From Arthrobacter sp. SDTb3-6 (GTDB taxonomy: Bacteria > Actinomycetota > Actinomycetes > Actinomycetales > Micrococcaceae), in NCBI RefSeq assembly GCF_013376095.1, contig NZ_JAAMFN010000021.1, positions 1 through 64,000 of the forward strand: 64,000 nucleotides of DNA. Reading direction: 5' to 3'. Positions 1 through 64,000 of the stretch are shown here, piece after piece; the first letter of the stretch is position 1; the number at the start of each line of letters is the position of its first letter. The position numbers and the translations under genes were made by a program. The notes beneath the pieces were generated by a model. It did no database searches. It was not told the DNA's origin and worked only from the letters and a program-made list of their open reading frames with translations.

Positions 1-269
1 CAATCAACCAACTCGTTGCTTCGAGGGTATGACACCGCCCACCCGTTCTTCCATATCGTCTAAGCAAAACGGTTATAGATAACGAACCTGCACAGCTCGT
101 CCGCGCCACTATCGTATTCTCCTGCGCCAGGAGCGCCCGGCAGCTCGGCTCCGTGTTGCGCGGCCACTTCCTCGATCGGGTCCGGATACAGCCCAGATCG
201 GTGAAAGCGGTCATCCACGACAACAGCGCCTTGGAATACCCAAGCTCCTCGGTGAAGTACTACATTGTG
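1..269. other. unassigned window edge, probably decayed coding sequence
   Basis: No convincing gene is visible. Minus-strand reading frames are interrupted by stops and do not keep one frame. Because it continues the cysD remnant next to it, this is probably more of the same decayed sulfate-activation region (the cysD 3' end or the start of cysN), but I could not match it to a family. Confidence 0.3.
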
Positions 270-690
270 GCCGGCGAGGCGGTCGGGTCGATTTCCTGAA
301 AGGGGACGTCCAGGGTGGCGGGCTCCACGGTCCTTTACTACACGTTGCTGACCGACGTGGGTTCGCCCTAGGTGGGCGGGCAGAATCGGTTGGCCGCAAA
401 CCACATGCCGTTCCGTTCGGAGACTGCACCCCGATGCGCATAATAGATGGGCGGGACGGCGGATTCCTTCTGGGTGATGTAGTCCCAGACATCAAGTTCA
501 GGCCTGCTGGACGACAGGCGTTTGGAACCGGTTCCTGGCACCGCCGCGGCCCTCATAGACGAGGTTCCTACCGTTTGCGTCCCGCGCGAAGGCCGCCACT
601 CCCCGGATGCTGTAGGCGGCCTCCTCTTTCAAAACCAGCAGCTGGGAATTGTGCCGGCTTGGGCCCGCGTCAAAAGCATGGTTCACGTCT
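270..690 (-). pseudogene. cysD: remnant of cysD (sulfate adenylyltransferase subunit 2)
   Basis: Two out-of-frame minus-strand fragments look like CysD, the small subunit that makes APS from sulfate and ATP. The upstream fragment reads LLVLKEEAAYSIRGVAAF, like the CysD N-terminal helix (LE.E..YI.REVAA). The next reads ELDVWDYI, then PPIYYAHRG, then ERNGMWF, like the conserved C-terminal stretch (ELDVWxYI...P.IYYAHER.V..RDGMW). The PP-loop nucleotide site (SGGKDS) that should lie between them is missing, and stops follow. This implies an internal deletion plus frameshifts, so no working enzyme is made. Its place just after cysQ is where an intact cysD is often found in actinobacteria. The assignment rests on motif memory, not an alignment. 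Confidence 0.55.
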
Positions 691-713
691 TGTTCTTGCC
701 CCCCGGGAGGGTT

Positions 714-1535
714 TCACTCGTCGGTGCCTTGGTTCACCCAGGCAAGGCCATGGAGCATCAGGGCGGCGATGTCTTGTTGACACAGCAGCAGGTCAGGCAG
801 GTACGGCACCGCCTGGTTGTACAGCAGCGCCGAGCCGTCAATCCTGCTGGCGTGCATGCCGGCATCGCATGCTGCAAACACCGGCGCTGCCGAATCCCAT
901 TCGTACTGCCCTCCGGCATGGACGTACGCGTCCGCTTCACCGGTGGTGACCAGCCAGGCCTTGTACCCGACCGAGCCCATGGGCAGCAGGTCGGCCTCGA
1001 GATATTCGGCAAGCCGTTCCGCGAAGTCCGGCGGCCTGGTGCGGGAAACCGCGATGCGCAGGCGGTCCCGGCGGCCGCCGCCATGAATGGGCTGCCGGTG
1101 TCCGTCGCCAATCATGCAGCCTTCGCCTGGCACGGCCACCGCGCCGGCCACGAGCTGCCCGCTTTCCCACAAGGCCACGTGGACCGCCCAGTCCGGTCTC
1201 CTTTCGGAGAACTCCCGGGTTCCGTCCAGCGGGTCGATGATCCAGACCCGGCTGGCCGATAGGCGCTCCGGGCTGTCCGCCGCTTGCTCGGAGAAGATGA
1301 CGTCACCCGGGCGCTCACGCCGCAGCGCCGAGTCCAGGAATTCCTGAGACATGGCGTCACCCGTGTTCTTCAACGCGCGGCCGGACAAGTGGCTGGCGGC
1401 AGCATGTTCCTGCAACTGCACCAGCAGCTCGCCGGCGTCGCGGGCCAGGCTGACGGCAAGCGCCTGGTCCTGGCAGGTGCGCAGCATCGCCAGGACCCGT
1501 CTGCCAGGGTCCTGCACTATCTGGTGGACCGTCAT
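714..1535 (-). CDS. cysQ: 3'(2'),5'-bisphosphate nucleotidase CysQ
   Basis: This 273-residue protein of the inositol-monophosphatase superfamily should hydrolyse PAP/PAPS to AMP/APS, clearing the by-product of sulfate assimilation. The metal-binding signature VWIIDPLDGTREF sits near residue 100. The earlier acidic pair reads SEQ rather than the usual EE; the first glutamate is kept. The late motif YEWDSAAPVFA matches the family W-D-xA-A/P element that binds metal and substrate. The ATG overlaps the stop of the upstream truncated glycosylphosphotransferase as TAATG, so translation is probably coupled. The cysD remnant follows downstream. The usual role is in sulfate reduction, although cysD here is broken. 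Confidence 0.85.
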   Translation of the reverse strand: MTVHQIVQDPGRRVLAMLRTCQDQALAVSLARDAGELLVQLQEHAAASHLSGRALKNTGDAMSQEFLDSALRRERPGDVIFSEQAADSPERLSASRVWIIDPLDGTREFSERRPDWAVHVALWESGQLVAGAVAVPGEGCMIGDGHRQPIHGGGRRDRLRIAVSRTRPPDFAERLAEYLEADLLPMGSVGYKAWLVTTGEADAYVHAGGQYEWDSAAPVFAACDAGMHASRIDGSALLYNQAVPYLPDLLLCQQDIAALMLHGLAWVNQGTDE

Positions 1536-2431
1536 TAGTACGCCCCCTTCGGAATGGTATGCATCCCGGCCGGGCCGCGGGCCACCACGGCAAAAACGGG
1601 CAGGAGCACCACCGATCCGGTGGCGGATCCTTCCAGGTCCCAGCCCAGCCTTTGGAGGAACTTGCTGCCCCGGTTCACGGGCCCGGCCACAATCACGGCG
1701 TCAGCGTTGAGCCGCTCCACGGCCTTGACCGCGGTCAGGATCGAGGCCACGACAGGTATGCCCTGGCCGCCCACCTCCAGGAATTTTTTTCGGTTCCCCT
1801 CCGGCAGGGCGGCCCCGATGACCTCGTAGGCGGCCCCGGACTTTTTCTGGATTTGCCCGATCACGTATTCCACGTCACCGCGGCGGCCCAGGACAATGAC
1901 GCGGGAGAGGAAGTGGCCAAACTGCCGTTGCCGGGTTAGCCACTGCCGCAGGCCCCAGCGAGAGACAAGGAGCCCGGCAATGCCCAGCGGAAGCGCCAGG
2001 CCAATGTAGCCCCGGGCCACTTCGAGCTCAAACGCGAGCGCCAGCATGGCCATGGTGCCCAGCACGGACACCGTGGCCGAGGTGACCCGCCGGTATTCAT
2101 CCAGCCCGATCCCCACCACGCGGGCATCGCGGCTGCGGTAGGCACTGAGGATCGCCAGCCACAGGACGGCCACGGCGAAGGACAGGTGCACGTAGTCAAC
2201 CTTCAGCGGGCCGAGGACCATGTGGCCGCCGGCGGCGCCAAACCGCAGGAATGACGCCAGCAGCAGGACGGCGGCCAGCACAATGATGTCTGAGGCCCAC
2301 AGCAGGTACCGGTAGCGTGCGGCCCAGGGGGCCCCGGACTCGCGGGCAGTGGATCGAAGGCCGGCCGGGTGTTGTGCCCGGCCGGTTTTTTCCTGGGCAG
2401 CCGCATCAGCGGGGCCGTCCAGGGGGCTCAA
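1535..2431 (-). CDS. truncated polyprenyl glycosylphosphotransferase (N-terminal half only)
   Basis: This 298-residue product matches the N-terminal part of WcaJ/CpsE-type enzymes that start exopolysaccharide repeat units on undecaprenyl phosphate. Residues about 40-160 form four hydrophobic segments (for example LLWASDIIVLAAVLLLA), and about 175-290 form the CoA-binding-like domain (SRVIVLGRRGDVEYVIGQI). The protein stops where the family continues into its catalytic domain (KRxFDxxxS...), which is absent; normal length is about 480-500. It begins with TTG, with an AGGGGA ribosome site about 7 bases upstream. Its stop overlaps the cysQ start. It cannot transfer sugar phosphate and is either a relic or a membrane sensor fragment kept for coupling to cysQ. 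Confidence 0.7.
   Translation of the reverse strand: MSPLDGPADAAAQEKTGRAQHPAGLRSTARESGAPWAARYRYLLWASDIIVLAAVLLLASFLRFGAAGGHMVLGPLKVDYVHLSFAVAVLWLAILSAYRSRDARVVGIGLDEYRRVTSATVSVLGTMAMLALAFELEVARGYIGLALPLGIAGLLVSRWGLRQWLTRQRQFGHFLSRVIVLGRRGDVEYVIGQIQKKSGAAYEVIGAALPEGNRKKFLEVGGQGIPVVASILTAVKAVERLNADAVIVAGPVNRGSKFLQRLGWDLEGSATGSVVLLPVFAVVARGPAGMHTIPKGAY
2361..2391 (+). terminator. Rho-independent terminator-like hairpin on the plus strand
   Basis: CCGGCCGGG and CCCGGCCGG form a perfect 9-bp stem around the loop TGTTGTG, followed directly by six T. It has the textbook form for plus-strand transcription, but it lies inside the 5' coding part of the minus-strand truncated glycosylphosphotransferase. 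No plus-strand gene is visible upstream of it in the window. Confidence 0.55.
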
Positions 2432-2931
2432 GGCAGTCCCCTGGGATCTGAGACGGTGAAACGGGGGACCGGCGACGGCTGGGGGAAAGCCTTGGTCTCA
2501 GAAGGCTTTTCCGCCGCCGGCCCCGACCTGGGGAGCAATCCATCCACTGGGAGGTATTTCCCGGGATGAACGGCTCGGGTGCGGGGATCGCGAATCAGGG
2601 CCGCGAAGGGGATGGATTGGGGCGTCTGCCAATTGTGGTTCCAGTTGCCAGACAGCATTCCCAAGACCCCCTGAGACCCGACGATTCGTATCGAAAAGTT
2701 GCTATGGCTCAACGCTATTGCGGCCTGCCGCGCTGCACACGCGTAGCCTTCACTCGACTTCAGCCCGGCTGCTACGCGGACGGCATGCGGGACTACTTGC
2801 TTCGCTCCCGCCGTCCACCGATTGCCGCGTGGGTGCCCCCGGCAGGGGCCCGGGCCCCTCGTGCCCACCACTCGGGAGCGGCAAAAATTACGCATTTCCG
2901 GTGCCCGGCCGGGCTGGCACAATCTCCGGAT
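2432..2931. other. 500-bp intergenic region with small inverted repeats
   Basis: This lies between the divergent minus-strand glycosylphosphotransferase relic and the plus-strand TSUP exporter. AAAGCCTT (2486-2493) and AAGGCTTT (2502-2509) form a hairpin with an 8-base loop. A perfect GC palindrome, GGGGCCCGGGCCCC, is at 2845-2858, about 75 bases before the exporter start. An open frame from 2566 runs in phase into the exporter, but its composition is unlike protein and I did not extend the gene into it. I recognise no riboswitch or cysteine-rich leader peptide. Confidence 0.4.
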
Positions 2932-3906
2932 ATGGACATCTGGATGGGAGCCGCCGCCTTCGGTGTGGGGATCGTCGTTGGCCTGACCGGCATGGGAGGC
3001 GGGGCGTTGATGACGCCGGCCCTGGTGCTGGTTTTTGGCGTGCCCCCGCTGGCTGCCGTGTCCAGCGACCTGGTGGCCAGTGCCGTGATGAAACCCGTGG
3101 GCTCGCTGGTGCACCTGCGCCGCAGGACGGTGAACCTGGAGCTGGTCAAGTGGCTGGCGGCGGGTTCCGTGCCGGCGGCGTTTGGCGGCGTCCTCATCCT
3201 GAAGTGGATGGGTCCGGGCGACGCCGTGCAGGACGGTGTGCGCAACGCCCTGGGCGGCGCCTTGCTGCTTTCCGCGCCGCTGTTGGCCGTCCGTTCCTAC
3301 CTCAAGCTGGTCCAACGGTCCGCGGCACGCCCGGGCCCGCCGGCGTCGGACGCGCCCCCGGGCCTTCGTCCCCGGCCGGTGCCCACCGTGTTGCTGGGCA
3401 TGCTTGGCGGCGTGGTGGTGGGCATGACCTCCGTGGGTTCCGGATCCATCATCATCATCGGCCTGATGGCGCTGTACCCGGCCATGAAGGCCAGCCAGCT
3501 GGTGGGGACGGACCGGCTTCAGGCCGTCCCGCTCGTGGCTGCGGCCGCCCTGGGGCACACCCTGTTCGGGGACCTGGACCTGGCCCTGACCGTTCCCCTT
3601 CTGTTGGGCAGCATCCCGGGCGTGTACCTGGGGGCCCAGCTCTCCAGCAGGCTGTCCGGCGGGTTCATCAGGCGGGCCCTGGCGTTTGTGCTGCTGGCCT
3701 CCGGGCTGAAAATGCTTGATTTTCCCGACCAGGCAACGGCGATTGCGCTGGCACTGCTGCTGCTTGCGGCCCCGCTGGCGTGGATGGCGGTGCGCCGCCG
3801 GCACGGCCTGCCGGCCCTGGCCACCACGGAGAACCGACGACGCCGGGCGGCCGCCGCTGTAGGCACCGGCCCGGCGGAAGGGGGCACTGCCCACCATGGC
3901 GACTGA
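2932..3906 (+). CDS. TSUP-family sulfite/sulfate exporter (TauE/SafE)
   Basis: This membrane protein of about 324 residues has roughly eight hydrophobic segments in two halves, each opening with a glycine-rich motif of the TSUP family: GLTGMGGGALMTPALVLVFG in the first and GMTSVGSGSIIIIGL in the second. Such proteins export sulfite, sulfonates or related oxyanions. Being followed by CysC favours a sulfur substrate. The frame is open further upstream, but ATG 2932 is chosen because the family starts with the first membrane helix (MDIWMGAAAFGVGIVVGLTG). A soluble, disordered C-terminal tail of about 35 residues follows the last helix. The stop overlaps the next gene by 11 bases, which suggests a two-gene operon. 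Confidence 0.8.
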   Translation: MDIWMGAAAFGVGIVVGLTGMGGGALMTPALVLVFGVPPLAAVSSDLVASAVMKPVGSLVHLRRRTVNLELVKWLAAGSVPAAFGGVLILKWMGPGDAVQDGVRNALGGALLLSAPLLAVRSYLKLVQRSAARPGPPASDAPPGLRPRPVPTVLLGMLGGVVVGMTSVGSGSIIIIGLMALYPAMKASQLVGTDRLQAVPLVAAAALGHTLFGDLDLALTVPLLLGSIPGVYLGAQLSSRLSGGFIRRALAFVLLASGLKMLDFPDQATAIALALLLLAAPLAWMAVRRRHGLPALATTENRRRRAAAAVGTGPAEGGTAHHGD

Positions 3907-5257
3907 ACAATCCGGGGCCCCCGCTGCCGTGCTGGCCCTCTCCGGCGCACGCCTCGATGAACTGGAACTGCTCACCGGCGGGCTCCTGGCCCCGGCCGAC
4001 GGCTACTGCCTGCCGCACGCCGTCCCCGGCCACTGGCCCGCACCGCTCACCCTGGCCGTCCCGCCGGACCTGGGGCGCGACGCCGTTGCCCGGGGCTGGC
4101 TGCTGGTGGGCGACCCCGACGGGACACCGCTGGCCCGCCTGGGCGTGGAGGGTTCGCAGGCCTCCGCCGACGGCAGCTCCCTGTACCTGGCCGGCCGCCT
4201 GACGGGCCTGCGCAGCGCCGAGCACCCGCCGGCCCGCAGGCTGCGCGTGACCGGGCCCCTGCACGCCATGGGCCCTGGCCGTCCCGGGACCGTCGCTGCC
4301 GTGTTCTCCGAGACGCCCCGGCCGTGGCAGCTGGCCGAGGCCATGCCCACGGCATTGCGCGCCAAGTCCGTTCTCTGGCTCATCGCCCTCTGCGGACCGC
4401 AGCCGCACGGCCGGTACACCGTTGCACCGCTGCTGCACGAACTCGAATCCGCGGCAGCCCACATCGACGGGGCCCGGACAGGCCTGCTGGTGCTGCCCGC
4501 AGACCCGGTGGGCCCTTCCCCGCAGGACCGGGTGCTGAGGAAGCGGGTGTTGGCCAACCTGGGGGCGGACCACACCCTGGACTACACGGTTGCCGGTTCG
4601 ACGCCCGGCCGGTCCCGGACCGGCGTCGGGAACCGGCACGACGGCGCCGGGAACCGGCACGACGGCGGCACCCCGGCACCGGCCGGCACCGTGGTGTTCC
4701 TGACCGGCCTCTCCGGTTCGGGCAAGTCAACCGTGGCCCGCGCCTTGGCGGAGCGGCTGCAACGGCACGCACCGTCACCGCCCATACTGCTCGACGGCGA
4801 CGACGTGCGCAGGATCCTTTCGCCGGGACTCGGCTTCTCCCGGGACGAGCGGGAGGCCAACATCCACCGGATCGGCTGGGTGTCGTCGCTGGTCGCGGCC
4901 GCGGGCGGGCTGGCCATTTGCGCCCCGATTGCCCCTTTTGACGAAACGCGCAGGCAGGTGCGGGCCATGGCGGAGGGCGTGGGCCGGTTTGTGCTGGTGC
5001 ATATTTCAACGCCCCTGCCGGTGTGTGAGGCCAGGGACCGGAAGGGCCTGTATGCCATGGCCCGGCGCGGCGAGGTCCGGGACTTCACGGGGATTGATTC
5101 GCCGTACGACCATCCGCAGGATGCCGACCTTCACCTGGACACGAGCCGGATCACGGTTGGGGAGGCGGTGGAGCAGATCGTGCGGTTGCTCCAGGGCCCG
5201 GCCGGCGCAGCCCGTCAGGCTACTCCAGGGCCGCCCGCAGCTCGTTGCGGGACGTGA
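3896..5257 (+). CDS. cysC: adenylyl-sulfate kinase (CysC) with ATP-sulfurylase-like N-terminal domain
   Basis: This 453-residue protein has two parts. Residues about 265-430 are an APS kinase, which phosphorylates adenylyl sulfate to PAPS. It carries the P-loop GLSGSGKST, DGDDVRR, the segment GFSRDEREANIHRIG, and the lid region ARDRKGLYAMARRGEVRDFTG. Residues about 10-200 resemble the N-terminal (PUA-like) portion of ATP sulfurylase (PADGYCLP; VAPLLHELESAAAH), but I see no clear HxGH-type catalytic motif, so adenylylation is doubtful. A low-complexity linker with a repeated RHDG segment joins the two. It overlaps the exporter gene by 11 bases. Its 3' end also overlaps the convergent LAL gene by 38 bases, so the last dozen codons may not be original. 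Confidence 0.8.
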   Translation: MATEQSGAPAAVLALSGARLDELELLTGGLLAPADGYCLPHAVPGHWPAPLTLAVPPDLGRDAVARGWLLVGDPDGTPLARLGVEGSQASADGSSLYLAGRLTGLRSAEHPPARRLRVTGPLHAMGPGRPGTVAAVFSETPRPWQLAEAMPTALRAKSVLWLIALCGPQPHGRYTVAPLLHELESAAAHIDGARTGLLVLPADPVGPSPQDRVLRKRVLANLGADHTLDYTVAGSTPGRSRTGVGNRHDGAGNRHDGGTPAPAGTVVFLTGLSGSGKSTVARALAERLQRHAPSPPILLDGDDVRRILSPGLGFSRDEREANIHRIGWVSSLVAAAGGLAICAPIAPFDETRRQVRAMAEGVGRFVLVHISTPLPVCEARDRKGLYAMARRGEVRDFTGIDSPYDHPQDADLHLDTSRITVGEAVEQIVRLLQGPAGAARQATPGPPAARCGT

Positions 5258-7946
5258 CCCGCAGTTTCGAATAGACCTGGTACAGGTGGCCCTCCACGGT
5301 CCGGACCGAAATGTGCATCTTGGCCGCGATTGCCTTGTTGCTTTCCCCGGAGGCAGCCTCGGCGGCAATCTCCTGTTCCCGGACGGTCAGCACCTGGCCG
5401 TCTTCGCTCGTGACCCGGACACGGCCCAGCCTGAGCACACCCTCACGGATGAGCTGCTGGGCCAGCCGGCCGCCTTCCCTGTCTGCGTTTTCATTGGCGA
5501 TCCGCAATGCCGCGCGGGCCACATCGCGGGCCAAAAGGTCATCCCCCTGGTTGGCGGCCGCCCCTGCGGCCTCCAACAGCGTGGTGACATTCCTGGCCAT
5601 GAGGCCCTTGCCAAATGCTTCACAAATCCGTGAGAGCGGGCCTTTCACCCGGCTGGCAACAGCCACCAGCCGTTGCGCACTCACGGCACTGCCCAGCCGC
5701 ACGGCGGCGTGGCACAACATCATCTCCACGGTGGCCGTACGGAATTGCCGTTCCTGGTCGGCCATGGCCAGCAGCCTCACGATTGCCTTGTCCGCCGAGG
5801 ACAGCTCGGCCGTGGCCAGCTCCACGAAGTACCTGCACCCCACCCCCACGAGCCGCGACGATGCGGGGGCGGCGGGCACCTCGTTCAAGTGGAGCCAGGC
5901 AATGTCGATGTCGCCCTTCAGCGCATAGGCATACGCGATGGCTGCGCACGCCAGCGCATGGGTCCCCGACTCGCCCAGCTGGGCCAGTTGGCTGGCCACG
6001 GGCACCAGGTGTTCCAAGGCCTTGTCCGCCCTGCCGCAGCAGGCGTCCACGAGTCCTTCCGCCAGTTCCTCATAGGCGGTGAAGCGTGCCCCTACGAAAG
6101 TACAGGCCGGCGCGCGGGACAGTCCCGGGGTGGGACCCTCGGCCGTCAGCGAGACCACCACGGCGAACATCAGTGCGGAGTCTGAAATCCTGGGAATGTC
6201 CCCGGACATGTCCGGAGGCAGCTCGCGGAGTCCAATTTCCTCCGCAACGTTGAAGGCGTCGGTGACCCGCCCGGTGAGGATCCAGGCTCCCACCAGCCAA
6301 TGCGCGGCCCGGGTGCGCATCCCGCTGCTGCCGTTGCGGTACAGCCGTTCAAGCTCCAGGGCGGCCTCATAGTAGCGGCCGGCGTGCATCAACTGCTTCA
6401 CCGTCGCCATGGCCAGCTCTTCACCCAGGAGGCTGGGGACGGTCCCGTCCCCAGCGTTCCCGGGCACATCCCCGCCGGACGGACCCGCCACGGCTTCCTC
6501 GGCGTCGAGCCGCTGCCGGACCTGCTCCAGGATGTCAAAGGGATCGAAGCCGGCATGTTCCTGCCCGCGGGAGAGGCCGCACCGCAGCAGCATCAGCTCC
6601 GTCCATTCCGCGAGCGGCAGGTGGCCAAGCTCAAGGTCGGGGTCAAACGCCACACTGCGTGCCTTGGCATATTCGCCCAGGGCCACCAGCGCCCGGACTG
6701 TCTCGGTCACCCTGCCGGCCTGCCGCGGACGGCGGGAGACGGTGTTGGCAATCCGCAGTGCTTCGCCGGGAAAGCCGGCCGTGGTGGCGTCATGTGCCGC
6801 CGCAATGGCGGCTTCGTCGTCGAGCGGGATGCCGCAGTCGATCGCCCACGCGGCCAGGTCGAAGCTCATGCCGCCCGGCCCCGATGCGCTGTCCATGGAT
6901 CGCTGGACCATGCCCAGGAGTTCGCGGCTGTGCCCCGTGGGCACCTGCGCGCGAAGCACCTGTTCCATGAGCCGGTTGGCGAGCCTGACCGTGGCTGACT
7001 CGTGGTGGTCCACCACCAGATAGCCGCGCTGCTGCAATGAATCGACGTGCTCGCCGTCGCACAGGGCCATCAGTTGGTTCAGCGGCAGCCCCCCGGACAG
7101 CGCCAGCAATTCGGCCACCGTGCGCTCCCCCGCGGAAACGGACCGGAAGGCCGCCATGACGGTGTCAATGCTGCCGGGGCCGCAGGCAAAGGGGGCACCC
7201 GTGACAATCCAGATCCCCTCCCGCTTGACCAGCGTGCCCGCGGTGACCTGTTCGTGGATGATGACTTCCAGGAACCGGGGGTTGCCCCCTCCCCCGGCCC
7301 ACAACGCCCGGACTGCCGATTTGGAGACCTTCGCCCCCAGCAGCGCCTCCAGCCATTGCCCCGTTTCCACCTCGGTAAACGCATCCACGTCCACCCGTTT
7401 GATGAGCCCGTCCCGCCACAGGCCCACGATCTCGGAAGGCGCCGCGGGAAGCGACTCGCTGGCGGCCAGCAAAAACACCACCCCCGTGGCGGCCAGCTGC
7501 GTGATGACCATGGCGGAGCGTTCGTCGGCCTGGTGGATGTTGTCCACAAAGAGGACAATGCTGCGTCCCTTGGCACGGTCCTTGAGAAGCTGCGTCACGC
7601 TGCGCAGGACCACCAAGGGGTTGTCGGGCGGCATCTCCCCCAGATCGGCCATGATGGGGTTCAGGGCCCCGAACTCCATCCTGGCGGTGACGGAAGTGCA
7701 CCGGAGGGACAGCACCAGGACGTCCGGGCCAATGTGCTCAATGATCTCGCGGGCAATGAACGTTTTGCCCACCCCGTAATCCCCCACGAGGATGACGCCG
7801 TTGCTCTCCTCGTTGCGGAGCTCTTCAAGGACCGAGTTGACCACGGCCTCGCGGCCCAGCGCAGCCGTGGCACCTTCGACTTCGCTGCCAGGAACAGCCC
7901 TTTGACTTCTGGTGCCTGCAAATAATGCAGTAGTCATGTGTGCCAC
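5220..7946 (-). CDS. large LuxR-family regulator with AAA ATPase domain (LAL paralogue 1)
   Basis: This 908-residue signal-transduction ATPase/transcription factor has an N-terminal NTPase with Walker A GDYGVGKT near residue 54 and Walker B IVLFVDNIHQAD near 130. A long helical, TPR-like middle follows, and a C-terminal LuxR helix-turn-helix (LTVREQEIAAEAA, then ISVRTVEGHLYQVYSKL) occupies the last 65 residues. GTG 7946 is preferred because AGAAGG lies 8 bases upstream; ATG 7937 is the alternative. It is the most downstream of three tandem paralogues but has its own 213-bp upstream gap, so it may be separately transcribed. The ligand and target genes cannot be told from sequence. Confidence 0.8.
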   Translation of the reverse strand: MAHMTTALFAGTRSQRAVPGSEVEGATAALGREAVVNSVLEELRNEESNGVILVGDYGVGKTFIAREIIEHIGPDVLVLSLRCTSVTARMEFGALNPIMADLGEMPPDNPLVVLRSVTQLLKDRAKGRSIVLFVDNIHQADERSAMVITQLAATGVVFLLAASESLPAAPSEIVGLWRDGLIKRVDVDAFTEVETGQWLEALLGAKVSKSAVRALWAGGGGNPRFLEVIIHEQVTAGTLVKREGIWIVTGAPFACGPGSIDTVMAAFRSVSAGERTVAELLALSGGLPLNQLMALCDGEHVDSLQQRGYLVVDHHESATVRLANRLMEQVLRAQVPTGHSRELLGMVQRSMDSASGPGGMSFDLAAWAIDCGIPLDDEAAIAAAHDATTAGFPGEALRIANTVSRRPRQAGRVTETVRALVALGEYAKARSVAFDPDLELGHLPLAEWTELMLLRCGLSRGQEHAGFDPFDILEQVRQRLDAEEAVAGPSGGDVPGNAGDGTVPSLLGEELAMATVKQLMHAGRYYEAALELERLYRNGSSGMRTRAAHWLVGAWILTGRVTDAFNVAEEIGLRELPPDMSGDIPRISDSALMFAVVVSLTAEGPTPGLSRAPACTFVGARFTAYEELAEGLVDACCGRADKALEHLVPVASQLAQLGESGTHALACAAIAYAYALKGDIDIAWLHLNEVPAAPASSRLVGVGCRYFVELATAELSSADKAIVRLLAMADQERQFRTATVEMMLCHAAVRLGSAVSAQRLVAVASRVKGPLSRICEAFGKGLMARNVTTLLEAAGAAANQGDDLLARDVARAALRIANENADREGGRLAQQLIREGVLRLGRVRVTSEDGQVLTVREQEIAAEAASGESNKAIAAKMHISVRTVEGHLYQVYSKLRVTSRNELRAALE

Positions 7947-8159
7947 GGGTGAGACCTTCTATTCACTAACAAGAGTCATTTGAATGCCCAATGAATAGAC
8001 TATGAAGCCGCGGCCGCGTTGACACGAGTGGTCGCTACTCGACTTCCAAGTACTCAGCCCGGCGGCGACGCGCAAGTGTACTTGTTTTTGACCAAGTGGA
8101 GCGGCCGCCACACCCGTACCCGGGCAGCTTTCCGCCCCGCATCATCCCCTGGGCGGCCG
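7947..8159. repeat. intergenic spacer between LAL paralogues with GTACTTG inverted repeat
   Basis: This spacer holds CAAGTAC (8047-8053) and GTACTTG (8078-8084) as an inverted pair; the second copy is followed by five T. The same core (GAGTACTTGTTTTT) recurs at 41785 before the Tad locus. It is probably the promoter region of the first LAL gene. No confident -10/-35 pair was found. Confidence 0.4.
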
Positions 8160-11054
8160 CTATTCCAGCGGGATCCCGGGCAGGTCTTCGCGGCCGCCCA
8201 CGCCCAATTTCGCGTAGACCCTGTACAGGTGGCCCTCCACGGTGCGGATGGAGAGGTTCAGCTGCGCCGCGATTTCACGGTCGGTGCGTCCGTCCACAGC
8301 CAAGGTGGCCACCTCGCGTTCGCGCCGTGTCAGCCTGGTCGACTCCGGCCCTCCGGCGTGCCCCGCCGGTTTCACGGCTGTCTGCCCCGCCGTATGCCGC
8401 GCCGTGGCCGCCGCCGCATGTCCCGCCGCTGTATGTCCCGCCGTTGCTGCGGGTGTTTTTGGGGTGGTGCCCCGGACACGGCCGGATTCCGGCATTCCCA
8501 GCCGCTCCGCCACCTTGCGGAGGCCCTCGCGGGCACGGCGCAGGTCCTCCTGGTTTCCGGCCCCTGCCAGCAGCGGGACCGACAACGCCAGGGCCCGCTC
8601 GGCAAAACCGAAAAGGCCCGCAGCAGCCAGCGCCTCACCTGCCGCGGCCAGGAGCTGTCCGTCCCCGGCCCCCAGTGCCGAGGCGTACCCGCACAGGGCC
8701 CGTGCCCACTGGCCCTCGACGCCGGACGCCACCCGCTCCAGCCGGGGCACCACGCTTTCATCGCCGAGTTCCAGGGCAAGGGCCAGTGCGTTCAGTTCCA
8801 GGGTGGTGGAGCCCTCGGCGAGTGCCGCGTCGGCGAGGGCCACCAGCCCAACGGGGGTCCCGGCGTCGTGCCTCAACAAGTACCGCGCGGCAGCCAGGTA
8901 GGCGCGCTCGTGCGAGAGCACCACGAACATCCCGGTCCCTTCCACGTAGGCACCGGCCAGTTGTTCCGCCAGCTCCCACCGCCCCAGCCTGGCCGCGGCG
9001 TAGGCCGCCATGGCAGTGCAGAGGCCCAGCAGCTGCTGCGGGTCGCTGAGCCTGAGGGCATCCACACCGGCCAGGAGCAGGTCCAGGCCGTCGGCAACCT
9101 TGCCCCCGCGCAGGAACGCCATGCCGCGGACCACGTTGGCGCCGCCGCCGAAGGAGAACACCACGGGGCCGTCTTCCAGGGAAAACTCCTCCAGCACCTT
9201 TGCCGCCCCCTGCCAGTCCCCGCAGCACATGGCCGCGGCCAGGTGGCGCAGCAGGATGGTCTCGGGGAGGAAGAAGACGTCGTTGTCCTCCTCGTGCTCA
9301 ATGGCATAGGCCTCGGCGGCCCGCGCCATGCCCTGCTCGGGGAAGCCCTGCGCGGTCAGGCGCTCGGAGTCCATGGTCAGGACCATGGCACGGTTCAGGC
9401 GGATGGCTGACTCGCTCATCCCTTCGCTTTCCACAACCCCCGCCATGGGCGCCTCCATGGCCGAATAGTGGCCCTGGCGCGAAAGCATCATGAGTTCGAT
9501 CAGCAGCGCCCCGGACTCGCTGAGGCCCCTGATGGCCTCGGCCTCCGCTGGGTTCGCCTGCGCCAGTTCCTCACCCTTGCTGCGCAGGACGGCGGCATCC
9601 CCGGCCAGCGCATCGACGGGCATGCCCAGGGCAGACCGGGTGGAGGCGCGCAACAGGCTGCCGAACAGCAGTTCCTGGTGGTTCCGCGACTCCTGGACCG
9701 TCGATTCCATCAGGGCCAGGGCGCCCTGGTAGTCACCCATGTTGTAGTGCGCCCGCGCCCTCACCACGGTAGCGCGGAGCCGGTGGTCCCGGCCGCGGAT
9801 CTGGTTCGCCAGTTCCAGCGCCGTGGTGGACTGGTGGATCTTGCTGGCCAGCACGGCGGCCGCCAGCAGCCTGTCGTCGGGGACCTCAATGCCGATCTCC
9901 AGGGCCCACACCACGCGGCGCAGCATTGCCTCGGTGTTGACGGGATCGTCGTCCAGGCGGCCGATCAGCTGTTCGTGGAGCCGCCGGCTTTGCGTCATGG
10001 GCACCATGTCCCGCACCGCTTCGCCGTAGATGGGGTTGGCCAGTCCCAGCAGGCGGGAGGGCGGGGCGCCGTACTGGACCAGGTGCCAGTCCAGCAGTTC
10101 CCGGACCGCGGCGGGGCCCACCAGCTCCTCAATGGCGGCATCCTCCACCGGCTCGGAAAGTGCTATCAGGTTCAGGGCCTCCGAGGCCGTCTTGGAAATG
10201 CCACGGAGCTCGCGGCGCACCGCCTCCTCCAGGTCGGGGCTGTGGATGGGCGCATTCGGGTCAACCGACCAGCTGCCGCTGCGCCTGGCCAGCGAACCGA
10301 GCTCCACGGCCTGTGTCACCAGCAGGCGCAGGAAGAGCGGGTTGCCCCCGGACAACGACCAAAAGTGCCAGCCCGTGGCCCGCAGCACCCGCCCGCCCAG
10401 CATGGCCTCACAGAAAGCGTGCGCCTGTTCCTGGTCCAGCGGGCCCAGCACAATGTTCTCCGCCATCCCCGCGGTCCATAGTTTGGGCAGCGGATCCGGC
10501 AGCCTGTGGTGGCTCCAATGGGTCGCCACCAGGTTCACCGTCCCGGAGCGGACCAGGCTGACGATCAGCTCGGCCGTGGCCGGGTCCATGGCATGGGCGT
10601 CGTCGACCAGGATGAGGGGCAGGTCCTGGCTGGCGGGGGCTGGACCTTGGCTGGCCGGGGCGGCGTCCGGGCCTGCTTCCGGGCGGGCCTGGGCGGCTGG
10701 CGCCAGCCCTTCCTGCCTCCGGCGCAGTTCTGCCAGCACCGCCCGCAGCACGGCCATGCGGATGCTCGCCGAGCCGCCGTCGACCGTGGAAAAATAAGGC
10801 GCCATGACGCCAAACGGGACCTTCGCCAGCGAGTGTGAGCCGCGGAGTGACAGCACCGGAACGTGCTCGCGCGCGACGGCGGCCAGCTCGCGCAGGATCG
10901 TGGACGCGCCAAAGCCGTTTTCGGAGGTGACGAAGACGGCCCGGCATCCCTCGGAGCGGATGGCCGAGACGATGTCGGCCAGTTCGCTCTCCCGGCAGAA
11001 CGGCGGTTTCAGCAGTGTCCGCGGTTTGCCTGCCGGTGTGCCGGGTCCCGTCAC
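8160..11054 (-). CDS. large LuxR-family regulator with degenerate Walker A (LAL paralogue 2)
   Basis: At 964 residues this is the longest of the three paralogues. The NTPase region keeps a Walker B-like LILVDDAHAMD near residue 155, but the Walker A region reads ENGFGAST. The invariant lysine is alanine, so ATP binding is probably lost or weakened. The LuxR helix-turn-helix is intact at the C-terminus (LTRREREVATLAV, LSIRTVEGHLYRVYAKL). Before it, about residues 885-920, is a linker of GH/TA-rich degenerate repeats absent from the paralogues. It starts with GTG overlapping the upstream paralogue's stop as GTGA, so the two are translationally coupled. A heteromeric partner role is plausible but is inference. 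Confidence 0.75.
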   Translation of the reverse strand: MTGPGTPAGKPRTLLKPPFCRESELADIVSAIRSEGCRAVFVTSENGFGASTILRELAAVAREHVPVLSLRGSHSLAKVPFGVMAPYFSTVDGGSASIRMAVLRAVLAELRRRQEGLAPAAQARPEAGPDAAPASQGPAPASQDLPLILVDDAHAMDPATAELIVSLVRSGTVNLVATHWSHHRLPDPLPKLWTAGMAENIVLGPLDQEQAHAFCEAMLGGRVLRATGWHFWSLSGGNPLFLRLLVTQAVELGSLARRSGSWSVDPNAPIHSPDLEEAVRRELRGISKTASEALNLIALSEPVEDAAIEELVGPAAVRELLDWHLVQYGAPPSRLLGLANPIYGEAVRDMVPMTQSRRLHEQLIGRLDDDPVNTEAMLRRVVWALEIGIEVPDDRLLAAAVLASKIHQSTTALELANQIRGRDHRLRATVVRARAHYNMGDYQGALALMESTVQESRNHQELLFGSLLRASTRSALGMPVDALAGDAAVLRSKGEELAQANPAEAEAIRGLSESGALLIELMMLSRQGHYSAMEAPMAGVVESEGMSESAIRLNRAMVLTMDSERLTAQGFPEQGMARAAEAYAIEHEEDNDVFFLPETILLRHLAAAMCCGDWQGAAKVLEEFSLEDGPVVFSFGGGANVVRGMAFLRGGKVADGLDLLLAGVDALRLSDPQQLLGLCTAMAAYAAARLGRWELAEQLAGAYVEGTGMFVVLSHERAYLAAARYLLRHDAGTPVGLVALADAALAEGSTTLELNALALALELGDESVVPRLERVASGVEGQWARALCGYASALGAGDGQLLAAAGEALAAAGLFGFAERALALSVPLLAGAGNQEDLRRAREGLRKVAERLGMPESGRVRGTTPKTPAATAGHTAAGHAAAATARHTAGQTAVKPAGHAGGPESTRLTRREREVATLAVDGRTDREIAAQLNLSIRTVEGHLYRVYAKLGVGGREDLPGIPLE

Positions 11055-13780
11055 AAATCCATCCCCTGCTCAAGTTCCGAACGCGACGTGATGCCCACCT
11101 TGGCAAAAACCTGGTACAGGTGGCCCTCGACGGTGCGGATGGAGACGCCGATCCGGGAGGCAATTTCGCGGTTGGCCATGCCCTTGACGGCCAGCGCGGC
11201 GACCTGCCGTTCGCGCGCGGTCAGCGGGACCGCCGCGTGGTGGGGCATGATAGGCAGCACCGGGACCTGCTGCGCCAGCGCGTCGAGGCGGCGCTGGGCC
11301 TCGCGGGACAGGCGCGCTTCGCCGGCGTTCCGGGCCAGGTCCAGGGCCACCACGGCACACCTGGATTCGACGGCGGCCAGCTCCAGGGCGTGCGCCCCTT
11401 CAGCGGCTTCCAGCGCCAGGGCGGCGCTTCCCCTCCGGTGGGCCCGGGCCAGCGCCACGTTCACGGCGGCCATGGGCCCCTGCCGCTTGAGCGAGGTTTC
11501 CTCCAACAGCCGGTACTGCTCGTTGGTGCCGTTGGTGGTGGCCCCGAAAAGGCTGATGGAGGCGGAGGTGAAGCGGCCCTTGGCAATGTCGATTTCCGCG
11601 CTGGCGACTAGTTTCGCCGCGGCATGCGGGTCATCCAGCCAGCGCAGGGCCATCAATTGGAAGAACTCGGCCATGGAGCGGTTCACCCACATGGTTTGCG
11701 GTGCGGTGTTGCCGGCCTTCGACAGGTAGCGGCGGGCACTTGTCACGTCATTAATTTGCGCAAAGGCGAATGCCAGGGCGGAGTAGACCAATTCCAGGCT
11801 GTTGTAGGTGTCGCGGATTTCCAGTTGGGCTGCTGCCACAAGCAGCACGTCCGCTGCCTGTGCCCCCCGCCCGGCGTAGACGTAAGCCAGCCCCAGTGCC
11901 AGTTCCATGACTCCGCCCCGGTACTGTGCCAGGTGGGAAGTCTGCTCAACGGCATCCTTCATGATTGATTCGCAGGCCCTCCACTGCCCTGTCCATGTCA
12001 AGGCCAGGATCAGGGCCTTCAAGTGCCAGTCCCCGCGGCGCAGCACCACGTCGTGTTCGGCAGTTTCCGCGCGGACGGCCTTCGAAAGGGCCATCGCGTC
12101 AAGCTCGCGGCCAGTTGTGACCAGGACCATGGCCAGCATGCTGGTGCAGTTAAGCCGGTATTGCCGGTCACTCGGGTCCTTGCTGCCGGCCAAAAGCTCG
12201 GGTCCGGCCTGCGAAAACTCCCCGCGATGCACCTGGAACTCAAAGCGGGCCAACTTCAGGAGCTTCCCTGCCCGGACGGTCACCTCATCGCCAGGGTCTG
12301 CCTGTTCAATGCGCCAGGCGAGGTCGGCCAGGAGCTCTTCAATTCGCGAATAACCGTCCGGCACCCAGAGCAGCGAACTTGACAGCTCCGCGGCCCAGGC
12401 CGCGTACTCCTTCAAGGTCAGGCCCGACAGAACGTCCGGGGAAACGCCGTCGAGCGCCTCCACGGCCTTGGCGTAGTTCGCCAGGAGCCCATACGCCTGG
12501 CTGCGGACCTGCGCCGCCTGGACTTCGCGGGCGTGTCCGCGCGGAATGTGGGCACAGCACGCCAGGGCAAGCTGCGGGTCAAAATAGTTCACCGCAGCGC
12601 GGGCCGCGGCCAGCGCGGCCTTTGGTTTCAGGACCATGCCGGCGTCGTGGACCCAGGCGGCGAACGTCAGCAGCTGCTGCTTGTCCATGGAGGCCGGGTC
12701 CAGCCCCAGCACCCCGGACATTTCCTGGAACCGCACGGCCTTTTCATCCGCGGTGAGCTGGTTCCGCAGGGTTTCGCCGATGTACGGCTCGGCCAGCGTG
12801 ACCGTGCTGTTCAGCCCCGGGCTGATGGACAGGAACCCCCGTTCCTCGAGCTCGGACACGGTTTCTGGGCCCAGTGCGCGCAGTGCCACCGACAGCGGCA
12901 CCTTGCGCAGCAGCGCGAATTTTTCCAGCCCGACGCGCACCGGTTCCGGCAGGCGGGCCAGCCTGGACCTGACCAGCTCCGGCAGAATGTTGCCCGATGG
13001 GGTGCGCCGCGGCCCCACCAGCACCCAGACGCCGCCGTGCTGCCGCAGCGTCCCGCTGGTGTAGTGCTCATGCACCAGGGCCTCGAGCACCAGCGGATTG
13101 CCGGCGCTGGAGGTGTAAAAGGTGGACACGACCGACTCGGCCACGGCGCCGTCGAGGGCCCTTGACAGCAAGATGCGCACCTCCGCCCGTGAGAAGACGT
13201 CGATGCGCTCGGTGGCCATGAGCCCGTCCTTGACCATCCAGACCAGGTCCTCCGGCAGTTCGGCCGTGCTGCGCACCGTGACCAGCAGCTTGGCCGTGCC
13301 GCTGAGCACCAGCTGCATCAGGACGCCCATGCTCGCCGTGTCAATGCCGGGCAATTCGTCCAGGAAGATGACCACGGGCCGGCCCCTGGCATCGTCCCTG
13401 ATTAGGTCCACCAACAGTTGCAGGACGGCCGCGGGCGTCTCCAGCTGGTGGTCACTCAGCCTGGCCATCAGGACATTGAAGGCGCCGTAGGGTATGTCGG
13501 TGTCCGAACCGCTGCCAAAAAGGCGGATGACGTGCGTGGTTGCCAGGATCCGTTCCTCAACCCGGCGCGACAAGGTGGTTTTCCCCACCCCGCCGGGACC
13601 GATGACGGCCACGCCTTGAAGATGTGCGTTGTGGAGGTGGCCCATGACTGCGTTGACGGCGTCCTGCCGCACCAAGGAAGACCAACGGCGCCGTTCCTCG
13701 GCACCCATGGCCCTCCGCTGAGACCGCAGCTCCCGCCCGTTGTTACGTTGAGGTGCTACGTCTCCCCACACGCTTGTCAT
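11051..13780 (-). CDS. large LuxR-family regulator with AAA ATPase domain (LAL paralogue 3)
   Basis: This protein of about 909 residues has intact Walker A (GPGGVGKTTLSRR, near residue 63), Walker B (VVIFLDELPG), a winged-helix/TPR-like middle and a C-terminal LuxR helix-turn-helix (LTARERQVAALAV, VSIRTVEGHLYQVFAKV). ATG 13780 is used. An in-frame TTG at 13786 is possible, because an AAAGGGG ribosome site lies 10 and 4 bases upstream of the two codons respectively. It is first in the array and shares a GTGA overlap with paralogue 2. A TATAAT box 70 bases upstream probably drives both. The three proteins share domain order but are clearly diverged, so the duplications look old. Confidence 0.8.
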   Translation of the reverse strand: MTSVWGDVAPQRNNGRELRSQRRAMGAEERRRWSSLVRQDAVNAVMGHLHNAHLQGVAVIGPGGVGKTTLSRRVEERILATTHVIRLFGSGSDTDIPYGAFNVLMARLSDHQLETPAAVLQLLVDLIRDDARGRPVVIFLDELPGIDTASMGVLMQLVLSGTAKLLVTVRSTAELPEDLVWMVKDGLMATERIDVFSRAEVRILLSRALDGAVAESVVSTFYTSSAGNPLVLEALVHEHYTSGTLRQHGGVWVLVGPRRTPSGNILPELVRSRLARLPEPVRVGLEKFALLRKVPLSVALRALGPETVSELEERGFLSISPGLNSTVTLAEPYIGETLRNQLTADEKAVRFQEMSGVLGLDPASMDKQQLLTFAAWVHDAGMVLKPKAALAAARAAVNYFDPQLALACCAHIPRGHAREVQAAQVRSQAYGLLANYAKAVEALDGVSPDVLSGLTLKEYAAWAAELSSSLLWVPDGYSRIEELLADLAWRIEQADPGDEVTVRAGKLLKLARFEFQVHRGEFSQAGPELLAGSKDPSDRQYRLNCTSMLAMVLVTTGRELDAMALSKAVRAETAEHDVVLRRGDWHLKALILALTWTGQWRACESIMKDAVEQTSHLAQYRGGVMELALGLAYVYAGRGAQAADVLLVAAAQLEIRDTYNSLELVYSALAFAFAQINDVTSARRYLSKAGNTAPQTMWVNRSMAEFFQLMALRWLDDPHAAAKLVASAEIDIAKGRFTSASISLFGATTNGTNEQYRLLEETSLKRQGPMAAVNVALARAHRRGSAALALEAAEGAHALELAAVESRCAVVALDLARNAGEARLSREAQRRLDALAQQVPVLPIMPHHAAVPLTARERQVAALAVKGMANREIASRIGVSIRTVEGHLYQVFAKVGITSRSELEQGMDL

Positions 13781-13850
13781 GCCCAAACAACCCCTTTGCC
13801 ACGAGGGACCCGTGCGAACCCCAATATCCGCACGTCTGTGACTAAAGCCG

Positions 13851-13856
13851 ATTATA
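13851..13856 (-). promoter_or_regulatory. consensus -10 box upstream of the LAL pair
   Basis: The minus strand reads TATAAT here, a perfect sigma-70-type -10 hexamer and unusual in such GC-rich DNA. It lies about 70 bases upstream of the LAL paralogue 3 start, within a short AT-rich patch. No good -35 is found at 16-18 bases, so it may be activator-dependent. The remaining intergenic DNA up to pth shows nothing else I can name. Confidence 0.4.
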
Positions 13857-13938
13857 ACAGCGATATTTCGTCGTCTGTGGGCAAGATAACAATCCGTGAA
13901 GCACCATCCGCCTCCCCGGGCACCGCATTTGGGGCAGC

Positions 13939-14523
13939 TCAGCCCCCGGCGCCGTGGAATTTTTGCTGGGCGGAAACCAGTCCGTCAATGATGAGTTGCT
14001 CGGCAGCGTCGGCTGCGGCGCCGATGAGGAACGGCAGGTCCTTGTTTTCCGTGGAGGAAAAATCCTTCAACACGTGGCTGGCGGCATCCGACCGGCCGGG
14101 CGGGCGTCCCACGCCGGCACGGACGCGGTAGTAGTCCTTGGTGCCCAGGGCCCGGGACATGTCCCGCAGGCCGTTGTGGCCGCCTTCGCTGCCGCCCAGT
14201 TTTAACTTGACCGTGTCAAAAGGGATGTCGATTTCGTCGTGGATGGCGACCACATGGTCGGGCGGGACGTCGAAGAATTTGGCGAGTGCCGCCGTCGGGC
14301 CTCCAGCCAGGTTCATGAAGGTGCCCGGTTTGGCCAGGATGAGCTTGGGGCCGCCAATGCCCAGGCGGGCCTCGGCCACGAGGGCGCGCGCCTTGTGGGT
14401 CTTGAAGGTGGCGCCGAGGCGGGAGGCAAGTTCCTCAACCACCATGTAGCCAATATTGTGCCGGTTGCGGCTGTAGCCGGGCCCGGGATTCCCGAGCCCG
14501 ACTACCAGCCAGGTGTTGCCCAT
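13939..14523 (-). CDS. pth: peptidyl-tRNA hydrolase
   Basis: Pth frees peptides from prematurely released peptidyl-tRNA. The 194-residue product has the normal length and the expected motifs: VVGLGNPGPGYSRNRHNIGY with the catalytic histidine near residue 23, KPGTFMNLAG, IHDEIDIPF, and GGSEGGHNGLRD. The frame is open further upstream into rplY, but ATG 14523 (MGNTWLVVGLGNPG) is the family start. It lies 10 bases after rplY, the usual actinobacterial rplY-pth pair. Confidence 0.93.
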   Translation of the reverse strand: MGNTWLVVGLGNPGPGYSRNRHNIGYMVVEELASRLGATFKTHKARALVAEARLGIGGPKLILAKPGTFMNLAGGPTAALAKFFDVPPDHVVAIHDEIDIPFDTVKLKLGGSEGGHNGLRDMSRALGTKDYYRVRAGVGRPPGRSDAASHVLKDFSSTENKDLPFLIGAAADAAEQLIIDGLVSAQQKFHGAGG

Positions 14524-14533
14524 TGTGTGGAGG

Positions 14534-15115
14534 CTACTCTGCTGCCGCGGCTTCCTCGACGGCTTCGGCTTCGGCCACAACGGCGGGCTCGGCCAGGTGC
14601 ACGATCAGCAGCGACGCGTCGGTCAGCAGCTCAACGCCGGCCGGCAGGACCAGGTCGCTGGCGTGGACGTGCTCGCCGGCTGCGCGGCCGTTGATGTCGA
14701 TCTCGACGTGGGCCGGCAGGTCGGTGGCGTCGGCGGAGAGGCTGACGGACATTTCTTCCTGGTTCACGACGACGGACGGGGCCGGCTCGCCAACAATGAT
14801 GACGGGGACGTCAACGATGACCTTCTCGCCCTTCTTCACGGTCAGCAGGTCGATGTGCTCGACGATCTGCAGTACGGGGTCGCGCTGGACGTCCTTGACG
14901 AGGGCCAGGTGCTTTTCGCCGGCGACCGTGATGGTCAGCAGGGCGTTGGCGCCGCGGATGGCGCGGACGGTGGCGCGCTCCGGCAGGACGATGTGCAGCG
15001 GCTCGGCGCCGTGGCCGTAGATGACTGCGGGGATCTGGGCTGCGCGGCGGATGCGGCGGGCAGCGCCCTTGCCGAATTCGCTGCGGAGTTCGGCAGTGAG
15101 GTTCAAGTCAGACAT
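14534..15115 (-). CDS. rplY: 50S ribosomal protein L25/general stress protein Ctc
   Basis: This 193-residue protein of the long, two-domain L25 (TL5/Ctc) type binds 5S rRNA. The N-terminal L25 domain (residues 1-95) opens with ELRSEFGKGAARRIRRA and contains IPAVIYGHG. The C-terminal Ctc beta-domain (about 95-180) ends in an alanine/glutamate-rich tail typical of actinobacteria. A strong GAAGGAG site lies 6-7 bases upstream of the ATG. It is the first gene of the rplY-pth pair. It is separated from prs, its usual neighbour, by the inserted DUF559-nuclease unit. Confidence 0.93.
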   Translation of the reverse strand: MSDLNLTAELRSEFGKGAARRIRRAAQIPAVIYGHGAEPLHIVLPERATVRAIRGANALLTITVAGEKHLALVKDVQRDPVLQIVEHIDLLTVKKGEKVIVDVPVIIVGEPAPSVVVNQEEMSVSLSADATDLPAHVEIDINGRAAGEHVHASDLVLPAGVELLTDASLLIVHLAEPAVVAEAEAVEEAAAAE

Positions 15116-15289
15116 GAAAATGCTCCTTCAGTGGTGTAGGCGTGGACTAAAAAGGTCAACACAATCCGACACACGTGAAGGAGCTGTGGGACCCAGTCGA
15201 TCACGGACGCCGCGTGGGCGTCCCTCGCCAAGGTTTACCGTGCAAGTTTAGCAGAGCGGCAGCGGCGGGAGCGACGCGGGCTCGGGCGC

Positions 15290-15321
15290 GGGCTGCTGGG
15301 CTGCTGGGCTGCTGGGCTGCT
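15290..15321. repeat. four tandem copies of GGGCTGCT
   Basis: Four perfect head-to-tail 8-bp units lie in the spacer upstream of rplY, ending 7 bases before the first REP-like palindrome. Length change by slipped-strand replication is likely. It lies outside coding sequence. Confidence 0.75.
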
Positions 15322-15328
15322 GCCGGAC

Positions 15329-15456
15329 CTTATGCGCCGGACTGACATGGCAGTCCGGCGCATAAGGGCACGGAACTTTTCTTATGCTCCAAACCCACTC
15401 CCGGTTTGGCTCCAGTGAACGGGCTGCGCCAAACCCACCCCCGGTCCGGCGCATAA
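15329..15456. repeat. REP-like palindromes, family A (downstream flank of DUF559 gene A)
   Basis: There are two elements. The first is a perfect 16-bp inverted repeat, CTTATGCGCCGGACTG (15329-15344) and its complement (15351-15366), with a 6-base loop. The second runs from TTATGC (15382) to GCATAA (15456) and has an inner inverted pair GGTTTGGC/GCCAAACC (15403-15410, 15428-15435). The outer hexamers TTATGC/GCATAA and inner GGTTTGGC are shared with copies at 16411-16590 and 33576-33677. It ends 15 bases from the stop of the nuclease gene. Confidence 0.8.
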
Positions 15457-15471
15457 AAACCGGAACGCCGC

Positions 15472-16308
15472 CTATTTTTGCGAGCCATTGATCATCGCCA
15501 GGGCCTGCTGCACCCAGCCCAGCATGATGTCGGGGCGGCCCAGCACAACGGCAGCAGGAATGCGAAGGCACCACATTCCCTTGACGACGAGCAGGTTGTC
15601 CCGTCGCAGGTCTTCAGCCCATCCCTTGGCCGTGTTGTGGTACTCGGCGCCGTCCGTTTCCACGCCCAGGATGCCCTCAACCAGCAGGTCGAGGTGTCCA
15701 ACGCCGGGTACGTAAAACTGGCCCTGGACGTTAAGCCCGGCCTTGCGCACGTAGTACCTGGCCACGGTTTCAACGATGGACATCGACTGGGGATCGATCA
15801 TGTCAATGACGGCCCGCCCCCGGGTGTCCTCCCGTCCGGCAAATGCGGCACGCAGCTGGGGAATGGTGCATTCCTTCAGCACCACCGCGGACTCCAGGAC
15901 CACGAGCGCGTCGACCTCGGAACCGCACTTGACGCATTGGCGCAGAATGTCCATCAGGGTCTGCTGCCCGCTGACCTTGTGCACCACGCATCCGGGAACG
16001 GGCCGCCCGTGGGCCGCAGCCACATGCGGCACGGGCGGCGACTTGATAATCCACAGGCCCAGTTGTTCAGCCTTCGTGAAACATGTCCGCCGCGCCTGGT
16101 GCCGGGCAAGGCGGACATCAAGGGGATCTGCGTCCGGCAGCGCATAATAGCCCCGGCCGATCCGTTGGATTTGCCCCGCGTCCTCGGCCTTTTTCATGGC
16201 CCAGGGCGTGCATCCCCGGACCAGCAGGTCCTTGCGCCGGGCAACCTTGCCGTACCAGGCCACTTCCTCTTCAACCGAGCGGGAATTGAGTGCCTTTGAA
16301 TTCTCCAT
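15472..16308 (-). CDS. AbiEi-like winged helix + DUF559 nuclease-fold protein (paralogue A)
   Basis: This 278-residue protein starts at ATG 16308 (GTG/ATG alternatives lie upstream, such as ATG 16317). Residues about 15-60 form a winged helix like that of AbiEi-type antitoxins (VARRKDLLVRGCTPWAM, then IGRGYYALPDADP). The C-terminal about 110 residues match the DUF559/Vsr-like PD-(D/E)XK fold: GVGHLDLLVEGILGVETDG with the predicted metal-binding D and ExD, then a YHNT motif and DLRRDNLLVVKGMWCLR. It interrupts the usual rplY-prs neighbourhood, is flanked on both sides by family A palindromes, and has a full-length paralogue at 19530. Predicted activity is DNA binding and cleavage or nicking; the target is unknown. 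An antitoxin-like regulator is the alternative. Confidence 0.7.
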   Translation of the reverse strand: MENSKALNSRSVEEEVAWYGKVARRKDLLVRGCTPWAMKKAEDAGQIQRIGRGYYALPDADPLDVRLARHQARRTCFTKAEQLGLWIIKSPPVPHVAAAHGRPVPGCVVHKVSGQQTLMDILRQCVKCGSEVDALVVLESAVVLKECTIPQLRAAFAGREDTRGRAVIDMIDPQSMSIVETVARYYVRKAGLNVQGQFYVPGVGHLDLLVEGILGVETDGAEYHNTAKGWAEDLRRDNLLVVKGMWCLRIPAAVVLGRPDIMLGWVQQALAMINGSQK

Positions 16309-16410
16309 GCCACCCATGGTGTCCACACGCCGGCGGCCGCGGCAGCCCCGTCGTCGTAATTGTGGAAGAGCATGGCGTCCACCCAGCATGTGGAGGCATG
16401 GACGGCGTAC

Positions 16411-16590
16411 CTTATGCGCAGAACCCGGGCACGAATCCGGAGCATAAAAGCCGGACAGTTGGCTTATGCTCCGGACCCATGGCCGGTTTGGCGCCAGTGG
16501 ACTAGCTGCGCCAAACCCGGCCCGAGTCCGGAGCATAAAGGCAGGGCCGTTCCCGCATGCGCCAAACCCAGCCAGAGTCCGGAGCATAAA
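16411..16590. repeat. REP-like palindromes, family A (upstream flank of DUF559 gene A)
   Basis: There are three elements. TTATGC/GCATAA bound 16412-16447. A full element at 16463-16538 has a perfect 13-bp outer stem (TTATGCTCCGGAC with GTCCGGAGCATAA) and an inner stem GCCGGTTTGGCGC/GCGCCAAACCCGGC. A right half-element (GCGCCAAACCC to GCATAA) follows at 16560-16589. Head-to-tail partial copies suggest repeated local amplification. They end about 33 bases from the prs stop codon. Confidence 0.8.
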
Positions 16591-16622
16591 CGCCGGGCCG
16601 AAACCGAACCCGCCGCCAGCAG

Positions 16623-17603
16623 TTAGGCGTTGCCGTCAAACAGGGACGTGACGGAGCCGTCCTCGAAGACTTCCTTGATGGCGCGGGCCAGCAGCGGGGC
16701 GATGGAGAGCACGGTCAGCGTGGGGAAGCGCTTTTCGGCCGGGATGGGCAGCGTGTTTGTGACCACCACCTGGCGCGCGCCGCAGTTGGCCAGGCGTTCG
16801 GCGGCCGGATCGGAGAACACGGCGTGCGTGGCGGCGATGATGACGTCCTTGGCGCCGGCGTCCTTAAGCACGCGGACGGCGCCGGCAATGGTGCCGCCGG
16901 TGTCGATCATGTCGTCAATCAGCACGCAGGTGCGGCCTTCGACCTGGCCCACCACGGTCTTGGACACGGCCTGGTTCGGCACGGTGAGGTCGCGCGACTT
17001 GTGCACGAACGCCAGCGGCGCCCCGCCCAGCCGCTCCGCCCACTGCTCAGCCACACGCACACGTCCGGTGTCGGGCGAAACAACTGTGACGGCGTCGTCC
17101 CCCACAATTTCACGAATGTGGTCGGCCAGCAGCGGGATGGCGAAAAGGTGGTCCACGGGGCCGTCGAAGAAGCCCTGGATCTGGGCGGTGTGCAGGTCCA
17201 CGCTCATGATGCGGTCGGCGCCAGCGGTCTTGTAGAGGTCCGCGACCAGGCGGGCGGAGATCGGCTCGCGGCCGCGGCCCTTCTTGTCCTGGCGGGCGTA
17301 CGGGTAGAACGGGGCCACCACGGTGATGCGGCGGGCGGAGGCGCGCTTCATGGAGTCGACCATGATGAGCTGTTCCATGAGCCAGTTGTTCAGCGGGGCC
17401 GGGTGGGCCTGGATGACGAACACTTCCTTGCCGCGCACGCTCTCCCCCGAGCGGACGTAGATCTCACCGTTGGCAAAGTCGTAGGCAGACATTGGCAGCA
17501 GTTCGGTCTTCAGGCAGCGAGCCACTTCCTCGGCCAGCTCGGGGTGTGCTCGGCCGGACGCCAACACCAGTTTTTTGTCGCCGTTGTAGCTCAGTTCGCT
17601 CAT
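16623..17603 (-). CDS. prs: ribose-phosphate pyrophosphokinase
   Basis: This enzyme makes PRPP from ribose 5-phosphate and ATP for nucleotide, histidine and tryptophan synthesis. The 326-residue product has the family length. Visible motifs are SGESVRGKEVFVIQ, FYPYARQDKKGRGREPISAR, the metal site DLHTAQIQGFFDGPVDH, and the PRPP-binding loop VLIDDMIDTGGTIAGA. It lies 31 bases downstream of glmU in the same direction; glmU-prs is a conserved actinobacterial pair. Confidence 0.95.
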   Translation of the reverse strand: MSELSYNGDKKLVLASGRAHPELAEEVARCLKTELLPMSAYDFANGEIYVRSGESVRGKEVFVIQAHPAPLNNWLMEQLIMVDSMKRASARRITVVAPFYPYARQDKKGRGREPISARLVADLYKTAGADRIMSVDLHTAQIQGFFDGPVDHLFAIPLLADHIREIVGDDAVTVVSPDTGRVRVAEQWAERLGGAPLAFVHKSRDLTVPNQAVSKTVVGQVEGRTCVLIDDMIDTGGTIAGAVRVLKDAGAKDVIIAATHAVFSDPAAERLANCGARQVVVTNTLPIPAEKRFPTLTVLSIAPLLARAIKEVFEDGSVTSLFDGNA

Positions 17604-17634
17604 GGGATCGCTTTCTCGCGGGTGGTGGGGGTCT

Positions 17635-19083
17635 TTAGTTGGACTTGCCGGCTGCGGCGGCGGAGATGCTGCCGGGCCGGTGCGTCTCGGTCCAGCCTTC
17701 GTCGTTGCGCTGCGGTGCCACGCTCAGCGTCAGTGCGCCGGCGGGCACATCCTTGCGCACAATGGCGCCCGCCCCGGTGAAGGCACCGTCCCCCACGGTC
17801 ACCGGGGCCACGAAGACGGTGTTGGAGCCGGTGCGCACGCCCGAGCCGATCACGGTGCGGTGCTTGTTCACGCCGTCGTAGTTGGCCGTGATGTTGCCGC
17901 AGCCGATGTTGGTGTCCTCGCCTATTTCGGCGTCGCCGGCGTACCCGAGGTGGCTGAGCTTGGAGCCGCGGCCGATCGTGACGTTCTTCGTTTCGTAGAA
18001 CGCGCCGATCTTGCCGTCCGCGCCCAGCACGGTCCCGGGTCGCAGGTAGGTGAACGGGCCGACGTGCGCGCCCTCGCCGATGACGGCGCCGGAGCCGTGC
18101 GTGCGCGTGACCTCGGCGCGCTCGGCAATCTGGACGTCCGTGAGCGTGGAGTCCGGGCCGACGACGGCGTCCCTCGCCACCGTTGTTTTCCCGTGCAGTT
18201 GGGTGCCGGGCAGGATGGTGACGTCCTCATCGAGTTCCACGGTGGAGTCAATCCACGTGGTGGCCGGGTCGATCACGGTGACGCCGCGGCGCATCCAGGA
18301 CTCGACGATCCGGCGGTTGTGCTCGGCGCCCAGCGTGGCGAGCTGGACGCGGTCGTTGGCGCCTTCCACTTGCCAGCGGTCCGCGGTGGCCACCGCGGCG
18401 ACGCGTCCGCCGTCGTTCCTGGCCAGGCCCAAAACATCGGTGAGGTACATCTCGCCCTGGTTGTTGTCCGTGGTGACGGACTTGAGCGCCTCGCGGAGGA
18501 CGGCGGCGTCGAAGGCGTAGATGCCGGAGTTGATTTCCTTGATGCCGCGCTCTGCGTCGCTGGCGTCCTTGTGCTCGCGGATGCCCAGCACGGTGCCGTC
18601 AGTGGCGTCGCGGAGGATGCGGCCGTAGCCGGTGGCGTCGTCAAGGACCGCGGTGAGGACGGTGACGGCGTTGTTGTCCTTTTGGTGCGTGGCGGTGAGT
18701 TCTTCGAGGAGTTCGGTGGTCAGCAGCGGAACGTCGCCGTATGTGACCACCACGGTGCCTTCAATTTCGTTTTCGGCGTCCAGGGCTTCGAGGGCGGCCT
18801 GCACGGCGCGGCCGGTGCCGGGGATTTCGTCCTGGTCGACGATCAGTGCCTTCGGGTCCAGCTGCGCAATGTGGGCTGCGACCTGGTCGCGTTCAAAGCG
18901 GACCACGACCGCGAGCCGTTCCGGGTTCAGCCCGTGCGCCGCGGCGAGTGCGTGGCCCACCATGGAGATTCCGCCAATGGGGTGCAAGATCTTCGGGAGG
19001 CGGGATTTCATCCGGGTACCGGCGCCGGCTGCCAGCACGATCACGGCGGCGGGATTGGACGAATTGGTGTTTTGGGGGCTCAC
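17635..19083 (-). CDS. glmU: bifunctional GlmU (GlcN-1-P acetyltransferase/UDP-GlcNAc pyrophosphorylase)
   Basis: GlmU makes UDP-GlcNAc, the peptidoglycan precursor. The 482-residue protein has the N-terminal uridylyltransferase signature IVLAAGAGTRMKSRLPK (residues about 15-31) and the substrate loop VTYGDVPLL. The C-terminal left-handed beta-helix carries hexapeptide repeats (GEGAHVGPFTYLRPGT, then a KNVTIGRGSK segment) and GDAEIGEDTNIGCG. The C-terminal tail is alanine-rich. It lies just upstream of prs and 158 bases downstream of the tRNA-Gln gene. Confidence 0.95.
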   Translation of the reverse strand: MSPQNTNSSNPAAVIVLAAGAGTRMKSRLPKILHPIGGISMVGHALAAAHGLNPERLAVVVRFERDQVAAHIAQLDPKALIVDQDEIPGTGRAVQAALEALDAENEIEGTVVVTYGDVPLLTTELLEELTATHQKDNNAVTVLTAVLDDATGYGRILRDATDGTVLGIREHKDASDAERGIKEINSGIYAFDAAVLREALKSVTTDNNQGEMYLTDVLGLARNDGGRVAAVATADRWQVEGANDRVQLATLGAEHNRRIVESWMRRGVTVIDPATTWIDSTVELDEDVTILPGTQLHGKTTVARDAVVGPDSTLTDVQIAERAEVTRTHGSGAVIGEGAHVGPFTYLRPGTVLGADGKIGAFYETKNVTIGRGSKLSHLGYAGDAEIGEDTNIGCGNITANYDGVNKHRTVIGSGVRTGSNTVFVAPVTVGDGAFTGAGAIVRKDVPAGALTLSVAPQRNDEGWTETHRPGSISAAAAGKSN

Positions 19084-19241
19084 TAAGTGGCACTCCTGCC
19101 CGGACAGAGGTCCGTGAAGAAAACGTACGCAATGGGAAACAATCCAATGTTACCCGCTCGCAGCCGGTGCCCGTTCATCGCGCGGGGGTCTGGGCTGGGT
19201 GCCGGGGCCGCGTTGGGCGGGTGCCGGGGTGGGCCGGAATG

Positions 19242-19313
19242 TTCCGCCCATAGGATTCGAACCTATACTCCACAGCTCCAAAGGCTGGGGTGCTGCCGTT
19301 ACACCAGGGCGGA
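19242..19313 (-). tRNA. tRNA-Gln (anticodon TTG)
   Basis: The minus strand folds as a standard 72-nt tRNA. The acceptor stem is TCCGCCC/GGGCGGA with discriminator A. The D-arm is GGTGTAACGGCAGCACC. The anticodon loop CTTTGGA is closed by CCAGC/GCTGT-type pairs, and the T-arm carries GGTTCGAATCC. Anticodon TTG reads the glutamine codon CAA (and CAG by wobble). CCA is not encoded. A tRNA-Gln beside glmU-prs is common in this group. Confidence 0.93.
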
Positions 19314-19477
19314 ATGGGCACTGCTGCCTTACCGGCGCGGCCCACGAGAATCTAGTGTGCCACGGCCGGGACGTGTTTCGCGACTCGGGGCCCGCCAACG
19401 CGGTAATTTTGGCCGTTCCGGCGTGGCAAAGTTCATATGCTGCCGCCGACTTCCGTCAGGGGCTGGACGCGGTGGGA

Positions 19478-19506
19478 GTTGTGCCCCCGGTGTACCAGGC
19501 GCACAA
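19478..19506. repeat. REP-like palindrome, family B (downstream flank of DUF559 gene B)
   Basis: This imperfect palindrome runs from TTGTGC (19479-19484) through CCCCCGGT and ACCAGGC to GCACAA (19501-19506), 24 bases from the stop of gene B. Its core, TTGTGCCCCCGGTG, is shared with the element at 20455 on the other side of the gene. Confidence 0.65.
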
Positions 19507-19529
19507 TTCGGCTCCGGTCCTACCCCGCT

Positions 19530-20363
19530 TCACTTGCCCTCAATCTTTTCAAGCGCCTGCCGCACCCACTTCATCATGAGTTCCGGTTCTTCAAGCACCA
19601 TTCGGGCAGGTATGCGCAAACACCACACCCCGTTGACCACCAGCAGGTTGTCCCGTCGCAGGTCCTCTGTCCAGCCCTCCTGGGTGTTGTGGTAGGTCTC
19701 GCCGTCCGTCTCAACGCCCAAGATGCCGTCCACCAGTAAATCCAGGTGCCCCACGCCCCTGACGAAGAACTGCGCTTGGACGTTGAAGCCTGCCTTCCGA
19801 AGGTAATAGCGGCCAATGGTTTCGACTATTGACTGTGCTTGCGGGTCGATCATGCCGATGATTGCCCGGCCTGCCCCGTCTTCACGCCCGGAGAACGACT
19901 GCCGAAGTTGGGCAAAGGTGCACTTCTTGAGAACGATCGCGGATTCCAGGACACACAAGGCTTCCACTTCCGAACCGCATTTCACACATTGGTGGAGAAT
20001 GTCCATCAAGGTCTGCCTGCCGCGAACCCTGTGAACTATGCAGCCCGGCACGGGATGGCCGTGTGCCACGGCAATGTGGAGTCGTTCGGGCTCGCTGATG
20101 ACCCACAAGCCGAGCTGCCTGGCCTTGCTCAGGCAACTTCGCCGCCCACGCTTCTTCGCCAACAACACGTCCATGGGATCGGCATTCGGCAACCCAAAGC
20201 ATCCCGGCGCCACCATCTTGATCCGCCCCTCAAGCTGGGCCTGCGACAACTGCCATGCCGAGAAGCCGGCAGCGGTCAGATCCTTGCGCCGGGCGACAGT
20301 GCCGTACCCGGAAATGACAGCTTCCAACGTAGGGCCTGTCCGTTTTCTGCTCTGGTCCGCCAT
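19530..20363 (-). CDS. AbiEi-like winged helix + DUF559 nuclease-fold protein (paralogue B)
   Basis: This 277-residue paralogue of the protein at 15472 starts at ATG 20363 (MADQSRKRTG). The same order is seen: winged helix (VARRKDLTAAGFSAWQL and a GCFGLPNADPMDVLLAKK segment), a middle region sharing VKCGSEVEALCVLESA, and a C-terminal DUF559 fold with GVGHLDLLVDGILGVETDG, YHNT and LRRDNLLVVNGVWCLR. The predicted catalytic D and ExD are retained. It is inserted between tRNA-Gln and the ABC-F gene and flanked on both sides by family B palindromes, which differ from those around paralogue A. Function is unknown; DNA processing or anti-phage/abortive roles are both possible. Confidence 0.7.
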   Translation of the reverse strand: MADQSRKRTGPTLEAVISGYGTVARRKDLTAAGFSAWQLSQAQLEGRIKMVAPGCFGLPNADPMDVLLAKKRGRRSCLSKARQLGLWVISEPERLHIAVAHGHPVPGCIVHRVRGRQTLMDILHQCVKCGSEVEALCVLESAIVLKKCTFAQLRQSFSGREDGAGRAIIGMIDPQAQSIVETIGRYYLRKAGFNVQAQFFVRGVGHLDLLVDGILGVETDGETYHNTQEGWTEDLRRDNLLVVNGVWCLRIPARMVLEEPELMMKWVRQALEKIEGK

Positions 20364-20439
20364 TACCCCAGTCTGGCGTGCAGGCAATGTCCTGGCTGGC
20401 CCAACTTGTGGAACTGTGGATAAGGCATCGGGCCCGGAG

Positions 20440-20499
20440 GAAAACTCCGGACGGGTTGTGCCCCCGGTGCACTTGGGGCACAACCCGTCGCAAGTTTTG
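20440..20499. repeat. REP-like palindrome, family B (upstream flank of DUF559 gene B)
   Basis: A perfect 15-bp inverted repeat, GACGGGTTGTGCCCC (20450-20464) and its complement (20475-20489), surrounds a 10-base loop containing GTGCAC. An outer pair AAAACT/AGTTTT (20441-20446, 20493-20498) extends it. It lies between gene B (start 20363) and the stop of the ABC-F gene (20519). Confidence 0.75.
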
Positions 20500-20518
20500 C
20501 CCGGCTCGGCGCGAAGCG

Positions 20519-22306
20519 CTACTCGAGGACCTCGGAAGCTTCGAGCCACTCGAGTTCCAGGGCTTCCTTCTCCCCTGCCAGCTCGCCCAGCTTCGCGTTC
20601 AGTTCGCCGAGGGCCTCGTAGTCGCCCACCTTGTCGGCCATCTGCGCGTGCACCTTGGCCTCCGCCGCGGCGATCTTGGACAGCTGGCGCTCCACGCGGT
20701 TCAGGTTCTTGCGGGCCTCGCGCTTTTCCGCCTCGGACGGCCCGGACGGCGCCGCCCCGCCAGCAGCCCCGGAGGCAGCCGGGCGGGACGCTGCGGACAG
20801 CGCCTCCTCGCGCAGCTCCAAATACTGGTCCACTCCCCCGGGCAGCCCGCGCAGCTTGCCATCGCCCAGCAGCGCCATCTGGTGGTCAGTGACGCGCTCG
20901 AGCAGGTACCTGTCGTGCGAGACCACCACCAGCGTCCCCGGCCACCCGTCCAGCACGTCCTCCACAGCCGCCAGCGTGTCGGTGTCCAGGTCGTTCGTGG
21001 GCTCGTCAAGCATGAGCACGTTCGGCTCCCCGACCAGCAGCCGCAGCAGCTGCAGACGCCGCCGCTCGCCGCCGGAAAGGTCCCGCACGGGCGTCCACTG
21101 CTTGTCCTTCGTGAAGCCAAGCTGCTCCACCAGCTGCCCGGCCGTCATGTCCTTCCCGCCCACCTCAAAGGAGCGTTTCTCCCGCTCAATGACCTCCAGG
21201 ACGCGCAGGTCCAGGACGTCGTCCAGCTCGCGCACCTCCTGCGTCAGCACGGCCGTCTGCACCGTCTTGCCGCGCTTGAGCCGCCCGGACGACGGCGGGA
21301 CCTCGCCGTTGAGCAGGCGCAGCAGGGTGGTCTTGCCCGCACCGTTCACGCCGACCAGCCCCAGCCGTTCCCCGGGTGCCAGCCGCAGCGTGATGTTCTT
21401 GAAGATCTCCTTCTCCCCGTACGTCAGCGAGACGTTTTCCAGGTCCAGCACGTCCTTGCCCTGCCGGGCCGTGGCCATGCGGGACAGCGCCACGGTGTCG
21501 CGCGGCTCCGGGACGTCGGCAATGATCGCGTTGGCGGCCTCGATGCGGAACTTCGGCTTGGCCGTGCGGGCCGGGGCGCCGCGGCGGAGCCACGCGAGCT
21601 CCTTCTTGACCAGCTGCACGCGCTTGTTTTCCATGACGGACGCCATGCGGTCACGTTCGGCGCGGGCCAGCACGTACGCCGCGTATCCGCCGTCGAACGG
21701 GTCAATCATGGCGTCGTGCACTTCCCACGTGCGGTTGCAGACCTCGTCGAGGAACCAGCGGTCGTGGGTGACCACCACGAAGGCGCCCTCGTTGGCCCGC
21801 CAGCGCCCCTGGAGGTGCTTGGCCAGCCAGGCGACGCCCTCCACGTCGAGGTGGTTGGTGGGCTCGTCGAGCATGATGACGTCGTCGTTGCTGATGAGCA
21901 GCTTGGCCAGGGCCACGCGCCGCTTCTGCCCGCCGGAGAGCGAATGGATGTTGGCGTGCCAGTCCACCTCGCCCACCAGTGCGCCCATGATTTCGCGGAT
22001 CTTGGGGTTGGACGCCCACTCGTGGTCCGCGGCCTCGCCCACAATTGCGAAACCCACGGTGCTCTCGCCGTCGAGCACGTCCGACTGGTCCAGGTAGCCC
22101 ACGTGCACGCCACCGCGCACCGTGACCCGGCCGGAATCCGCCGTCTGCCGCCCGGCCAGCAGGCGCATCAGCGTGGACTTGCCGTCGCCGTTGCGGCCCA
22201 CAATGCCGATGCGGTCGCCTTCTTCAAGCCCCACCGTGACACCGTCCAGGACAGTGCGGGTGGCAAAGGCGATGCTGAGATTTTCCCCGCCAAGGAGATG
22301 TGCCAC
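20519..22306 (-). CDS. ABC-F family ATPase (Uup/EttA-like)
   Basis: This 595-residue soluble protein has two ABC ATPase domains and no membrane segments. Walker A motifs are GRNGDGKST (near residue 37) and GVNGAGKTT (near 325). The signatures are LSGGQKRRVALAKLL and LSGGERRRLQLLRLL. The ABC-F linker lies between the domains. The last about 90 residues are a charged coiled coil (AEKREARKNLNRVERQLSKI), as in Uup. Family members act on ribosomes or, for Uup, on ribosome assembly and branched DNA. It is usually found beside ispE-rsmA in Arthrobacter-like genomes. Confidence 0.85.
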   Translation of the reverse strand: MAHLLGGENLSIAFATRTVLDGVTVGLEEGDRIGIVGRNGDGKSTLMRLLAGRQTADSGRVTVRGGVHVGYLDQSDVLDGESTVGFAIVGEAADHEWASNPKIREIMGALVGEVDWHANIHSLSGGQKRRVALAKLLISNDDVIMLDEPTNHLDVEGVAWLAKHLQGRWRANEGAFVVVTHDRWFLDEVCNRTWEVHDAMIDPFDGGYAAYVLARAERDRMASVMENKRVQLVKKELAWLRRGAPARTAKPKFRIEAANAIIADVPEPRDTVALSRMATARQGKDVLDLENVSLTYGEKEIFKNITLRLAPGERLGLVGVNGAGKTTLLRLLNGEVPPSSGRLKRGKTVQTAVLTQEVRELDDVLDLRVLEVIEREKRSFEVGGKDMTAGQLVEQLGFTKDKQWTPVRDLSGGERRRLQLLRLLVGEPNVLMLDEPTNDLDTDTLAAVEDVLDGWPGTLVVVSHDRYLLERVTDHQMALLGDGKLRGLPGGVDQYLELREEALSAASRPAASGAAGGAAPSGPSEAEKREARKNLNRVERQLSKIAAAEAKVHAQMADKVGDYEALGELNAKLGELAGEKEALELEWLEASEVLE

Positions 22307-22330
22307 GTCAAACCACTTTCATTAAGGAAT

Positions 22331-23350
22331 TCATGCGTCAAATATTCGTTGCGCACCGTGCACGGGGCCTTCCACGGCCTGCGCGTCCAGCCCGTCGCCG
22401 GCCAGCTGCGCCACGAGGTCCTGCGCGTGCGCCTGGTCCCTGGCGAGCATCGCGACCGTGGGCCCCGACCCCGAGACCAGGGCGGCCAGCGCACCCAGCC
22501 GGGTCCCGGCGTCGAGCACGTCCGCCAGGCCGGGGGCCAGGTGCACGGCGGCGGCCTGCAGGTCGTTGGCCAGGCAGGGCGCCAGCCGCGCCGGGTCCGC
22601 CGCGCGCAGGGCCGCGAGAATGGCCGGGTCCACCTGGCCGGGTTCATCCGGGCCGGCCCCGGCGCGCAGTGTGTCGAGGGTGCCGTAGACCACGGGCGTC
22701 GAGAGCCCGAAGTCCGACTGCACCAGGACCCAGTGCAGCGGTTCCGGGGCCAGGGCGGAGGTGAGCCGGTCCCCCACCCCAAGCCCGACGGCGGCGCCAC
22801 CGAGGAGTGCGAACGGCACGTCCGCGCCCAGCTCGGCCGCGAGGTGCGCCAGTTCCTCCCGCGACAGGCCGGTGTGCCAGAGGGCGTCGCACGCCACGAG
22901 CGCCGCCGCCGCATCCGCGGATCCGCCGCCCATGCCGCCGGCGATGGGCACGCGCTTGGTGATTTCCAGGTGCACGCCGGACGCGTTTTCGCTGATGTCC
23001 GCCACGAGCAGGGCCGCCCGGACGGCCAGGTTGCTCCCGTTCAGCGGGATGCCGGCGAGCAGTTCGGGTGCCAGGGTGCTGTTCCGGCTGATGCTCACGG
23101 TGACGTCGGTGGGCGGGGTGCCGGGCTTGGCCGTGGCCTGGATTTCCTCGTACAGGGACACGGCCAGGTAGGTGCTGGCCACGGAGTGGTAGCCGTCCGG
23201 GCGGAGCGGGCCTGCGCGGAACGAGGCGTTGATCTTGCCGGGCGCCTTGACGCGGACGTGCCGGGGCTGGCCCGTCCAGTCGTAGTCGGCGCCCAGGGCG
23301 TCGGTGAGAAAGTCCGCGGGCGTGTTTTCGCCGGGGTTCATGGACTCCAT
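22331..23350 (-). CDS. ispE: 4-diphosphocytidyl-2-C-methyl-D-erythritol kinase
   Basis: IspE phosphorylates CDP-ME in the MEP isoprenoid pathway. The GHMP-kinase features are an early VRVKAPGKINASFRAGP, the ATP loop VPIAGGMGGGSADAAAAL, and the C-terminal ALVSGSGPTVAML. It is 339 residues, slightly longer than usual because of an N-terminal extension of about 30 residues. The first ATG (23350) abuts the rsmA TAA; the ATG at 23341 is an alternative. It forms a coupled rsmA-ispE-ABC-F run. Confidence 0.92.
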   Translation of the reverse strand: MESMNPGENTPADFLTDALGADYDWTGQPRHVRVKAPGKINASFRAGPLRPDGYHSVASTYLAVSLYEEIQATAKPGTPPTDVTVSISRNSTLAPELLAGIPLNGSNLAVRAALLVADISENASGVHLEITKRVPIAGGMGGGSADAAAALVACDALWHTGLSREELAHLAAELGADVPFALLGGAAVGLGVGDRLTSALAPEPLHWVLVQSDFGLSTPVVYGTLDTLRAGAGPDEPGQVDPAILAALRAADPARLAPCLANDLQAAAVHLAPGLADVLDAGTRLGALAALVSGSGPTVAMLARDQAHAQDLVAQLAGDGLDAQAVEGPVHGAQRIFDA

Positions 23351-24229
23351 TTACGCCGTCATCGGGATCTTGGCCTCGGCGATGCGGGCGAAGGCTGCCA
23401 CGTCAATCACTTCGCCGCGGGCCGTGGGATCCACGCCGGCCTCGCGCAGGCAGCGTTCGGCCTCGGCCGCGCCGCCGGCCCAGCCTGCCAGGGCGGCCCG
23501 CAGGGTCTTGCGGCGCTGGGCAAAGGCGGCGTCGATCACGGCAAACACCTGCTGGCGGCTGGCCCGTGTCACGGGAGGCTCGCGGCGGGTGAACTCCACG
23601 AGCCCGGAGGAAATCTTCGGCGCCGGCCAAAACACGTTCATGCCGATCACGCCGGCCTTGCGCATGTGCGAATACCAGGCGCCCTTGACCGAGGGGACCC
23701 CGTACGTCTTGGAGCCGGGGCCTGCCACCATCCTGTCCGCCACCTCGTCCTGGACCATGACCAGCCCGTGCTGCAGCGACGGGAAGTGTTCCAGCAGGTG
23801 CAGCACCACGGGCACGGCCACGTTGTACGGCAGGTTTGCCACCAGGGCAGTGGGTTGCGCCGGAAGTTCGGTCACGCGCATGGCGTCTGAGAGCACGACG
23901 TCGAGATTGCCCGCCTTCTCCGGGCGGAACGCAGCGACGGTTGAGGGCAGCTTTGCGGCCAGGACGTGGTCGATCTCCACGGCCACCACGCGGGCGGCGG
24001 CGTCCAGCAGGCCCAGCGTCAGGGAGCCCAGCCCGGGGCCCACCTCCAGCACGGTCTCCTCCGGGTCGACCTTCGCTGCAGCCACAATCCGGCGGATGGT
24101 GTTGCCGTCGATGACGAAGTTCTGGCCCAGCGTCTTGGTGGGGCGGACGCCGATCTCCTCCGCGAGGCGGCGGATCTCAGTGGCGCCGAGGAGCGGCTGG
24201 GTCGCGGGGCTGGGCTGGGTCGAGGTCAC
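23351..24229 (-). CDS. rsmA: 16S rRNA (adenine1518/1519-N6)-dimethyltransferase
   Basis: RsmA (KsgA) dimethylates two adenines in helix 45 of 16S rRNA late in 30S assembly. Visible motifs are [18 protein letters not shown], the SAM loop [17 protein letters not shown], and the catalytic [13 protein letters not shown]. The C-terminal helical domain contains [19 protein letters not shown] 24229 (VTSTQPSP) is chosen as start, giving 292 residues; an upstream ATG would add 32 residues of poor quality. The TAA is directly followed by the ispE ATG. Confidence 0.93.
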
Positions 24230-24380
24230 TGGACAATCGTATCTGCTCCGGGCTGCCGACCCTGCGGGAGCGCCCTTCGGTCCCCCGCTGTTCCCGCCGA
24301 GTGTACAGATACGGCCGGTCCGCACGCCGCGAACCCGCCACAGGTGTGCACTCGACCCAAAGGCTGCGCTAAACGCAGAG

Positions 24381-24411
24381 GCTCCCCGCAGCTTCGACAG
24401 CTGCGGGGAGC
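24381..24411 (-). terminator. strong hairpin downstream of rpfB
   Basis: A 13-bp perfect stem, GCTCCCCGCAGCT with its complement, surrounds a 5-base loop 17 bases beyond the rpfB stop. No T-run follows on the minus strand, so it may act as an RNA-stabilising end or a Rho-dependent site rather than a classic terminator. It separates rpfB from rsmA. Confidence 0.5.
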
Positions 24412-24427
24412 GGGGGTTTCGACACGC

Positions 24428-25594
<1,167 letters not shown>

Positions 25595-25780
25595 CTACTA
25601 GAGCACCCGGGCACGGGGAGTGGCGGAGCAATTTGGCACGGACCTGCCCCAAGGCAAAATCACTGCAAAAAATGTCCGCCGCGAACGGCTGCCACGGGGC
25701 CCAATTGAACGGTGGATTCCGTGGCATTTCATCCGTAGGCCTTCCCCGACCCCGGCTAATAGTCCCCCAGCGTAACCCAA

Positions 25781-25811
25781 CCGTTATCAAATAGACAAGA
25801 TTTGATAACGG
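25781..25811. promoter_or_regulatory. 12-bp perfect inverted repeat upstream of rpfB
   Basis: CCGTTATCAAAT and its complement surround a 7-base spacer between tatD and rpfB. On the minus strand the distal arm holds TTGATA, a -35-like hexamer, followed 11 bases later by TTACGC. It could be a repressor or activator operator for rpfB, or the terminator of tatD. A TAAC-n6-GTTAC direct repeat adjoining it resembles an MtrA-type box, but this is inference. Confidence 0.45.
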
Positions 25812-25824
25812 CCGCCACCCCGTT

Positions 25825-26733
25825 TCAGGCGTCCCAGGAACCGTAAACCGACTCCGTATTTGCCCGTAAAAGCTCTCCCAGCCCGTCCAGCGGACGGCCC
25901 GTCAACTGTGCCATGCTTTGCACCGTATACGGCAGCATATAACTGGCATTCGGCCGTCCCCGGTGCGGATGCGGAGTCAAAAACGGGGCGTCCGTTTCCA
26001 CCATGACCAGGGCCGGATCGGCGACGGCGAGCGCCTCCCGCAAATTTCCCGCATTTTTAAAAGTGAGGGTGCCCGAAAATGACATGTACCAGCCGTTGTC
26101 GTTACATATCCTGGCCAGTTCGGCGTCCCCGGAAAAGCAGTGGAAAACCACGCACGACGGCGCCCCCTCCTCCCGCAGGACATCCACCACGTCGCTGTGC
26201 GCGTCACGGTCGTGGATCTGCAGCGCGAGCCCCTGCCGTTTGGCTATGTCAATGTGCCGGCGGAAGGAGTATTTCTGGGACGCAACGCCATCCGGGCCGG
26301 TGCGGAAATAGTCCAGGCCGGTCTCGCCGATGGCACGGATGCGCGGGTGCGCGGCCAGCGCCTCAATTTCAGCCAGCGCGGCCTCCAGGGCCCCCTCCCC
26401 CGCCAGTTCGGGCGCGTCGTTGGGGTGGATGGCCACGGCGCCCAGGACGCGCGGGTCCAGGTCCACTGCCTGCACCGTGAAGCGGGAGGATTCCAGATCG
26501 CACCCCACCTGCACGGCGCCGGCAATGCCCACGGCCCCGGCGGAATCGAGCGCGTCCTTCAAGGTGACGGGAGAGTCGCCAAAGTCAAAGTGTGTGTGGT
26601 TGTCGTACACCGGCACGGGCAGCGGCGCGGGGGCGGGCCCAAAGCCCGGGCGGCGCTTCCCGCCGCCGGACGTGGGGCCGGCCTCCGGGGATTCATCACG
26701 GCGGTAGGGGCGGGGTACGTCGGGGGAGCACAT
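25825..26733 (-). CDS. tatD: TatD-family metal-dependent hydrolase
   Basis: This TIM-barrel metalloenzyme of the TatD deoxyribonuclease family (amidohydrolase fold) has about 302 residues. Metal ligands are visible in YDNHTHFDFG, the glutamate of AIGETGLDYFRTG, a conserved histidine in QIHDRDAHSDV, VVFHCFSGDAE, and ETDAPFLTPHPHRGRPN near the C-terminus. An N-terminal extension of about 40 residues is low-complexity. ATG 26733 is preferred; a minus-strand TAAAAT at 26742-26747 would place transcription start within about 2 bases of it, so the message may be leaderless. It is next to rpfB and rsmA, as in many actinobacteria. Confidence 0.9.
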   Translation of the reverse strand: MCSPDVPRPYRRDESPEAGPTSGGGKRRPGFGPAPAPLPVPVYDNHTHFDFGDSPVTLKDALDSAGAVGIAGAVQVGCDLESSRFTVQAVDLDPRVLGAVAIHPNDAPELAGEGALEAALAEIEALAAHPRIRAIGETGLDYFRTGPDGVASQKYSFRRHIDIAKRQGLALQIHDRDAHSDVVDVLREEGAPSCVVFHCFSGDAELARICNDNGWYMSFSGTLTFKNAGNLREALAVADPALVMVETDAPFLTPHPHRGRPNASYMLPYTVQSMAQLTGRPLDGLGELLRANTESVYGSWDA

Positions 26734-26835
26734 GTTTGCCAATTTTAGCCGGGATTATCCACCGCTTCCCAGCCACTTTCGACGCAAACCGGAGATACTA
26801 GTAGCGTAGGTCACAAACGGACCGAAAGGTTGGGC

Positions 26836-27906
26836 ATGCATCCGCGCGAGACATTGACGGCGGCACAAGGTCCGGGCACGGAACCGGACGGCTTGGAGCC
26901 CAACGGCCGGCGGCCCGCGCAGCCCGCCACGCGCCCGCGGCAGCAGCCCATGGACGCCGAACGGTTCGCCGGGCTCAGCCGGGACATCATGGCCGCCATG
27001 AACACGGTGATCGACGGCAAGGAAGAGGCCGTGGACCTGGCCCTGACCGTGCTGCTGGCGCGTGGCCACCTGCTGCTGGAGGACGTGCCCGGGGTCGGCA
27101 AGACACTGCTGGCCAAGACGCTGGCGCGGGCGCTGGACTGTTCGGTCAGCCGCATCCAGTTCACCCCCGACCTGCTGCCCAGCGACATCACCGGTGTCTC
27201 CATCTACAACCAGTCGGCGCAGACCTTCGAGTTCCGCCCCGGCGCCATTTTCGCCAACCTGGTCATCGGCGACGAGATCAACCGTGCCTCCGCCAAGACC
27301 CAGTCCGCGCTGCTGGAATCCATGGAGGAGCACCAGGTCACGGTGGACGGGACGTCGTACCGGCTGCAGGAACCGTTCATGGTGGTCGCCACGCAAAACC
27401 CGATCGAGATGGAGGGCACCTATCCCCTGCCCGAGGCCCAGCGCGACCGCTTCATGGCCCGGATTTCCATGGGCTATCCGGACACGTCGGCGGAGCTGGC
27501 CATGCTGGAGACCCACCAGTCCGTGAACCCCCTCGATGCCGTGCAGCCCGTGGCGACGACGGCGGACGTTGCGGCCATGCTCGACGTCGTGGCGGGCACG
27601 CACGTTTCCGCCGCCGTCAAGGAATATACGGTGGCGCTGGGCCAGGCCACCCGCACCAGCGACAAGCTCCGCCTCGGTGCCAGCCCGCGCGCGCTGCTGC
27701 AGCTGCTGCGCGCCTCCAAGGCGTCGGCGGCGCTGGCCGGGCGGCGCTTTGTGCTCCCGGACGACATCCGCAAGCTGGCCGAACCCGTCCTGGCGCACCG
27801 GCTGCTGGTGGACCGCCGGGCCGCGAGCCTGGGCACCACGGCGGCGGATGTCATCGCCGAGGCACTGGCCCGGCTCCCCGTCCCCGCCCAGCCGGACACG
27901 AGGTAG
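26836..27906 (+). CDS. MoxR-family AAA+ ATPase
   Basis: This chaperone-like AAA+ ATPase has about 356 residues. Walker A is LEDVPGVGKTLLAKTLA, Walker B is LVIGDEINRASAKTQSALLE, sensor 1 lies in VVATQNPIEMEGTYPLPEA, and a helical lid follows. MoxR proteins usually assist maturation of VWA or cell-envelope partners encoded alongside. The first of four genes-in-row, it precedes DUF58 and transglutaminase genes. ATG 26836 has AAAGG 6 bases upstream; a TTG two codons earlier is too close to that site. A possible promoter is TTCGAC (26778) with TAGCGT (26802), spacer 18. Confidence 0.9.
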   Translation: MHPRETLTAAQGPGTEPDGLEPNGRRPAQPATRPRQQPMDAERFAGLSRDIMAAMNTVIDGKEEAVDLALTVLLARGHLLLEDVPGVGKTLLAKTLARALDCSVSRIQFTPDLLPSDITGVSIYNQSAQTFEFRPGAIFANLVIGDEINRASAKTQSALLESMEEHQVTVDGTSYRLQEPFMVVATQNPIEMEGTYPLPEAQRDRFMARISMGYPDTSAELAMLETHQSVNPLDAVQPVATTADVAAMLDVVAGTHVSAAVKEYTVALGQATRTSDKLRLGASPRALLQLLRASKASAALAGRRFVLPDDIRKLAEPVLAHRLLVDRRAASLGTTAADVIAEALARLPVPAQPDTR

Positions 27907-27919
27907 GCGCAGTCCCGTG

Positions 27920-29317
27920 ATGAGCTGGATTCCGGACCGCATCTTCCGGCCCCGAGGCTGGGTCATGATGGCCGCCGGCCTGCTCGCCCTGTTGTTTGCG
28001 CAGGTCCTGGGCCGCCGCGACCTGTTGGTGCTGGCCGTGTTCCTGCTCGCGCTGCCGCCGCTGGCCAGTGCGGGCCTGCGGCTGCTGGCCCCGGGATTCA
28101 CAGTCAAGCGCCGCTTCTCCCCCGCGTTTGTGGAGGCCGGCACCGCGGCGTCCGTCACCCTGGAGGTGCACGGCAGCACCCCCGGCGGAGGCAGTGCGCG
28201 CCTGACCGAGCTGCTGCCCCCGCACCTGATCGACGTACCCCGCTTTGACTACCCCAACCCGGTCACCCCGCGCAGCCTGATCAGCCGGTACAGCTACACC
28301 CTGCACCCTTCCCGCCGCGGCGTTTTCACCATCGGCCCGCTGACAGCCAAGTTCGGCGACCCCTTTGACGTGGCGCTGCTGGCCCGGGACCTGGACGCGG
28401 GCGAGCAGCTCACGGTGGCGCCGGCCGCCGTGGTGCTGCCGGAAATTTCGCTCACGGGCGGGCGCGGGCAGGACGGATCGCGGATGACGCGCCAGCAGGC
28501 GAACCCGAGCGACGACGACGTCATGACGCGCGAATACCGGCACGGGGATCCGCTGCGGCGCGTGCATTGGCCCGCCACTGCGAGGCAGGGCAAACTCATG
28601 GTCCGTGCCGAGGAATCCGTGACCACCCCGGAGGCGGCACTGGTGCTGGACCAGCGGAGGTGGGCGTACGGCGGGGCGGCGAAACCACAACGGCGGCCGG
28701 ACGCCCTGGCCACGACGCCGGCCTTTGAATGGGCGGTGACCGCCGCTGTGTCGATTGCCGCGCACCTGCTGGAGCGCTCCTATACGCTGCGCGTGCTGGA
28801 CGACCAGGGCCGCCCCGGCTTCGCGTCCTCACGCTCCGCCGCCGAGCCGGGCCGGGAGGATTTTGCCGGCCAGTCCGGCGCCCTGGCCGTGGCGCAGTCG
28901 CTCGCGGCGCTGGAACTGGGGTCCCGGGAACTGGGGGCCCGGGAACTGGGGGCACCCCGCGGCTCCGAGGCGGCGGTCCCGCTGGCGGACGTCCTGGCCG
29001 ACCGCCTGATCCAGACCCGCCGCCGCGGCCCGGTCATCGCCGTCACCGGGGCCCTGTCGGAGCCCGACGCCATGATCCTCGCCGCCGCCATTGAGGCCGC
29101 CGAGGGCGCCTTCGCCTTCATCGTGTGCCCCGACCCGGCACAGGTGGCCGAACCGCTGAACATCCTGCGCCGCGCCGGCTGGCAGGCCCTGGCCGTGGCG
29201 CCGCACACCCCGCTGCTGCAGGCCTGGATGGAACTTGACGAGCCCGCCGTCCTGCCCGCGCCGACCACCGGCAGCCTGCCCCGCGTCCATGCCCCGACCG
29301 CGGGAGGCCCGCCGTGA
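27920..29317 (+). CDS. DUF58 domain protein (MoxR partner)
   Basis: This protein of about 465 residues has two N-terminal membrane segments (residues about 12-60), a beta-rich middle, and the DUF58 signature GDPLRRVHWPATARQGKLMV (near residue 210-230). The C-terminal half is a von Willebrand A-like region. DUF58 proteins form conserved operons with MoxR and transglutaminases, and probably work with the ATPase at the membrane. It starts 13 bases after moxR and overlaps the next gene by 4 bases (GTGA). Residues about 335-350 include a short duplicated ELG.RELGA segment. Confidence 0.85.
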   Translation: MSWIPDRIFRPRGWVMMAAGLLALLFAQVLGRRDLLVLAVFLLALPPLASAGLRLLAPGFTVKRRFSPAFVEAGTAASVTLEVHGSTPGGGSARLTELLPPHLIDVPRFDYPNPVTPRSLISRYSYTLHPSRRGVFTIGPLTAKFGDPFDVALLARDLDAGEQLTVAPAAVVLPEISLTGGRGQDGSRMTRQQANPSDDDVMTREYRHGDPLRRVHWPATARQGKLMVRAEESVTTPEAALVLDQRRWAYGGAAKPQRRPDALATTPAFEWAVTAAVSIAAHLLERSYTLRVLDDQGRPGFASSRSAAEPGREDFAGQSGALAVAQSLAALELGSRELGARELGAPRGSEAAVPLADVLADRLIQTRRRGPVIAVTGALSEPDAMILAAAIEAAEGAFAFIVCPDPAQVAEPLNILRRAGWQALAVAPHTPLLQAWMELDEPAVLPAPTTGSLPRVHAPTAGGPP

Positions 29318-31863
29318 CCGGGACCATCGCGGGCACGCGCCCGCCGTTTGGAACGCACGACGGCGGAGGGCCGGGCCCCGGGGTGGGCGGCGGTCCCGGA
29401 CGTGGCTGGCGGGCCCGGCTGCGCCTCTTCCTGGGCCCGCCGGAAACCGGCCCCGCCCGCTGGGTGCTGGCCGTGGCCGTGCTCGGCGCCGTCATGGGCG
29501 CGTCGCTGGGCTTCCGCAACGTCATGCTGGATTACAGCTGGATGCCCCAGGCCTTTGTGGTGGCCGGCATGACGGCGTTCCTGCCGGCCGTGGTCCGCCG
29601 CTGGCCGCGCCTGGCCCCCTTGGCCCCGCTGGCCGCGCTGGCCGGCTGGATCATGGGCCTGACCCTGACGTTTTTTGCCGGCACGGCCTACCTGGGGCTG
29701 TTCCCGTCGGCGCGGACCGTGGGTGCGGCGGTGGACCTGGCCACGCAGGCCTCCGTCAGCATCATGGTGAACAACACCCCCGTGCCGGTGGACCCCGGGC
29801 TGGTGTTTGTCATCTGCGCCGGCGTGGGTTTCGCGGCCCTGCTGGTGGACACCCTGGCCGTCACCGTGGCCATGCCCGCGGCCAGCGCAATCGGCTTGGC
29901 GCTGCTGCTGCTGCCGGCCTCGCTCACCACGCAGGACGGCGTCGGGGCGCCCGGCTTCTTCGGCGCCGGAGCGGGCTACCTGCTGCTGCTCGGATGCTGC
30001 CGCTGGTATGCGCCGGACGGGAAGCTGCGCCCCGCCGCCAACCGGGCCAACAGCGGGACCCTGGCCCGGGCAGCCATGCTGGGGGCCGCCGTCGTCCTCG
30101 TGGCAACGGTGCTGCCGGCGGCCGTTCCGGGCTTCGAGAACGGCGCCTTTCCGCAGGGCACGCGGCTGGGTTCGGCGGGCAACGTGGCCGGCCTGGACCC
30201 GATGATTTCCCTCGGCAACGACCTGCGCGCGCAGTCCGGCGTGGTGAACATGACGTACCTGAGCAGCTCGGACATGCCGCTGTACATGCGCCTGAGCACG
30301 CTGGAGGACTTTTCCGGCAGGGTGTGGAAGCCGTCGCCCGTGCCACGCGGGCTGTCCTCCGGGCTGTCCGGGCTGAAACCGGCCTTCGGCGCCAACACCG
30401 CCGTCCCGGTGGCGCAGACCGTGACCCAGGTGGCCGTGGTGAACCTCGCCAGCACCTGGCTGCCGGCGCCGCTGAGCGCCATCAAAGTGGCGGACTTGCA
30501 CGGGCGGTGGAGCTGGAATCCGGCCACCCAGACCATCAACGCCGACGGCGCCGCCAACACGCGCGGCCAAGTGTACACGGTCACCAGTGCCATGCCGGAC
30601 CTGACGCCGGGGCTGCTGGAGGCGGCCACGCAGAAGCCGGATTCCAAGCTGGATCCGATCTTCACGGAACTGCCCAACAACGTCCCGTCGATCATCAAGG
30701 ACACGGCGAAGGCGGTCACGAAGGGCATGACCACCCCCTATGACCGGGCCATGGCCATCCAGGACTACCTGCGCTCCCCCCTCTTCACCTACAGCGAGAA
30801 AACGCCGGTGGAGAAGGGCTACGACGGCGCGGGGATGAAGGTACTGGCCAAGTTCCTGCAGGTCAAGGCCGGCTACTGCGTGCACTTTTCCGCTGCGATG
30901 GCCGTCATGGCGCGCGAGGTGGGCATCCCGTCGCGCATTGCCGTGGGGTATGCGCCGGGCGACCGGACGGGCGAAACGGCACTGGCCGACGGGAAGACGC
31001 TGCAGGGCTACGAAGCGACCGGCCGCGACGCCCACGCCTGGCCGGAGCTGTACTTCGAGGGCCTGGGCTGGGTGCCGTTTGAGCCCACCCCCTCCCGCGG
31101 GGCCGTGCCGTCCTACGCCATCGACAACATTCCGGGGGCGCCCGGCGCCGGCCGGAACGACTTCCTCAACGGCGGCAACACGAACGCGATCCCCACGCCG
31201 GCGCCCACGGCTTCCGCGTCCACCGCAGTCCACTCCGCCGTGGCGGCCCCCGTTGCGGCCACCCCGCGCCCGGAACGGATCAGCGCTTCGGTGGTGGGCG
31301 TGCTGCTGGTGCTGCTGGCGCTGGCCGCCCCGGCCTTTGCCCGCAGCCAGCTACGACGCCGGCGCCTGGCCCAGGTGCGCGGCGCCGGGTCCGGCGGGCG
31401 CAGGCCTGCCGGCGGGCCGCGTGAAGCGCCGGAGCTGCTGGCGTGGCGGGAGTTCATCGACTCGGCCATCGACTACGGCTACCGTTACAACCCTTCCGAG
31501 ACGCCGTCACTGCAGGCGGCCGGCATTGCCCGGCTGGCCGGGCTCGGGGGCCCGGAATTCGCAGGCGCCGCGGAATCCCCCGGCACCCCGGCCGGCGTCC
31601 CTGTCGGCACCCCGGGGTTCGCCCCGGCAGCGGGCAGCGCCCCGGCCAGCACCAGGACCGCCGCAAAATCCGCCGCGGAGCTGCTGTGCGATGCCTACGA
31701 AAACGCAGTCTACGGTCCCCCTCCGGAGGAGCCTGCCGCCGCCCGCGACGACCTGGCCGACGCCGTCGAAACCGTCATCGGGCGGCTGAAGGGCCGGGCG
31801 GGAACGTGGGCGCGCCTCCGGGCGGCAGCGTTGCCGCCGTCGCTGTTCAGCCGCAACCGCTGA
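29314..31863 (+). CDS. membrane transglutaminase-like protein (TgpA type)
   Basis: This 849-residue protein begins with several membrane helices (about 45-270, DUF3488-like). An extracytoplasmic transglutaminase-like domain follows, with catalytic cysteine in KAGYCVHFSAAMAVMA (near residue 522), histidine in GRDAHAWPELYF (near 574) and the acidic motif GWVPFEPTPS. A further membrane helix lies near residue 650, and the C-terminal cytoplasmic region resembles DUF4129. The GTG start overlaps the DUF58 stop. With MoxR and DUF58 it forms a widespread actinobacterial operon thought to act on envelope proteins; the substrate is unknown. Confidence 0.85.
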   Translation: MTGTIAGTRPPFGTHDGGGPGPGVGGGPGRGWRARLRLFLGPPETGPARWVLAVAVLGAVMGASLGFRNVMLDYSWMPQAFVVAGMTAFLPAVVRRWPRLAPLAPLAALAGWIMGLTLTFFAGTAYLGLFPSARTVGAAVDLATQASVSIMVNNTPVPVDPGLVFVICAGVGFAALLVDTLAVTVAMPAASAIGLALLLLPASLTTQDGVGAPGFFGAGAGYLLLLGCCRWYAPDGKLRPAANRANSGTLARAAMLGAAVVLVATVLPAAVPGFENGAFPQGTRLGSAGNVAGLDPMISLGNDLRAQSGVVNMTYLSSSDMPLYMRLSTLEDFSGRVWKPSPVPRGLSSGLSGLKPAFGANTAVPVAQTVTQVAVVNLASTWLPAPLSAIKVADLHGRWSWNPATQTINADGAANTRGQVYTVTSAMPDLTPGLLEAATQKPDSKLDPIFTELPNNVPSIIKDTAKAVTKGMTTPYDRAMAIQDYLRSPLFTYSEKTPVEKGYDGAGMKVLAKFLQVKAGYCVHFSAAMAVMAREVGIPSRIAVGYAPGDRTGETALADGKTLQGYEATGRDAHAWPELYFEGLGWVPFEPTPSRGAVPSYAIDNIPGAPGAGRNDFLNGGNTNAIPTPAPTASASTAVHSAVAAPVAATPRPERISASVVGVLLVLLALAAPAFARSQLRRRRLAQVRGAGSGGRRPAGGPREAPELLAWREFIDSAIDYGYRYNPSETPSLQAAGIARLAGLGGPEFAGAAESPGTPAGVPVGTPGFAPAAGSAPASTRTAAKSAAELLCDAYENAVYGPPPEEPAAARDDLADAVETVIGRLKGRAGTWARLRAAALPPSLFSRNR

Positions 31864-31885
31864 TTCCCGCCCCGGTCAGTGCAGG

Positions 31886-33379
31886 TCAGGCGTTCTGCGG
31901 GTTCGGGAAGCCGATGTACTGGGTGTACTGGTATTCCTCGATGCCTTCCACACTGCCTTCGCGGCCCAGGCCGGACTGCTTGACGCCGCCGAACGGTGCC
32001 GCGGCGTTGGAGATGACGCCTGCGTTCAGGCCCATCATGCCGGTCTCGATGCGGTTGGCCATGCGCAGGCCGCGGGCGTAGTCCTTGGTGAAGACGTAGG
32101 CGACCAGGCCGTATTCGGTGTCGTTGGCCAGGGCCACGGCCTCGTCCTCGTTCTTGAACGTGACGATGGGCGCCACCGGGCCAAAGATTTCCTCGCTCAG
32201 GATCCGGGCGCCGGGCTCCACGCCCTGCAGCACGGTGGGCTGGTAAAAGTAGCCGGGGCCGTCCACGGGGGCGCCGCCCACCACCGCACGGGCGCCGTCG
32301 GCCACGGCGTCGGTGACGAGTGAGTGCACCTTGTCCCGGCTCTTGGCGTCGATCAGCGGGCCCACCTTGGTTTCAGGTGCCGTGCCGCGCCCCACGGCGG
32401 CGCCGCCCATTTTCGCGGCGAACTTGGCGGCGAATTCCTCCGCGACCGATTCGTGCACCAGGAAGCGGTTGGCGGCCGTGCAGGCCTCGCCCATGTTGCG
32501 CATCTTGGCCGCCATGGCGCCGTCCACCGCGGCGTCGAGGTCGGCGTCGTCGAACACCAGGAACGGGGCGTTGCCGCCAAGCTCCATGGAGGTGCGCAGG
32601 ACGGTGTTGGAGGCGTCGGCGAGCAGGCGGCGGCCCACGGGGGTGGAGCCGGTGAAGGACAGCTTGCGCAGGCGCGGGTCCTGGATCAGCGGTCCGGTGA
32701 CGGCGCCGGCGGTCGACGTCGTGACGACGTTGAGCACCCCGGCCGGCAGCCCGGCCTCGAGCAGCACCTTGGCGAACAGCTGGCTGGTGAGCGGGGTGAG
32801 GTTGGCGGGCTTGAGCACCATGGTGCAGCCGGCGGCGATGGCGGGGGCGATCTTGCGGGTGGCCATGGCGAGCGGGAAGTTCCAGGGGGTGATCAGCAGG
32901 CACGGGCCCACGGGCTTCTTCTGGACCAGGATCTGCGCGGTGCCTTCGGGGTTGCCCGAGTAGCGGCCGAACGAGCGCACCGCCTCCTCGGAGAACCAGC
33001 GCAGGAATTCGGCGCCGTACTTGACCTCGCCCATGGACTCGGCCAGCGGCTTGCCCATTTCCAGGGTCATCAGGAGGGCAAAGTCGTCGGCGCGGGCCGT
33101 GACGATGTCGAAGGCGCGGCGCAGGATCTCGCCGCGTTCGCGCGGTGCCGTAGCGGCCCACGCGTCCTGGGCGGCGACGGCGGCGTCAAGCGCGGCGGCC
33201 CCGTCCGCGGCGCCGGCGTCGGCCAGCGTCAGCAGGGCCTTGCCTGTTGACGGGTCCTCGACGTCGAACGTCTTGCCGGATGCCGCCGGGCGCCACTGGC
33301 CGTCGATCAGCAGTCCGGTGGGGACGCCTGCCAGGAGGGCGCTTTCGCGTTCGGTCAGTTCGGTGGCGGTCACAGTCAT
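31886..33379 (-). CDS. gabD: NAD(P)-dependent succinate-semialdehyde (aldehyde) dehydrogenase
   Basis: This 497-residue aldehyde dehydrogenase shows LITPWNFPLAMATRKIAPA in the cofactor domain, the catalytic glutamate in SMELGGNAPFLVF and the catalytic cysteine in MGEACTAANRF. The C-terminal EIFGPVAPIVTF and NAGVISNAAAPFGGVKQSGL match the succinate-semialdehyde dehydrogenase branch, which oxidises succinate semialdehyde to succinate. ATG 33379 has GAAGGAG 7 bases upstream; the longer frame is spurious. It converges with the transglutaminase gene. No GABA transaminase lies nearby, so exact substrate is inferred. Confidence 0.85.
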   Translation of the reverse strand: MTVTATELTERESALLAGVPTGLLIDGQWRPAASGKTFDVEDPSTGKALLTLADAGAADGAAALDAAVAAQDAWAATAPRERGEILRRAFDIVTARADDFALLMTLEMGKPLAESMGEVKYGAEFLRWFSEEAVRSFGRYSGNPEGTAQILVQKKPVGPCLLITPWNFPLAMATRKIAPAIAAGCTMVLKPANLTPLTSQLFAKVLLEAGLPAGVLNVVTTSTAGAVTGPLIQDPRLRKLSFTGSTPVGRRLLADASNTVLRTSMELGGNAPFLVFDDADLDAAVDGAMAAKMRNMGEACTAANRFLVHESVAEEFAAKFAAKMGGAAVGRGTAPETKVGPLIDAKSRDKVHSLVTDAVADGARAVVGGAPVDGPGYFYQPTVLQGVEPGARILSEEIFGPVAPIVTFKNEDEAVALANDTEYGLVAYVFTKDYARGLRMANRIETGMMGLNAGVISNAAAPFGGVKQSGLGREGSVEGIEEYQYTQYIGFPNPQNA

Positions 33380-33575
33380 GATGACTCCTTCGTCTGTCGG
33401 CGGGCCCGGGCGTGGCGCACTGGGCAGCAGCATGGTGCTATGCGTCCCACGCTAGTTCTCCGGCGCCGGGGGTGTCTACGCATGCACGCACTACTGGCAC
33501 GGGTTTTGCTGTGCATTTGTCCAACGGGGGTTGCGTGCTTCCGTGCGCCGGCGGTCCGCGCTGGGGGGCCTTGCT
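33380..33575. other. spacer upstream of gabD
   Basis: This stretch lies between the gabD start and the orphan family A palindrome. Apart from the gabD ribosome site I see no gene, hairpin or repeat in it. It presumably carries the gabD promoter. Confidence 0.3.
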
Positions 33576-33677
33576 TTATGCGCCGGATTCGCCGCGGGTT
33601 TGGCGCACGTTGTCCTGTGGCGCCAAACCCGGAATGGGTCCGGCGCATAAGAAAACCCGCCGTACCTTATGCGCCGG
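33576..33677. repeat. orphan REP-like palindrome, family A
   Basis: This is a full element with outer TTATGCGCCGG/CCGGCGCATAA (33576-33586, 33640-33650) and inner GGGTTTGGCGC/GCGCCAAACCC (33596-33606, 33620-33630). A half element, TTATGCGCCGG, follows at 33667-33677, 2 bases from the rsmI stop. It is the same family as the elements around the DUF559 gene at 15.5 kb, 17 kb away, but no nuclease gene is here. Confidence 0.75.
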
Positions 33678-33679
33678 GA

Positions 33680-34687
33680 CTACCCCCGGGCGGCGAGCAC
33701 GGCGCTGTACAGTTCGCGCTTGCTGACGTGGACGTCGTGGGCAATGACGGCCACGGCCTCCTTCATGCGCATGCCCTGGCCCATCAGTTCGTTCACGGCG
33801 GCCACGTGGTCCTCGGGCGTGCCGGGGTCGGCGGCGGGTGCTCCGGCCACCACGATGGCAATTTCGCCGCGGATCTCCGCCGCCTCGGCCCATTCGAGCA
33901 GGCCGGAAAGCGGTTTGCGGATCACTTCCTCGTAGGTCTTGGTCAGTTCCCGGCACACTGCGCCCTGGCGCGACGGCCCAAAGGCGGTGTGCAGCGCCCG
34001 CAGCATGGCCTCGAGCCGGTGCGGCGCCTCAAAGAACACCATGGTGCGTGGTTCCAGGGCCAGCTCGTGCAGCCGCGTGGCGCGCTCACCGGACTTCCGT
34101 GGCAGGAACCCTTCAAAGCAGAAGCGGTCGGTGGGCAGCCCGGACAGGGCCAGCGCGGTCAGCACGGCGGACGGCCCCGGGGCAACCGTCACCCGGATGC
34201 CGGCGGCCACGGCGGCTTCCACCAGCCGGTAGCCGGGGTCGGACACGGAGGGCATGCCGGCGTCGGTCACCATGAGCAGCACCTTGCCGGACTGCACCTG
34301 GGCCAGCAGTTCGGGGGTCTTGGCGGCCTCGTTGTGCTCGTGGTAGCTGACAATGCGGCCGGAGACGGTCACGCCCAGCGAGGTGACGAGCCGGTGCAGC
34401 CGCCGCGTGTCCTCGGCCGCCACGATGTCCGCGTGCCCGAGCCAGGAAACCAGCCGGGCGGAGGCGTCGCCCATGTTCCCGATGGGCGTGGCGGCCAGGA
34501 CAATGTACCCTTCGCCGGGAGCCGTTGCGGGCGCCAGCGACGCATCCAGCACGGCGTCTGACACGGCGCCCGGCGCATCCGATTCGTCACCAAAATCCGC
34601 CTCAGCCGGGCGGCTCCCGGGCCCGCCCGTCACCGGGCCAGACCCTGAGTCGTTGCCGGCGGGTTCGGGGTCCAGGTGTTCTTCCAT
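33680..34687 (-). CDS. rsmI: 16S rRNA (cytidine1402-2'-O)-methyltransferase
   Basis: RsmI methylates the ribose of C1402 in the 30S P site. Motifs are VLAATPIGNMGDAS, VAAEDTRRLHRL, the tetrapyrrole-methylase-type VTDAGMPSVSDPGYRLV, and LTKTYEEVIRKPLSGLLEW. The 335-residue protein has an acidic, low-complexity N-terminal extension of about 60 residues before the conserved start. A later start near residue 57 is possible, but no better ribosome site was seen. rsmI commonly lies divergent from the protein mannosyltransferase gene; here three extra genes separate them. Confidence 0.92.
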   Translation of the reverse strand: MEEHLDPEPAGNDSGSGPVTGGPGSRPAEADFGDESDAPGAVSDAVLDASLAPATAPGEGYIVLAATPIGNMGDASARLVSWLGHADIVAAEDTRRLHRLVTSLGVTVSGRIVSYHEHNEAAKTPELLAQVQSGKVLLMVTDAGMPSVSDPGYRLVEAAVAAGIRVTVAPGPSAVLTALALSGLPTDRFCFEGFLPRKSGERATRLHELALEPRTMVFFEAPHRLEAMLRALHTAFGPSRQGAVCRELTKTYEEVIRKPLSGLLEWAEAAEIRGEIAIVVAGAPAADPGTPEDHVAAVNELMGQGMRMKEAVAVIAHDVHVSKRELYSAVLAARG

Positions 34688-34810
34688 GACTCAAGCGTAG
34701 TTGGCCCCGCCCGGCCGGATGCCCGCGGCACCACGGCGGTGCTGCCGGCCGGCAGATTCGATGATGACGTCCACCGGCTAAAAGGGCTGGCCAGCGGGTA
34801 CTGTGTGGAC

Positions 34811-35413
34811 ATGACGAACGTCCTCGCGTGGGTCTCGGGTTCCGGTGTGGTGCAGGGCATCATCATCGGCGGCACACTGGCGTTCCTATCAGCGGTGGTC
34901 ACCATGAACGTGGTGGGCAGGACCCTCACCACCACGGTCAACGGCTGGAGCAGCATCCGCCAATGCGGCCAACCGGGCAACGGGATCCTGGTACGTGCCG
35001 CCTGCGCCAAGGCGCTGCCCGCCGTGAACGTGTTTGAAGAGGCGGCGTATTGGACCAGCACCACGGATGCCTCGGGACAACGGTTGAACAGCAGCCATGA
35101 CTACGTCCTGCATTTTCCGGCCGGGCAGTTCCCGCCGAATGACGCCTTCTGGACGCTCACGGCCACCGACATGGTCGGCTACATGGTGAACAATCCGGCC
35201 AACCGCCTGGGCATCGGCAGCCGGTCAACCCTCGCAAAAAACCCTGACGGTTCCACCGATATCCATCTCCAGTCGAAGGCGCCGGACAGACACGCGGAGA
35301 ACTGGCTGCCGACGCCGTCCGGGAACTTCAAGCTCATGCTGCGCGCCTACCTGCCCGGTGCGGCCATTCTTGACGGCAGCTACCAGGTGCCGCACGTTGC
35401 CAGGACGCAGTGA
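34811..35413 (+). CDS. DUF1214 domain protein
   Basis: This 200-residue protein has one N-terminal membrane segment (about 8-35) and a C-terminal DUF1214 domain. The domain shows FWTLTATDMVGYMVNNPANR, IGSRSTLAKNPDGSTDI and a final NWLPTPSGNFKLMLRAYLP. DUF1214 proteins are usually encoded or fused with DUF1254; no reaction is established. ATG 34811 is used because it opens directly into the membrane segment. It is the first of a three-gene run, one base before the DUF1254 gene. Confidence 0.75.
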   Translation: MTNVLAWVSGSGVVQGIIIGGTLAFLSAVVTMNVVGRTLTTTVNGWSSIRQCGQPGNGILVRAACAKALPAVNVFEEAAYWTSTTDASGQRLNSSHDYVLHFPAGQFPPNDAFWTLTATDMVGYMVNNPANRLGIGSRSTLAKNPDGSTDIHLQSKAPDRHAENWLPTPSGNFKLMLRAYLPGAAILDGSYQVPHVARTQ

Positions 35414-35414
35414 C

Positions 35415-36071
35415 ATGAACCGCCTGATCCTGAAATACGGGTATCCCATAACGGCAGTCATACTGCTCGTCTTCGCATGGGTGGTGTACCGGCGCATCGC
35501 AGTCGGGAGCACGATCCTCCCGCTCGTCGTCGCGGCCGTCGTCGTCTGGGTGATCGGTGCGCCTGCCTTCATTTACCTCTGGCCGCGCCTGACGGTCGGC
35601 GGCTACAAGCGGGCGATCCTCAAGCATGGTTTCGGTGCCGGCCCCATCCCCGTCAACAGCCTGTACGCCGTGCCCGGCACCTTTTCCCCGTCGACGGCGA
35701 GCGGGAGCCTGCTGGCCACCGGAACCAACGACCTGCTCTACATCGGCGGCTGGATCGACCTGAAGGACAGGCCGCAAGTCCTGCACGTACCGGACATGGC
35801 CGGCCGTTACTACAGCCTGCAGTTCATCGATCCGTCGACGGGCGCCAATTTTGCCTACGTGGGCAAGCGCACCACCGGAACCCAGGCGGGCGACTATGTC
35901 CTCACCGGGCCCGGTTGGAAGGGATCCCTGCCGGCTGGCATGGCCCGGATTTCCGCGCCCACTAATTCCCTGCTCGCCATCGGCCGGGTAATCATCGAGA
36001 ACGACGACGACGTTCCCGCCGCGTATGGGCTGGCGAAGCTAATTCAGCTCGCACCGATGCAACAACCATAA
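35415..36071 (+). CDS. DUF1254 domain protein
   Basis: This 218-residue protein has two N-terminal membrane helices (about 8-26 and 36-56) followed by a DUF1254 domain. The domain includes NSLYAVPGTFSPST, NDLLYIGGWIDL, HVPDMAGRYYSLQFIDP, FAYVGKRTTGTQAGDYVLTG and a GRVIIENDDD motif. It starts 1 base after the DUF1214 gene, so the two are almost certainly co-translated and act together. Family function is unknown; a periplasmic or exported location is inferred from the membrane anchors. Confidence 0.75.
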   Translation: MNRLILKYGYPITAVILLVFAWVVYRRIAVGSTILPLVVAAVVVWVIGAPAFIYLWPRLTVGGYKRAILKHGFGAGPIPVNSLYAVPGTFSPSTASGSLLATGTNDLLYIGGWIDLKDRPQVLHVPDMAGRYYSLQFIDPSTGANFAYVGKRTTGTQAGDYVLTGPGWKGSLPAGMARISAPTNSLLAIGRVIIENDDDVPAAYGLAKLIQLAPMQQP

Positions 36072-36082
36072 GGAGATCGGCC

Positions 36083-36388
36083 ATGTCCGCAACGCTGAAA
36101 CTGGCACACAGGGCCATCGGGGTGGAGGTCCGCCGCGGCCCCTACGACGCCGTGGTCGACGGCAAATTTGTCCGGAGCCTGAATATGAATGAGACCATCG
36201 ACATTCCGGTGGAACCCGGACACCACACCCTCCAGGTCCGCAGCGGCCGAAACTCCAGCCGCATCAGGACCTTCGACGTCGCCGACGGCGAAGTTGCCAG
36301 CTTCCGGTGCACCGGCAAGAGCATCCTGCCGGTCTTCCTCCTGTCCTTCGTGGTGCCCAGCCTGGGCATCTCGCTCAAGCGAGAGTAG
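36083..36388 (+). CDS. small PEGA-like protein of unknown function
   Basis: This 101-residue product has a short beta-rich region (ETIDIPVEPGHHTLQVRSGR), which resembles PEGA/carbohydrate-binding-like repeats, then a hydrophobic stretch near the C-terminus (ILPVFLLSFVVPSLGISL). It begins 11 bases after the DUF1254 gene and has an AAGGAG site about 8 bases before its ATG. It therefore belongs to the DUF1214/DUF1254 run. I do not recognise a named family and assign no activity. Confidence 0.65.
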   Translation: MSATLKLAHRAIGVEVRRGPYDAVVDGKFVRSLNMNETIDIPVEPGHHTLQVRSGRNSSRIRTFDVADGEVASFRCTGKSILPVFLLSFVVPSLGISLKRE

Positions 36389-36467
36389 CGCCAGCAGCGC
36401 CAGTAGCGCAACCAGTCCGGGTGGCGGGAACGCGCCACGCAAGGCCCATCGCCGCCAGAAAGGTAGC

Positions 36468-38201
36468 ATGGGCAAGGTGCATACCAACGCCGCGGAACCC
36501 GACGTCCCCACCCCGGGCCTCCCCGCAGCAGCGTCCACAGCACCGTCCACGGCAACGGAAGCAACGCCCGTACTTCAGGCGCCCGCCGCACGGCGCTGGC
36601 TCGTCGACCCGGCCCAGGCGTTCACGCGGACGGCCCTCGCGCAAAGGCTGAACGGCGTCCGTGCCGGCTTCCGCCAGACCCCGGCCAGCCTGCGCCTCTG
36701 GTTCTGGCTGGCACCGGTGCTGACGGCGGTGGTCGGCGGCGTGCTGCGCTTTGTCCGCCTCGGCCAGCCGCACTCCCTCGTGTTCGACGAGACCTATTAC
36801 GTCAAGGACGCCTACAGCCTCCTGCAAAGCGGCTACGAGCGCAATTGGGCCGAGAAGGCGAACGACCTCTTCACCAAGGGGGACTTCTCCGGCCTCCAGG
36901 GCACGCCCGAGTACGTGGTGCATCCGCCCGTCGGCAAGTGGATGATCGCGTTCGGCATGTGGCTGTTCGGCCCGGACAGCTCGTTCGGCTGGCGGTTCTC
37001 GGCCGCACTGGTGGGCACCCTTTCGATCTTCCTGCTCGCGCTGATCGCCCAAAAAATGTTCCGCTCCACCATCCTGGGCGCCGTCGCCGGGCTGCTGTTC
37101 GCCGTCGACGGGCACGCAATCGTGCAGTCGCGCACCTCGCTGCTGGACATTTTTGTCATGTTTTGGGCGCTGGTGGCCTTTGGCGCCCTGCTCCTGGACC
37201 GTGATGACGGACGACGCCGGCTGGCCGCCCGGCTCTCCCATCTCGCCTCCCCGGACGGCCGGGTCCCGGCGAAGAACCTGCTGCATGGCCCGTGGCTGGG
37301 CATGAGGTGGTGGCGGCTGGCGGCCGGAATTTCGCTGGGCCTGTGCACGGGCACCAAGTGGTCGGGGGTGTTCTTCCTGGCTGCCTTTGGCGTGATGACC
37401 GTGGTGTGGGACATGAGCGCCCGCCGCATCGCGGGGGTCCGGTACTGGGCCACCGGTGCCATCGTCAAGGACGGCGTGCTTGCGTTCGTCAGCATGGTCC
37501 CGGTGGCCGCGGCCACCTACCTGGCCTCGTGGACGGGCTGGTTCCTTTCCACGAACGGGTACGACCGCAACTGGGCCGCGACCAACCCGGGCGGGGCGTG
37601 GGACTGGGTCCCGGCGTCGCTCCGGTCCTTGTGGCACTACCACCTGACGGCCTACAACTTCCACACCGGGCTCGAGACGGACCACCCGTACAAGGCGAAC
37701 GCGTGGTCGTGGCTGGTGATGGGCCGCCCGACGTCGTTTTACGCGCAGTATCCGCTCAAGGGCCAGTCGGGCTGCACGGCGGACAAGTGCGCGGCCATGG
37801 TCACCAGCCTGGGCAACCCGCTGATCTGGTGGTGCGGCACGCTGGCCCTGCTGTTCCTGGTGGGCGTCTGGGCCGCCCGGCGCGACTGGCGCGCGGCCGC
37901 CATCCTGGTGGGCTTCGCGGCCGGATTCGTCCCGTGGCTGCTGTACCCGGAACGGACCATCTTCTTCTTTTATGCCATCGCGTACGAGCCGTACATGATC
38001 CTGGGTGTCACGCTGGTGCTGGGCATGATCATGGGCAAAGCGTCCGCTCCCCCATGGCGCAGGCAGCAGGGCGCCCTCTTCGCCGGGATCTTCGTGGTGC
38101 TGGCGATGGCGTTGAGCGCCTACTTCTACCCCTTGTGGTCCGCCGAGGTGATCCCGTTCGACTACTGGCGCCAGCACATGTGGCTGCCGTCCTGGATCTA
38201 G
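36468..38201 (+). CDS. pmt: dolichyl-phosphate-mannose--protein mannosyltransferase (Pmt)
   Basis: This 577-residue GT39 membrane enzyme transfers mannose from polyprenyl-phosphate-mannose to secreted proteins. The catalytic acidic pair lies in SLVFDETYYVKDAYSLL after the first membrane helix. HPPVGKWMIAFGMW, DGHAIVQSRTSLLDIFVMFW and a late FFYAIAYEPYMILG are conserved. About ten membrane helices are visible. A disordered alanine/proline-rich N-terminal tail of about 60 residues precedes the domain. ATG 36468 has AGAAAGG 5 bases upstream. It is orthologous in position to the mycobacterial gene divergent from rsmI. Confidence 0.9.
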   Translation: MGKVHTNAAEPDVPTPGLPAAASTAPSTATEATPVLQAPAARRWLVDPAQAFTRTALAQRLNGVRAGFRQTPASLRLWFWLAPVLTAVVGGVLRFVRLGQPHSLVFDETYYVKDAYSLLQSGYERNWAEKANDLFTKGDFSGLQGTPEYVVHPPVGKWMIAFGMWLFGPDSSFGWRFSAALVGTLSIFLLALIAQKMFRSTILGAVAGLLFAVDGHAIVQSRTSLLDIFVMFWALVAFGALLLDRDDGRRRLAARLSHLASPDGRVPAKNLLHGPWLGMRWWRLAAGISLGLCTGTKWSGVFFLAAFGVMTVVWDMSARRIAGVRYWATGAIVKDGVLAFVSMVPVAAATYLASWTGWFLSTNGYDRNWAATNPGGAWDWVPASLRSLWHYHLTAYNFHTGLETDHPYKANAWSWLVMGRPTSFYAQYPLKGQSGCTADKCAAMVTSLGNPLIWWCGTLALLFLVGVWAARRDWRAAAILVGFAAGFVPWLLYPERTIFFFYAIAYEPYMILGVTLVLGMIMGKASAPPWRRQQGALFAGIFVVLAMALSAYFYPLWSAEVIPFDYWRQHMWLPSWI

Positions 38202-38491
38202 GCGTTCGGCGGCCGCAGGCGGTTGCTCATAGGATCGCGGCCCACTTTTATGACTAAGTCCTGAAAGTCAAAAAACCGGGGTTCATGGTTCGGAGTACAC
38301 CTCCCGTCCATCCGCACGGACATCACCCGACTGATCCAGCGTCTGAATTGCCGCGAGCCGCCAACGTACTTCCTTGCCGGTCCCACCTCGACAAGGACGA
38401 CGAAACGCAACATGGCGCCAAACCATACAGGGGTCACCGACTCCGCCGCCGCGAGGCGCCCTAACCTCGACGGCCGCGGGCGGGTGGTGCG
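38202..38491. other. intergenic region, possible mobile-element scar
   Basis: No intact gene is present. The minus strand of 38240-38437 has an open frame with FVVLVEVGPARKYVGG, faintly like the integrase core of IS481/rve-type transposases (FVVxEVGTRxVHxxG), after which similarity is lost. Local composition is lower in GC than its flanks. This may be a transposase remnant; it could also be chance. Confidence 0.3.
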
Positions 38492-39841
38492 TTACTGGGC
38501 GGCGGCGCGGCGTCCGGGGCGTTTGGCGCGGACCACGGCCTGGCGGCGGTCCTTCGTGGGCCAGGTGAAGGCCAGCGTCAGGGAGGAGACCACCAGCACG
38601 AACGCGCCGATGAAGATGCCGGCGTCGGACCAGAACTGGCTCGGGAACAGGCGGATCAGGGTGTCGTCCGTGTAGAACGTCCAGGTGCCGTTGGCGAAGA
38701 AGATCCGGTGGAAGTCGGTGAAGAACGTCTCCCAGCCCATGAACGCCAGGACGCCCAGGCCAATGATCAGCACCAGTGTCACAATGGACCCGGCGAACAA
38801 CCCGCGCCGCACCCCGCCCGTACTGCGCCGGGACAGGTAGATGATGCCGATGACCATGACGATGGCCAGCACCAGGCCCAGCAGGAACGCAAAGTCGATC
38901 AACGACTTCACATCCGCCATGTGTGCCACCTCCCGTTCCAGGAACAGCGGGGTGCCCTGCGGGTTGACCAGGTCGCCAAGGTAGCGGCGGCCGGCAAAGT
39001 TCAGCAGGTAGTCCACGGTGTAGGAGCCGTAGGTGAGGCGGTCGTCCGTGGAGAAGCCAAAGGAATCCACCGGGAAGCCCGGGCGGTGGTACTCGATCCA
39101 GAGGAACGCGTTGGTGGTGACGAGCCGGATGGCCAGCACCAGCAGCACCACGGGGTAAAACACGGCCAGCAGCACCTGGAACACGCGGGGCAGCACGGGC
39201 TTGGTGTTGGCGGCCTGTTGCCGGGCGGCCAGGCGGCGGTCCACCTCCTCCTGCGGCGGGCGGACCTGCAGCATGCTGGTGGGCGACTGCTCCACGTATA
39301 CGTCCTCCGTGCCGGCGTCCACCGCTTCGGCCTTGGCGGGCCCGGCGTTATTGCCGGCCGACGCCGGTGCCGTTGCGTAAGTGCCCTGCGTGGCGGAAGG
39401 CGCCGTGGCCGCGCCCGGCCCGGATGCACGAGCCGCCCCGGCCTGGGCGCTGTCCGCCGATTCCGGATCGGAGTCGGCGGGCAGCTTGGGCATGCGTGTG
39501 GCGGGGCGCATGGGTTCGGGAATGCCGTCGGCGGGCATGTCGATCTTGATCCTGCTGGCGGAGGACTGTGCCGGGGCGGGACGTTGCCCCGGGGCGCCGG
39601 CAGGTGCAGCTGCGCCGCTGCCGGCAGTGCCCGGAGCCCCCTCGGCACCCGTGGAAGCCGCGGAATCGGCAGAAACCGCCGGCTCCGCCGCGGGCGTGCC
39701 GGAGCCGGCGCCGGGGTATGCGGCGGGCGCAGCACCTGACGGGGCAGCCCCGGAAGGTGCGACCCCGGGCTTGGCAGGGGTTGCGGGGGTGGAGTCGGCG
39801 GCGGGCACGGCGGGGGCTTTTTGGGGCTGGTTCTCTGTCAC
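38492..39841 (-). CDS. DUF1461 (TIGR01906-type) integral membrane protein
   Basis: This 449-residue protein has a long low-complexity alanine/proline-rich cytoplasmic region (residues about 1-190). A membrane module follows with segments near VFQVLLAVFYPVVLLVLAIR, DFAFLLGLVLAIVMVIGIIY, SIVTLVLIIGLGVLAFM and FIGAFVLVVSSLTLAF. The family element TFFTDFHRIFFANGTWTFYT is present and typical of DUF1461/TIGR01906 proteins. GTG 39841 is chosen because the upstream frame extension looks non-coding. Function is unknown. Confidence 0.75.
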   Translation of the reverse strand: MTENQPQKAPAVPAADSTPATPAKPGVAPSGAAPSGAAPAAYPGAGSGTPAAEPAVSADSAASTGAEGAPGTAGSGAAAPAGAPGQRPAPAQSSASRIKIDMPADGIPEPMRPATRMPKLPADSDPESADSAQAGAARASGPGAATAPSATQGTYATAPASAGNNAGPAKAEAVDAGTEDVYVEQSPTSMLQVRPPQEEVDRRLAARQQAANTKPVLPRVFQVLLAVFYPVVLLVLAIRLVTTNAFLWIEYHRPGFPVDSFGFSTDDRLTYGSYTVDYLLNFAGRRYLGDLVNPQGTPLFLEREVAHMADVKSLIDFAFLLGLVLAIVMVIGIIYLSRRSTGGVRRGLFAGSIVTLVLIIGLGVLAFMGWETFFTDFHRIFFANGTWTFYTDDTLIRLFPSQFWSDAGIFIGAFVLVVSSLTLAFTWPTKDRRQAVVRAKRPGRRAAAQ

Positions 39842-39926
39842 ACCCGCAAGGATACCGGCGGATCCTGCCCCGGTGCTGGTGCCACCCCGGGCGGCGCCAA
39901 ACTGGCGCCGCACTCACAGGTGTGGT

Positions 39927-40919
39927 TCAGGCGGAAGGGGCGGCAGCCCCGGCGTCGTCCGCGGAAAGGTCACCGCGCTCCCCGGCCAGCCAGGCGCGCC
40001 GGCCCAACACCAGGGTGTACGTCCAATACGCGGCCAGGACCAGGGCGCCGATGGTGATCTTGGCCCAGACGGGCAGCGGGCTGGGGGTGACGTAGGCTTC
40101 AACGAGCCCGGAGATGAACAGGACAAAGACCAGTCCGACGGCGGTGGTCATCAGGGAGCGGCCCTCCTGTGCCAGGGAGTCGAGCCGGCTGCGCGGCCCG
40201 GGGCTCACCCAGGCCCAGAAGATGCGCAGCCCGGCGGCGGAGGCGATGAAGATGCTGGTCAGTTCCATGAGCCCGTGCGGGAGGATGTAGCTGAAGAAGG
40301 TGTCGCCGCGGCCGTAGGCGAACATGACGCCGCCGGTGATGCCCACGTTTTGGGCGTTCGTGAACAGCGAGTACGGCACAAACACGCCGGTGATACCCAG
40401 GGCCACGCATTGGGCGGCGATCCAGGCGTTGTTGGTCCACACGGCGCCGGCGAAGGAGGCGGCGGGGTTTTCGGAGTAGTAGTTGACGAAGTCGTGGTTG
40501 ACCAGTTGCTGGAGGCTGGCGTCGCTGCCCAGCGCGGCGAGCACTGCCGGGTTGCCGGCGGCCCACGCCGCGAAGAGCGCTGCGATGACGATGAAGACGG
40601 CGCCCACAATGACCGTCAGCCAGCGCAGCCGGTAAAAGGCCGCGGGCAGCGAGATGGTGAAGAAGCGGGCCACGTCCACGAACACGTTGGACTTCGCGCC
40701 GGTGAAGCGGGTGCGGGCGTTGGCCAGGATGGCGGAGAGGGATGCGGAGAGGGCGCCTTCGGCGGCGACGGAGCGGATCAGGGACAGCTGGGCGGAGGTG
40801 CTTTGGTACAGCTCAAGGAGTTCGTCCGCCTCGCCGCCGGTGAGCCGGCGTTTCCGGGCAAGCGAATTCAGCCGCTCCCACTGCGGGCGGTGCACTGCGG
40901 TAAACGCGTCCAGGTCCAC
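39927..40919 (-). CDS. SpoIIM-family (stage II sporulation protein M-like) membrane protein
   Basis: This 330-residue protein begins with a helical cytoplasmic region (MDLDAFTAVHRPQWERLNSL; LLELYQSTSAQLSLIRS). About five membrane helices follow, with the SpoIIM-like segment FTNAQNVGITGGVMFAYGRG and SYILPHGLMELTSIFIASAA. In non-sporulating actinobacteria this gene is regularly divergent from an RDD protein, as here, and is often near moxR/DUF58 operons. A role at the membrane with that system is inferred, not shown. Confidence 0.8.
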   Translation of the reverse strand: MDLDAFTAVHRPQWERLNSLARKRRLTGGEADELLELYQSTSAQLSLIRSVAAEGALSASLSAILANARTRFTGAKSNVFVDVARFFTISLPAAFYRLRWLTVIVGAVFIVIAALFAAWAAGNPAVLAALGSDASLQQLVNHDFVNYYSENPAASFAGAVWTNNAWIAAQCVALGITGVFVPYSLFTNAQNVGITGGVMFAYGRGDTFFSYILPHGLMELTSIFIASAAGLRIFWAWVSPGPRSRLDSLAQEGRSLMTTAVGLVFVLFISGLVEAYVTPSPLPVWAKITIGALVLAAYWTYTLVLGRRAWLAGERGDLSADDAGAAAPSA

Positions 40920-40961
40920 GCAGCCAGCCTACCGGTCCGTGTGCCTTGGCGGCGGCCTCAC

Positions 40962-40967
40962 TAGACT
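40962..40967 (+). promoter_or_regulatory. -10 box giving a leaderless RDD transcript
   Basis: TAGACT fits the TAnnnT -10 pattern and ends 7 bases before the ATG at 40974, so transcription would start at the A of the start codon. No ribosome site precedes that ATG, consistent with leaderless translation. The -35 region is not recognisable. Confidence 0.45.
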
Positions 40968-40973
40968 GGTTTC

Positions 40974-41777
40974 ATGTCCGCGATCATTACCGGCGAGGCC
41001 GTTGTCCTTGAGCTGCGGCCGGCCTCGTTTGCCGCCCGCTCGCTGGGTTCCGCCATCGACGTCCTGGTGACCGTGGTGCTGGCCGTCGGCGCCATTTTTG
41101 TGATGGGCGCCGTGCCGGGGCTGCTGGACGGGGCCGCGGCCCGCGCCGTCGTCCTGGTGACGTTGGTGGGCATTGTGGTGGCGCTGCCCGTCGCGGTGGA
41201 GACCGTGTCGCGCGGCAAGTCCGTGGGCAAGCTGGTCATGGGCTTGCGCATAGTGCGCGACGACGGTGGCTCCATCCGCTTCCGGCAGGCCCTGGTCCGT
41301 GGTCTGCTGGCGGTATTTGAGATTTACATGTCCCTGGGCTCCGTGGCGTTTTTGGTGTGCCTGTTCAACGACAAGTCCAAGCGCCTGGGTGACATGATGG
41401 CCGGTACCTATGCCATCCGCGACCGGGCACCCAAGTACCAGCCGCTGCAGGTGCACACCATGCCGGCGCTGGCACCGTGGGCACAGCTGGCGGACATCGG
41501 CCGGCTGCCGGACCCGCTGGCCCGGCGCATCTCCGTGTTTCTGCGGCAGGGCGCGCGGATGGCGGAGTCTTCGCGTAGCTCGATGGGCCTGGCGTTGGCG
41601 GACGAGGCAGCGGCCTTTGTGGCACCGCTGCCGCCGGCCGGCACTCCCCCGGAGATGTTTCTGGCCACCCTGATTTCGGAGCGCCGGGACCGCGAATTTG
41701 CCCGGTTGACGGCCGGCGAAGCGCAGGCAGCGCAGCTGCGCATCCGCCTGAACGCCCATGGCGTTGGAAGCAAGTAG
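40974..41777 (+). CDS. RDD-family membrane protein
   Basis: This 267-residue protein has the RDD domain in residues 1-160. The arginine/aspartate signature is in ASFAARSLGSAIDVLVTVV, the second element is RGKSVGKLVMGLRIV, and the third is NDKSKRLGDMMAGTYAIRD. Three membrane helices are apparent. The C-terminal 110 residues are soluble and helical. Some RDD proteins have been reported as Na+/H+ antiporters or membrane adaptors; here function is unassigned. It is divergent from the SpoIIM-like gene with a 54-base gap and probably leaderless. Confidence 0.8.
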   Translation: MSAIITGEAVVLELRPASFAARSLGSAIDVLVTVVLAVGAIFVMGAVPGLLDGAAARAVVLVTLVGIVVALPVAVETVSRGKSVGKLVMGLRIVRDDGGSIRFRQALVRGLLAVFEIYMSLGSVAFLVCLFNDKSKRLGDMMAGTYAIRDRAPKYQPLQVHTMPALAPWAQLADIGRLPDPLARRISVFLRQGARMAESSRSSMGLALADEAAAFVAPLPPAGTPPEMFLATLISERRDREFARLTAGEAQAAQLRIRLNAHGVGSK

Positions 41778-41784
41778 TGGGTCC

Positions 41785-41849
41785 GAGTACTTGTTTTTCT
41801 GCTGCTTCGCGTAAACGAGTGCCCGCCACTCTATAAGGCCGAGTACTTG
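41785..41849. repeat. two CGAGTACTTG motifs upstream of the Tad locus
   Basis: GAGTACTTG occurs at 41785-41793 and 41841-41849, both preceded by C, 56 bases apart. Related copies lie at 8047-8084 in the LAL spacer, one also followed by five T. The distance of 34 kb between loci suggests a short dispersed repeat rather than a local operator. Confidence 0.4.
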
Positions 41850-41959
41850 CCGGTGTTTAGTTGGTCCTAATCGGGCCGGCTGCTTGCCGGCACGGGGGCA
41901 GCTTCCAGCCGAGGTTGCCTGGTCTCAGGCGGGAAACCGCCGCTTTGAAGGGCACTGAC

Positions 41960-42187
41960 ATGTTGATGATGTACGTGTTTGCTTCCGCGCTTCCGGCCGC
42001 TTGGTGGGCCAGGATGCGGTTGGCTGAAGGGGAAACCGGGGAAAAGGGCGCCACCGCCACTGAGTACGCGATTCTTGTGAGTCTTATTGCCATAGCCATA
42101 GTCGGGGGCGTGACGACGTTCGGTTCTGCATTGAGCGGGTACTTCGAAGCGATCACTGAATCGCTCCGCACCTCACTCAATCTGTAG
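41960..42187 (+). CDS. flp: Flp/Fap pilin subunit 1
   Basis: This 75-residue prepilin has a short N-terminal leader and the Flp hallmark GATATEYAILVSLIAIAIVG, a glycine-alanine cleavage region followed by the conserved E-Y and hydrophobic helix. After cleavage by the prepilin peptidase (51125) it would polymerise into thin Tad pili. AAGGG lies 7 bases upstream of ATG 41960. A leader of about 170 bases upstream contains GC-rich hairpins. The second pilin is at 42682. Confidence 0.85.
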   Translation: MLMMYVFASALPAAWWARMRLAEGETGEKGATATEYAILVSLIAIAIVGGVTTFGSALSGYFEAITESLRTSLNL

Positions 42188-42681
42188 CCGCAATTTTTCA
42201 TCGATTGCAATAAATCCTTTATTCATTCCGCGGTCCATAGGCCGCCAATTTGTCATGCCATAAATTAGTTTCAATAAACATTCAGTTGAGAGCTGTTCCA
42301 CACTTGGACTTTGATCACGAAACCAAACAAGTACTGACCGAAGTCACTCAATCTTCAAGTTCACCGTTATCCCCTCTCTAGGTGGGGATGGCACATGTTG
42401 CCGATGTTTACGCGGAATTTGATGAATGAGATCAGAAATTAAAAAGTAGAGTGTTGACCACTCTAGAGACGGACAGGCCGGCTGGAGTTTAGTTGTTCTC
42501 AGCCGGGGGAAAAGATTTCACCGGGTATCAACCGAAGCTCCACAGCAGGTCTCAGAAGGTCTCTCGCAAGGTCTCCAACAGGTGTCTCTCACTACGTTTC
42601 ACATTGACCCTCGCATGATTCCCCAAGACCCGCCTACGGTCTTCGGCCAAATTGGTCACCTTTATGAAAGCAGGCAAGACA
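42188..42681. promoter_or_regulatory. AT-rich 490-bp leader region between the two pilin genes
   Basis: No gene is present. GCAAT/ATTGC form a weak hairpin at 42190-42208 just after the first pilin. A perfect 7-bp inverted repeat TAGAGTG/CACTCTA (42447-42465) encloses TTGAC, a -35-like core, and looks like a repressor-covered promoter. GTTTAGTTG followed by TC occurs at about 42488 and also in the leader of the first pilin (about 41855). Most of it is likely promoter plus a long 5' leader for the second pilin. I did not recognise a c-di-GMP riboswitch. Confidence 0.4.
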
Positions 42682-42897
42682 ATGTTGAAGATGTATGTAA
42701 CCCTCCAGTCCCTGTTCATCGCCGGCGCCGACCGTGTCAAGGACAGCGAGCGCGGAGCAACCGCAACTGAGTACGCGCTGCTCATCGCATTGATCGCCGT
42801 CGTCATCGTCGTCGGTGTCTCGTTCTTTGGTTCTGCATTGAGCGACTTCTTCACGACCCTTGGTGGCAAGGTCACCGGGTGGGGTACTTCTCTCTAG
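42682..42897 (+). CDS. flp: Flp/Fap pilin subunit 2
   Basis: This 71-residue prepilin (MLKMYVTLQSL start, matching MLMMYV of pilin 1) carries ERGATATEYALLIALIAVVI, the Flp signature with cleavage near G-A and the conserved glutamate-tyrosine. ATG 42682 is chosen by homology to pilin 1; an in-frame ATG at 42664 lacks a ribosome site. A hairpin 25 bases downstream separates it from tadE, which would allow much higher pilin expression than of assembly genes. Either pilin may be the major subunit. Confidence 0.85.
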   Translation: MLKMYVTLQSLFIAGADRVKDSERGATATEYALLIALIAVVIVVGVSFFGSALSDFFTTLGGKVTGWGTSL

Positions 42898-42921
42898 TGG
42901 AGATCGGCTCAATCGAGGACT

Positions 42922-42959
42922 TGCCGGCGTGCGGGATCGTAGCATCAAGCACGCCGGCA
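42922..42959 (+). terminator. attenuator-like hairpin between flp2 and tadE
   Basis: TGCCGGCGTGC and GCACGCCGGCA form a perfect 11-bp stem around a 16-base loop, followed by ATTTCCTC and, later, CTTTT. The weak T-run suggests partial termination, reducing read-through from the pilin gene into the assembly genes. Confidence 0.55.
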
Positions 42960-43022
42960 TTTCCTCACCCAATCTTTTATGTACACGAGCAAGACAAATA
43001 GCTTAGATCGGTGTGATGCACA

Positions 43023-43400
43023 ATGGCCGTCAAGGAAGGCTCGCAAAACGGTGCCGCCACTGTCGAATTTGCCTTGGTGGTCCCGATACTTCTTGCCATC
43101 ATTCTTGGCATCATTCAATTCGGCTACGTTTTTTTCATGCAAATCTCCATGACCCAGGCAGCGCGAGCCGCTGTCCGAAGCATGGTTGTGGAAAATGATC
43201 CGACCAGTGCAAAAAATATCGCAGTCGCAAACGTCGTAGGGCTAAGCACGGACGAAGTCAGCATTCCGGCCAGCTGCCCCAACCCGGCGACCATACCAGC
43301 GACCACCATCACAGTCACAGTCACACATACGGTGAACGCGATCGGTGATCTACTCCCAATATCACTCGTCCGGAAAGCGACAATGCAATGCGGTGGCTAA
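43023..43400 (+). CDS. tadE: TadE-like pseudopilin
   Basis: This 125-residue protein has a TadE-like N-terminus (NGAATVEFALVVPILLAII), the signature cleaved by the prepilin peptidase before a single membrane helix, then SMTQAARAAVRS and an exported tail with two cysteines. TadE-type pseudopilins help initiate or anchor Flp pili. It overlaps the next gene by 13 bases. Confidence 0.85.
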   Translation: MAVKEGSQNGAATVEFALVVPILLAIILGIIQFGYVFFMQISMTQAARAAVRSMVVENDPTSAKNIAVANVVGLSTDEVSIPASCPNPATIPATTITVTVTHTVNAIGDLLPISLVRKATMQCGG

Positions 43401-44398
43401 AGTCTGTAGCTGATCGAGCTATTTCTCCACACGGCCAGGGCGCGTCTGAGACCGGTGCGGTCACCGTCCTGACTGCGCTCCTGATGGTCGCAATGCTCGT
43501 CATGGTGGCACTCGTCGTAGACGTCGGCATGGTGTATTCAGAAAAAGGTCAGCTGCAAAATGCCGCAGATTCCGCTGCCTTGGCCGTGGCCGGCGAATGT
43601 TCGAAGAATCCGCCTCCTTGCGCGGCATCAACGTGGCAAACCACAGCCAACACACTGGCAAACCAGAACTCGAGCGACGGTCAAAGCACCGTGGAAATAG
43701 AAATAGCCGACAGTGTGGTTACGGCGACCACATCAACCTTGAACAATGGCGGAGACTCACTTTCCCTTCCATTTGGTTCGTGGACCGGACTTTCGTCGGC
43801 CAAGGTCGAGGCCGTCGCCCAAGCCGCATGGGGCGGTATCTTTTCCGGGCCACCGACGTTGCCGCTAACCTTCGGCAATTGCGAACTCAACCCAGACAAG
43901 TATCCCCTGGACGGCCCAGACCGAACAATCCTGCTTCACAGCAAATCAAAGTGTTCGGGAATTACATCCTCAGGCATTAATATGCCGGGCGGTTTCGGCT
44001 GGTTGGCAACGAATGGCACCTGCAATTTGATTATCAGTGTCGACCAGTGGGCAGCAAATGATCCCGGCGGAAACAATCCCTGCCCGGATCTGTTCACTCC
44101 CAGCCTTGTAGGGCAAACAGCACTAGTGCCCATCTTTGGCGACGTCACCGGAACTGGCGCAGGCGCCCAATACAAAATCGTTGGTTGGGGTGTTTTCCTG
44201 GTGAAGGGCTGGAGTTTTGGAGCCGGTTTAGTAGTCAACTGGCCGGCATGTGTAAATCCCGACAAAGCGGCAGGTCTTTGCTCTCCGAGCGACACCGGTT
44301 TGTACGGACATTTTGTCAAGCAGCTGACCTACGAGGAGGGCCTCACCTATGGCGGGACCACCGAATACGGGGCCACTGCAGTCCATCTCATCAAATAG
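43388..44398 (+). CDS. tadG: TadG-like pilus assembly protein
   Basis: This 336-residue protein has an N-terminal membrane helix (VTVLTALLMVAMLVMVALVV) and the segment YSEKGQLQNAADSAALAVAG, typical of the TadE/TadG-like (DUF2134/putative Flp assembly) family. A cysteine-containing exported domain of about 250 residues follows. It presumably lies outside the membrane and links the pilus to the envelope. It overlaps tadE, indicating one operon. The C-terminal domain is not a recognised VWA; that part is of unknown fold. Confidence 0.75.
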   Translation: MRWLKSVADRAISPHGQGASETGAVTVLTALLMVAMLVMVALVVDVGMVYSEKGQLQNAADSAALAVAGECSKNPPPCAASTWQTTANTLANQNSSDGQSTVEIEIADSVVTATTSTLNNGGDSLSLPFGSWTGLSSAKVEAVAQAAWGGIFSGPPTLPLTFGNCELNPDKYPLDGPDRTILLHSKSKCSGITSSGINMPGGFGWLATNGTCNLIISVDQWAANDPGGNNPCPDLFTPSLVGQTALVPIFGDVTGTGAGAQYKIVGWGVFLVKGWSFGAGLVVNWPACVNPDKAAGLCSPSDTGLYGHFVKQLTYEEGLTYGGTTEYGATAVHLIK

Positions 44399-44421
44399 TC
44401 AATCAGCAAGGGGGAAGCGCC

Positions 44422-45186
44422 GTGAAAACACGCCTTCTGGGGGGCATTGCAGCAGTTATTTTAGCCATTCTTGGCACTGTGATGCTGGTCAATTATGTCA
44501 ACGGGGCCGATGCCAGGGCCCTTGAAGGGACGCAGACCACGAACGTGGTCGTCGTACAAAAGGAAATCCCATCGGGGACGGCCGTTTCAGCTTTCGGCAA
44601 CTCTGTCGCCGTTAAACAAATACCGACAAACATGCTGGTCAATGGAGCCATGACGGACTTGAAATCTGTACAGTCCAAGGTGGCAGCGATGGAACTTCTG
44701 CCTGGCGACCAAGTTTCCAATGCCAGACTCACGGACCCCGCCACATACAAAGGGAGCAACCCCGCCAAAATACCTGACAACCTGCAGGAGCTGAGTTTCT
44801 CAGTCACAGCGGACCGTGTGTTGGGCGGACAGTTGAAACCCGGTGACTATGCGGCACTCTACCTGTCCTACAACGACGGCACTGGTACAGGTGCCGGCAA
44901 TGTCCCCGCCACCAAGAACTCTTTAAGAAAAGTACTTGTAGTCTCCATGCAGGCCTCAGGTCAGGGATCATCAACTTCCCCGGCACCCACGAGCACCCCT
45001 GCCCCTTCAACCGCACCGGCGACAGTGGGGGCTTCCAGTTGGGTGGTCACAGTTGCTTTGACTCCCGCGGACGCAGTCAAATTAGTCCACGCGGCCGAAT
45101 TTGGGCACGTGTGGGTGGCCAAAGAAGTCTCAGGCGCTGTCGGCACGACTCCTGCGCCACTCTTCCAAGGTGATGTATTCAAATGA
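44422..45186 (+). CDS. cpaB: Flp pilus assembly protein CpaB/RcpC
   Basis: This 254-residue protein has an N-terminal membrane helix (LLGGIAAVILAILGTVMLVN) and a SAF-like domain (VVVVQKEIPSGTAV; MELLPGDQVSNARL), then a CpaB/RcpC core (RVLGGQLKPGDYAALYLSY). A serine/proline/alanine linker sits near residues 180-200. CpaB lies on the outer face and modulates pilus assembly and possibly binds peptidoglycan. The GTG start at 44422 has GGGGGAAG upstream. Its stop overlaps the next ATG (ATGA). Confidence 0.8.
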   Translation: MKTRLLGGIAAVILAILGTVMLVNYVNGADARALEGTQTTNVVVVQKEIPSGTAVSAFGNSVAVKQIPTNMLVNGAMTDLKSVQSKVAAMELLPGDQVSNARLTDPATYKGSNPAKIPDNLQELSFSVTADRVLGGQLKPGDYAALYLSYNDGTGTGAGNVPATKNSLRKVLVVSMQASGQGSSTSPAPTSTPAPSTAPATVGASSWVVTVALTPADAVKLVHAAEFGHVWVAKEVSGAVGTTPAPLFQGDVFK

Positions 45187-46382
45187 GCCGATTCAACGTA
45201 GTCACCACAGTCCCAGATTTTGAGCGGCGGGTTCGAGCGGCGGCCGGGGGGAATCTGACGGGAACTGTACAATCCATCCCGAGTGTTCCATTTCCAGCCG
45301 GTCCCGAGGAGATCTTGGCCCGGCAAACAGGCGAGCCGCTTGAAGTTCTCCTTCTTGGCCCAGGCATCCCGGTGGATAAGGCCATCAAACTGGCCTCCGT
45401 GTTTGATCTCATGTACCCAGAGATCAGTGTGATTCTGGTCCATGAAACCACGGAAACCGTTGCGGTCCAGGCAATGCGCAGCGGCGTTCGGGATCTCTTG
45501 GGCCCTGACTCGGACATCGACGCCATCAGAGTGATGTTGGAGCGGGCGAGCCTGGCTGCCGCCAGCCGGCGGCGCGGCCTCACACCGCCAAATGAACCCG
45601 CCCGGGAAGCTGGCCGAGTCATCGCCGTCATGTCGCCAAAGGGCGGCGTGGGCAAGACTACAGTGTCAACCAATCTGGCCATCGGTCTGGGCAAACTGGC
45701 ACCGATGTCCGTTGTTTTGGTTGACTTTGACGTCCAATTTGGTGACGTGGCCTCAGGATTGCAGTTGAGTCCCGAACATACGCTGTCAGATGCAGTGACC
45801 GGTGCGGCCTCCAATGACTCAATGGTTCTGAAGGCATATCTGACCGTGCACCCGGCAGGCATATACGTACTTGCCGCCCCCCTCAACCCGGTGGAGTCGG
45901 AGCACATCAATGGCGACCAAGTCGGACACGTTCTTCGACAACTCGCAGCTGAATTCGCTTATGTGGTAGTTGATTCCTCCCCCGGACTGGGTGAGCATGT
46001 TCTGGCAACACTCGAACAAGCTTCCGACGTTGTGTGGGTGTGTGGCATGGATGTCCCAAGCATCAAAGGACTTCGAGCCGGGTTGGGTCTTCTGCATGAG
46101 ATAGGTCTAGTGCCGTCTGGCCGCCATGTTGTGCTGAATTTTGCAGACAAGTTCACCGGGTTGAAAGTGCAGGACGTCGAAGAGACCCTCGGCGTACCTG
46201 TAGACGTGGTCATTCCACGTTCTCGTGAAATCCCGCTGTCTACGAATCGCGGCGTCCCGCTGCTGCAGGAAAATGTCCGCGGCGGAGCCGCTAAGGGAAT
46301 GCGTAAATTGGTGGCCCGCTTCGATCCGAAGGTACTGGCCAAGCCACAAAAGAAGGTCCACAGAAGGGTTGAGATCTCATGA
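45183..46382 (+). CDS. tadZ: TadZ/CpaE-family pilus localisation ATPase
   Basis: This 399-residue protein has an N-terminal receiver-like domain (residues about 1-130, LEVLLLGPGIPVDKA and AVQAMRSGVRDLLGPDSD). A ParA/MinD-type ATPase follows with the deviant Walker A MSPKGGVGKTTVSTNLA (near residue 150) and VVLVDFDVQFGDVASGL. It places the pilus machine at its site in the cell. ATGA overlaps join it to both cpaB and tadA, so the operon is tightly coupled. Confidence 0.88.
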   Translation: MSRFNVVTTVPDFERRVRAAAGGNLTGTVQSIPSVPFPAGPEEILARQTGEPLEVLLLGPGIPVDKAIKLASVFDLMYPEISVILVHETTETVAVQAMRSGVRDLLGPDSDIDAIRVMLERASLAAASRRRGLTPPNEPAREAGRVIAVMSPKGGVGKTTVSTNLAIGLGKLAPMSVVLVDFDVQFGDVASGLQLSPEHTLSDAVTGAASNDSMVLKAYLTVHPAGIYVLAAPLNPVESEHINGDQVGHVLRQLAAEFAYVVVDSSPGLGEHVLATLEQASDVVWVCGMDVPSIKGLRAGLGLLHEIGLVPSGRHVVLNFADKFTGLKVQDVEETLGVPVDVVIPRSREIPLSTNRGVPLLQENVRGGAAKGMRKLVARFDPKVLAKPQKKVHRRVEIS

Positions 46383-47848
46383 ATCTTTCAGAACGTCTCG
46401 CTGCCGCTCGAGGCCAGTCACCTCTGGCTACTATGCCAGGTTCTACACCCAAAGCCGATCCGGAGCCAAGTGCGACGTACCAGCACCCCGGGCTATTTTT
46501 GCCCCCGGATCCTTTCGCCTCTGCTGACAAGACGGCCACCCCTGAAAATATCCAACCCCTCGCCGACGGACTGGCAGGCCTCAAACACAGGGCGACGGAA
46601 ACCTTGTTCGAAAGGCTCGGCGCCAGGCTCAGTGATCCCACCATGGCTGAGGACGAACTCAACAAGATGGCCTCCGACGAGCTCGCCACCATTATCCAGG
46701 AAGAAAAGGCGGCACTGTCAACCGATGAACGGCGTCGCCTGATCAAGGAAGTCTCCGACGACGTACTGGGGTTCGGGCCACTGCAACAAATGCTTGATGA
46801 CGTTTCCATCACGGAGATCATGGTGAACAACGTCGATGCCATCTACATTGAGCGGCTTGGCCAAATCACCAAGACCTCGCACAGGTTCGCCTCTGAAGCG
46901 CAGTTGCGACGGGTTATTGACAGGATCGTATCAAAGGTTGGCAGGCGCATCGACGAATCGTCGCCGCTGGTGGATGCCCGGCTTGAGGACGGTTCCCGCG
47001 TCAACGTGATTATCCCGCCGTTGGCTGTCAACGGGCCAACACTGACTATCAGAAAGTTCAGTCATGTTCCACTGACGGTCCAGAATTTGATTGATTTCGG
47101 CACACTGACGACGGAGATGGCAGAACTCTTGCACGCCTGCGTGTGGGCAAGAATGAATATTCTGGTGTCGGGTGGAACTGGAACAGGCAAGACAACCCTG
47201 TTGAATGTGCTCTCGTCATTCATTCCGCCGACGGACCGCATCATCACGATTGAAGACGCGGTTGAACTGCAGTTGCAGCAGGAGCACGTGATTCGACTCG
47301 AGAGCCGGCCGCCCAATATCGAAGGCAAAGGTGAAGTAGCCATTCGGGATCTCGTGCGGAACTCACTTCGAATGCGTCCGGACCGAATTGTGGTCGGCGA
47401 GGTCCGTGGTGGCGAAAGCCTGGACATGCTCCAGGCAATGAACACCGGCCACGACGGTTCAATTTCAACCGTCCATGCAAATTCGCCCCGTGATTGCATT
47501 GCCCGTCTGGAAACGTTGGTCATGATGGCAGGAATCGAACTCCCACTCAGGGCCATCCGTGAGCAGGTTTCATCGGCGGTAGACCTCATTGTTCAAATCA
47601 CCAGGTTGCGCGACGGTACCCGCAGGGTCACGCACGTTACTGAGGTCCAAGGCATGGAGGGCGACATTGTCACCCTCCAGGATGCATTCCTCTTTGACTA
47701 TTCAGCAGGAGTGGATGCGAACGGGCGGTTCATGGGCAAGCCCGTTGCCACGGGCATTAGGCCGCGATTCGTCGAGCGCTTCAATGATTTGGGCATCAAA
47801 GTCTCGCCAACCATTTTTGATGTCCCTGCCGAAGGAGCCCGGCGATGA
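46379..47848 (+). CDS. tadA: Flp pilus secretion ATPase TadA/CpaF
   Basis: This 489-residue type II/IV secretion ATPase powers pilus extension and perhaps retraction. The helical N-terminus is followed by the PAS-like N-domain and the catalytic domain. Walker A is LVSGGTGTGKTTLLN (near residue 263). IITIEDAVELQLQQEHVIRL, RNSLRMRPDRIVVGEVRGGE and the His-box GHDGSISTVHANSPRD are all intact. Length matches family norms. It has 4-bp overlaps with its neighbours on both sides. Confidence 0.93.
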   Translation: MNLSERLAAARGQSPLATMPGSTPKADPEPSATYQHPGLFLPPDPFASADKTATPENIQPLADGLAGLKHRATETLFERLGARLSDPTMAEDELNKMASDELATIIQEEKAALSTDERRRLIKEVSDDVLGFGPLQQMLDDVSITEIMVNNVDAIYIERLGQITKTSHRFASEAQLRRVIDRIVSKVGRRIDESSPLVDARLEDGSRVNVIIPPLAVNGPTLTIRKFSHVPLTVQNLIDFGTLTTEMAELLHACVWARMNILVSGGTGTGKTTLLNVLSSFIPPTDRIITIEDAVELQLQQEHVIRLESRPPNIEGKGEVAIRDLVRNSLRMRPDRIVVGEVRGGESLDMLQAMNTGHDGSISTVHANSPRDCIARLETLVMMAGIELPLRAIREQVSSAVDLIVQITRLRDGTRRVTHVTEVQGMEGDIVTLQDAFLFDYSAGVDANGRFMGKPVATGIRPRFVERFNDLGIKVSPTIFDVPAEGARR

Positions 47849-48804
47849 ACCAGGAAATGTTGGTGGCAATCGGAGCAAGCTGCTGCTTGGTTGCCGTACT
47901 GCTTCTGCTGCTAGTGGTATTCAAGCCGCGGCACGGCAGGGTTTCGCTATCGCAATTAATACAGCCGATTGACGGTCCTCAAGTCCCGAAGGCTGGAAGG
48001 GCTCTCGCCCGTGCTACAGGTTCAACGATAGAGACCATCAACCGCTTCCTCGATCGGCGTGGTTCGCGCTACACGATGGCGACAACGCTGGAATTGGCGG
48101 GAATCCGAATGCGGCCGGCAGACTTTATTATCAGGGTGGCGGCAGTCACTGGAGTTGCAGTCCTTGTCTTTTACCTTCTGGAGCTGCCAGGCATCGCGTT
48201 TATCATGTTGGCTGCTATTCCAATTTCTGCTTGGGCCGTCATCAAGATTTATACCGCTAGGCGCGAAGCCACATTTGACGACCAGCTCGGCGATACTTTG
48301 CAATTGCTCTCTGGCGGCATGCGCGCCGGGCACAGCCTGATGCATGCCGTCGATGCAGCCGCCATCGACTCAGATGCGCCTATGTCCGAAGAGCTGGCCC
48401 GGGTCGTCAACGAAACCCGCCTGGGCCGAGACGCGGGGCAATCACTGCAGGACACAGCATTGAGAATGCACAGCGACGACTTTAGTTGGGTTGCGCAAGC
48501 CATTGAAATCAACCGCGAGGTCGGCGGTGACTTGGCCGAGGTCTTGGACCACGTAGGCTCCACGATCAGGGACCGAAATCAAATCCGCCGGCAAGTGAAA
48601 AGCCTTAGCGCTGAGGGAAGGACTTCGGCTTTCGTGCTTTTCCTTCTTCCAATCCTGGTGTTTGCCGGCGTCATGCTCCTCAGTCCAAGCTACTTTTCGC
48701 CACTCTTTGCTACTCCGCTGGGAATAATCGTCGGCATTGTTTCCGTCATTCTCATGGGCGTAGGCGGGTTCTGGCTGCGGGCAGTAATCAAGATAAAATT
48801 CTAG
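47845..48804 (+). CDS. tadB: inner-membrane pilus platform protein TadB
   Basis: This 319-residue T2SSF-domain protein has an N-terminal helix (residues about 5-25), two helices near 95-135, the cytoplasmic F domain (DTLQLLSGGMRAGHSLMHAV; EVGGDLAEVLDHVGSTIRDR) and C-terminal helices ending near residue 315. With TadC it forms the platform on which TadA acts. The ATGA overlap with tadA is kept. Confidence 0.9.
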   Translation: MNQEMLVAIGASCCLVAVLLLLLVVFKPRHGRVSLSQLIQPIDGPQVPKAGRALARATGSTIETINRFLDRRGSRYTMATTLELAGIRMRPADFIIRVAAVTGVAVLVFYLLELPGIAFIMLAAIPISAWAVIKIYTARREATFDDQLGDTLQLLSGGMRAGHSLMHAVDAAAIDSDAPMSEELARVVNETRLGRDAGQSLQDTALRMHSDDFSWVAQAIEINREVGGDLAEVLDHVGSTIRDRNQIRRQVKSLSAEGRTSAFVLFLLPILVFAGVMLLSPSYFSPLFATPLGIIVGIVSVILMGVGGFWLRAVIKIKF

Positions 48805-48814
48805 GGAGTAGAAA

Positions 48815-49708
48815 ATGTCACCCCTCGCCCTTGCGGCCATCCTATTCATCACACTTCCTTTAGCCACTCTTCTCTTCCAAGTCCTCGCCGCCGACACCGG
48901 AACCCGGAAATTGGTGCGACAAAATTTATTGGTTGGGCCGCTGGCTGTCAAGGAAAAACTTGCGCGATCCAGAAGTGTAGACCTTAGTGAAATTGCCGGC
49001 CGCTTGGCTCCCAAATCATATGAGGCCTGGCTTCAAAGACTTTTGAATCGGGCTGGCAGACCAGCAAAAATGCCATTGGCTCGCCTACTGGTTATTAAGC
49101 CACTCTTGTCCTTCGGGGTCTTTTTGGTTGGTATTCTGTTCGTTGCCTCAAATCCCACGAAGGTGACGGTACTGTCCCTTCTTGGCGCCGTGGTCCTCGT
49201 CTATTTTGCACCCGACATCATGCTTGATTCGCGAGCGAAAGATCGGCAGGAGAAAATTACTCTAGAACTTCCAAACACCCTCGATCAAATGTTGATCGCG
49301 GTGCAAGCGGGCCTAGGCTTCGAGTCAGCCATGACACGAGCAGCGTCGACAGGCACGGGACCGCTGGCAACGGAACTAAAGCGGACCCTCCAAGACATCC
49401 AAATGGGGCGAACCAGGGCAGATTCCTACCTTGCTTTGGCCCAACGTACTGAGGTCAAGGACTTGAAATCATTTGTCCGAGCAATCATCCAAGCTGATAA
49501 GTATGGTATATCAATCGGGAACGTGCTGCGCGCTCAGGCAGATGAATTGCGGGTCAAGCGTCGTCAAAGGGCCGAAGAGAAAGCCATGAAAATCCCGGTG
49601 AAAATTCTGTTTCCACTCATATTCACTATATTGCCGGTTCTGTTTATCGTCATCTTGAGCCCAGCAATAATTGGCATCATGCACATATTTTCAAATAGTG
49701 CGTTTTAG
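48815..49708 (+). CDS. tadC: inner-membrane pilus platform protein TadC
   Basis: This 297-residue T2SSF-domain protein partners TadB. It has helices at residues about 2-22, 88-125 and 270-292. The F-domain motif is ELPNTLDQMLIAVQAGLGFE, followed by DIQMGRTRADSYLALAQRTE and an IIQADKYGISIGNVLR motif. The last gene of the core assembly set, it starts 10 bases after tadB. Its DNA is visibly richer in A and T than the flanking chromosome. Confidence 0.9.
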   Translation: MSPLALAAILFITLPLATLLFQVLAADTGTRKLVRQNLLVGPLAVKEKLARSRSVDLSEIAGRLAPKSYEAWLQRLLNRAGRPAKMPLARLLVIKPLLSFGVFLVGILFVASNPTKVTVLSLLGAVVLVYFAPDIMLDSRAKDRQEKITLELPNTLDQMLIAVQAGLGFESAMTRAASTGTGPLATELKRTLQDIQMGRTRADSYLALAQRTEVKDLKSFVRAIIQADKYGISIGNVLRAQADELRVKRRQRAEEKAMKIPVKILFPLIFTILPVLFIVILSPAIIGIMHIFSNSAF

Positions 49709-49772
49709 TTCTGAAAATGCGCCTGCCATAAATACAGATAATGGAATTATTTGAAATAACATTGGGGGCACC

Positions 49773-51128
49773 ATGCATGAGGTAGTAAACAGACGTTCTG
49801 CGAGGTTGATGCTTCTTCCCGTTCATGTACTCATCAAGATCGATAATTTCATAACGTTTGAGCGAGTAAGGAACTACTCACTCATTTTCTGCTCCCTCGG
49901 CACCGTCATGCTTTTGGTGAATTCGCTCGTAAGGATTACGGATCCGGGCACAACAGGCGCCTTCCAGCCCGACTACCTTGCGCACTGGACCGGTGGTCGA
50001 ATGCTCAGTCTGGAACAACTTAGTTCACTCTACAGCCCAGATGCACAACACCAAATCCAAAATTCGGTATTGGGGCAAACGCTTGCGCTCTCATGGTTCG
50101 TTTCCCCTCCTGTGACGGCTGCACTGTATTTTCCGCTCGCCATGCTTGGTTACAACCCCAGTGCGCTAATTTGGTTGGTAATAAATCTAATTTTGACTGT
50201 TTGGTGCCTCCGAAGAATGATGCGCATCGCCCCTCGACTATTCATTCGTTACCGCTGGGCTGTGGCATTACCCATTCTTGCGTCGGCGCCACTATTTGAG
50301 CTCCTTGGAGGTGGCCAAGACACCGCCTTCATGCTCGCGCTTTGGTTATTGGGACTGGAATGTCTCGAATCCCGCCATGAACTCAGCTCCGGCCTTCTCT
50401 TCGCACTGGGCACCCTGAAACCGCAGAACATTATCCTAGTTCCATTCGCGTTGTTCATCCAACGACGTTTCAAGGCGCTGGCGGCCTTCATTGCCGCCTC
50501 CGCCATGATTCTTTTAGCGTCTTTCCTGTTAGTTGGAGTCGAAGGTGTCAGTACGTGGGTGAAGACGATCACAGGCCCGCTTTACACTGAGCAAGTTCAA
50601 CAAGTACAGCTTTGGAAAATGATTAGTATCCCAGCGTTTGCCCTCGCGGTTCTTCCCCCCGGCTGGGCCGTGTGGCTTGCCCCAAACCTCGGATGGATCT
50701 CCGTCACGGCAGGCATCCTAGTCCTGCTTTGGGTGCGGTATGTGACACGAGGGCGGACCGCCGACGTCAAGGCCTTGTGGATGGCCACATTGGCTACAAC
50801 GGTGGTACTGTCCCCGCACGCACTCCTTTATGATGGTTTGCTGTTGGTCCCAGTCGCCCTCTTTTTGCTTGAACGGCGATCTTCTCGCTACCTCAGAGTG
50901 ACCCTCTCGGCCGCCTTTGTCGCGACATGGCTGACGCCATTTTCGTTGATGCTAACGTCGCTATTTCCGTGGCCACTGGCAATACTTGGCGCTCCTTGGT
51001 CCGCTCTGCCACTATCCGCTTTATGGATTGCATCAATCCGGGAAGCACTCGGCTACAGGGCTCCGCTAAAGGCCTCGCGCCCATCACTTATGCTAGAAAC
51101 CGGTCCGGTGAACAGCAATAGAGACTAG
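49773..51128 (+). CDS. GT87-type (DUF2029) polytopic membrane glycosyltransferase
   Basis: This 451-residue protein has about 10-12 hydrophobic segments and an extracytoplasmic loop with an acidic motif after the first helix (GAFQPDYLAHWTGGRMLSLE), like the D-x-x acidic sites of GT-C enzymes of the mannosyltransferase GT87/DUF2029 group. LLGGGQDTAFMLALWLLGL and FALGTLKPQNIILVPFALF are typical of that family. It probably uses a polyprenyl-phosphate sugar. It lies 64 bases after tadC in the same low-GC block, so pilin glycosylation is a reasonable inference. It converges with the prepilin peptidase gene by a 4-base overlap. Confidence 0.75.
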   Translation: MHEVVNRRSARLMLLPVHVLIKIDNFITFERVRNYSLIFCSLGTVMLLVNSLVRITDPGTTGAFQPDYLAHWTGGRMLSLEQLSSLYSPDAQHQIQNSVLGQTLALSWFVSPPVTAALYFPLAMLGYNPSALIWLVINLILTVWCLRRMMRIAPRLFIRYRWAVALPILASAPLFELLGGGQDTAFMLALWLLGLECLESRHELSSGLLFALGTLKPQNIILVPFALFIQRRFKALAAFIAASAMILLASFLLVGVEGVSTWVKTITGPLYTEQVQQVQLWKMISIPAFALAVLPPGWAVWLAPNLGWISVTAGILVLLWVRYVTRGRTADVKALWMATLATTVVLSPHALLYDGLLLVPVALFLLERRSSRYLRVTLSAAFVATWLTPFSLMLTSLFPWPLAILGAPWSALPLSALWIASIREALGYRAPLKASRPSLMLETGPVNSNRD

Positions 51129-51628
51129 CCGACGGCCAGCATCACCAGCGCACCGGCCAGCATGAACGGCCCGAACGGGATCTGCGACTTGCGGCTGCCG
51201 CGCCGGGACACCATGAGCGCCAGCCCCCACAGGGCACCGAACACAAAGGCCAGGAACGTCCCCCACAGCACGGCGCCCCAGCCCACGAAGCCCAGGTACA
51301 GCCCCAGCACAAACGCCAGCTTCACGTCGCCGTAGCCCATCCCGGCCGGGTACACGAGCCGCAGGACCACATATACGGCCCACAGCACCGCTCCCCCAAG
51401 GACCGTGCGCAAGGCGGCTCCGGCGTCGAGCATGAACAGGCTGGCCAACAGCAGCAGCACCCCGGCAATGGCCGCGGACGGGAACACGATCCGGTTGGGC
51501 AGCAGCTTGCTCCTGATGTCGATAACGGTGAGCCGCCAGGCCATGACCAGGTAGTAGAGGCCGGCAATCAGCACCAGCCAAAAGGCGAGGGGGGCGCTCC
51601 CCCATAGTTCGCGCAGAACAGTGATCAT
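51125..51628 (-). CDS. tadV: A24 prepilin peptidase (TadV/CpaA-like)
   Basis: This 167-residue polytopic aspartic protease has the two active-site aspartates in VIDIRSKLLPNRI and GMGYGDVKLAFVLGL. It lacks the methyltransferase domain of PilD, as is normal for TadV. It should process the Flp and TadE-like prepilins encoded on the other strand. Its DNA is high-GC, unlike the low-GC tad operon, so it may have been native when the operon arrived. Six helices are apparent. Confidence 0.85.
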   Translation of the reverse strand: MITVLRELWGSAPLAFWLVLIAGLYYLVMAWRLTVIDIRSKLLPNRIVFPSAAIAGVLLLLASLFMLDAGAALRTVLGGAVLWAVYVVLRLVYPAGMGYGDVKLAFVLGLYLGFVGWGAVLWGTFLAFVFGALWGLALMVSRRGSRKSQIPFGPFMLAGALVMLAVG

Positions 51629-51658
51629 CAGCCAGTCGTCCCGGGGTCGGTAGGAGGG

Positions 51659-52903
51659 TTACTTGTTGGCGTAGTGGGCGAAGGGGATGTTCCAGTCGCC
51701 GAAGCCGTCGGTTGGTGCAATGGTGTTGGTGGGGTCCAGCGTGCCGGTGGTGTGCACGAGGTCGCCCGGCTTCATGTTGTTGAACACCCAGGAGGCGCCT
51801 TCGCGGTCCAGGCCGATGCAGCCGTGGGAGAGGTTGACCTTGCCCAGGTACGGGATGGCAACGGGCGCCGCCAGGTGGATGAAGATGCCGCTGTTGGCCA
51901 GTCGCGTGGCGTATTCGACCTTGAGCTTGCCGTAGTAGGCGGGATCGCCGGGCTTGAGGCCGATGGTGGAGGCGTCGAACGTGGCGTGGCGCTGCTTGTC
52001 CGCCGTGAGCACCAGGAAGCCCGACGCCGACGGGAAGCGTTCGTCGCCCATCGAGGCCAGGAACGTCTTGGCCAGGTGGTCATTGACGTAGATGTGGACG
52101 ATCTTGGCGGAGGCGTCGGCCTCCATGACCACCTTGTCGCCGATGTTGATGGTGTTGGTCTTGTTGAAGTTGCCGATCTGGCCGTTGCCGTAGTCGACGC
52201 CGAACAGCTTGATGTCAACCTTCAGGGCGGTATTGGCCGGCCAGTACGTGGCGGCGCGGTAGCGGGCCAGGGTGTCCGAATACCAATGGAACGCGCCCTT
52301 CTGCCCCGTCGCGGAGGTGATCCTGATGGCCTTTTCCACGGCGGCCTTGTTGGTCACCGGTTCACTGAAGTGGAACTCCAGCGGCTGGGCCACGCCCACG
52401 GTGGAGTTGTTGGCCGGGTACATCCACATGTCCGCTTCATTGGCGGCCGGGACCGTGGAGAAGGTGGTGGCGTTGGTATCCAGGTTGCCGTGCCCATCCA
52501 TGGTGGTGACGCTGAACGTGTAGTTCGTGTCGAACGCCAGCGCGGAGCCGGAGACCCACTTGCGGCCGCCGTCGGACAGCTCGCCGTCGGTGGTGGCGCC
52601 GGTTTCGGTTTCCTTCAGGATGGCGCTGTAAATGGTGCCGGTCTTGACCTGGGCCGTGACGGGCATTGCCGGGTTGTAGCCTTCCGCGCCTTGCCCGGGG
52701 GCCACCGTAAGTTCAACGGGGGCGGCCGGCGGGGTGGTGGTGGGGACCGCCGACGGCGTGGGGGCGCCCGCCTCGTTGCCTGCGACCCACGAATTGGCCG
52801 TGGCGGCTCCGACGCCGCCCATGCCGATGGCCACGGCGACCGCCGCAACCACTGCGATCTTCCAGCCCCTGCGAGGCTTCCGGGCGGATTCCAACTCCGG
52901 CAT
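51659..52903 (-). CDS. L,D-transpeptidase with Ig-like domains (YkuD)
   Basis: This 414-residue exported enzyme makes 3-3 cross-links in peptidoglycan. An N-terminal cytoplasmic/membrane segment (IAVVAAVAVAIGMGGVGAAT, residues about 15-35) precedes two Ig-like (BlaMab-type) domains (about 60-270) and the YkuD catalytic domain (about 275-400). The active-site motif is NLSHGCIGLDREGA, with cysteine near residue 362. The architecture matches mycobacterial LdtA/LdtB. GGGGAG lies 5 bases upstream of ATG. It is followed after 30 bases by the prepilin peptidase. Confidence 0.92.
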   Translation of the reverse strand: MPELESARKPRRGWKIAVVAAVAVAIGMGGVGAATANSWVAGNEAGAPTPSAVPTTTPPAAPVELTVAPGQGAEGYNPAMPVTAQVKTGTIYSAILKETETGATTDGELSDGGRKWVSGSALAFDTNYTFSVTTMDGHGNLDTNATTFSTVPAANEADMWMYPANNSTVGVAQPLEFHFSEPVTNKAAVEKAIRITSATGQKGAFHWYSDTLARYRAATYWPANTALKVDIKLFGVDYGNGQIGNFNKTNTINIGDKVVMEADASAKIVHIYVNDHLAKTFLASMGDERFPSASGFLVLTADKQRHATFDASTIGLKPGDPAYYGKLKVEYATRLANSGIFIHLAAPVAIPYLGKVNLSHGCIGLDREGASWVFNNMKPGDLVHTTGTLDPTNTIAPTDGFGDWNIPFAHYANK

Positions 52904-52946
52904 TCAATCTCCCCAAAACTGTGGGTCAGCCCCACGGCGGAAGCAC

Positions 52947-52969
52947 GTGACCTTACACGGCTAAGTCAC
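52947..52969. promoter_or_regulatory. inverted repeat upstream of the L,D-transpeptidase
   Basis: GTGACCTTA and TAAGTCAC (one bulged base) flank a 6-base spacer, 44 bases upstream of the transpeptidase start. It is a candidate operator. Its GTGAC half-sites resemble those of envelope regulators such as MtrA, but that identity is inference only. Confidence 0.35.
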
Positions 52970-53045
52970 AATTTTACGGCACGGCCTTGTTTTGGACGCG
53001 TAGGCCAAGGGTGTTTGGGGTTGCGATTGGGTAACCTCTGGGACA

Positions 53046-53120
53046 CTCTGCCAGCACGTGCCGGGGTAGCTTGCAGCGGCCCACAGTGTGACCTCGACGC
53101 CGGTGGCACGTGCGCCAGAG
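53046..53120. repeat. inverted repeat downstream of the 189-aa gene
   Basis: CTCTGCCAGCACGTGCC (53046-53062) and GGCACGTGCGCCAGAG (53105-53120) form an arm pair with about two mismatches and a 42-base spacer, ending 4 bases from the stop of the next gene. It could serve as a terminator for that gene or mark an old insertion boundary. Confidence 0.4.
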
Positions 53121-53123
53121 TAG

Positions 53124-53693
53124 TCAGTAAAGCGCCTCCACGAGTTCTTCCTCACTCACCGGCCACTGAATCTCAGCCGCCCGGCGCTTGGCGCCGTCGA
53201 TGAGCATCTGAAGCGCCGCTGTCTCCGTGGCCGCAGCCGGGCTGGGAGCCAAAGGGTCAGTGCCGCCGTCGTGCGTGAGAACTCCGCCGCGCAGCAGCCC
53301 GAGGGTCAACCGGATCGTTTCCGCGGGCAGGGCCGGAAGGGCGTCGGCCACAAAGTCAATGTACCCGGCCAGGCTGAGGGGCTGTCCGGCGGACAGAGCT
53401 ACGTGGATGACGTCCGAGAGGATGAAGTGCCCCGGGTAGAGAACGGCCGGCATCCTCGGGCCCAGCACCATGCGAACAAGTTCCGGCGATTTCAGGTCCC
53501 GGTCCAGAAGGTGCGGCAGTGCGTCGCTGTAGTCCAGGTAATCGGCATGGACCACGGCCAGGGACTTATCTTCAAAACGGACCACGTGGTACTCAGTCCC
53601 GGCCAAGGCATATTGGAGCACCATGTAAAGCCGCGGAAATCCGGATTCCGCCGAAGGATAGTCCTGGATGGCTTCCCTCAGTTTGTTTCCCAT
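53124..53693 (-). CDS. hypothetical protein (189 aa)
   Basis: I do not recognise this protein. It is soluble, with no signal or membrane helix. Features are YHVVRFEDKSLAVVHADYLD in the first third, a histidine/aspartate-rich middle (LYPGHFILSDVIHVAL) and a helical C-terminus (QMLIDGAKRRAAEIQWPVSE). ATG 53693 is chosen; GTG 53708 is an alternative. It is divergent from a helix-turn-helix gene with a 27-base gap, the arrangement of a small regulator and its target, but no function is claimed. Confidence 0.55.
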   Translation of the reverse strand: MGNKLREAIQDYPSAESGFPRLYMVLQYALAGTEYHVVRFEDKSLAVVHADYLDYSDALPHLLDRDLKSPELVRMVLGPRMPAVLYPGHFILSDVIHVALSAGQPLSLAGYIDFVADALPALPAETIRLTLGLLRGGVLTHDGGTDPLAPSPAAATETAALQMLIDGAKRRAAEIQWPVSEEELVEALY

Positions 53694-53720
53694 CGATCCC
53701 AATGCCACTCTGTGGGATTC

Positions 53721-54050
53721 ATGGTCCCGGACCGCAAGGGGTTGGCCGTCACCATCACTCCATGCTCACTCACGTTGACTACGCAACAGGCTGCCGTGCT
53801 CTTGGGTGTGACGCGGCCGACAATCGAACGCATCCTCGACGCTGGAAAGATTCCGTTTGAGAAGGCCGGAACGCATCGTCGCATCAAGCTGGAGGACATC
53901 CTGTCATTCAAGGAGGCCCGCAAGGCGGAACAATGCCGAGCCCTAACTTCCCTTGGCACACCGGGTGATGAAGACCCGAAAATCGCCCTTGCCCGGATGA
54001 AGCACGCCCGCACCGAGGCGGGCCTGAGGCGGCGGAGGCAAAGCAAATGA
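53721..54050 (+). CDS. excisionase-type helix-turn-helix protein
   Basis: This 109-residue DNA-binding protein has a MerR/excisionase-like helix-turn-helix in residues about 17-65: TTQQAAVLLGVTRPTIERIL followed by KIPFEKAGTHRRIKLEDILS. Such proteins are common antitoxins paired with PIN-domain RNases. No PIN-domain gene follows, so it is an orphan, either a lost pair or a stand-alone repressor. The C-terminal 45 residues are charged. It lacks a clear ribosome site. Confidence 0.7.
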   Translation: MVPDRKGLAVTITPCSLTLTTQQAAVLLGVTRPTIERILDAGKIPFEKAGTHRRIKLEDILSFKEARKAEQCRALTSLGTPGDEDPKIALARMKHARTEAGLRRRRQSK

Positions 54051-54162
54051 GACCAAACGGCACGGCGCCCGTAGAAGCGCGGCCTGCTCATTGCCTTGAA
54101 CATTCGCCACACATGTGTGGACGACTATTTCACAAACCACCCGACTACGGCAGTATCGTGCA

Positions 54163-54393
54163 ATGGTTTTGGGAGCAAACGATGTCGCAAAAAGGCTGGG
54201 CGTGGGCCCCGAGAGGGTTCGCGAACTAATCCATGAAGGCCGCCTGAAGGCTCAAAAGGTCGGCGGACAATGGGTTGTCGACGAGGGAGACGTCGTCGAC
54301 AAAATATGGAACAAATCTGCGGGACGACCACTGTCCCCCAAAATGCCATGGCCCTGGCGCAAGCGTTGGAGGGGAAGGACTCGCCTGGTCTAA
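54163..54393 (+). CDS. small helix-turn-helix (excisionase/MerR-like) protein
   Basis: This 76-residue protein has a single DNA-binding domain: NDVAKRLGVGPERVRELIHE, then a wing (KAQKVGGQWVVDEGDVVDKI). The last about 20 residues (tryptophan/arginine-rich) overlap the next gene out of frame and may be an artefact of decay. It probably represses the small cassette that follows (54306-55374). A start at ATG 54163 (MVLGANDVAK) gives the domain with no extension. Confidence 0.55.
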   Translation: MVLGANDVAKRLGVGPERVRELIHEGRLKAQKVGGQWVVDEGDVVDKIWNKSAGRPLSPKMPWPWRKRWRGRTRLV

Positions 54394-54827
54394 GCGCAGT
54401 GGAGCGACATAGGCTGCGGAGGCATATCCGAAACCTCATGGCTCATGGAAACCCGGAGGGCCAACTGCGGGCGTGGCTGTCAGCCAGCGCCGGAGCCGTA
54501 GAATTCGCCATCGGCAATGCCGACATTCCAGAACTTAGGGAAGATCCCAATATCCGGCTCTCCGGCATCTCCGACGCCCGCTCCGGATTACTGCCCGGCA
54601 ATGAAGTGGAAGCCTATGTAGCGAAGGCCGACCTCGACCGCATCAGGGCCGATTGTTTTCTGGTTCCGGCTGGCCGCGGCCGGCGGGCCAATGTGGTTCT
54701 TCGCGTCGTCGATAAGCTTCCCGATGAGGTGCCGGCCATCTTCTCGGCCATGGACCTTGCCGAGCGCCCCGGTTCCCGGGAGCAGTCAGCAGCCGATTCC
54801 ATCATCAGAAGCGTCCTTGCCCATTAA
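54306..54827 (+). CDS. AbiEi-like (putative antitoxin-type) protein
   Basis: This 173-residue protein, possibly starting later at ATG 54348, shows a charged N-terminal half and a C-terminal part with YVAKADLDRIRADCFLVPAG, NVVLRVVDK and SAMDLAERPGSREQSA. The pattern of 'discover dose/site then LVPA...NVVLHV' resembles the antitoxin-side protein that precedes nucleotidyltransferase toxins in actinobacterial AbiE-like cassettes. That likeness is from memory and is uncertain. It overlaps the helix-turn-helix gene by 88 bases and is followed by a broken nucleotidyltransferase-like gene. Confidence 0.45.
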   Translation: MEQICGTTTVPQNAMALAQALEGKDSPGLSAVERHRLRRHIRNLMAHGNPEGQLRAWLSASAGAVEFAIGNADIPELREDPNIRLSGISDARSGLLPGNEVEAYVAKADLDRIRADCFLVPAGRGRRANVVLRVVDKLPDEVPAIFSAMDLAERPGSREQSAADSIIRSVLAH

Positions 54828-54837
54828 ACTGCCGCCC

Positions 54838-55374
54838 ATGCTTTCGGAGCAGGAAGAGTCCTGGCGGGCCATTTTCGAAATCTTCGAAGCACTCCCCGGC
54901 CGGAGAGTCCCTTGAAGGGCATCAACATCGATGGCTGCGCGGCAATGCCATGGTCGATGTACTCATTCCCCGATTCACCGGCGAGCGCAGCGAGAGGCGA
55001 CGCGGCGCGACCGGCGGAACAACAATTGCGGCACCGGCGTCCCAGCAGGCTTTCCACCAGGCAGAGTTCGTTGAAGTTCAGGCTGGATCCTCCAACGGCA
55101 AGGTCAATCGACCCAATCTCATGGCACTCCCATAGGCAAAGCCGCCGCTCTGGAGATCATGGACAATCCCGGCAGAGAACGCCATGTCACCGCTTTTCTG
55201 ACACTGGCCAGCGTGGTTACGGCCCGTGATCTCCGTTGCCATCATTACCAGCCAGCGGCACGACGTCACTTAGCTAATATGCCCGGCAACGTAGCCAGGA
55301 AGCCGCAATGGATGAACCTCGTTCCCGAGGGCGCCGAAGGCGTTGAACGCTTGCGAATGTCCCTAACACTCTAA
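54838..55374 (+). pseudogene. broken nucleotidyltransferase-like (AbiEii-type) gene
   Basis: One protein-like message is split over three frames. Frame 1 from ATG 54838 reads SWRAIFEIFEALPG. The frame starting near 54915 reads HRWLRGNAMVDVLIPRFTGE and GGTTIAAPASQQAFHQAEFV. From 55135, frame 1 resumes with GKAAALEIMDNPGRERH and FLTLASVVTARDLR, ending in TAA 55374. Intact homologues carry a GG.A/LH-type nucleotidyltransferase motif between the first two blocks; here it is deleted. Two frameshifts plus loss of the catalytic core mean no toxin activity. Confidence 0.55.
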
Positions 55375-55384
55375 GCTAGGCCCG

Positions 55385-56302
55385 TCACCCTACAACCCCT
55401 GCCCCCTCCGGCACCAGCACCTTGACCGCCCCGGGCGCAATCCCCACCGTCACTGGCAACGCGGATACGCGCTCACCGTCCGCATAAACGTTCAGCGGCC
55501 TGTTGGCACTGACCACCACCTCACTCCCCCGCCGCAGGCTGACATTGGCCCGGCCCAGGTGCGCCCCGCGGTACGAGCGCAGGAACGTTGCCGCCACCTC
55601 CAGGATCGACGCCTTCGCCAGCGAGACCACGTCCAGCAGTCCGTCGTCGGCCCTTGCCTGCGGGCAGATCCGCAGCCCTCCCCCGTACTGGCCCACGTTC
55701 CCCACGGCGACAAACCAGCCCGGAAAACTTGTTTCCCGGCCGTCCACGGCCACCGTAAACGTCACGTTCCGCCACTCCCTGAACGCCTTGAGCCCGCCGT
55801 ACAGGTACACAAACGGGCCCAGGTTCAGCCGCGCGCCGTTGCCGTATTCATTGGCCAGCCCGTCGAAGCCCACATTGGCCACACCCAGGTACGGGTGCCC
55901 GTTGACCAGCCCCAGGTCGAGGTCCCGGACCGCCAGGCGGCCCATGCCCGCCACCGCCTTGACGGGGTCCAGCGGCAGTCCCAGCCGGCGCACCGTGTCG
56001 TTGCCCCGTCCCCCTGCCAGCGGAAGCACGACGGCGCCCGACTCCCGCGCCCCTGTGGCGGCGGCCCCGAGGAAACCATCCCCGCCCAGGACGGCCACCA
56101 CGCTTCCCGGCGCTGCCGCGCAGGCCCGTGCCGTGGCGTCCGCCAGGCTGTCCGTGACACAAGCCGTGGGCGTGTACCCTGCGGCCCGCAGCGCGTCCGC
56201 GGTCCGGGGCAGCAGGCGCAGCGCGCGGCCGCGGCCCGATGCCGGATTGGCCAGCAGCAGCACCGGGCCGCCCGCCGGGGCCCGGCCAGGCGCCGCGCTC
56301 AC
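55385..56302 (-). CDS. diacylglycerol kinase-family lipid kinase
   Basis: This 305-residue DAGK_cat-fold protein has LLLANPASGRGRALRLLPRT at the start and the nucleotide motif AVLGGDGFLGAAATGARES, where the usual GGDGT is GGDGF. It also has PLAGGRGNDTVRRLGLP and, in the C-terminal domain, GGGLRICPQARADDGLLDVV. These kinases phosphorylate diacylglycerol, sphingoid bases or similar lipids. The GTG start overlaps the glpD stop (GTGA), so it is coupled to glycerol-3-phosphate metabolism. Confidence 0.82.
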   Translation of the reverse strand: MSAAPGRAPAGGPVLLLANPASGRGRALRLLPRTADALRAAGYTPTACVTDSLADATARACAAAPGSVVAVLGGDGFLGAAATGARESGAVVLPLAGGRGNDTVRRLGLPLDPVKAVAGMGRLAVRDLDLGLVNGHPYLGVANVGFDGLANEYGNGARLNLGPFVYLYGGLKAFREWRNVTFTVAVDGRETSFPGWFVAVGNVGQYGGGLRICPQARADDGLLDVVSLAKASILEVAATFLRSYRGAHLGRANVSLRRGSEVVVSANRPLNVYADGERVSALPVTVGIAPGAVKVLVPEGAGVVG

Positions 56303-57870
56303 CCTGCTGCCTCTGCGGTGCCGGTCCCAAAAGTGCCGGCGAGCGCCAGGATCTCGGCGGCCCGGCCGCGCGCCCGTTCGGCATCGGCGGGAACGAAGGA
56401 CAGCCGGGTGCGCCGTTCCAGCAGGTCCTCCACGGAGGCAGCCCCCTCGGCCCGCACGGCAAACAGCAGCTCGGCGCCGGTGATCTCCGTGCCGTCAAAC
56501 AGCGGTGCCGCCAGCAGCGGGTCCACCCGGGACAGCGCCAGCACGTCCGCGGCCTCCGTGCCGTACTTCGCCACCAGCCGGGCCGGCGCGGCCACGTCCG
56601 CAAGCTCCCGGACGGAGGCGGCGCCGGCCAGCGGCAGGTCCCGGGTCCGGCACGGGGCAAAAATCCCGAGCCGGCCAACCACGGCATCCACGGCGTCCTG
56701 GGCCATCCGCCGGTAGGTGGTCAGCTTTCCGCCCACCACCGTGACGGGGGTGCCGGGCACGTCCCGGACCAGGTGCCGGCGCGAGATGTCGGCCGTGCCG
56801 TCCGGCCCCTCGCCGTGCGCGGCCGCCGCCAGGGGCCGCAGCCCCGCAAAGGCACCCACCACGTCGTCGCGCGCCAGGGGCACGGCCAGGGTGGTGTTGA
56901 CAATGTCCAGGAGGAAGCCGACGTCGTGCTCCGGGACTGCGGGATGGTGGCCATCGGCGCCGTGGTCCTCCTCATCCGTCAGCCCGATATACACAAGGCC
57001 GCCGGGCTGCGGCAGCACAAAGACGTAGCGTCCAAAGTGCCCCGGCACGGCGACGGTGTGGGCGGCGTGCGGATTGCCGAGGCGCTCCGCGCGGACCACC
57101 AGGTGGGTGCCGCGGCTGGGTGTCACCGTCAGCTCCGGCTCAAACCCGGCGGCCCACACGCCCGTCGCGTTCACCACCACCTTCGCCCGTAGCTGCAGCG
57201 GCGCCCCGGTCCGGACGTCGACGGCGTCCACCGTGGTGTCCGTGAGGGCCGCGGCCCTGACGTCGCGCAGCACGTGCGCGCCCAGGCCGGCGGCCGTCCG
57301 GAGCACGCCGAGCACCAGCCGGCAGTCGTCCACCGCCTGCCCGTCCCAGTACAGGATTCCGCGGCGCAGCGCCTGCGCATCGAGGGCCGGGACCAGGGCC
57401 GCCACGGCCTGGCGGGACAGCAGCTGGGGCCGCGGCAGCACCGTGCCTCCCATCCCGGTCAGCCAGCGCATCACGTCATAGAGGACCGCCCCGAACCCTT
57501 CCGCCCCCGATTCCCAGGCCGGGGCGCCGCGCGTGACGGGGATGACGAAGCCCAGCGGCCGGACCAGGTGCGGGGCGATCCGCTCCATGAGCCGGCGCCG
57601 CTCCACGGCCGATTCCCACGCCACGGCAAAATCCCCCTTGGCCAGGTAGCGCAGCCCGCCGTGGATGAGCTTGGAGCTGTAGCCGCTGGTCCCCGAGGCA
57701 AAGTCCCCGCCCTCCACCAGTGCCACGCCCAGTCCCCGGCTCGCGGCGTCCAGGGCCACCCCCGCACCCGTGATCCCGCCGCCCACCACGGCCACGTCCA
57801 GCGTGTGTGCGGCCACGTGCTCCAGCGAGCGCCGGCGGGTTTCATCGTTGATCCACGTCCGGTTGTCCAT
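56299..57870 (-). CDS. glpD: glycerol-3-phosphate dehydrogenase (FAD, GlpD)
   Basis: This 523-residue flavoenzyme oxidises glycerol 3-phosphate to dihydroxyacetone phosphate at the membrane, passing electrons to quinone. The FAD-binding DVAVVGGGITGAGVALDAAS is at the N-terminus, with FASGTSGYSSKLIHGGLRYL, an RAEPxGTHLVV-like loop (SRGTHLVVRAERLG) and VGGKLTTYRRMAQDAVD. The frame is open further upstream through tetR and beyond; ATG 57870 (MDNRTWINDETRR) is the family start. It lies 2 bases after the TetR gene and overlaps the lipid kinase gene. Confidence 0.9.
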   Translation of the reverse strand: MDNRTWINDETRRRSLEHVAAHTLDVAVVGGGITGAGVALDAASRGLGVALVEGGDFASGTSGYSSKLIHGGLRYLAKGDFAVAWESAVERRRLMERIAPHLVRPLGFVIPVTRGAPAWESGAEGFGAVLYDVMRWLTGMGGTVLPRPQLLSRQAVAALVPALDAQALRRGILYWDGQAVDDCRLVLGVLRTAAGLGAHVLRDVRAAALTDTTVDAVDVRTGAPLQLRAKVVVNATGVWAAGFEPELTVTPSRGTHLVVRAERLGNPHAAHTVAVPGHFGRYVFVLPQPGGLVYIGLTDEEDHGADGHHPAVPEHDVGFLLDIVNTTLAVPLARDDVVGAFAGLRPLAAAAHGEGPDGTADISRRHLVRDVPGTPVTVVGGKLTTYRRMAQDAVDAVVGRLGIFAPCRTRDLPLAGAASVRELADVAAPARLVAKYGTEAADVLALSRVDPLLAAPLFDGTEITGAELLFAVRAEGAASVEDLLERRTRLSFVPADAERARGRAAEILALAGTFGTGTAEAAG

Positions 57871-57872
57871 GT

Positions 57873-58508
57873 TCAGGCCTTTCCGGCCGTGTAGTCCGAC
57901 GGCGTGAGGTAGCGTTCCAGCATCGTCCCCAGTTCCGCCAGGGCGGCGGCAAACGCGCCGGTCCGGATCAGGACCCGGGCGGACAGCGCCACGCCCTGAA
58001 CCGCCAGCAGCAGCGCCGTGGCGGTGCCGGCCCTGGCCTCGATGCTGCCGTCGGCCGTGCCGGCGTCGAGCAGTGCGTGCAGCTGGTCCAGGACGATCTG
58101 CTGGCTGGCCCCGAATCGGTCCGTCACGTACGGGACCAGGAACTCGGGGTCCCGCTCGGCAATGGAGGCGACCAGCTCCGAGGTGGCAAAGACCCTCACG
58201 CTTTCCACCGCGAAGTGCACCAGCTGGGCGCGCCCGGTGCCGGCGGGAGTGCCGGTCCGCACAGCGCCGGCCCGGCTGCGGAACTCCTCGGTGAGGGTGG
58301 CCAGCACCGCGTTTTCCACCGAGCCCATGCGGCGGTAGAACGTCATGCGGGAGATGCCGGCGCGCTCGGCAATATCGTTGACGGTGGTGCGCCGCACGCC
58401 GTGGAGCACCACGGCGTCCCGGGTGGCCGCCAGCAGCTTCGCCTCGGCCGGCGGCGCCCCGGCACCCGATGCCCCGGCCCGCGGCATGCTGGTACGGTGT
58501 GACTCCAT
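57873..58508 (-). CDS. TetR-family transcriptional regulator
   Basis: This 211-residue repressor has the N-terminal helix-turn-helix ATRDAVVLHGVRRTTVNDIA followed by ERAGISRMTFYRRMGSVEN (residues about 28-72), then a helical ligand domain. It is the first gene of the glpD/lipid-kinase operon and divergent from the alkyl-DHAP synthase-like gene. The inverted repeat at 58497-58517 covers its own start codon and the divergent promoter, so it probably represses both directions until a lipid ligand binds. Confidence 0.85.
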   Translation of the reverse strand: MESHRTSMPRAGASGAGAPPAEAKLLAATRDAVVLHGVRRTTVNDIAERAGISRMTFYRRMGSVENAVLATLTEEFRSRAGAVRTGTPAGTGRAQLVHFAVESVRVFATSELVASIAERDPEFLVPYVTDRFGASQQIVLDQLHALLDAGTADGSIEARAGTATALLLAVQGVALSARVLIRTGAFAAALAELGTMLERYLTPSDYTAGKA

Positions 58509-58517
58509 GTGTCACAC
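58497..58517. promoter_or_regulatory. putative TetR operator
   Basis: GTGTGAC and GTCACAC flank a 7-base spacer. The arms extend by TAC/GTA with one mismatch. It overlaps the TetR start codon and lies 9 bases upstream of the divergent ATG at 58526, an ideal place to control both genes. Confidence 0.6.
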
Positions 58518-58525
58518 TGTATCCC

Positions 58526-60223
58526 ATGGTGACCCAGCTCACAGAAATTATTTCCCGGTCCGTCTGGTACGGCTGGGGCGACCCCGCCCGCGCCAGGCCC
58601 CTGGACGCGCGGACCCTCAGGCACCTGCGCCGCATGCTCCAGCTGGAAAGCGTGGACGCCAGCCACCCGCCCGTCAACCTCGCCGACGTCCGGGTGGGCC
58701 CCGTGCGCCTGGACCAGTCCGTGCTGTCGGAACTGCGCGCCATCGTGGGCCCGGGGCACGTCTCTACGGATGCCGCGGAGCGCATCCTCCACGCCGGCGG
58801 CAAAAGCACCCCGGACCTGCTGCGCCGCCGCAGCGGGGACGCGCTCGGCGCCCCGGACGCCGTCGTCTTCCCCGGCAGCAGCGACGAGGTGGGCGCGCTG
58901 CTGGCCCTGTGCGCCCGGCGCCACCTGGCGGTGGTGGCCTTCGGCGGCGGCACCTCCGTGGTGGGCGGGGTGGAGCCGCTGCGCGGGGGCCTGGCCGGCG
59001 CCGTCACCCTCGACCTGCGCCGCATGGACCGGCTGCTGGACGTGGACCCGCTCGCCCGCACGGCCACCTTCGAGGCCGGCATCCGGGGCCCGGCCATCGA
59101 GGCCGCACTGGCCCCGCACGGCTTCACGCTGGGCCACTTTCCGCAAAGCCACCAGGAGGCCACGCTGGGCGGCTACGTGGCCACCCGGTCCGCCGGCCAG
59201 GCATCCACCGGCTACGGCCGTTCCGACCAGCTGGTCAAGGCCGTGCACCTGGAGACCCCCGCGGGCCCGTTCGACGCCGGCTCCCTCGCGCCCGGTTCGG
59301 CGGCCGGGCCCCGGCTGCTGGATGTCGTGGTCGGCAGTGAAGGCACGCTGGGCGTCATCACCCGGGCCACGGTCAAGGTGTCCCCCGCGCCGGAAAGCAA
59401 GGTCCACGGCGCCTGGTCCTTCCCGTCCTTCGGTGCCGGGGCGGAGGCCCTGCGGCTGCTGCGGCACCACGGCGTCCGGGGCGACATGCCGCACGTGTGC
59501 CGGCTCAGCGACACGGGGGAAACGGCGTCGACCTTCCGGCTGGGCGGCTGGAAGGCCGGAGCGCTGTCCCGCTACCTGGCGCTTCGGGGGCAGCAGGCCC
59601 CGGCGCTGGCGCTGTTTGTGTGGGAAGGCGACGTGCGGGAGGTGCGGACCCGGCTCCGGCGCAGCGCGCGCATCCTGCGGCGGGCCGGCGGCATCCCGCT
59701 GGGGCCGGTGCCCGGGAAATCCTGGGAACACGCCCGGTTCGCCGGCCCCTACCTGCGCGACGGGCTGCTGACCCGCGGCGTGTTCGTGGAGACGCTGGAG
59801 ACGGCCGCCACCTGGGGGCGGCTCGCGGACACCTACGGCAGCGTCCGCCGCGCCATTCAGGAGGCGCTGGAGGCCCGCGGCGCCGCGGCCCACGTCCAGA
59901 CGCACATTTCCCATGTGTACCCGGACGGCGCCTCCCTGTATTTCACGTTCCTGGCCGGGCTGGAGGAGGACGGGCTGGCGCAAAACGCGCGGGTGAAGGC
60001 GGCGGCGTTGCACGCCATCCTGGCCGCCGGCGCCACCATCACCCACCACCACGCCGTCGGCCTGGACCACGCACCCTACCTGGCGGCCGAGATCGGGGGG
60101 CTCGGCGTGCGCGTGCTGCGCAGCATCAAGGACACGCTGGACCCGTCCGGCATCATGAACCCCGGCAAGCTCATCCCGGCGCTGCCGGGCGAAACCGCAA
60201 CCAACACGGAGGAAACACCATGA
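58526..60223 (+). CDS. FAD-binding oxidase, alkyldihydroxyacetone-phosphate synthase-like
   Basis: This 565-residue flavoprotein of the VAO/AGPS family shows the FAD-binding FGGGTSVVGGVEPLRGGLAG and GHFPQSHQEATLGGYVATRS. The oxidase motif VVGSEGTLGVITRATVKV follows, and near the C-terminus the catalytic histidine cluster ITHHHAVGLDHAPYL and SIKDTLDPSGIMNPGKL. AGPS forms the ether bond of ether lipids from acyl-DHAP. Its pairing with glpD (which makes DHAP), an SDR (overlapping by ATGA) and a lipid kinase fits ether-lipid synthesis, but other hydroxyacid oxidases share the fold. Confidence 0.75.
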   Translation: MVTQLTEIISRSVWYGWGDPARARPLDARTLRHLRRMLQLESVDASHPPVNLADVRVGPVRLDQSVLSELRAIVGPGHVSTDAAERILHAGGKSTPDLLRRRSGDALGAPDAVVFPGSSDEVGALLALCARRHLAVVAFGGGTSVVGGVEPLRGGLAGAVTLDLRRMDRLLDVDPLARTATFEAGIRGPAIEAALAPHGFTLGHFPQSHQEATLGGYVATRSAGQASTGYGRSDQLVKAVHLETPAGPFDAGSLAPGSAAGPRLLDVVVGSEGTLGVITRATVKVSPAPESKVHGAWSFPSFGAGAEALRLLRHHGVRGDMPHVCRLSDTGETASTFRLGGWKAGALSRYLALRGQQAPALALFVWEGDVREVRTRLRRSARILRRAGGIPLGPVPGKSWEHARFAGPYLRDGLLTRGVFVETLETAATWGRLADTYGSVRRAIQEALEARGAAAHVQTHISHVYPDGASLYFTFLAGLEEDGLAQNARVKAAALHAILAAGATITHHHAVGLDHAPYLAAEIGGLGVRVLRSIKDTLDPSGIMNPGKLIPALPGETATNTEETP

Positions 60224-61047
60224 CCCTTCAATCCCTGGCCGGCACCACCGTCCTGGTCACCGGCGCAGCCATGGGCATGGGCAGGATGTACGCCGAACTG
60301 GCGGTGGCCGACCACGCCAAACACGTGGTGCTGTGGGACATCAACGCCGAACTGCTGGCGGCGGCCGCCGCGGAACTGTCCGGGCGGGGCACCGAAATCC
60401 ACAGCTACGCGGTGGACGTGGGCAGTCTCGAGGCGATCGAGGCGGCGGCGGAGACGGTGCGCAACGACGTCGGCAGCCCGGACATCCTCATCAACAACGC
60501 CGGCATTGTGCGCGGCAAGTACTTTTGGGAGCACGACCAGCGCGCCGACATTGCCGCGACCATGGCCGTCAACACGCTGGCGCTGATGCACATCACCCGC
60601 GAGTTCCTGCCCGCCATGATCGCCGGCGGCCGGCCGTCCCGGATCGTGAACGTGGCCTCGGCCGCCGGGCTGCTCGCCAACCCGCGCATGAGCGTGTATT
60701 CATCCTCCAAGTGGGCCGTGGTGGGCTGGAGCGACTCGCTCCGGCTGGAACTGGCGCAGGCCGGCCACCGCCACATCAAGGTGACCACCTTCTGCCCGTC
60801 CTACATCAAGACCGGCATGTTTGAGGGCGCGCGCGGGCCGCTGCTGACCCCGCTGCTGGAACCCGGCGACGTGACGAAACGGGTGTGGCAGGCCATGAAG
60901 GAGGGCACGCCGATCCTCATGATGCCCTGGACGGTGAAGCTGAGCACGGCCCTGCGCGGCGTGCTGCCCGTGGCCGCCTGGGACCTGGTGGCGGGGCGCG
61001 TCTTCGGCGTCTACAGGTCCATGGAGCACTTCACCGGGCGGAAGTAG
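60220..61047 (+). CDS. short-chain dehydrogenase/reductase
   Basis: This 275-residue Rossmann-fold enzyme has the NAD(P) motif LVTGAAMGMGRMYAELAV, an early DI cofactor-selecting aspartate (VVLWDINAELL), ILINNAGIVRG, the catalytic serine in IVNVASAAG and the YSSSK pair in MSVYSSSKWAVVGWSDSL. The C-terminal region suits a long-chain lipid substrate. Its ATG overlaps the upstream stop (ATGA). In this setting, reduction of an alkyl-DHAP-type ketone is a plausible but unproven role. Its 3' end overlaps the convergent MBL gene by 17 bases. Confidence 0.82.
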   Translation: MTLQSLAGTTVLVTGAAMGMGRMYAELAVADHAKHVVLWDINAELLAAAAAELSGRGTEIHSYAVDVGSLEAIEAAAETVRNDVGSPDILINNAGIVRGKYFWEHDQRADIAATMAVNTLALMHITREFLPAMIAGGRPSRIVNVASAAGLLANPRMSVYSSSKWAVVGWSDSLRLELAQAGHRHIKVTTFCPSYIKTGMFEGARGPLLTPLLEPGDVTKRVWQAMKEGTPILMMPWTVKLSTALRGVLPVAAWDLVAGRVFGVYRSMEHFTGRK

Positions 61048-61873
61048 CACCCCGCAGGTAGTCCAGCTGCGCCTGGACCGAAAGCTGCGCCGCGCCCTGC
61101 AGGTTCGCCGGCACGTCCCCGTACACGAGGGCTGCCACCGCGGCGGCGGCGGGCTCCCCGCCCAATTGCTCGACGGCGGCCCGCACCTGGGCGAGCCGCT
61201 CCTGCCGGTGTGCCTGGTAGGCGGCCGCGGCGGCGGCCAGGTCCGGCAGCACCGGCCCGTGGCCCGGCAGCACGGCGACGGGCCGGCCGGCCGCGGCGTG
61301 CGCGCCGGTCGCGCCGGCCAGGGCCCGGGTGCCCAGGCCATGCAGCTTCCCCAGGGAGTCCAGGTAGTCGCCCAGCCGGCCGTCCGGGTAGTCGAGCACG
61401 GTGCTTCCCTGGCCCAGCACGGTGTCGCCGGTGAGCACCTGGGGGGTGCCGCCGTCGTGCTTCAGGGAGGGATCCTTCAGGACAAAGCAGACCGAGTCCG
61501 AGGTATGGCCGGGGGTGGCGAGCACCTCGATTTCCACGCCGGCGGCACGGATCAGCTCGCCGTCGCGCAGGGGCGCGCCGCCGTGGCAGAAATCCGGGTG
61601 GGCGGCGCGGACCGGGGCGCCGGTGAGCTCGCGGAGGCGGGCGCTGCCCTCCGTGTGGTCGGCGTGCCGGTGCGTGACGAGGATGAGCTCCACGGGGCCC
61701 GCGGCCAGCGCGGCCAGGTGGTCCTCGAGCAGCGGGCCGGGGTCAACCACCACCACGGTGGCGGAGCCGGGCGCGGCCAGCACGTAGCTGTTGGTGCCGT
61801 CCAGCGTCATGGGACCCGGGTTGGCCGCGCGCAGGGTGCGGCTGAGCGGGCCCGTCTGCTGCCAGTCCGCCAT
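61031..61873 (-). CDS. metallo-beta-lactamase-fold hydrolase
   Basis: This 280-residue LACTB2/glyoxalase II-like hydrolase has the zinc motif ELILVTHRHADHTEGSARL (HxHxDH), later ligands in LATPGHTSDSVCFVL, TGDTVLGQG and VLPGHGPVLPDL, and a C-terminal helical winged domain (LDYLRGA near the end). Substrates in this branch include thioesters or RNA; none can be assigned. It sits 3 bases downstream of ahcY and overlaps the SDR gene's end on the opposite strand. Confidence 0.82.
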   Translation of the reverse strand: MADWQQTGPLSRTLRAANPGPMTLDGTNSYVLAAPGSATVVVVDPGPLLEDHLAALAAGPVELILVTHRHADHTEGSARLRELTGAPVRAAHPDFCHGGAPLRDGELIRAAGVEIEVLATPGHTSDSVCFVLKDPSLKHDGGTPQVLTGDTVLGQGSTVLDYPDGRLGDYLDSLGKLHGLGTRALAGATGAHAAAGRPVAVLPGHGPVLPDLAAAAAAYQAHRQERLAQVRAAVEQLGGEPAAAAVAALVYGDVPANLQGAAQLSVQAQLDYLRGATSAR

Positions 61874-61876
61874 GGC

Positions 61877-63370
61877 CTAGTACCGGTAGTGGCCGGGCTT
61901 GTAGGGGCCCGCCGGGTCGAGGTCCAGGTAGGAGGCCTGCTCCGGGGTGAGCTCGGTCAGCTCCACGCCCAGGGCGGCCAGGTGCAGGCGGGCCACCTTC
62001 TCGTCGAGGATCTTCGGCAGCACGTACACCTGCTTTTGGTACTCGTCGGTGTCCGTCTTCGTGAAGATCTCCACCTGTGCAATGACCTGGTTGGTGAACG
62101 AGTTGGACATGACGAACGACGGGTGGCCCGTGGCGTTGCCCAGGTTGAGCAGGCGGCCCTCGGACAGCACGATGATGGAGCGCTCCCCTTCCGTGCCCTT
62201 GTCAAAGACCCACTCGTGGACCTGTGGCTTGATCTCCACTTTTTCCACGCCGGGGATCCGGGCCAGGCCGGCCATGTCGATCTCATTGTCAAAGTGGCCC
62301 ACGTTGCCCACGATCGCCTTGTTCTTCATCTTCAGCATGTCCGCGGCCGTGATGATGCCCAGGCCGCCGGTGGTGGTGATGAAGATGTCGCCCTGGCCGA
62401 TGACCGATTCGAGCCTGGCCACCTGGTAGCCGTCCATGGCGGCCTGGAGCGCGCAGATGGGGTCGATCTCGGTGACGATGACGCGCGAGCCCTGGCCGCG
62501 CAGGGCCTCGGCCGCGCCCTTGCCGACGTCGCCGTAGCCGCAGACCACGGCCACCTTGCCTCCCAGCAGCACGTCGGTGGCGCGCATGAGGCCGTCCGGC
62601 AGGGAGTGGCGGATGCCGTACTTGTTGTCGAACTTGGATTTCGTGACGGAGTCGTTGACGTTGATGGCCGGGAATAGCAGCTTGCCCTCGGCGGCCAGCT
62701 GGTACAGGCGGTGCACGCCCGTGGTGGTTTCCTCCGTGACGCCGTGGATCTGCGCGGCGATCCGCGTCCACTTTTGGCTGTCCTTTTTCAGCGATTCGCG
62801 CAGGGCGGCCAGGAACACGGCGCCTTCCTCCGAATCCGCGTCCGTGGTGTCCGGGACCTTGCCGGCGGCCTCGAATTCGGCGCCCTTGTGGACCAGCATG
62901 GTGGCGTCGCCGCCGTCGTCCAGGATCATGTTGGCGCCCTTGGCCGGGTCCGTGTCCGCGCCGGGCCAGGTGAGGATCTGCTGGGCCGTCCACCAGTAGT
63001 CCTCCAGGCTCTCGCCCTTCCAGGCGAAGACGGGGACGCCCTGCGGGTTTTCCGGGGTGCCCTTGCCGACGACGATGGCGGCCGCGGCCTCATCCTGGGT
63101 GGAGAAGATGTTGCACGAGGCCCAGCGGACCTCGGCGCCCAGGGCCGTCAGCGTCTCGATGAGCACGGCGGTCTGGACGGTCATGTGCAGGGAGCCGGCA
63201 ATGCGGGCGCCCGCCAGCGGCTGGCTGTCCTTGTATTCCTCGCGCAGGCTCATCAGGCCCGGCATCTCAAATTCGGCCAGGCGGATCTGGTGCCGGCCGG
63301 CGGCGGCCAGGGTGATGTCGGCGACCTTGTAGTCTTCGGGGCTGAGGGTCTTGACAGCGGTGGTGCTCAT
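61877..63370 (-). CDS. ahcY: adenosylhomocysteinase
   Basis: This 497-residue enzyme splits S-adenosylhomocysteine into adenosine and homocysteine. [20 protein letters not shown], the NAD site [20 protein letters not shown] and the C-terminal [10 protein letters not shown] are conserved. The length includes the insertion typical of actinobacterial enzymes. The longer frame upstream is a cysteine-rich artefact; ATG 63370 ([16 protein letters not shown]) is used. It is downstream of a Trm112-like gene. No SAH riboswitch is seen in the 46-base gap. Confidence 0.95.
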
Positions 63371-63416
63371 GGGTGTGTTGTCCTTTGCTGGGCGCGGGGT
63401 TGTTCGGGAGGCGGGG

Positions 63417-63596
63417 TCAGGAGGCCAGCTGCTCGGGGCGCAGCAGCAGGGGGATGCCTTCATCGATGGCGTAGCGCAGCGGCACCCCGGCCGGGCCCGG
63501 CACCGTGGTGAGCAGTTCGTTGTCCTCCTGGACCAGCGTGGATCCGGTCACCGGGCAGCGCAGCAGGCCCAGCAGTTCGTCACTCAATTTCGCCAT
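63417..63596 (-). CDS. Trm112/UPF0434-family small zinc-ribbon-like protein
   Basis: This 59-residue protein starts [20 protein letters not shown] and ends [19 protein letters not shown]. This is the Trm112/UPF0434 pattern (LL.LLxCPxT...YPIxdGIPxLLxxEA). Only one of the usual CxxC-type cysteine sites is evident. Members activate methyltransferases or act as zinc-binding adaptors. AGGAGAAGAG lies upstream of ATG 63596. It precedes ahcY by 46 bases, a pairing that may link SAH removal to methylation. Confidence 0.8.
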
Positions 63597-63644
63597 GGAT
63601 TTCTCTTCTCCTCAGGTGGCCGGCTGAAAAGGCCTTGGCTGCCC

Positions 63645-63650
63645 AGTCTA
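63645..63650 (-). promoter_or_regulatory. possible -10 box for the Trm112/ahcY operon
   Basis: The minus strand reads TAGACT, the same hexamer as in the RDD promoter, 49 bases upstream of the Trm112-like start. No clear -35 is present. Confidence 0.3.
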
Positions 63651-63678
63651 GTCAAGCCCCACCCCCTCCACCGACCCT

Positions 63679-63897
63679 CGGTTGCAACCGGGGCGTTTTC
63701 CGCGGACCGTCGGTTGCAACCGGGGCATTATTTCCCAACCGGCGGTTGCAAACGGGGCGAATTCTGCGGACCCTTCGGCACGGTTGCGCGGGAGCGTTTG
63801 CCAAAAGTCCCCCGGTTGCAACCGAGCGTTCGTTGGGGCTGCCCGTGACTGGGAGGGAGTGCGGGAGCGTCGGGAAAAACACCCCCGATTGCAACCG
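63679..63897. repeat. array of CGGTTGCAACCG palindromes
   Basis: This 12-bp sequence is its own reverse complement. Perfect copies are at 63679-63690, 63711-63722 and 63813-63824. One-base variants are at 63743-63754 and 63886-63897, and a degenerate one is at 63781-63792. Spacing is 32, 32, 38, 32 and 73 bp. The last two lie in a 73-bp duplicated block starting GGGAGCGT. The array fills the gap between the Trm112-like gene and the next gene. Confidence 0.85.
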
Positions 63898-63917
63898 AGC
63901 GTTGGGGGGGCGGGCGG

Positions 63918-64000
63918 TCAGTCCCGCAGGATGTGCAGGTGGCCGCGGCGTCCCGTGGCCGGGGCTCCGCTGGGGCGCTCCAGCGTGGGGCGGGCCTCGC
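63918..64000 (-). CDS. 3' end of an unidentified gene
   Basis: Only the last 27 codons are in the window (RPSGAPATGRRGHLHILRD then TGA). The region is high-GC with good actinobacterial codon use. The fragment is too short to name. Confidence 0.5.
   Translation of the reverse strand, partial: EARPTLERPSGAPATGRRGHLHILRD

Follow-up and report, generated by a model that had tools for sequence, protein, structure and literature searches.

The window (the whole stretch of 64,000 nucleotides that was analysed) starts where contig C59 starts, in a draft genome of 144 contigs from an Arthrobacter strain, and the locus considered here lies 1.5 kb from that contig end. On its minus strand, a leader element is followed by the remnant of a polyprenyl glycosylphosphotransferase gene, an intact cysQ-type phosphatase gene and a broken cysD, and two conserved neighbours are read divergently (Table 1). 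The remnant is a frame of 298 codons, running from a TTG start to a TAA stop, and it is not random, since only 3 of 2000 mononucleotide shuffles were open over that length. The last A of its stop codon is also the first base of the cysQ ATG, giving TAATG (1533-1537). Both the clean frame and this overlap had been described in the initial annotation and were found as described.

Table 1. Features of the phosphotransferase-cysQ locus and the evidence used to place them (window positions)
Feature	Position	Strand	Evidence
cysD relic with missing blocks, a frame change and stops	302..656	-	comparison to E3 protein
cysQ-type phosphatase, intact frame (named from best model, score below cut-off)	714..1535	-	profile matches
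Polyprenyl glycosylphosphotransferase (large phosphoglycosyl transferase) gene remnant, 298 codons	1535..2431	-	frame, domain matches, full-length relatives
Original C-terminus, 13 codons + stop, ending ..KGAY*	1535..1576	-	codon shuffles against 12 relatives
AAGGGGG, Shine-Dalgarno-like site of cysQ within the retained last codons	1543..1549	-	read from sequence
Site of deletion 2, ~156 codons (468 bp) lost: rest of PF02397	1577..1579	-	spacing in 12 relatives
Probable catalytic-domain fragment VVLLPVFAVVA, residues 274-284	1580..1612	-	protein and DNA matches to relatives
Site of deletion 1, loss of ~52 codons (156 bp) with the linker and the first part of PF02397	1613..1618	-	spacing in 12 relatives
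N-terminal half, residues 1-271: membrane helices and PF13727, undecayed	1619..2431	-	alignment to relatives, invariant-site counts, structure model
Conserved stem-loop leader element, 70 bases, before the phosphotransferase gene	2460..2529, core 2487-2507	-	covariation, genome searches
TauE-type exporter, divergent neighbour, conserved context	2935-3906	+	domain matches, relatives
APS kinase-domain gene, divergent neighbour, conserved context	3896-5257	+	domain matches, relatives

Large phosphoglycosyl transferases of the WbaP/WcaJ type put the first sugar phosphate onto a lipid carrier. The 298-codon product matches PF13727 (CoA_binding_3, E 9.8e-08) and the N-terminal half of TIGR03025, the model of exopolysaccharide polyprenyl glycosylphosphotransferases, and no match to the sugar transferase domain PF02397 was obtained within its 298 aa. 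Residues 1-271 can be aligned to relatives, loosely over the first 30, and homology to the N-terminal half ends at about residue 271; in a 506-aa relative PF02397 begins at residue 313. The earlier description of a frame stopping exactly at the border of the catalytic domain thus has to be revised: the linker is gone too, and the last 25 residues appear to consist of a piece of the catalytic domain (274-284) and the original C-terminus (286-298). Clean truncation at the domain border was rejected for the same reason. The protein resembles the WbaP/WcaJ/TIGR03025 family in its membrane helices, its PF13727 domain and the operon place of its full-length relatives, and differs from it in having nothing of PF02397 beyond the probable 11-residue fragment and the C-terminal end. 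The start codon TTG (window 2429-2431) is replaced by ATG in 10 and by GTG in 2 of 12 relatives, and it is a possible sign of weakened expression.

Full-length forms of the gene are widespread. A search of 23 genomes of the genus, own genome included, gave two best matches besides the window itself, 57% identical and lying in frames of 509 and 533 aa. The corresponding genes encode 506 aa in genome G015, taken to be Arthrobacter sp. E3, and 514 aa in G002 of the same genus, and each carries both PF13727 and PF02397 (E of the latter 4e-68 and 1.5e-67, respectively, and 1.7e-67 in the other copy of the own genome, on contig C75). In both relatives the phosphotransferase gene is followed by cysQ, cysD and cysN, and the TauE-type exporter and APS kinase-domain genes stand on the divergent side, as in the window; the LuxR-type gene of the window's divergent side is also present in G002. 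The window keeps, of this arrangement, cysQ and the cysD relic. The comparison of the junction in relatives that the initial annotation had proposed was thus carried out: E3 and G002 have the full-length gene, and the E3 junction with cysQ is TAATG as well. The first ~260 residues of the APS kinase-domain product (window 3896-4684, plus strand) gave no Pfam match at E up to 0.001, and its G002 homologue aligns over residues 14-429 of 453. In E3, two full-length phosphotransferase frames lie ~8 kb apart on contig C89, each with a leader element.

At the level of the family, 395 genomes were searched and at least 150 matches, counted by eye, were obtained. Among the 150 matches listed, 147 lie in open frames of at least 500 aa, and the three shorter frames belong to the window (320), to G327 (371) and to G003 (352). 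In G327 and G003 the catalytic half is still present in another frame; the genus search gave, in addition, a 264-aa frame on contig C2 of G003 with the catalytic half in other frames, so that such frame changes hide the catalytic half once in G327 and twice in G003. These split phosphotransferase genes (L018 and L039 in G003, L051 in G327) are interrupted in or near the catalytic half, either by genuine breaks or by sequencing errors. A second set of 80 named loci, from genomes partly overlapping with the family-level set, was collected by scanning genome contigs with alignment A2, the same scan with the window protein alone having given no matches. The catalytic half is in frame with the N-terminal half in 79 of these loci, including one with a stop inside the matched stretch whose frame was judged by arithmetic alone (L168), and the 80th (L164) runs off its contig. 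A cysQ gene lies at most 400 bases downstream of the phosphotransferase gene in 9 of the 80. Among the family-level matches listed and the 80 named loci, the truncated 298-codon form occurs in one genome only.

The missing part can be located from the spacing in relatives. Between the equivalent of residue 271 and the fragment there are 54 codons in all 12 relatives versus 2 here, and between the fragment and the C-terminal tail there are 157 codons in 11 relatives and 159 in one with masked bases, versus 1 here. The sum of 298 and 208 is 506, the length of the E3 gene, and both losses are in frame; about 208 codons are missing, a gap best explained by two deletions, each a multiple of three bases long. 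Both deletion junctions also seem to carry short direct repeats, a few bases in length.

The fragment VVLLPVFAVVA, which we take to be a segment of the re-entrant membrane helix, resembles a hydrophobic stretch near the start of PF02397, and 10 of its 11 residues are the same as in locus L045. Its best ungapped DNA match is in the reading frame in 42 of 45 relatives; by eye, this match falls on the exact segment in 24, close to it within that hydrophobic stretch in 16 and at some distance in 5. In the protein comparison, the best match stands behind the linker motif in 33 of the 39 relatives with a recognisable motif and before it in 6. The 11-residue piece thus seems to derive from the catalytic domain. 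For the tail, the identity of the last 13 codons to the last 13 of 12 relatives was reached in none of 2000 codon shuffles, and in 12 of 2000 when GAY was omitted, and the 10-codon piece without the last three codons ranks third among 200 in-frame offsets. A reading of GPAGMHTI as the GLTGMWQI motif was dropped in favour of the better-fitting ungapped match to the last 13 codons.

A frameshift hiding the domain was rejected, because no significant match to the catalytic half was found in window 1-8000. The proposal that the catalytic half had been deleted gains support from these data, since relatives have this half and the window gene lacks it, and when the E3 catalytic half was searched for in the own genome, only the copy on contig C75 was obtained. 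The refuting case named in the initial annotation combined full-length genes in relatives with a domain missed through error. The first part holds; as for the second, there is no frameshift, and the bases are absent rather than out of frame. The deletions could, of course, be artefacts of assembly or sequencing near the contig end, and the position of the locus at the start of C59 in a draft of 144 contigs, with the adjoining cysD also missing blocks, invites such a thought. We consider it very improbable. Both junctions are in frame, their repeats seem to be of a few bases and would be too short for a usual assembler to join, and the sequence flanking each junction has a normal base composition at the three codon positions. 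The damage of cysD includes point stops, and in the genome, whose completeness is put at 99.97%, the catalytic-half search found nothing besides the copy on C75.

The end of the gene touches cysQ very closely. A Shine-Dalgarno-like AAGGGGG stands seven bases ahead of the cysQ ATG, and its counterpart in the E3 gene is GAGGGGG. Since the full-length E3 gene overlaps cysQ by TAATG as well, the tight overlap predates the loss of the catalytic domain, and a fusion to cysQ by chance, as had been suggested for the truncated gene, is unnecessary; with full-length genes directly preceding cysQ in relatives, this idea was rejected. An overlap of -1 or -4 with a nearby ribosome-binding site is expected of a termination-reinitiation pair, and here TAATG and AAGGGGG provide both. 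Reinitiation at short overlaps was reported to be efficient in the E. coli gene pairs tested, and for two E. coli pairs the last 15 bases of the upstream gene were reported to suffice (PMC10666635). The window pair is similar to known coupled pairs with a -1 overlap in having a ribosome-binding-like site inside the upstream gene and differs in that the upstream partner is a remnant; judged from this likeness, translational coupling of the 298-codon frame to cysQ may be inferred.

The name of cysQ itself calls for some caution. On the CysQ model the window gene scores 91 bits and E3 cysQ 96, both below the cut-off of 229. The own genome has yielded three other phosphatases of this superfamily, whose identity to the window protein does not exceed 41% and covers only part of it; they score best as HisN or inositol phosphatase, one of them passing the HisN cut-off and the others reaching none. 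Since one HisN-type phosphatase, L172, reaches 117 bits on the CysQ model, neither the name CysQ nor the status of sole enzyme is secured for the window gene.

These features have led us to consider that the frame may persist as a pure leader, its protein being useless and only the ribosome reading into TAATG being of importance for cysQ. Retention of TAATG and AAGGGGG, the in-frame deletions, the conservation of cysQ (6 of 94 invariant residues changed) and the distance of the three other family members all agree with this. A leader, however, could do without conservation of its protein sequence, yet the N-terminal half retains 70 of 72 invariant residues; cysQ has its own Shine-Dalgarno-like site and may start alone, and the higher score of L172 means that the window gene need not be the sole source of the activity. 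We regard this explanation as quite improbable in its pure form.

The rest of the operon is in decay. Three pieces of cysD are left, spread over two frames and with stops; in the E3 protein they correspond to residues 11-32, 90-124 and 192-258. In the second and third pieces, 22 of the 58 positions invariant in ten relatives are changed, and the relatives, each left out in turn, show 0 to 3 changes at 53-56 such positions in slightly different columns (residues 97-124 and 192-258). The first piece, with 5 of 9 positions changed, was left out, as its match overlaps the second by several residues. A cysN belonging to this operon was not found, since the contig ends before one could appear, and the best cysD-cysN match elsewhere in the own genome is a pair on contig C99, 61% and 53% identical. 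The full-length phosphotransferase on contig C75, the only other match to the E3 catalytic half in the own genome, is 30% identical to the window protein; its surrounding genes look polysaccharide-related by eye. Two further genes of the E3 region were sought in the own genome and gave no match, an empty answer that is uninformative for lack of a positive control.

The N-terminal half of the phosphotransferase shows little of this decay. Of the 72 positions in residues 32-271 that do not vary among 12 relatives, two differ in the window; for the relatives, the same count gives 0 to 6 changes at 70-76 positions. The corresponding figure for cysQ, 6 of 94, is the highest of ten, the others having 0 to 4, with L009 dropped from the count because its sequence looks frame-damaged. 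The contrast of 2/72 in the N-terminal half with 22/58 in the cysD relic (Fisher p 2.5e-07) indicates that this half was constrained for most of the time of cysD's decay. In simulations, neutral change as large as that of cysD left 271 codons open in ~4% of runs or fewer, and an open frame is unlikely if the gene has been neutral as long as cysD.

An own codon model with F3x4 frequencies, kappa and branch-specific omega was fitted to eight taxa. For the N-terminal half, omega on the window branch was 0.089 versus 0.037 elsewhere, which is not significant (2dlnL 1.12). The E3 branch gave 0.107 (2dlnL 2.09), and the G002 branch deviated in the opposite direction at a branch-length bound (2dlnL 4.18). 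For cysQ, omega on the window branch was 0.092 (2dlnL 1.68). Fits with L004 and L049 as foreground in the N-terminal half and with L049 in cysQ ran into the bound, and the power of the model is low because silent sites are saturated. The comparison of silent and replacement changes that had been recommended at the outset thus found no excess of replacement changes in the N-terminal half, a result also expected from a recent deletion. If the deletions occurred recently, the constraint of this half can be a carry-over from the full-length gene.

The tail is less similar to relatives than any relative is, and 2 of its 4 family-invariant positions are changed versus 2/72 in the N-terminal half (Fisher p 0.012), although the counts are tiny and based on an inferred alignment; the fragment gave no comparable sign of ageing. 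These changes are a weak hint that the truncated state may not be brand new.

The structure of the N-terminal half was predicted by AlphaFold2 on an alignment of 32 N-terminal halves. The model has a mean pLDDT of 79 and comprises helices at 33-67, 80-97, 110-133 and 140-170 plus an alpha/beta domain, mostly confident, with the exception of residues 13-21 and 273-298. In a fold search of the PDB, WbaP 8t53 was the only match with E below 0.001 (E 1.3e-05; TM-score 0.51 by query length), and a PDB sequence search with the profile gave no match. A WbaP-like fold is thus predicted for this half. The PF13727 domain of WbaP is reported to make most of the inter-chain contacts of the dimer; uridine nucleotides stabilise the domain in isolation, and the enzyme is inhibited by UMP (PMC10942596). 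These dimer contacts and the response to uridine nucleotides suggest that a stand-alone half could in principle be a decoy or a sensor.

Selection may then have kept the N-terminal half as a stand-alone membrane protein, which would dimerise via PF13727, sense uridine nucleotides and act as a decoy or regulator of the C75 enzyme or of sulfate-linked surface chemistry. The purifying pattern in residues 32-271 next to a decaying cysD, the two in-frame deletions, a tail that has changed as in a truncated state of some age, the confident predicted fold and the reported properties of the WbaP domain all speak for it. The form was, however, met in one genome only among the family-level matches listed and the 80 named loci, the constraint may be a legacy of the full-length gene, the tail counts are tiny, and the C75 paralogue is a distant partner. 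In our opinion, such a function is unlikely. Its boldest form, in which a priming glycosyltransferase was turned by in-frame catalytic loss into a selected membrane sensor or decoy, coupled to CysQ and linking PAP turnover, or the priming enzyme that remains, to the level of uridine nucleotides, appears to us improbable. A record-level literature search found no paper on this case when such truncations or cysQ-linked transferases were looked for.

Summarizing these data, it may be concluded that the 298-codon frame is probably the relic of a domain loss of fairly recent date, lying in a dying operon and kept open, with its tail, by cysQ. The ancestral operon would have consisted of the leader followed by genes for the phosphotransferase, cysQ, cysD and cysN, combining priming with sulfate activation, with the phosphotransferase as the first gene. 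Two in-frame deletions have removed the linker and nearly the whole catalytic domain, leaving TAATG and the last codons in place. Judging by what is known of the family, the transferase reaction would have been lost with the domain, and the full-length C75 copy presumably serves the cell instead. The open frame would persist for two reasons: little time has passed since the loss, and the right end of the gene serves cysQ as ribosome-binding site and termination-reinitiation point, so that cysQ would have been expressed less after any loss that broke the frame or took away the tail. A membrane protein consisting of the N-terminal half, inactive as a transferase, may still be produced.

Like in-frame domain-loss pseudogenes of decaying operons, the remnant has lost an essential domain, stands next to a broken neighbour and was seen in one genome. 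It differs from them in that its 298 codons are open and its N-terminal half has no excess of replacement changes; what remains is free of frameshifts and stops and has no significantly raised omega, and a recent loss would look alike. Several points speak against regarding it as a relic. The N-terminal half looks functional in its invariant positions, its near-background omega and its good model; an open frame would be unlikely after neutrality as long as that of cysD; the fragment is a short hydrophobic stretch, with 21 of 45 best DNA matches off the exact segment and 6 of 39 best protein matches before the linker motif; the tail without its last three codons ranks third among the offsets; and the locus is close to a contig end. 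Conservation of the protein half exceeds the need of a pure leader, so that recency or residual function must be added to the relic reading.

The puzzling half gene is thus explained, with probability rather than certainty, as a domain loss in a decaying operon, which by itself is a modest finding. A tight coupling to cysQ would be older than the catalytic loss, and the locus offers a natural case of the accessory half of a large phosphoglycosyl transferase without its catalytic half, in which the own role of this half could be tested.

The leader element may matter more than the relic. Its loop TGAGACC is nearly invariant, and in 26 distinct copies 99.5% of the cells pair, a value reached in 0 of 500 shuffles. 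Five pairs are changed on both sides (reached in 4 of 500 shuffles), whereas for the count of additional pair types the shuffles do as well, 487 of 500 reaching it. G-U alternates with A-U and G-C at the same places, which points to RNA rather than to a DNA palindrome. Folding of the window copy alone, flanks included, gives a z-score of only -1.89. Window 1-8000 had no match to any Rfam family at E up to 1, and a record-level literature search for such a leader found no paper. The core, with at most one mismatch, occurs in 18 of the 23 genomes of the genus, and a covariance model found the element in 205 of 390 family genomes and 16 of 32 genera, in up to 6 copies. The element is a candidate for a new regulatory RNA. 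Among 28 distinct copies, 26 lie 56-363 bases before a matched phosphotransferase start, a figure biased by the choice of most loci for that gene. The leader also precedes other genes, several of them polysaccharide-related. Six downstream proteins, from sixteen regions with the leader elsewhere, were tested; they comprised one class-V aminotransferase, one cytidylyltransferase-like protein (~0.9 kb away), two LuxR-type regulators, one polysaccharide deacetylase and one phosphotransferase.

Follow-up and report, generated by a model that had tools for sequence, protein, structure and literature searches.

In the soil bacterium Arthrobacter sp. SDTb3-6 a gene for a putative nuclease (gene A) lies between rplY and prs with palindromes on both sides, and the question raised by this locus is whether gene and palindromes belong together. 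The window is the whole stretch of 64,000 nt that was analysed here; its relevant features are listed in Table 1. A first-pass annotation had suggested that a nuclease unrelated to RAYT transposases might take their part in a REPtron, a gene that spreads the palindromes flanking it. Its count of the palindromes, two on the downstream side of gene A and two and a half on the other, is exact by coordinates. The distance that it gave, about 100 bases on each side, is loose, with the upstream set spanning ~103 to 281 nt from the gene A start codon, and the inner stems that it described (GGTTTGGC/GCCAAACC) are missing from 15330-15365 and 16412-16447.

Table 1. Genes and palindromes around genes A and B, and a lone unit, in window coordinates.
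Feature	Position	Strand	Evidence
rplY, downstream neighbour of gene A	14534-15115	minus	ORF list, homology
Palindrome downstream of gene A, 36 nt, TTATGCGCC...GGCGCATAA	15330-15365		Fold, sequence
Full unit A downstream of gene A, 75 nt, two half units head to head	15382-15456		Sequence, genome search
Gene A, predicted AbiEi-type winged helix plus DUF559/MTES_1575 (EDxHD/Vsr-like) nuclease, 278 aa	15472-16308	minus	Pfam, AlphaFold2/Foldseek, invariant residues
Palindrome upstream of gene A, 36 nt	16412-16447		Sequence
Full unit A upstream of gene A, 75 nt, single hairpin (z -8.3)	16464-16538		Sequence, fold
Half unit A upstream of gene A, 31 nt	16559-16589	+	Sequence, genome search
prs, upstream neighbour of gene A	16623-17603	minus	ORF list, genus comparison
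Palindrome downstream of gene B, TTGTGCCCC...GCGCACAA	19478-19507		Sequence, flank alignment
Gene B, paralogue of gene A, 62% identical over the matched part	19530-20366	minus	Pfam, protein comparison
Palindrome upstream of gene B, GGGTTGTGCCCC...GGGGCACAACCC, also given as TTGTGCCCC...GGGGCACAA	20451-20488		Sequence, fold
Dispersed full unit A, no nuclease gene adjoining	33576-33650		Sequence, genome search, fold

The full unit A (75 nt) consists of two 31-nt half units, placed head to head with a spacer of 13 nt between them, and forms one long hairpin with the ends TTATGC/GCATAA; a GTAG-type 5' tetranucleotide foot is absent and TTATGC takes its place. The paired half units resemble the architecture of REPINs. 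The stretch 15330-16589 itself opens with TTATGC and closes with GCATAA, and no target-site duplication was seen there by eye. In single-stranded DNA folding, none of 200 shuffles did as well as the real sequence, with z = -8.3 for the 75-nt unit at 16464 and z = -8.5 for the 36-nt palindrome at 15330; the half unit alone did not rise above its shuffles (z -0.1). Allowing up to three mismatches, the half unit had 51 matches at 17 places in the host genome (4.31 Mb, 144 contigs) and the reversed pattern had none. A chance origin was rejected on the reversed-pattern control and the poorer folding of the shuffles. Several of the sites are tandem clusters, and at L003, L008, L016, and L021 such clusters form tandem repeats spaced 193–287 nt apart. 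By crude gene calls, which include an over-long frame for gene A, eight of 13 host palindrome loci have no overlapping ORF and five have some overlap. A Y1/RAYT transposase as engine in the host was rejected, as PF01797 had no match in the genome; the control matched in five of 14 genomes.

The protein encoded by gene A had been described beforehand as a winged helix joined to a PD-(D/E)XK/DUF559 domain. Both parts are matched in Pfam, AbiEi_4 at residues 12–58 (26.4 bits, cut-off 25) and the MTES_1575 restriction endonuclease family at residues 186–254 (28.5 bits, under the cut-off of 38.2). Foldseek aligned the AlphaFold2 model (pLDDT 87.8) with AbiEi (6y8q, E 3.5e-5) and Rv2827c (1zel, E 1.6e-4); the matches to the catalytic domain of I-Bth0305I (TMt 0.69–0.70, E 0.06–0.13) were non-significant, and those to the DUF559-type structure 3hrl and to Vsr 1cw0 both had E >0.1. 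The modelled fold is that of an AbiEi-like part joined to a putative EDxHD-homing/Vsr-like domain, with non-significant E values for the nuclease part. Residues E180, D207, E217, D219, and H224 are invariant in all 31 full-length homologues aligned, pointing to a candidate active site, and because of this invariance the nuclease is predicted to be active. Between residues 76 and 128, C76, H95, H100, C107, H110, C125, and C128 are invariant or nearly so and could bind metal. Pfam showed no known transposase domain in the protein, a profile search of solved structures gave no match, and neither did an NCBIfam search of three proteins.

Within the genus, relatives of the gene A protein (P0001) occur in 22 of 23 genomes. 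The earlier statement that gene A splits rplY from prs was borne out: rplY was matched in 22 of 23 genomes, with the gene beside it in five, absent in 16, where prs lies near rplY without such a gene, and not resolved in one, so that the empty junctions, for which the annotation had proposed to look, make up 16 of 21 resolved cases. Some of the empty junctions contain palindromes, by eye a degraded A-like pair in G005 and type S in G022 and G009. The five genomes with gene A at rplY–prs, which hold four separate places in the species tree, have 51, 4, 4, 15, and 14 type-A matches, some of which flank gene A in each. Type-A matches occur in seven of the 23 genomes and are zero in the other 16; the two that lack gene A (G013 with 2, G014 with 8) carry other relatives. 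Type S is matched 18 times in G022, 17 times in G006, and eight times in a third genome with an S-type gene (reversed controls 0–2), and elsewhere in the genus ten times in G002 (broken gene with S-like flank), ten in G012, nine each in G003 and G009, and 0–5 times in the others. The only genus genome without a P0001 relative, G010, has neither A nor S matches; its rplY is also the most divergent. The first-pass annotation had proposed to test whether palindrome number tracks the gene: copies away from the gene are commoner in carriers for type A (p = 7e-5, Mann-Whitney) and type S (p = 0.009), in a comparison that excludes flanking copies, assumes two flanking S copies for G022, and enters 45 for the 47 host A copies away from the gene, with ranks unchanged. 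Palindromes in relatives that lack any homologue had been named there as evidence against a link. Type S in G009, G012, and G003, which have P0001 relatives without S flanks despite 9–10 S matches, and type A in G013 and G014 touch on this in part, being palindromes without the matching gene; other relatives are present in all of these genomes.

The association is not confined to gene A in the host. P0001 matched two proteins in the host genome, itself and the product of gene B, which has a palindrome on both sides that is unlike unit A. A third host gene with a PF18741 match (L257, G000:C24:68800-71600; 315 aa) has matching flanks (score 19) with a third kind of palindrome, TGTTGCAG...CTGCAACA. 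Site B (window 19241-20488) is situated between a tRNA-Gln gene (19241-19313) and an ABC-F gene. Judged by neighbours, it is occupied by a gene of the AbiEi-DUF559 family in 22 of 23 genus genomes, some of them broken or cut, and with its several divergent lineages resembles an exchange hot spot.

We aligned 350 nt upstream of each gene to 250 nt downstream in both orientations and compared the scores with those obtained with the flanks of other genes. In Actinomycetes, 96 of 146 genes scored at least 13 and 77 at least 16, a value reached by 1.0–1.6% of mismatched pairs, which were drawn from the same sets; 50 of 146 genes had no flank match of at least 13. Orthologues are included, so not all loci are independent. 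Roughly two in three homologues tested across the class show this layout, with other palindromes. The genus set comprised 41 of 47 loci, leaving out L049, L052, L071, L073, L076, and L077 (short flanks or heavy truncation), and keeping the broken L072, L074, L075, and L078; L053 is a duplicate of L078. Its mean score was 18.2 against 10.0 when permuted (best of 20,000 permutations 12.8), with 26 of 41 loci at 13 or above and 20 at 16 or above (mismatched pairs 6.3% and 1.6%). Among distant homologues, mostly 35–45% identical, the mean of 57 loci was 18.9 against 9.9 and own flanks beat all 20,000 permutations; 34 scored at least 13 and 27 at least 16 (mismatched 4.2% and 1.3%). These were 57 of 59 loci, 40 of the 59 hand-picked; L129 and L130 were omitted for short matches, and L123 earlier as a genus locus. 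One record, titled Sporosarcina beigongshangi REN13 (L104, L107, L114; NZ_JADHDY...), carries Arthrobacter-type genes, and its name looks wrong.

A match to PF18741 is present in 141 of the 197 genomes of the class, a count that takes in very long fusion frames. The class search by this family returned mainly very long open frames (L192–L221), which we take to be helicase fusions, and 40 shorter candidates were therefore picked by hand among the matches listed; this set is neither random nor complete. For these stand-alone genes the mean was 23.1 against 10.5, own flanks again exceeded all 20,000 permutations, and 29 of 40 reached at least 13 and 26 at least 16 (mismatched 5.2% and 1.0%). An extra set without permutation, eight of ten loci after omission of the truncated L309 and of L311, had seven genes at 13 or more and four at 16 or more. 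A peculiarity of gene A alone was thus rejected, as other genus, distant, and class genes are flanked alike.

Placements of the same geometry elsewhere scored at least 13 in ten of 234 cases and at least 16 in one of 234, versus 20 of 41 genus genes at the latter score. For a blind control, twenty 20-kb stretches each were taken from G352 and G481, and called genes of 250–360 aa were scored (n = 112). Four reached at least 13 and two at least 16, both of the latter encoding AbiEi-DUF559 proteins. One of them (L295 1100-1958) is the L228 gene, which had been chosen beforehand; the other (L278 14842-15901) had not, and matches AbiEi_4, MTES_1575, and DUF559 in Pfam at E 0.0009–0.002, under curated cut-offs. 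Over all sizes, six of 444 ORFs scored at least 16: the two AbiEi-DUF559 genes, presumably one IS-transposase-like gene, and three others. These gene calls are crude and would miss cases; in the window both gene A and gene B escape this caller, and none of its 41 genes there scores 16 or more because starts are misplaced, while the starts of Table 1 give scores of 35 for gene A and 17 for gene B. The notion that any gene of such size would be so flanked was rejected on the one of 234 placements and two of 112 size-matched genes.

Dispersal of the flanking palindromes varies among families. A 5.6% sample of the G352 genome contained four full palindromes of the L256 type, which extrapolates to ~70, and the G481 sample contained none; the reversed G352 sample gave two 16-nt BLAST matches at E 0.005 versus a best real match of 8.5e-8. 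The L228 and L225 types were each found twice in an 8% sample of G481, the L303 and L304 types by one short match each, and the L229 and L302 types had no dispersed copy in this sample; reversed, the sample had no matches. One more kind of palindrome, GAGCGTGCGTG...CACACGACACGCC, was seen repeatedly in the G481 sample (L284 8776-9212, L285 6524, L301 4306). The family TGCGCAGGG-N5-CCCTGCGCA is present in nine of 295 genomes at 1–2 sites each, and TGCGCACC...GGTGCGCA at 0–5 per genome. Since dispersed copies occur in several genomes and other families are low-copy, palindrome expansion is real yet not universal.

A tree of 45 proteins unites the site-A genes in one clade (99/95) and leaves the 20 site-B genes included in more than one. 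The B genes of G000, G006, and G022 were rejected as one clade (AU p 0.00013, in a test set up after both trees had been seen), and these species form a clade in the housekeeping tree (99/98). Clade motifs, defined after viewing the genus palindromes, sort largely by protein clade: A is found in all five site-A genes, S, U, and V each in their own clade, and T in a B clade of five members as well as in the sister of that clade, which lies at a different site. The exceptions are A in L039, L044, and L060, T in L065, U in L047, and L042, which is without the Bq of its clade. Mantel tests of palindrome against protein similarity, which use no chosen motifs, gave weak correlations overall (rho 0.19, p 0.013, 31 loci) and within site B (rho 0.22, p 0.009, 15 loci). 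Palindrome similarity increases with protein similarity, and palindrome type tends to follow clade, with exceptions. At site A, flanks of the same locus are more alike than flanks across orthologues in nine of ten pairs. Elsewhere this was so in three of 19 pairs, and ten of the 16 failures are at site C, whose flanks are mostly unmatched. At an orthologous class site (L222/L223, proteins 82% identical), the flank-pair repeat of one genome is partly different in the other. Homogenisation or concerted change of flanks is limited to some loci and is not general, as the within-locus test fails in 16 of 19 pairs outside site A.

The association between gene and palindrome is strong, and from it we infer binding, cutting, and mobilisation. 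We regard it as an even bet that gene A and its flanking palindromes are one functional unit, similar to a REPtron and built on an unrelated enzyme. The boldest reading, extended to the family, sees stand-alone nucleases with an AbiEi winged helix and an EDxHD domain as engines dedicated to a large class of repetitive extragenic palindromes in Actinomycetes that has gone unrecognised. Every such gene would recognise, cut, and propagate its own palindrome and co-evolve with it, and the REPtron principle would have been invented independently with a nuclease of the restriction/homing type; we give this a probability of about 0.45. The AbiEi-like winged helix would recognise the cognate palindrome, and the EDxHD/Vsr-like domain would nick or cut at the palindrome or at a hairpin extruded by it. 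Repair of the break could then copy palindromes to new places and, rarely, the gene together with its palindromes. Neither excision nor recent insertion was seen, and the gene would mostly remain at its locus and be inherited there, like RAYT genes, for which passages of two papers describe long residence at a locus (PMC6006769, PMC8266576). The main tests (no Y1 match, link to copy number, empty rplY–prs junctions, class-wide flanks) do not speak against the first-pass idea of a REPtron without RAYT, which the palindromes without a matching gene qualify in part.

A different view of the same data would make the protein a DNA-binding regulator with the flanking palindromes as its own operators and the scattered copies as sites of its regulon, nothing being mobilised. 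AbiEi-type winged helices are regulators of their own promoters, and it would fit such a role that matched upstream repeats mostly lie ~30–300 nt from the gene, that some families are scarce away from it, and that palindrome and protein similarity rise together. However, the same palindrome also lies beyond the stop codon, the 75-nt composite units and tandem clusters of the host exceed the needs of a repressor, and the nuclease residues are invariant. Because of dispersal, downstream copies, and the conserved nuclease, we lean towards mobilisation rather than regulation, and we consider the operator view unlikely.

The gene with its flanks could also be a free-standing element of the homing type, which cleaves sites that lack it and enters them when the break is repaired, with scattered palindromes as by-products. 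The EDxHD fold match (at non-significant E), the divergent lineages of site-B genes, and the many site-A junctions without a gene would agree with this. A classical homing element interrupts its recognition site, whereas here repeats flank the gene; at the empty rplY–prs junctions no cognate site, junction mark, or insertion mark was recognised, and palindromes occur also where the gene is absent. Homing therefore strikes us as improbable.

We give little credence to the gene being a passenger, trapped by recombination between two palindrome copies whose spread is the work of an unrelated mobilising enzyme: palindrome families in genomes without the cognate gene and the lone unit in the window (Table 1) would be expected, but one gene family would have to be trapped repeatedly across the class, and at score 16 the only flanked genes among the 112 size-matched ones were the two AbiEi-DUF559 genes. 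A role in defence or self/non-self recognition, in which the nuclease would attack incoming DNA and the palindromes of the host would serve as protection or as decoys, is suggested by PADLOC matches of AbiEi to the N-terminal part of the protein but is very doubtful, since gene A adjoins rplY and prs with no AbiEii toxin among the window ORFs by eye, genes of the family adjoin the same neighbours in many species, relatives are on three of 72,556 plasmids and one of 50,697 phages (collections in which actinobacteria may be few), and the two-sided palindrome particular to each gene is left without a reason.

The gene A system shares several properties with REPtrons: a gene flanked by its own palindrome family with dispersed copies, head-to-head pairing of half units in the host, several gene–palindrome pairs per genome, long residence at a locus, and some genomes with palindromes and without the gene. 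It differs in that gene A encodes a winged helix and an EDxHD/DUF559 nuclease, and RAYTs are Y1 HuH transposases, in the lack of a GTAG foot, and in the low copy number of many palindrome families; in the host and in relatives the flanking palindromes of other families are dispersed. AbiEi antitoxins and Rv2827c share the N-terminal winged helix and middle region with the gene A protein, which has an extra nuclease domain and no AbiEii partner noted beside it. EDxHD homing endonucleases act as dimers on a target of nearly 60 bp, according to the parts consulted of PMC3943268; the catalytic fold of I-Bth0305I and this target length, near the 52–75 nt of composite palindromes in the gene A family, are possible points of likeness, the fold match being at non-significant E, while those enzymes are described there as derived from phages and belonging to group I introns and gene A is chromosomal, free-standing, palindrome-flanked, and equipped with an AbiEi-like DNA-binding part. 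DUF559 is treated as a Vsr-like domain in passages of PMC12907096, in line with the Foldseek matches to 3hrl and 1cw0 above (both E >0.1); the word "palindrome" is absent from the main text of that paper. CGTC-tagged REPs are likewise palindrome families without RAYT, with a CGTC foot and no dedicated enzyme known in the parts of PMC3733652 consulted, whereas gene A is a candidate enzyme gene between the copies. Among the matches listed from open-licence PMC papers, none describes an engine for actinobacterial repetitive palindromes or pairs a DUF559/AbiEi nuclease with palindromes.

The gene A system seems to represent a new type of self-spreading repeat. If this is true, a common gene family without known function (PF18741) would gain a testable role, a partnership like that of RAYTs and their palindromes would have arisen with an unrelated nuclease, and each gene–palindrome pair would be a ready pair of protein and target for studying how nuclease specificity changes.
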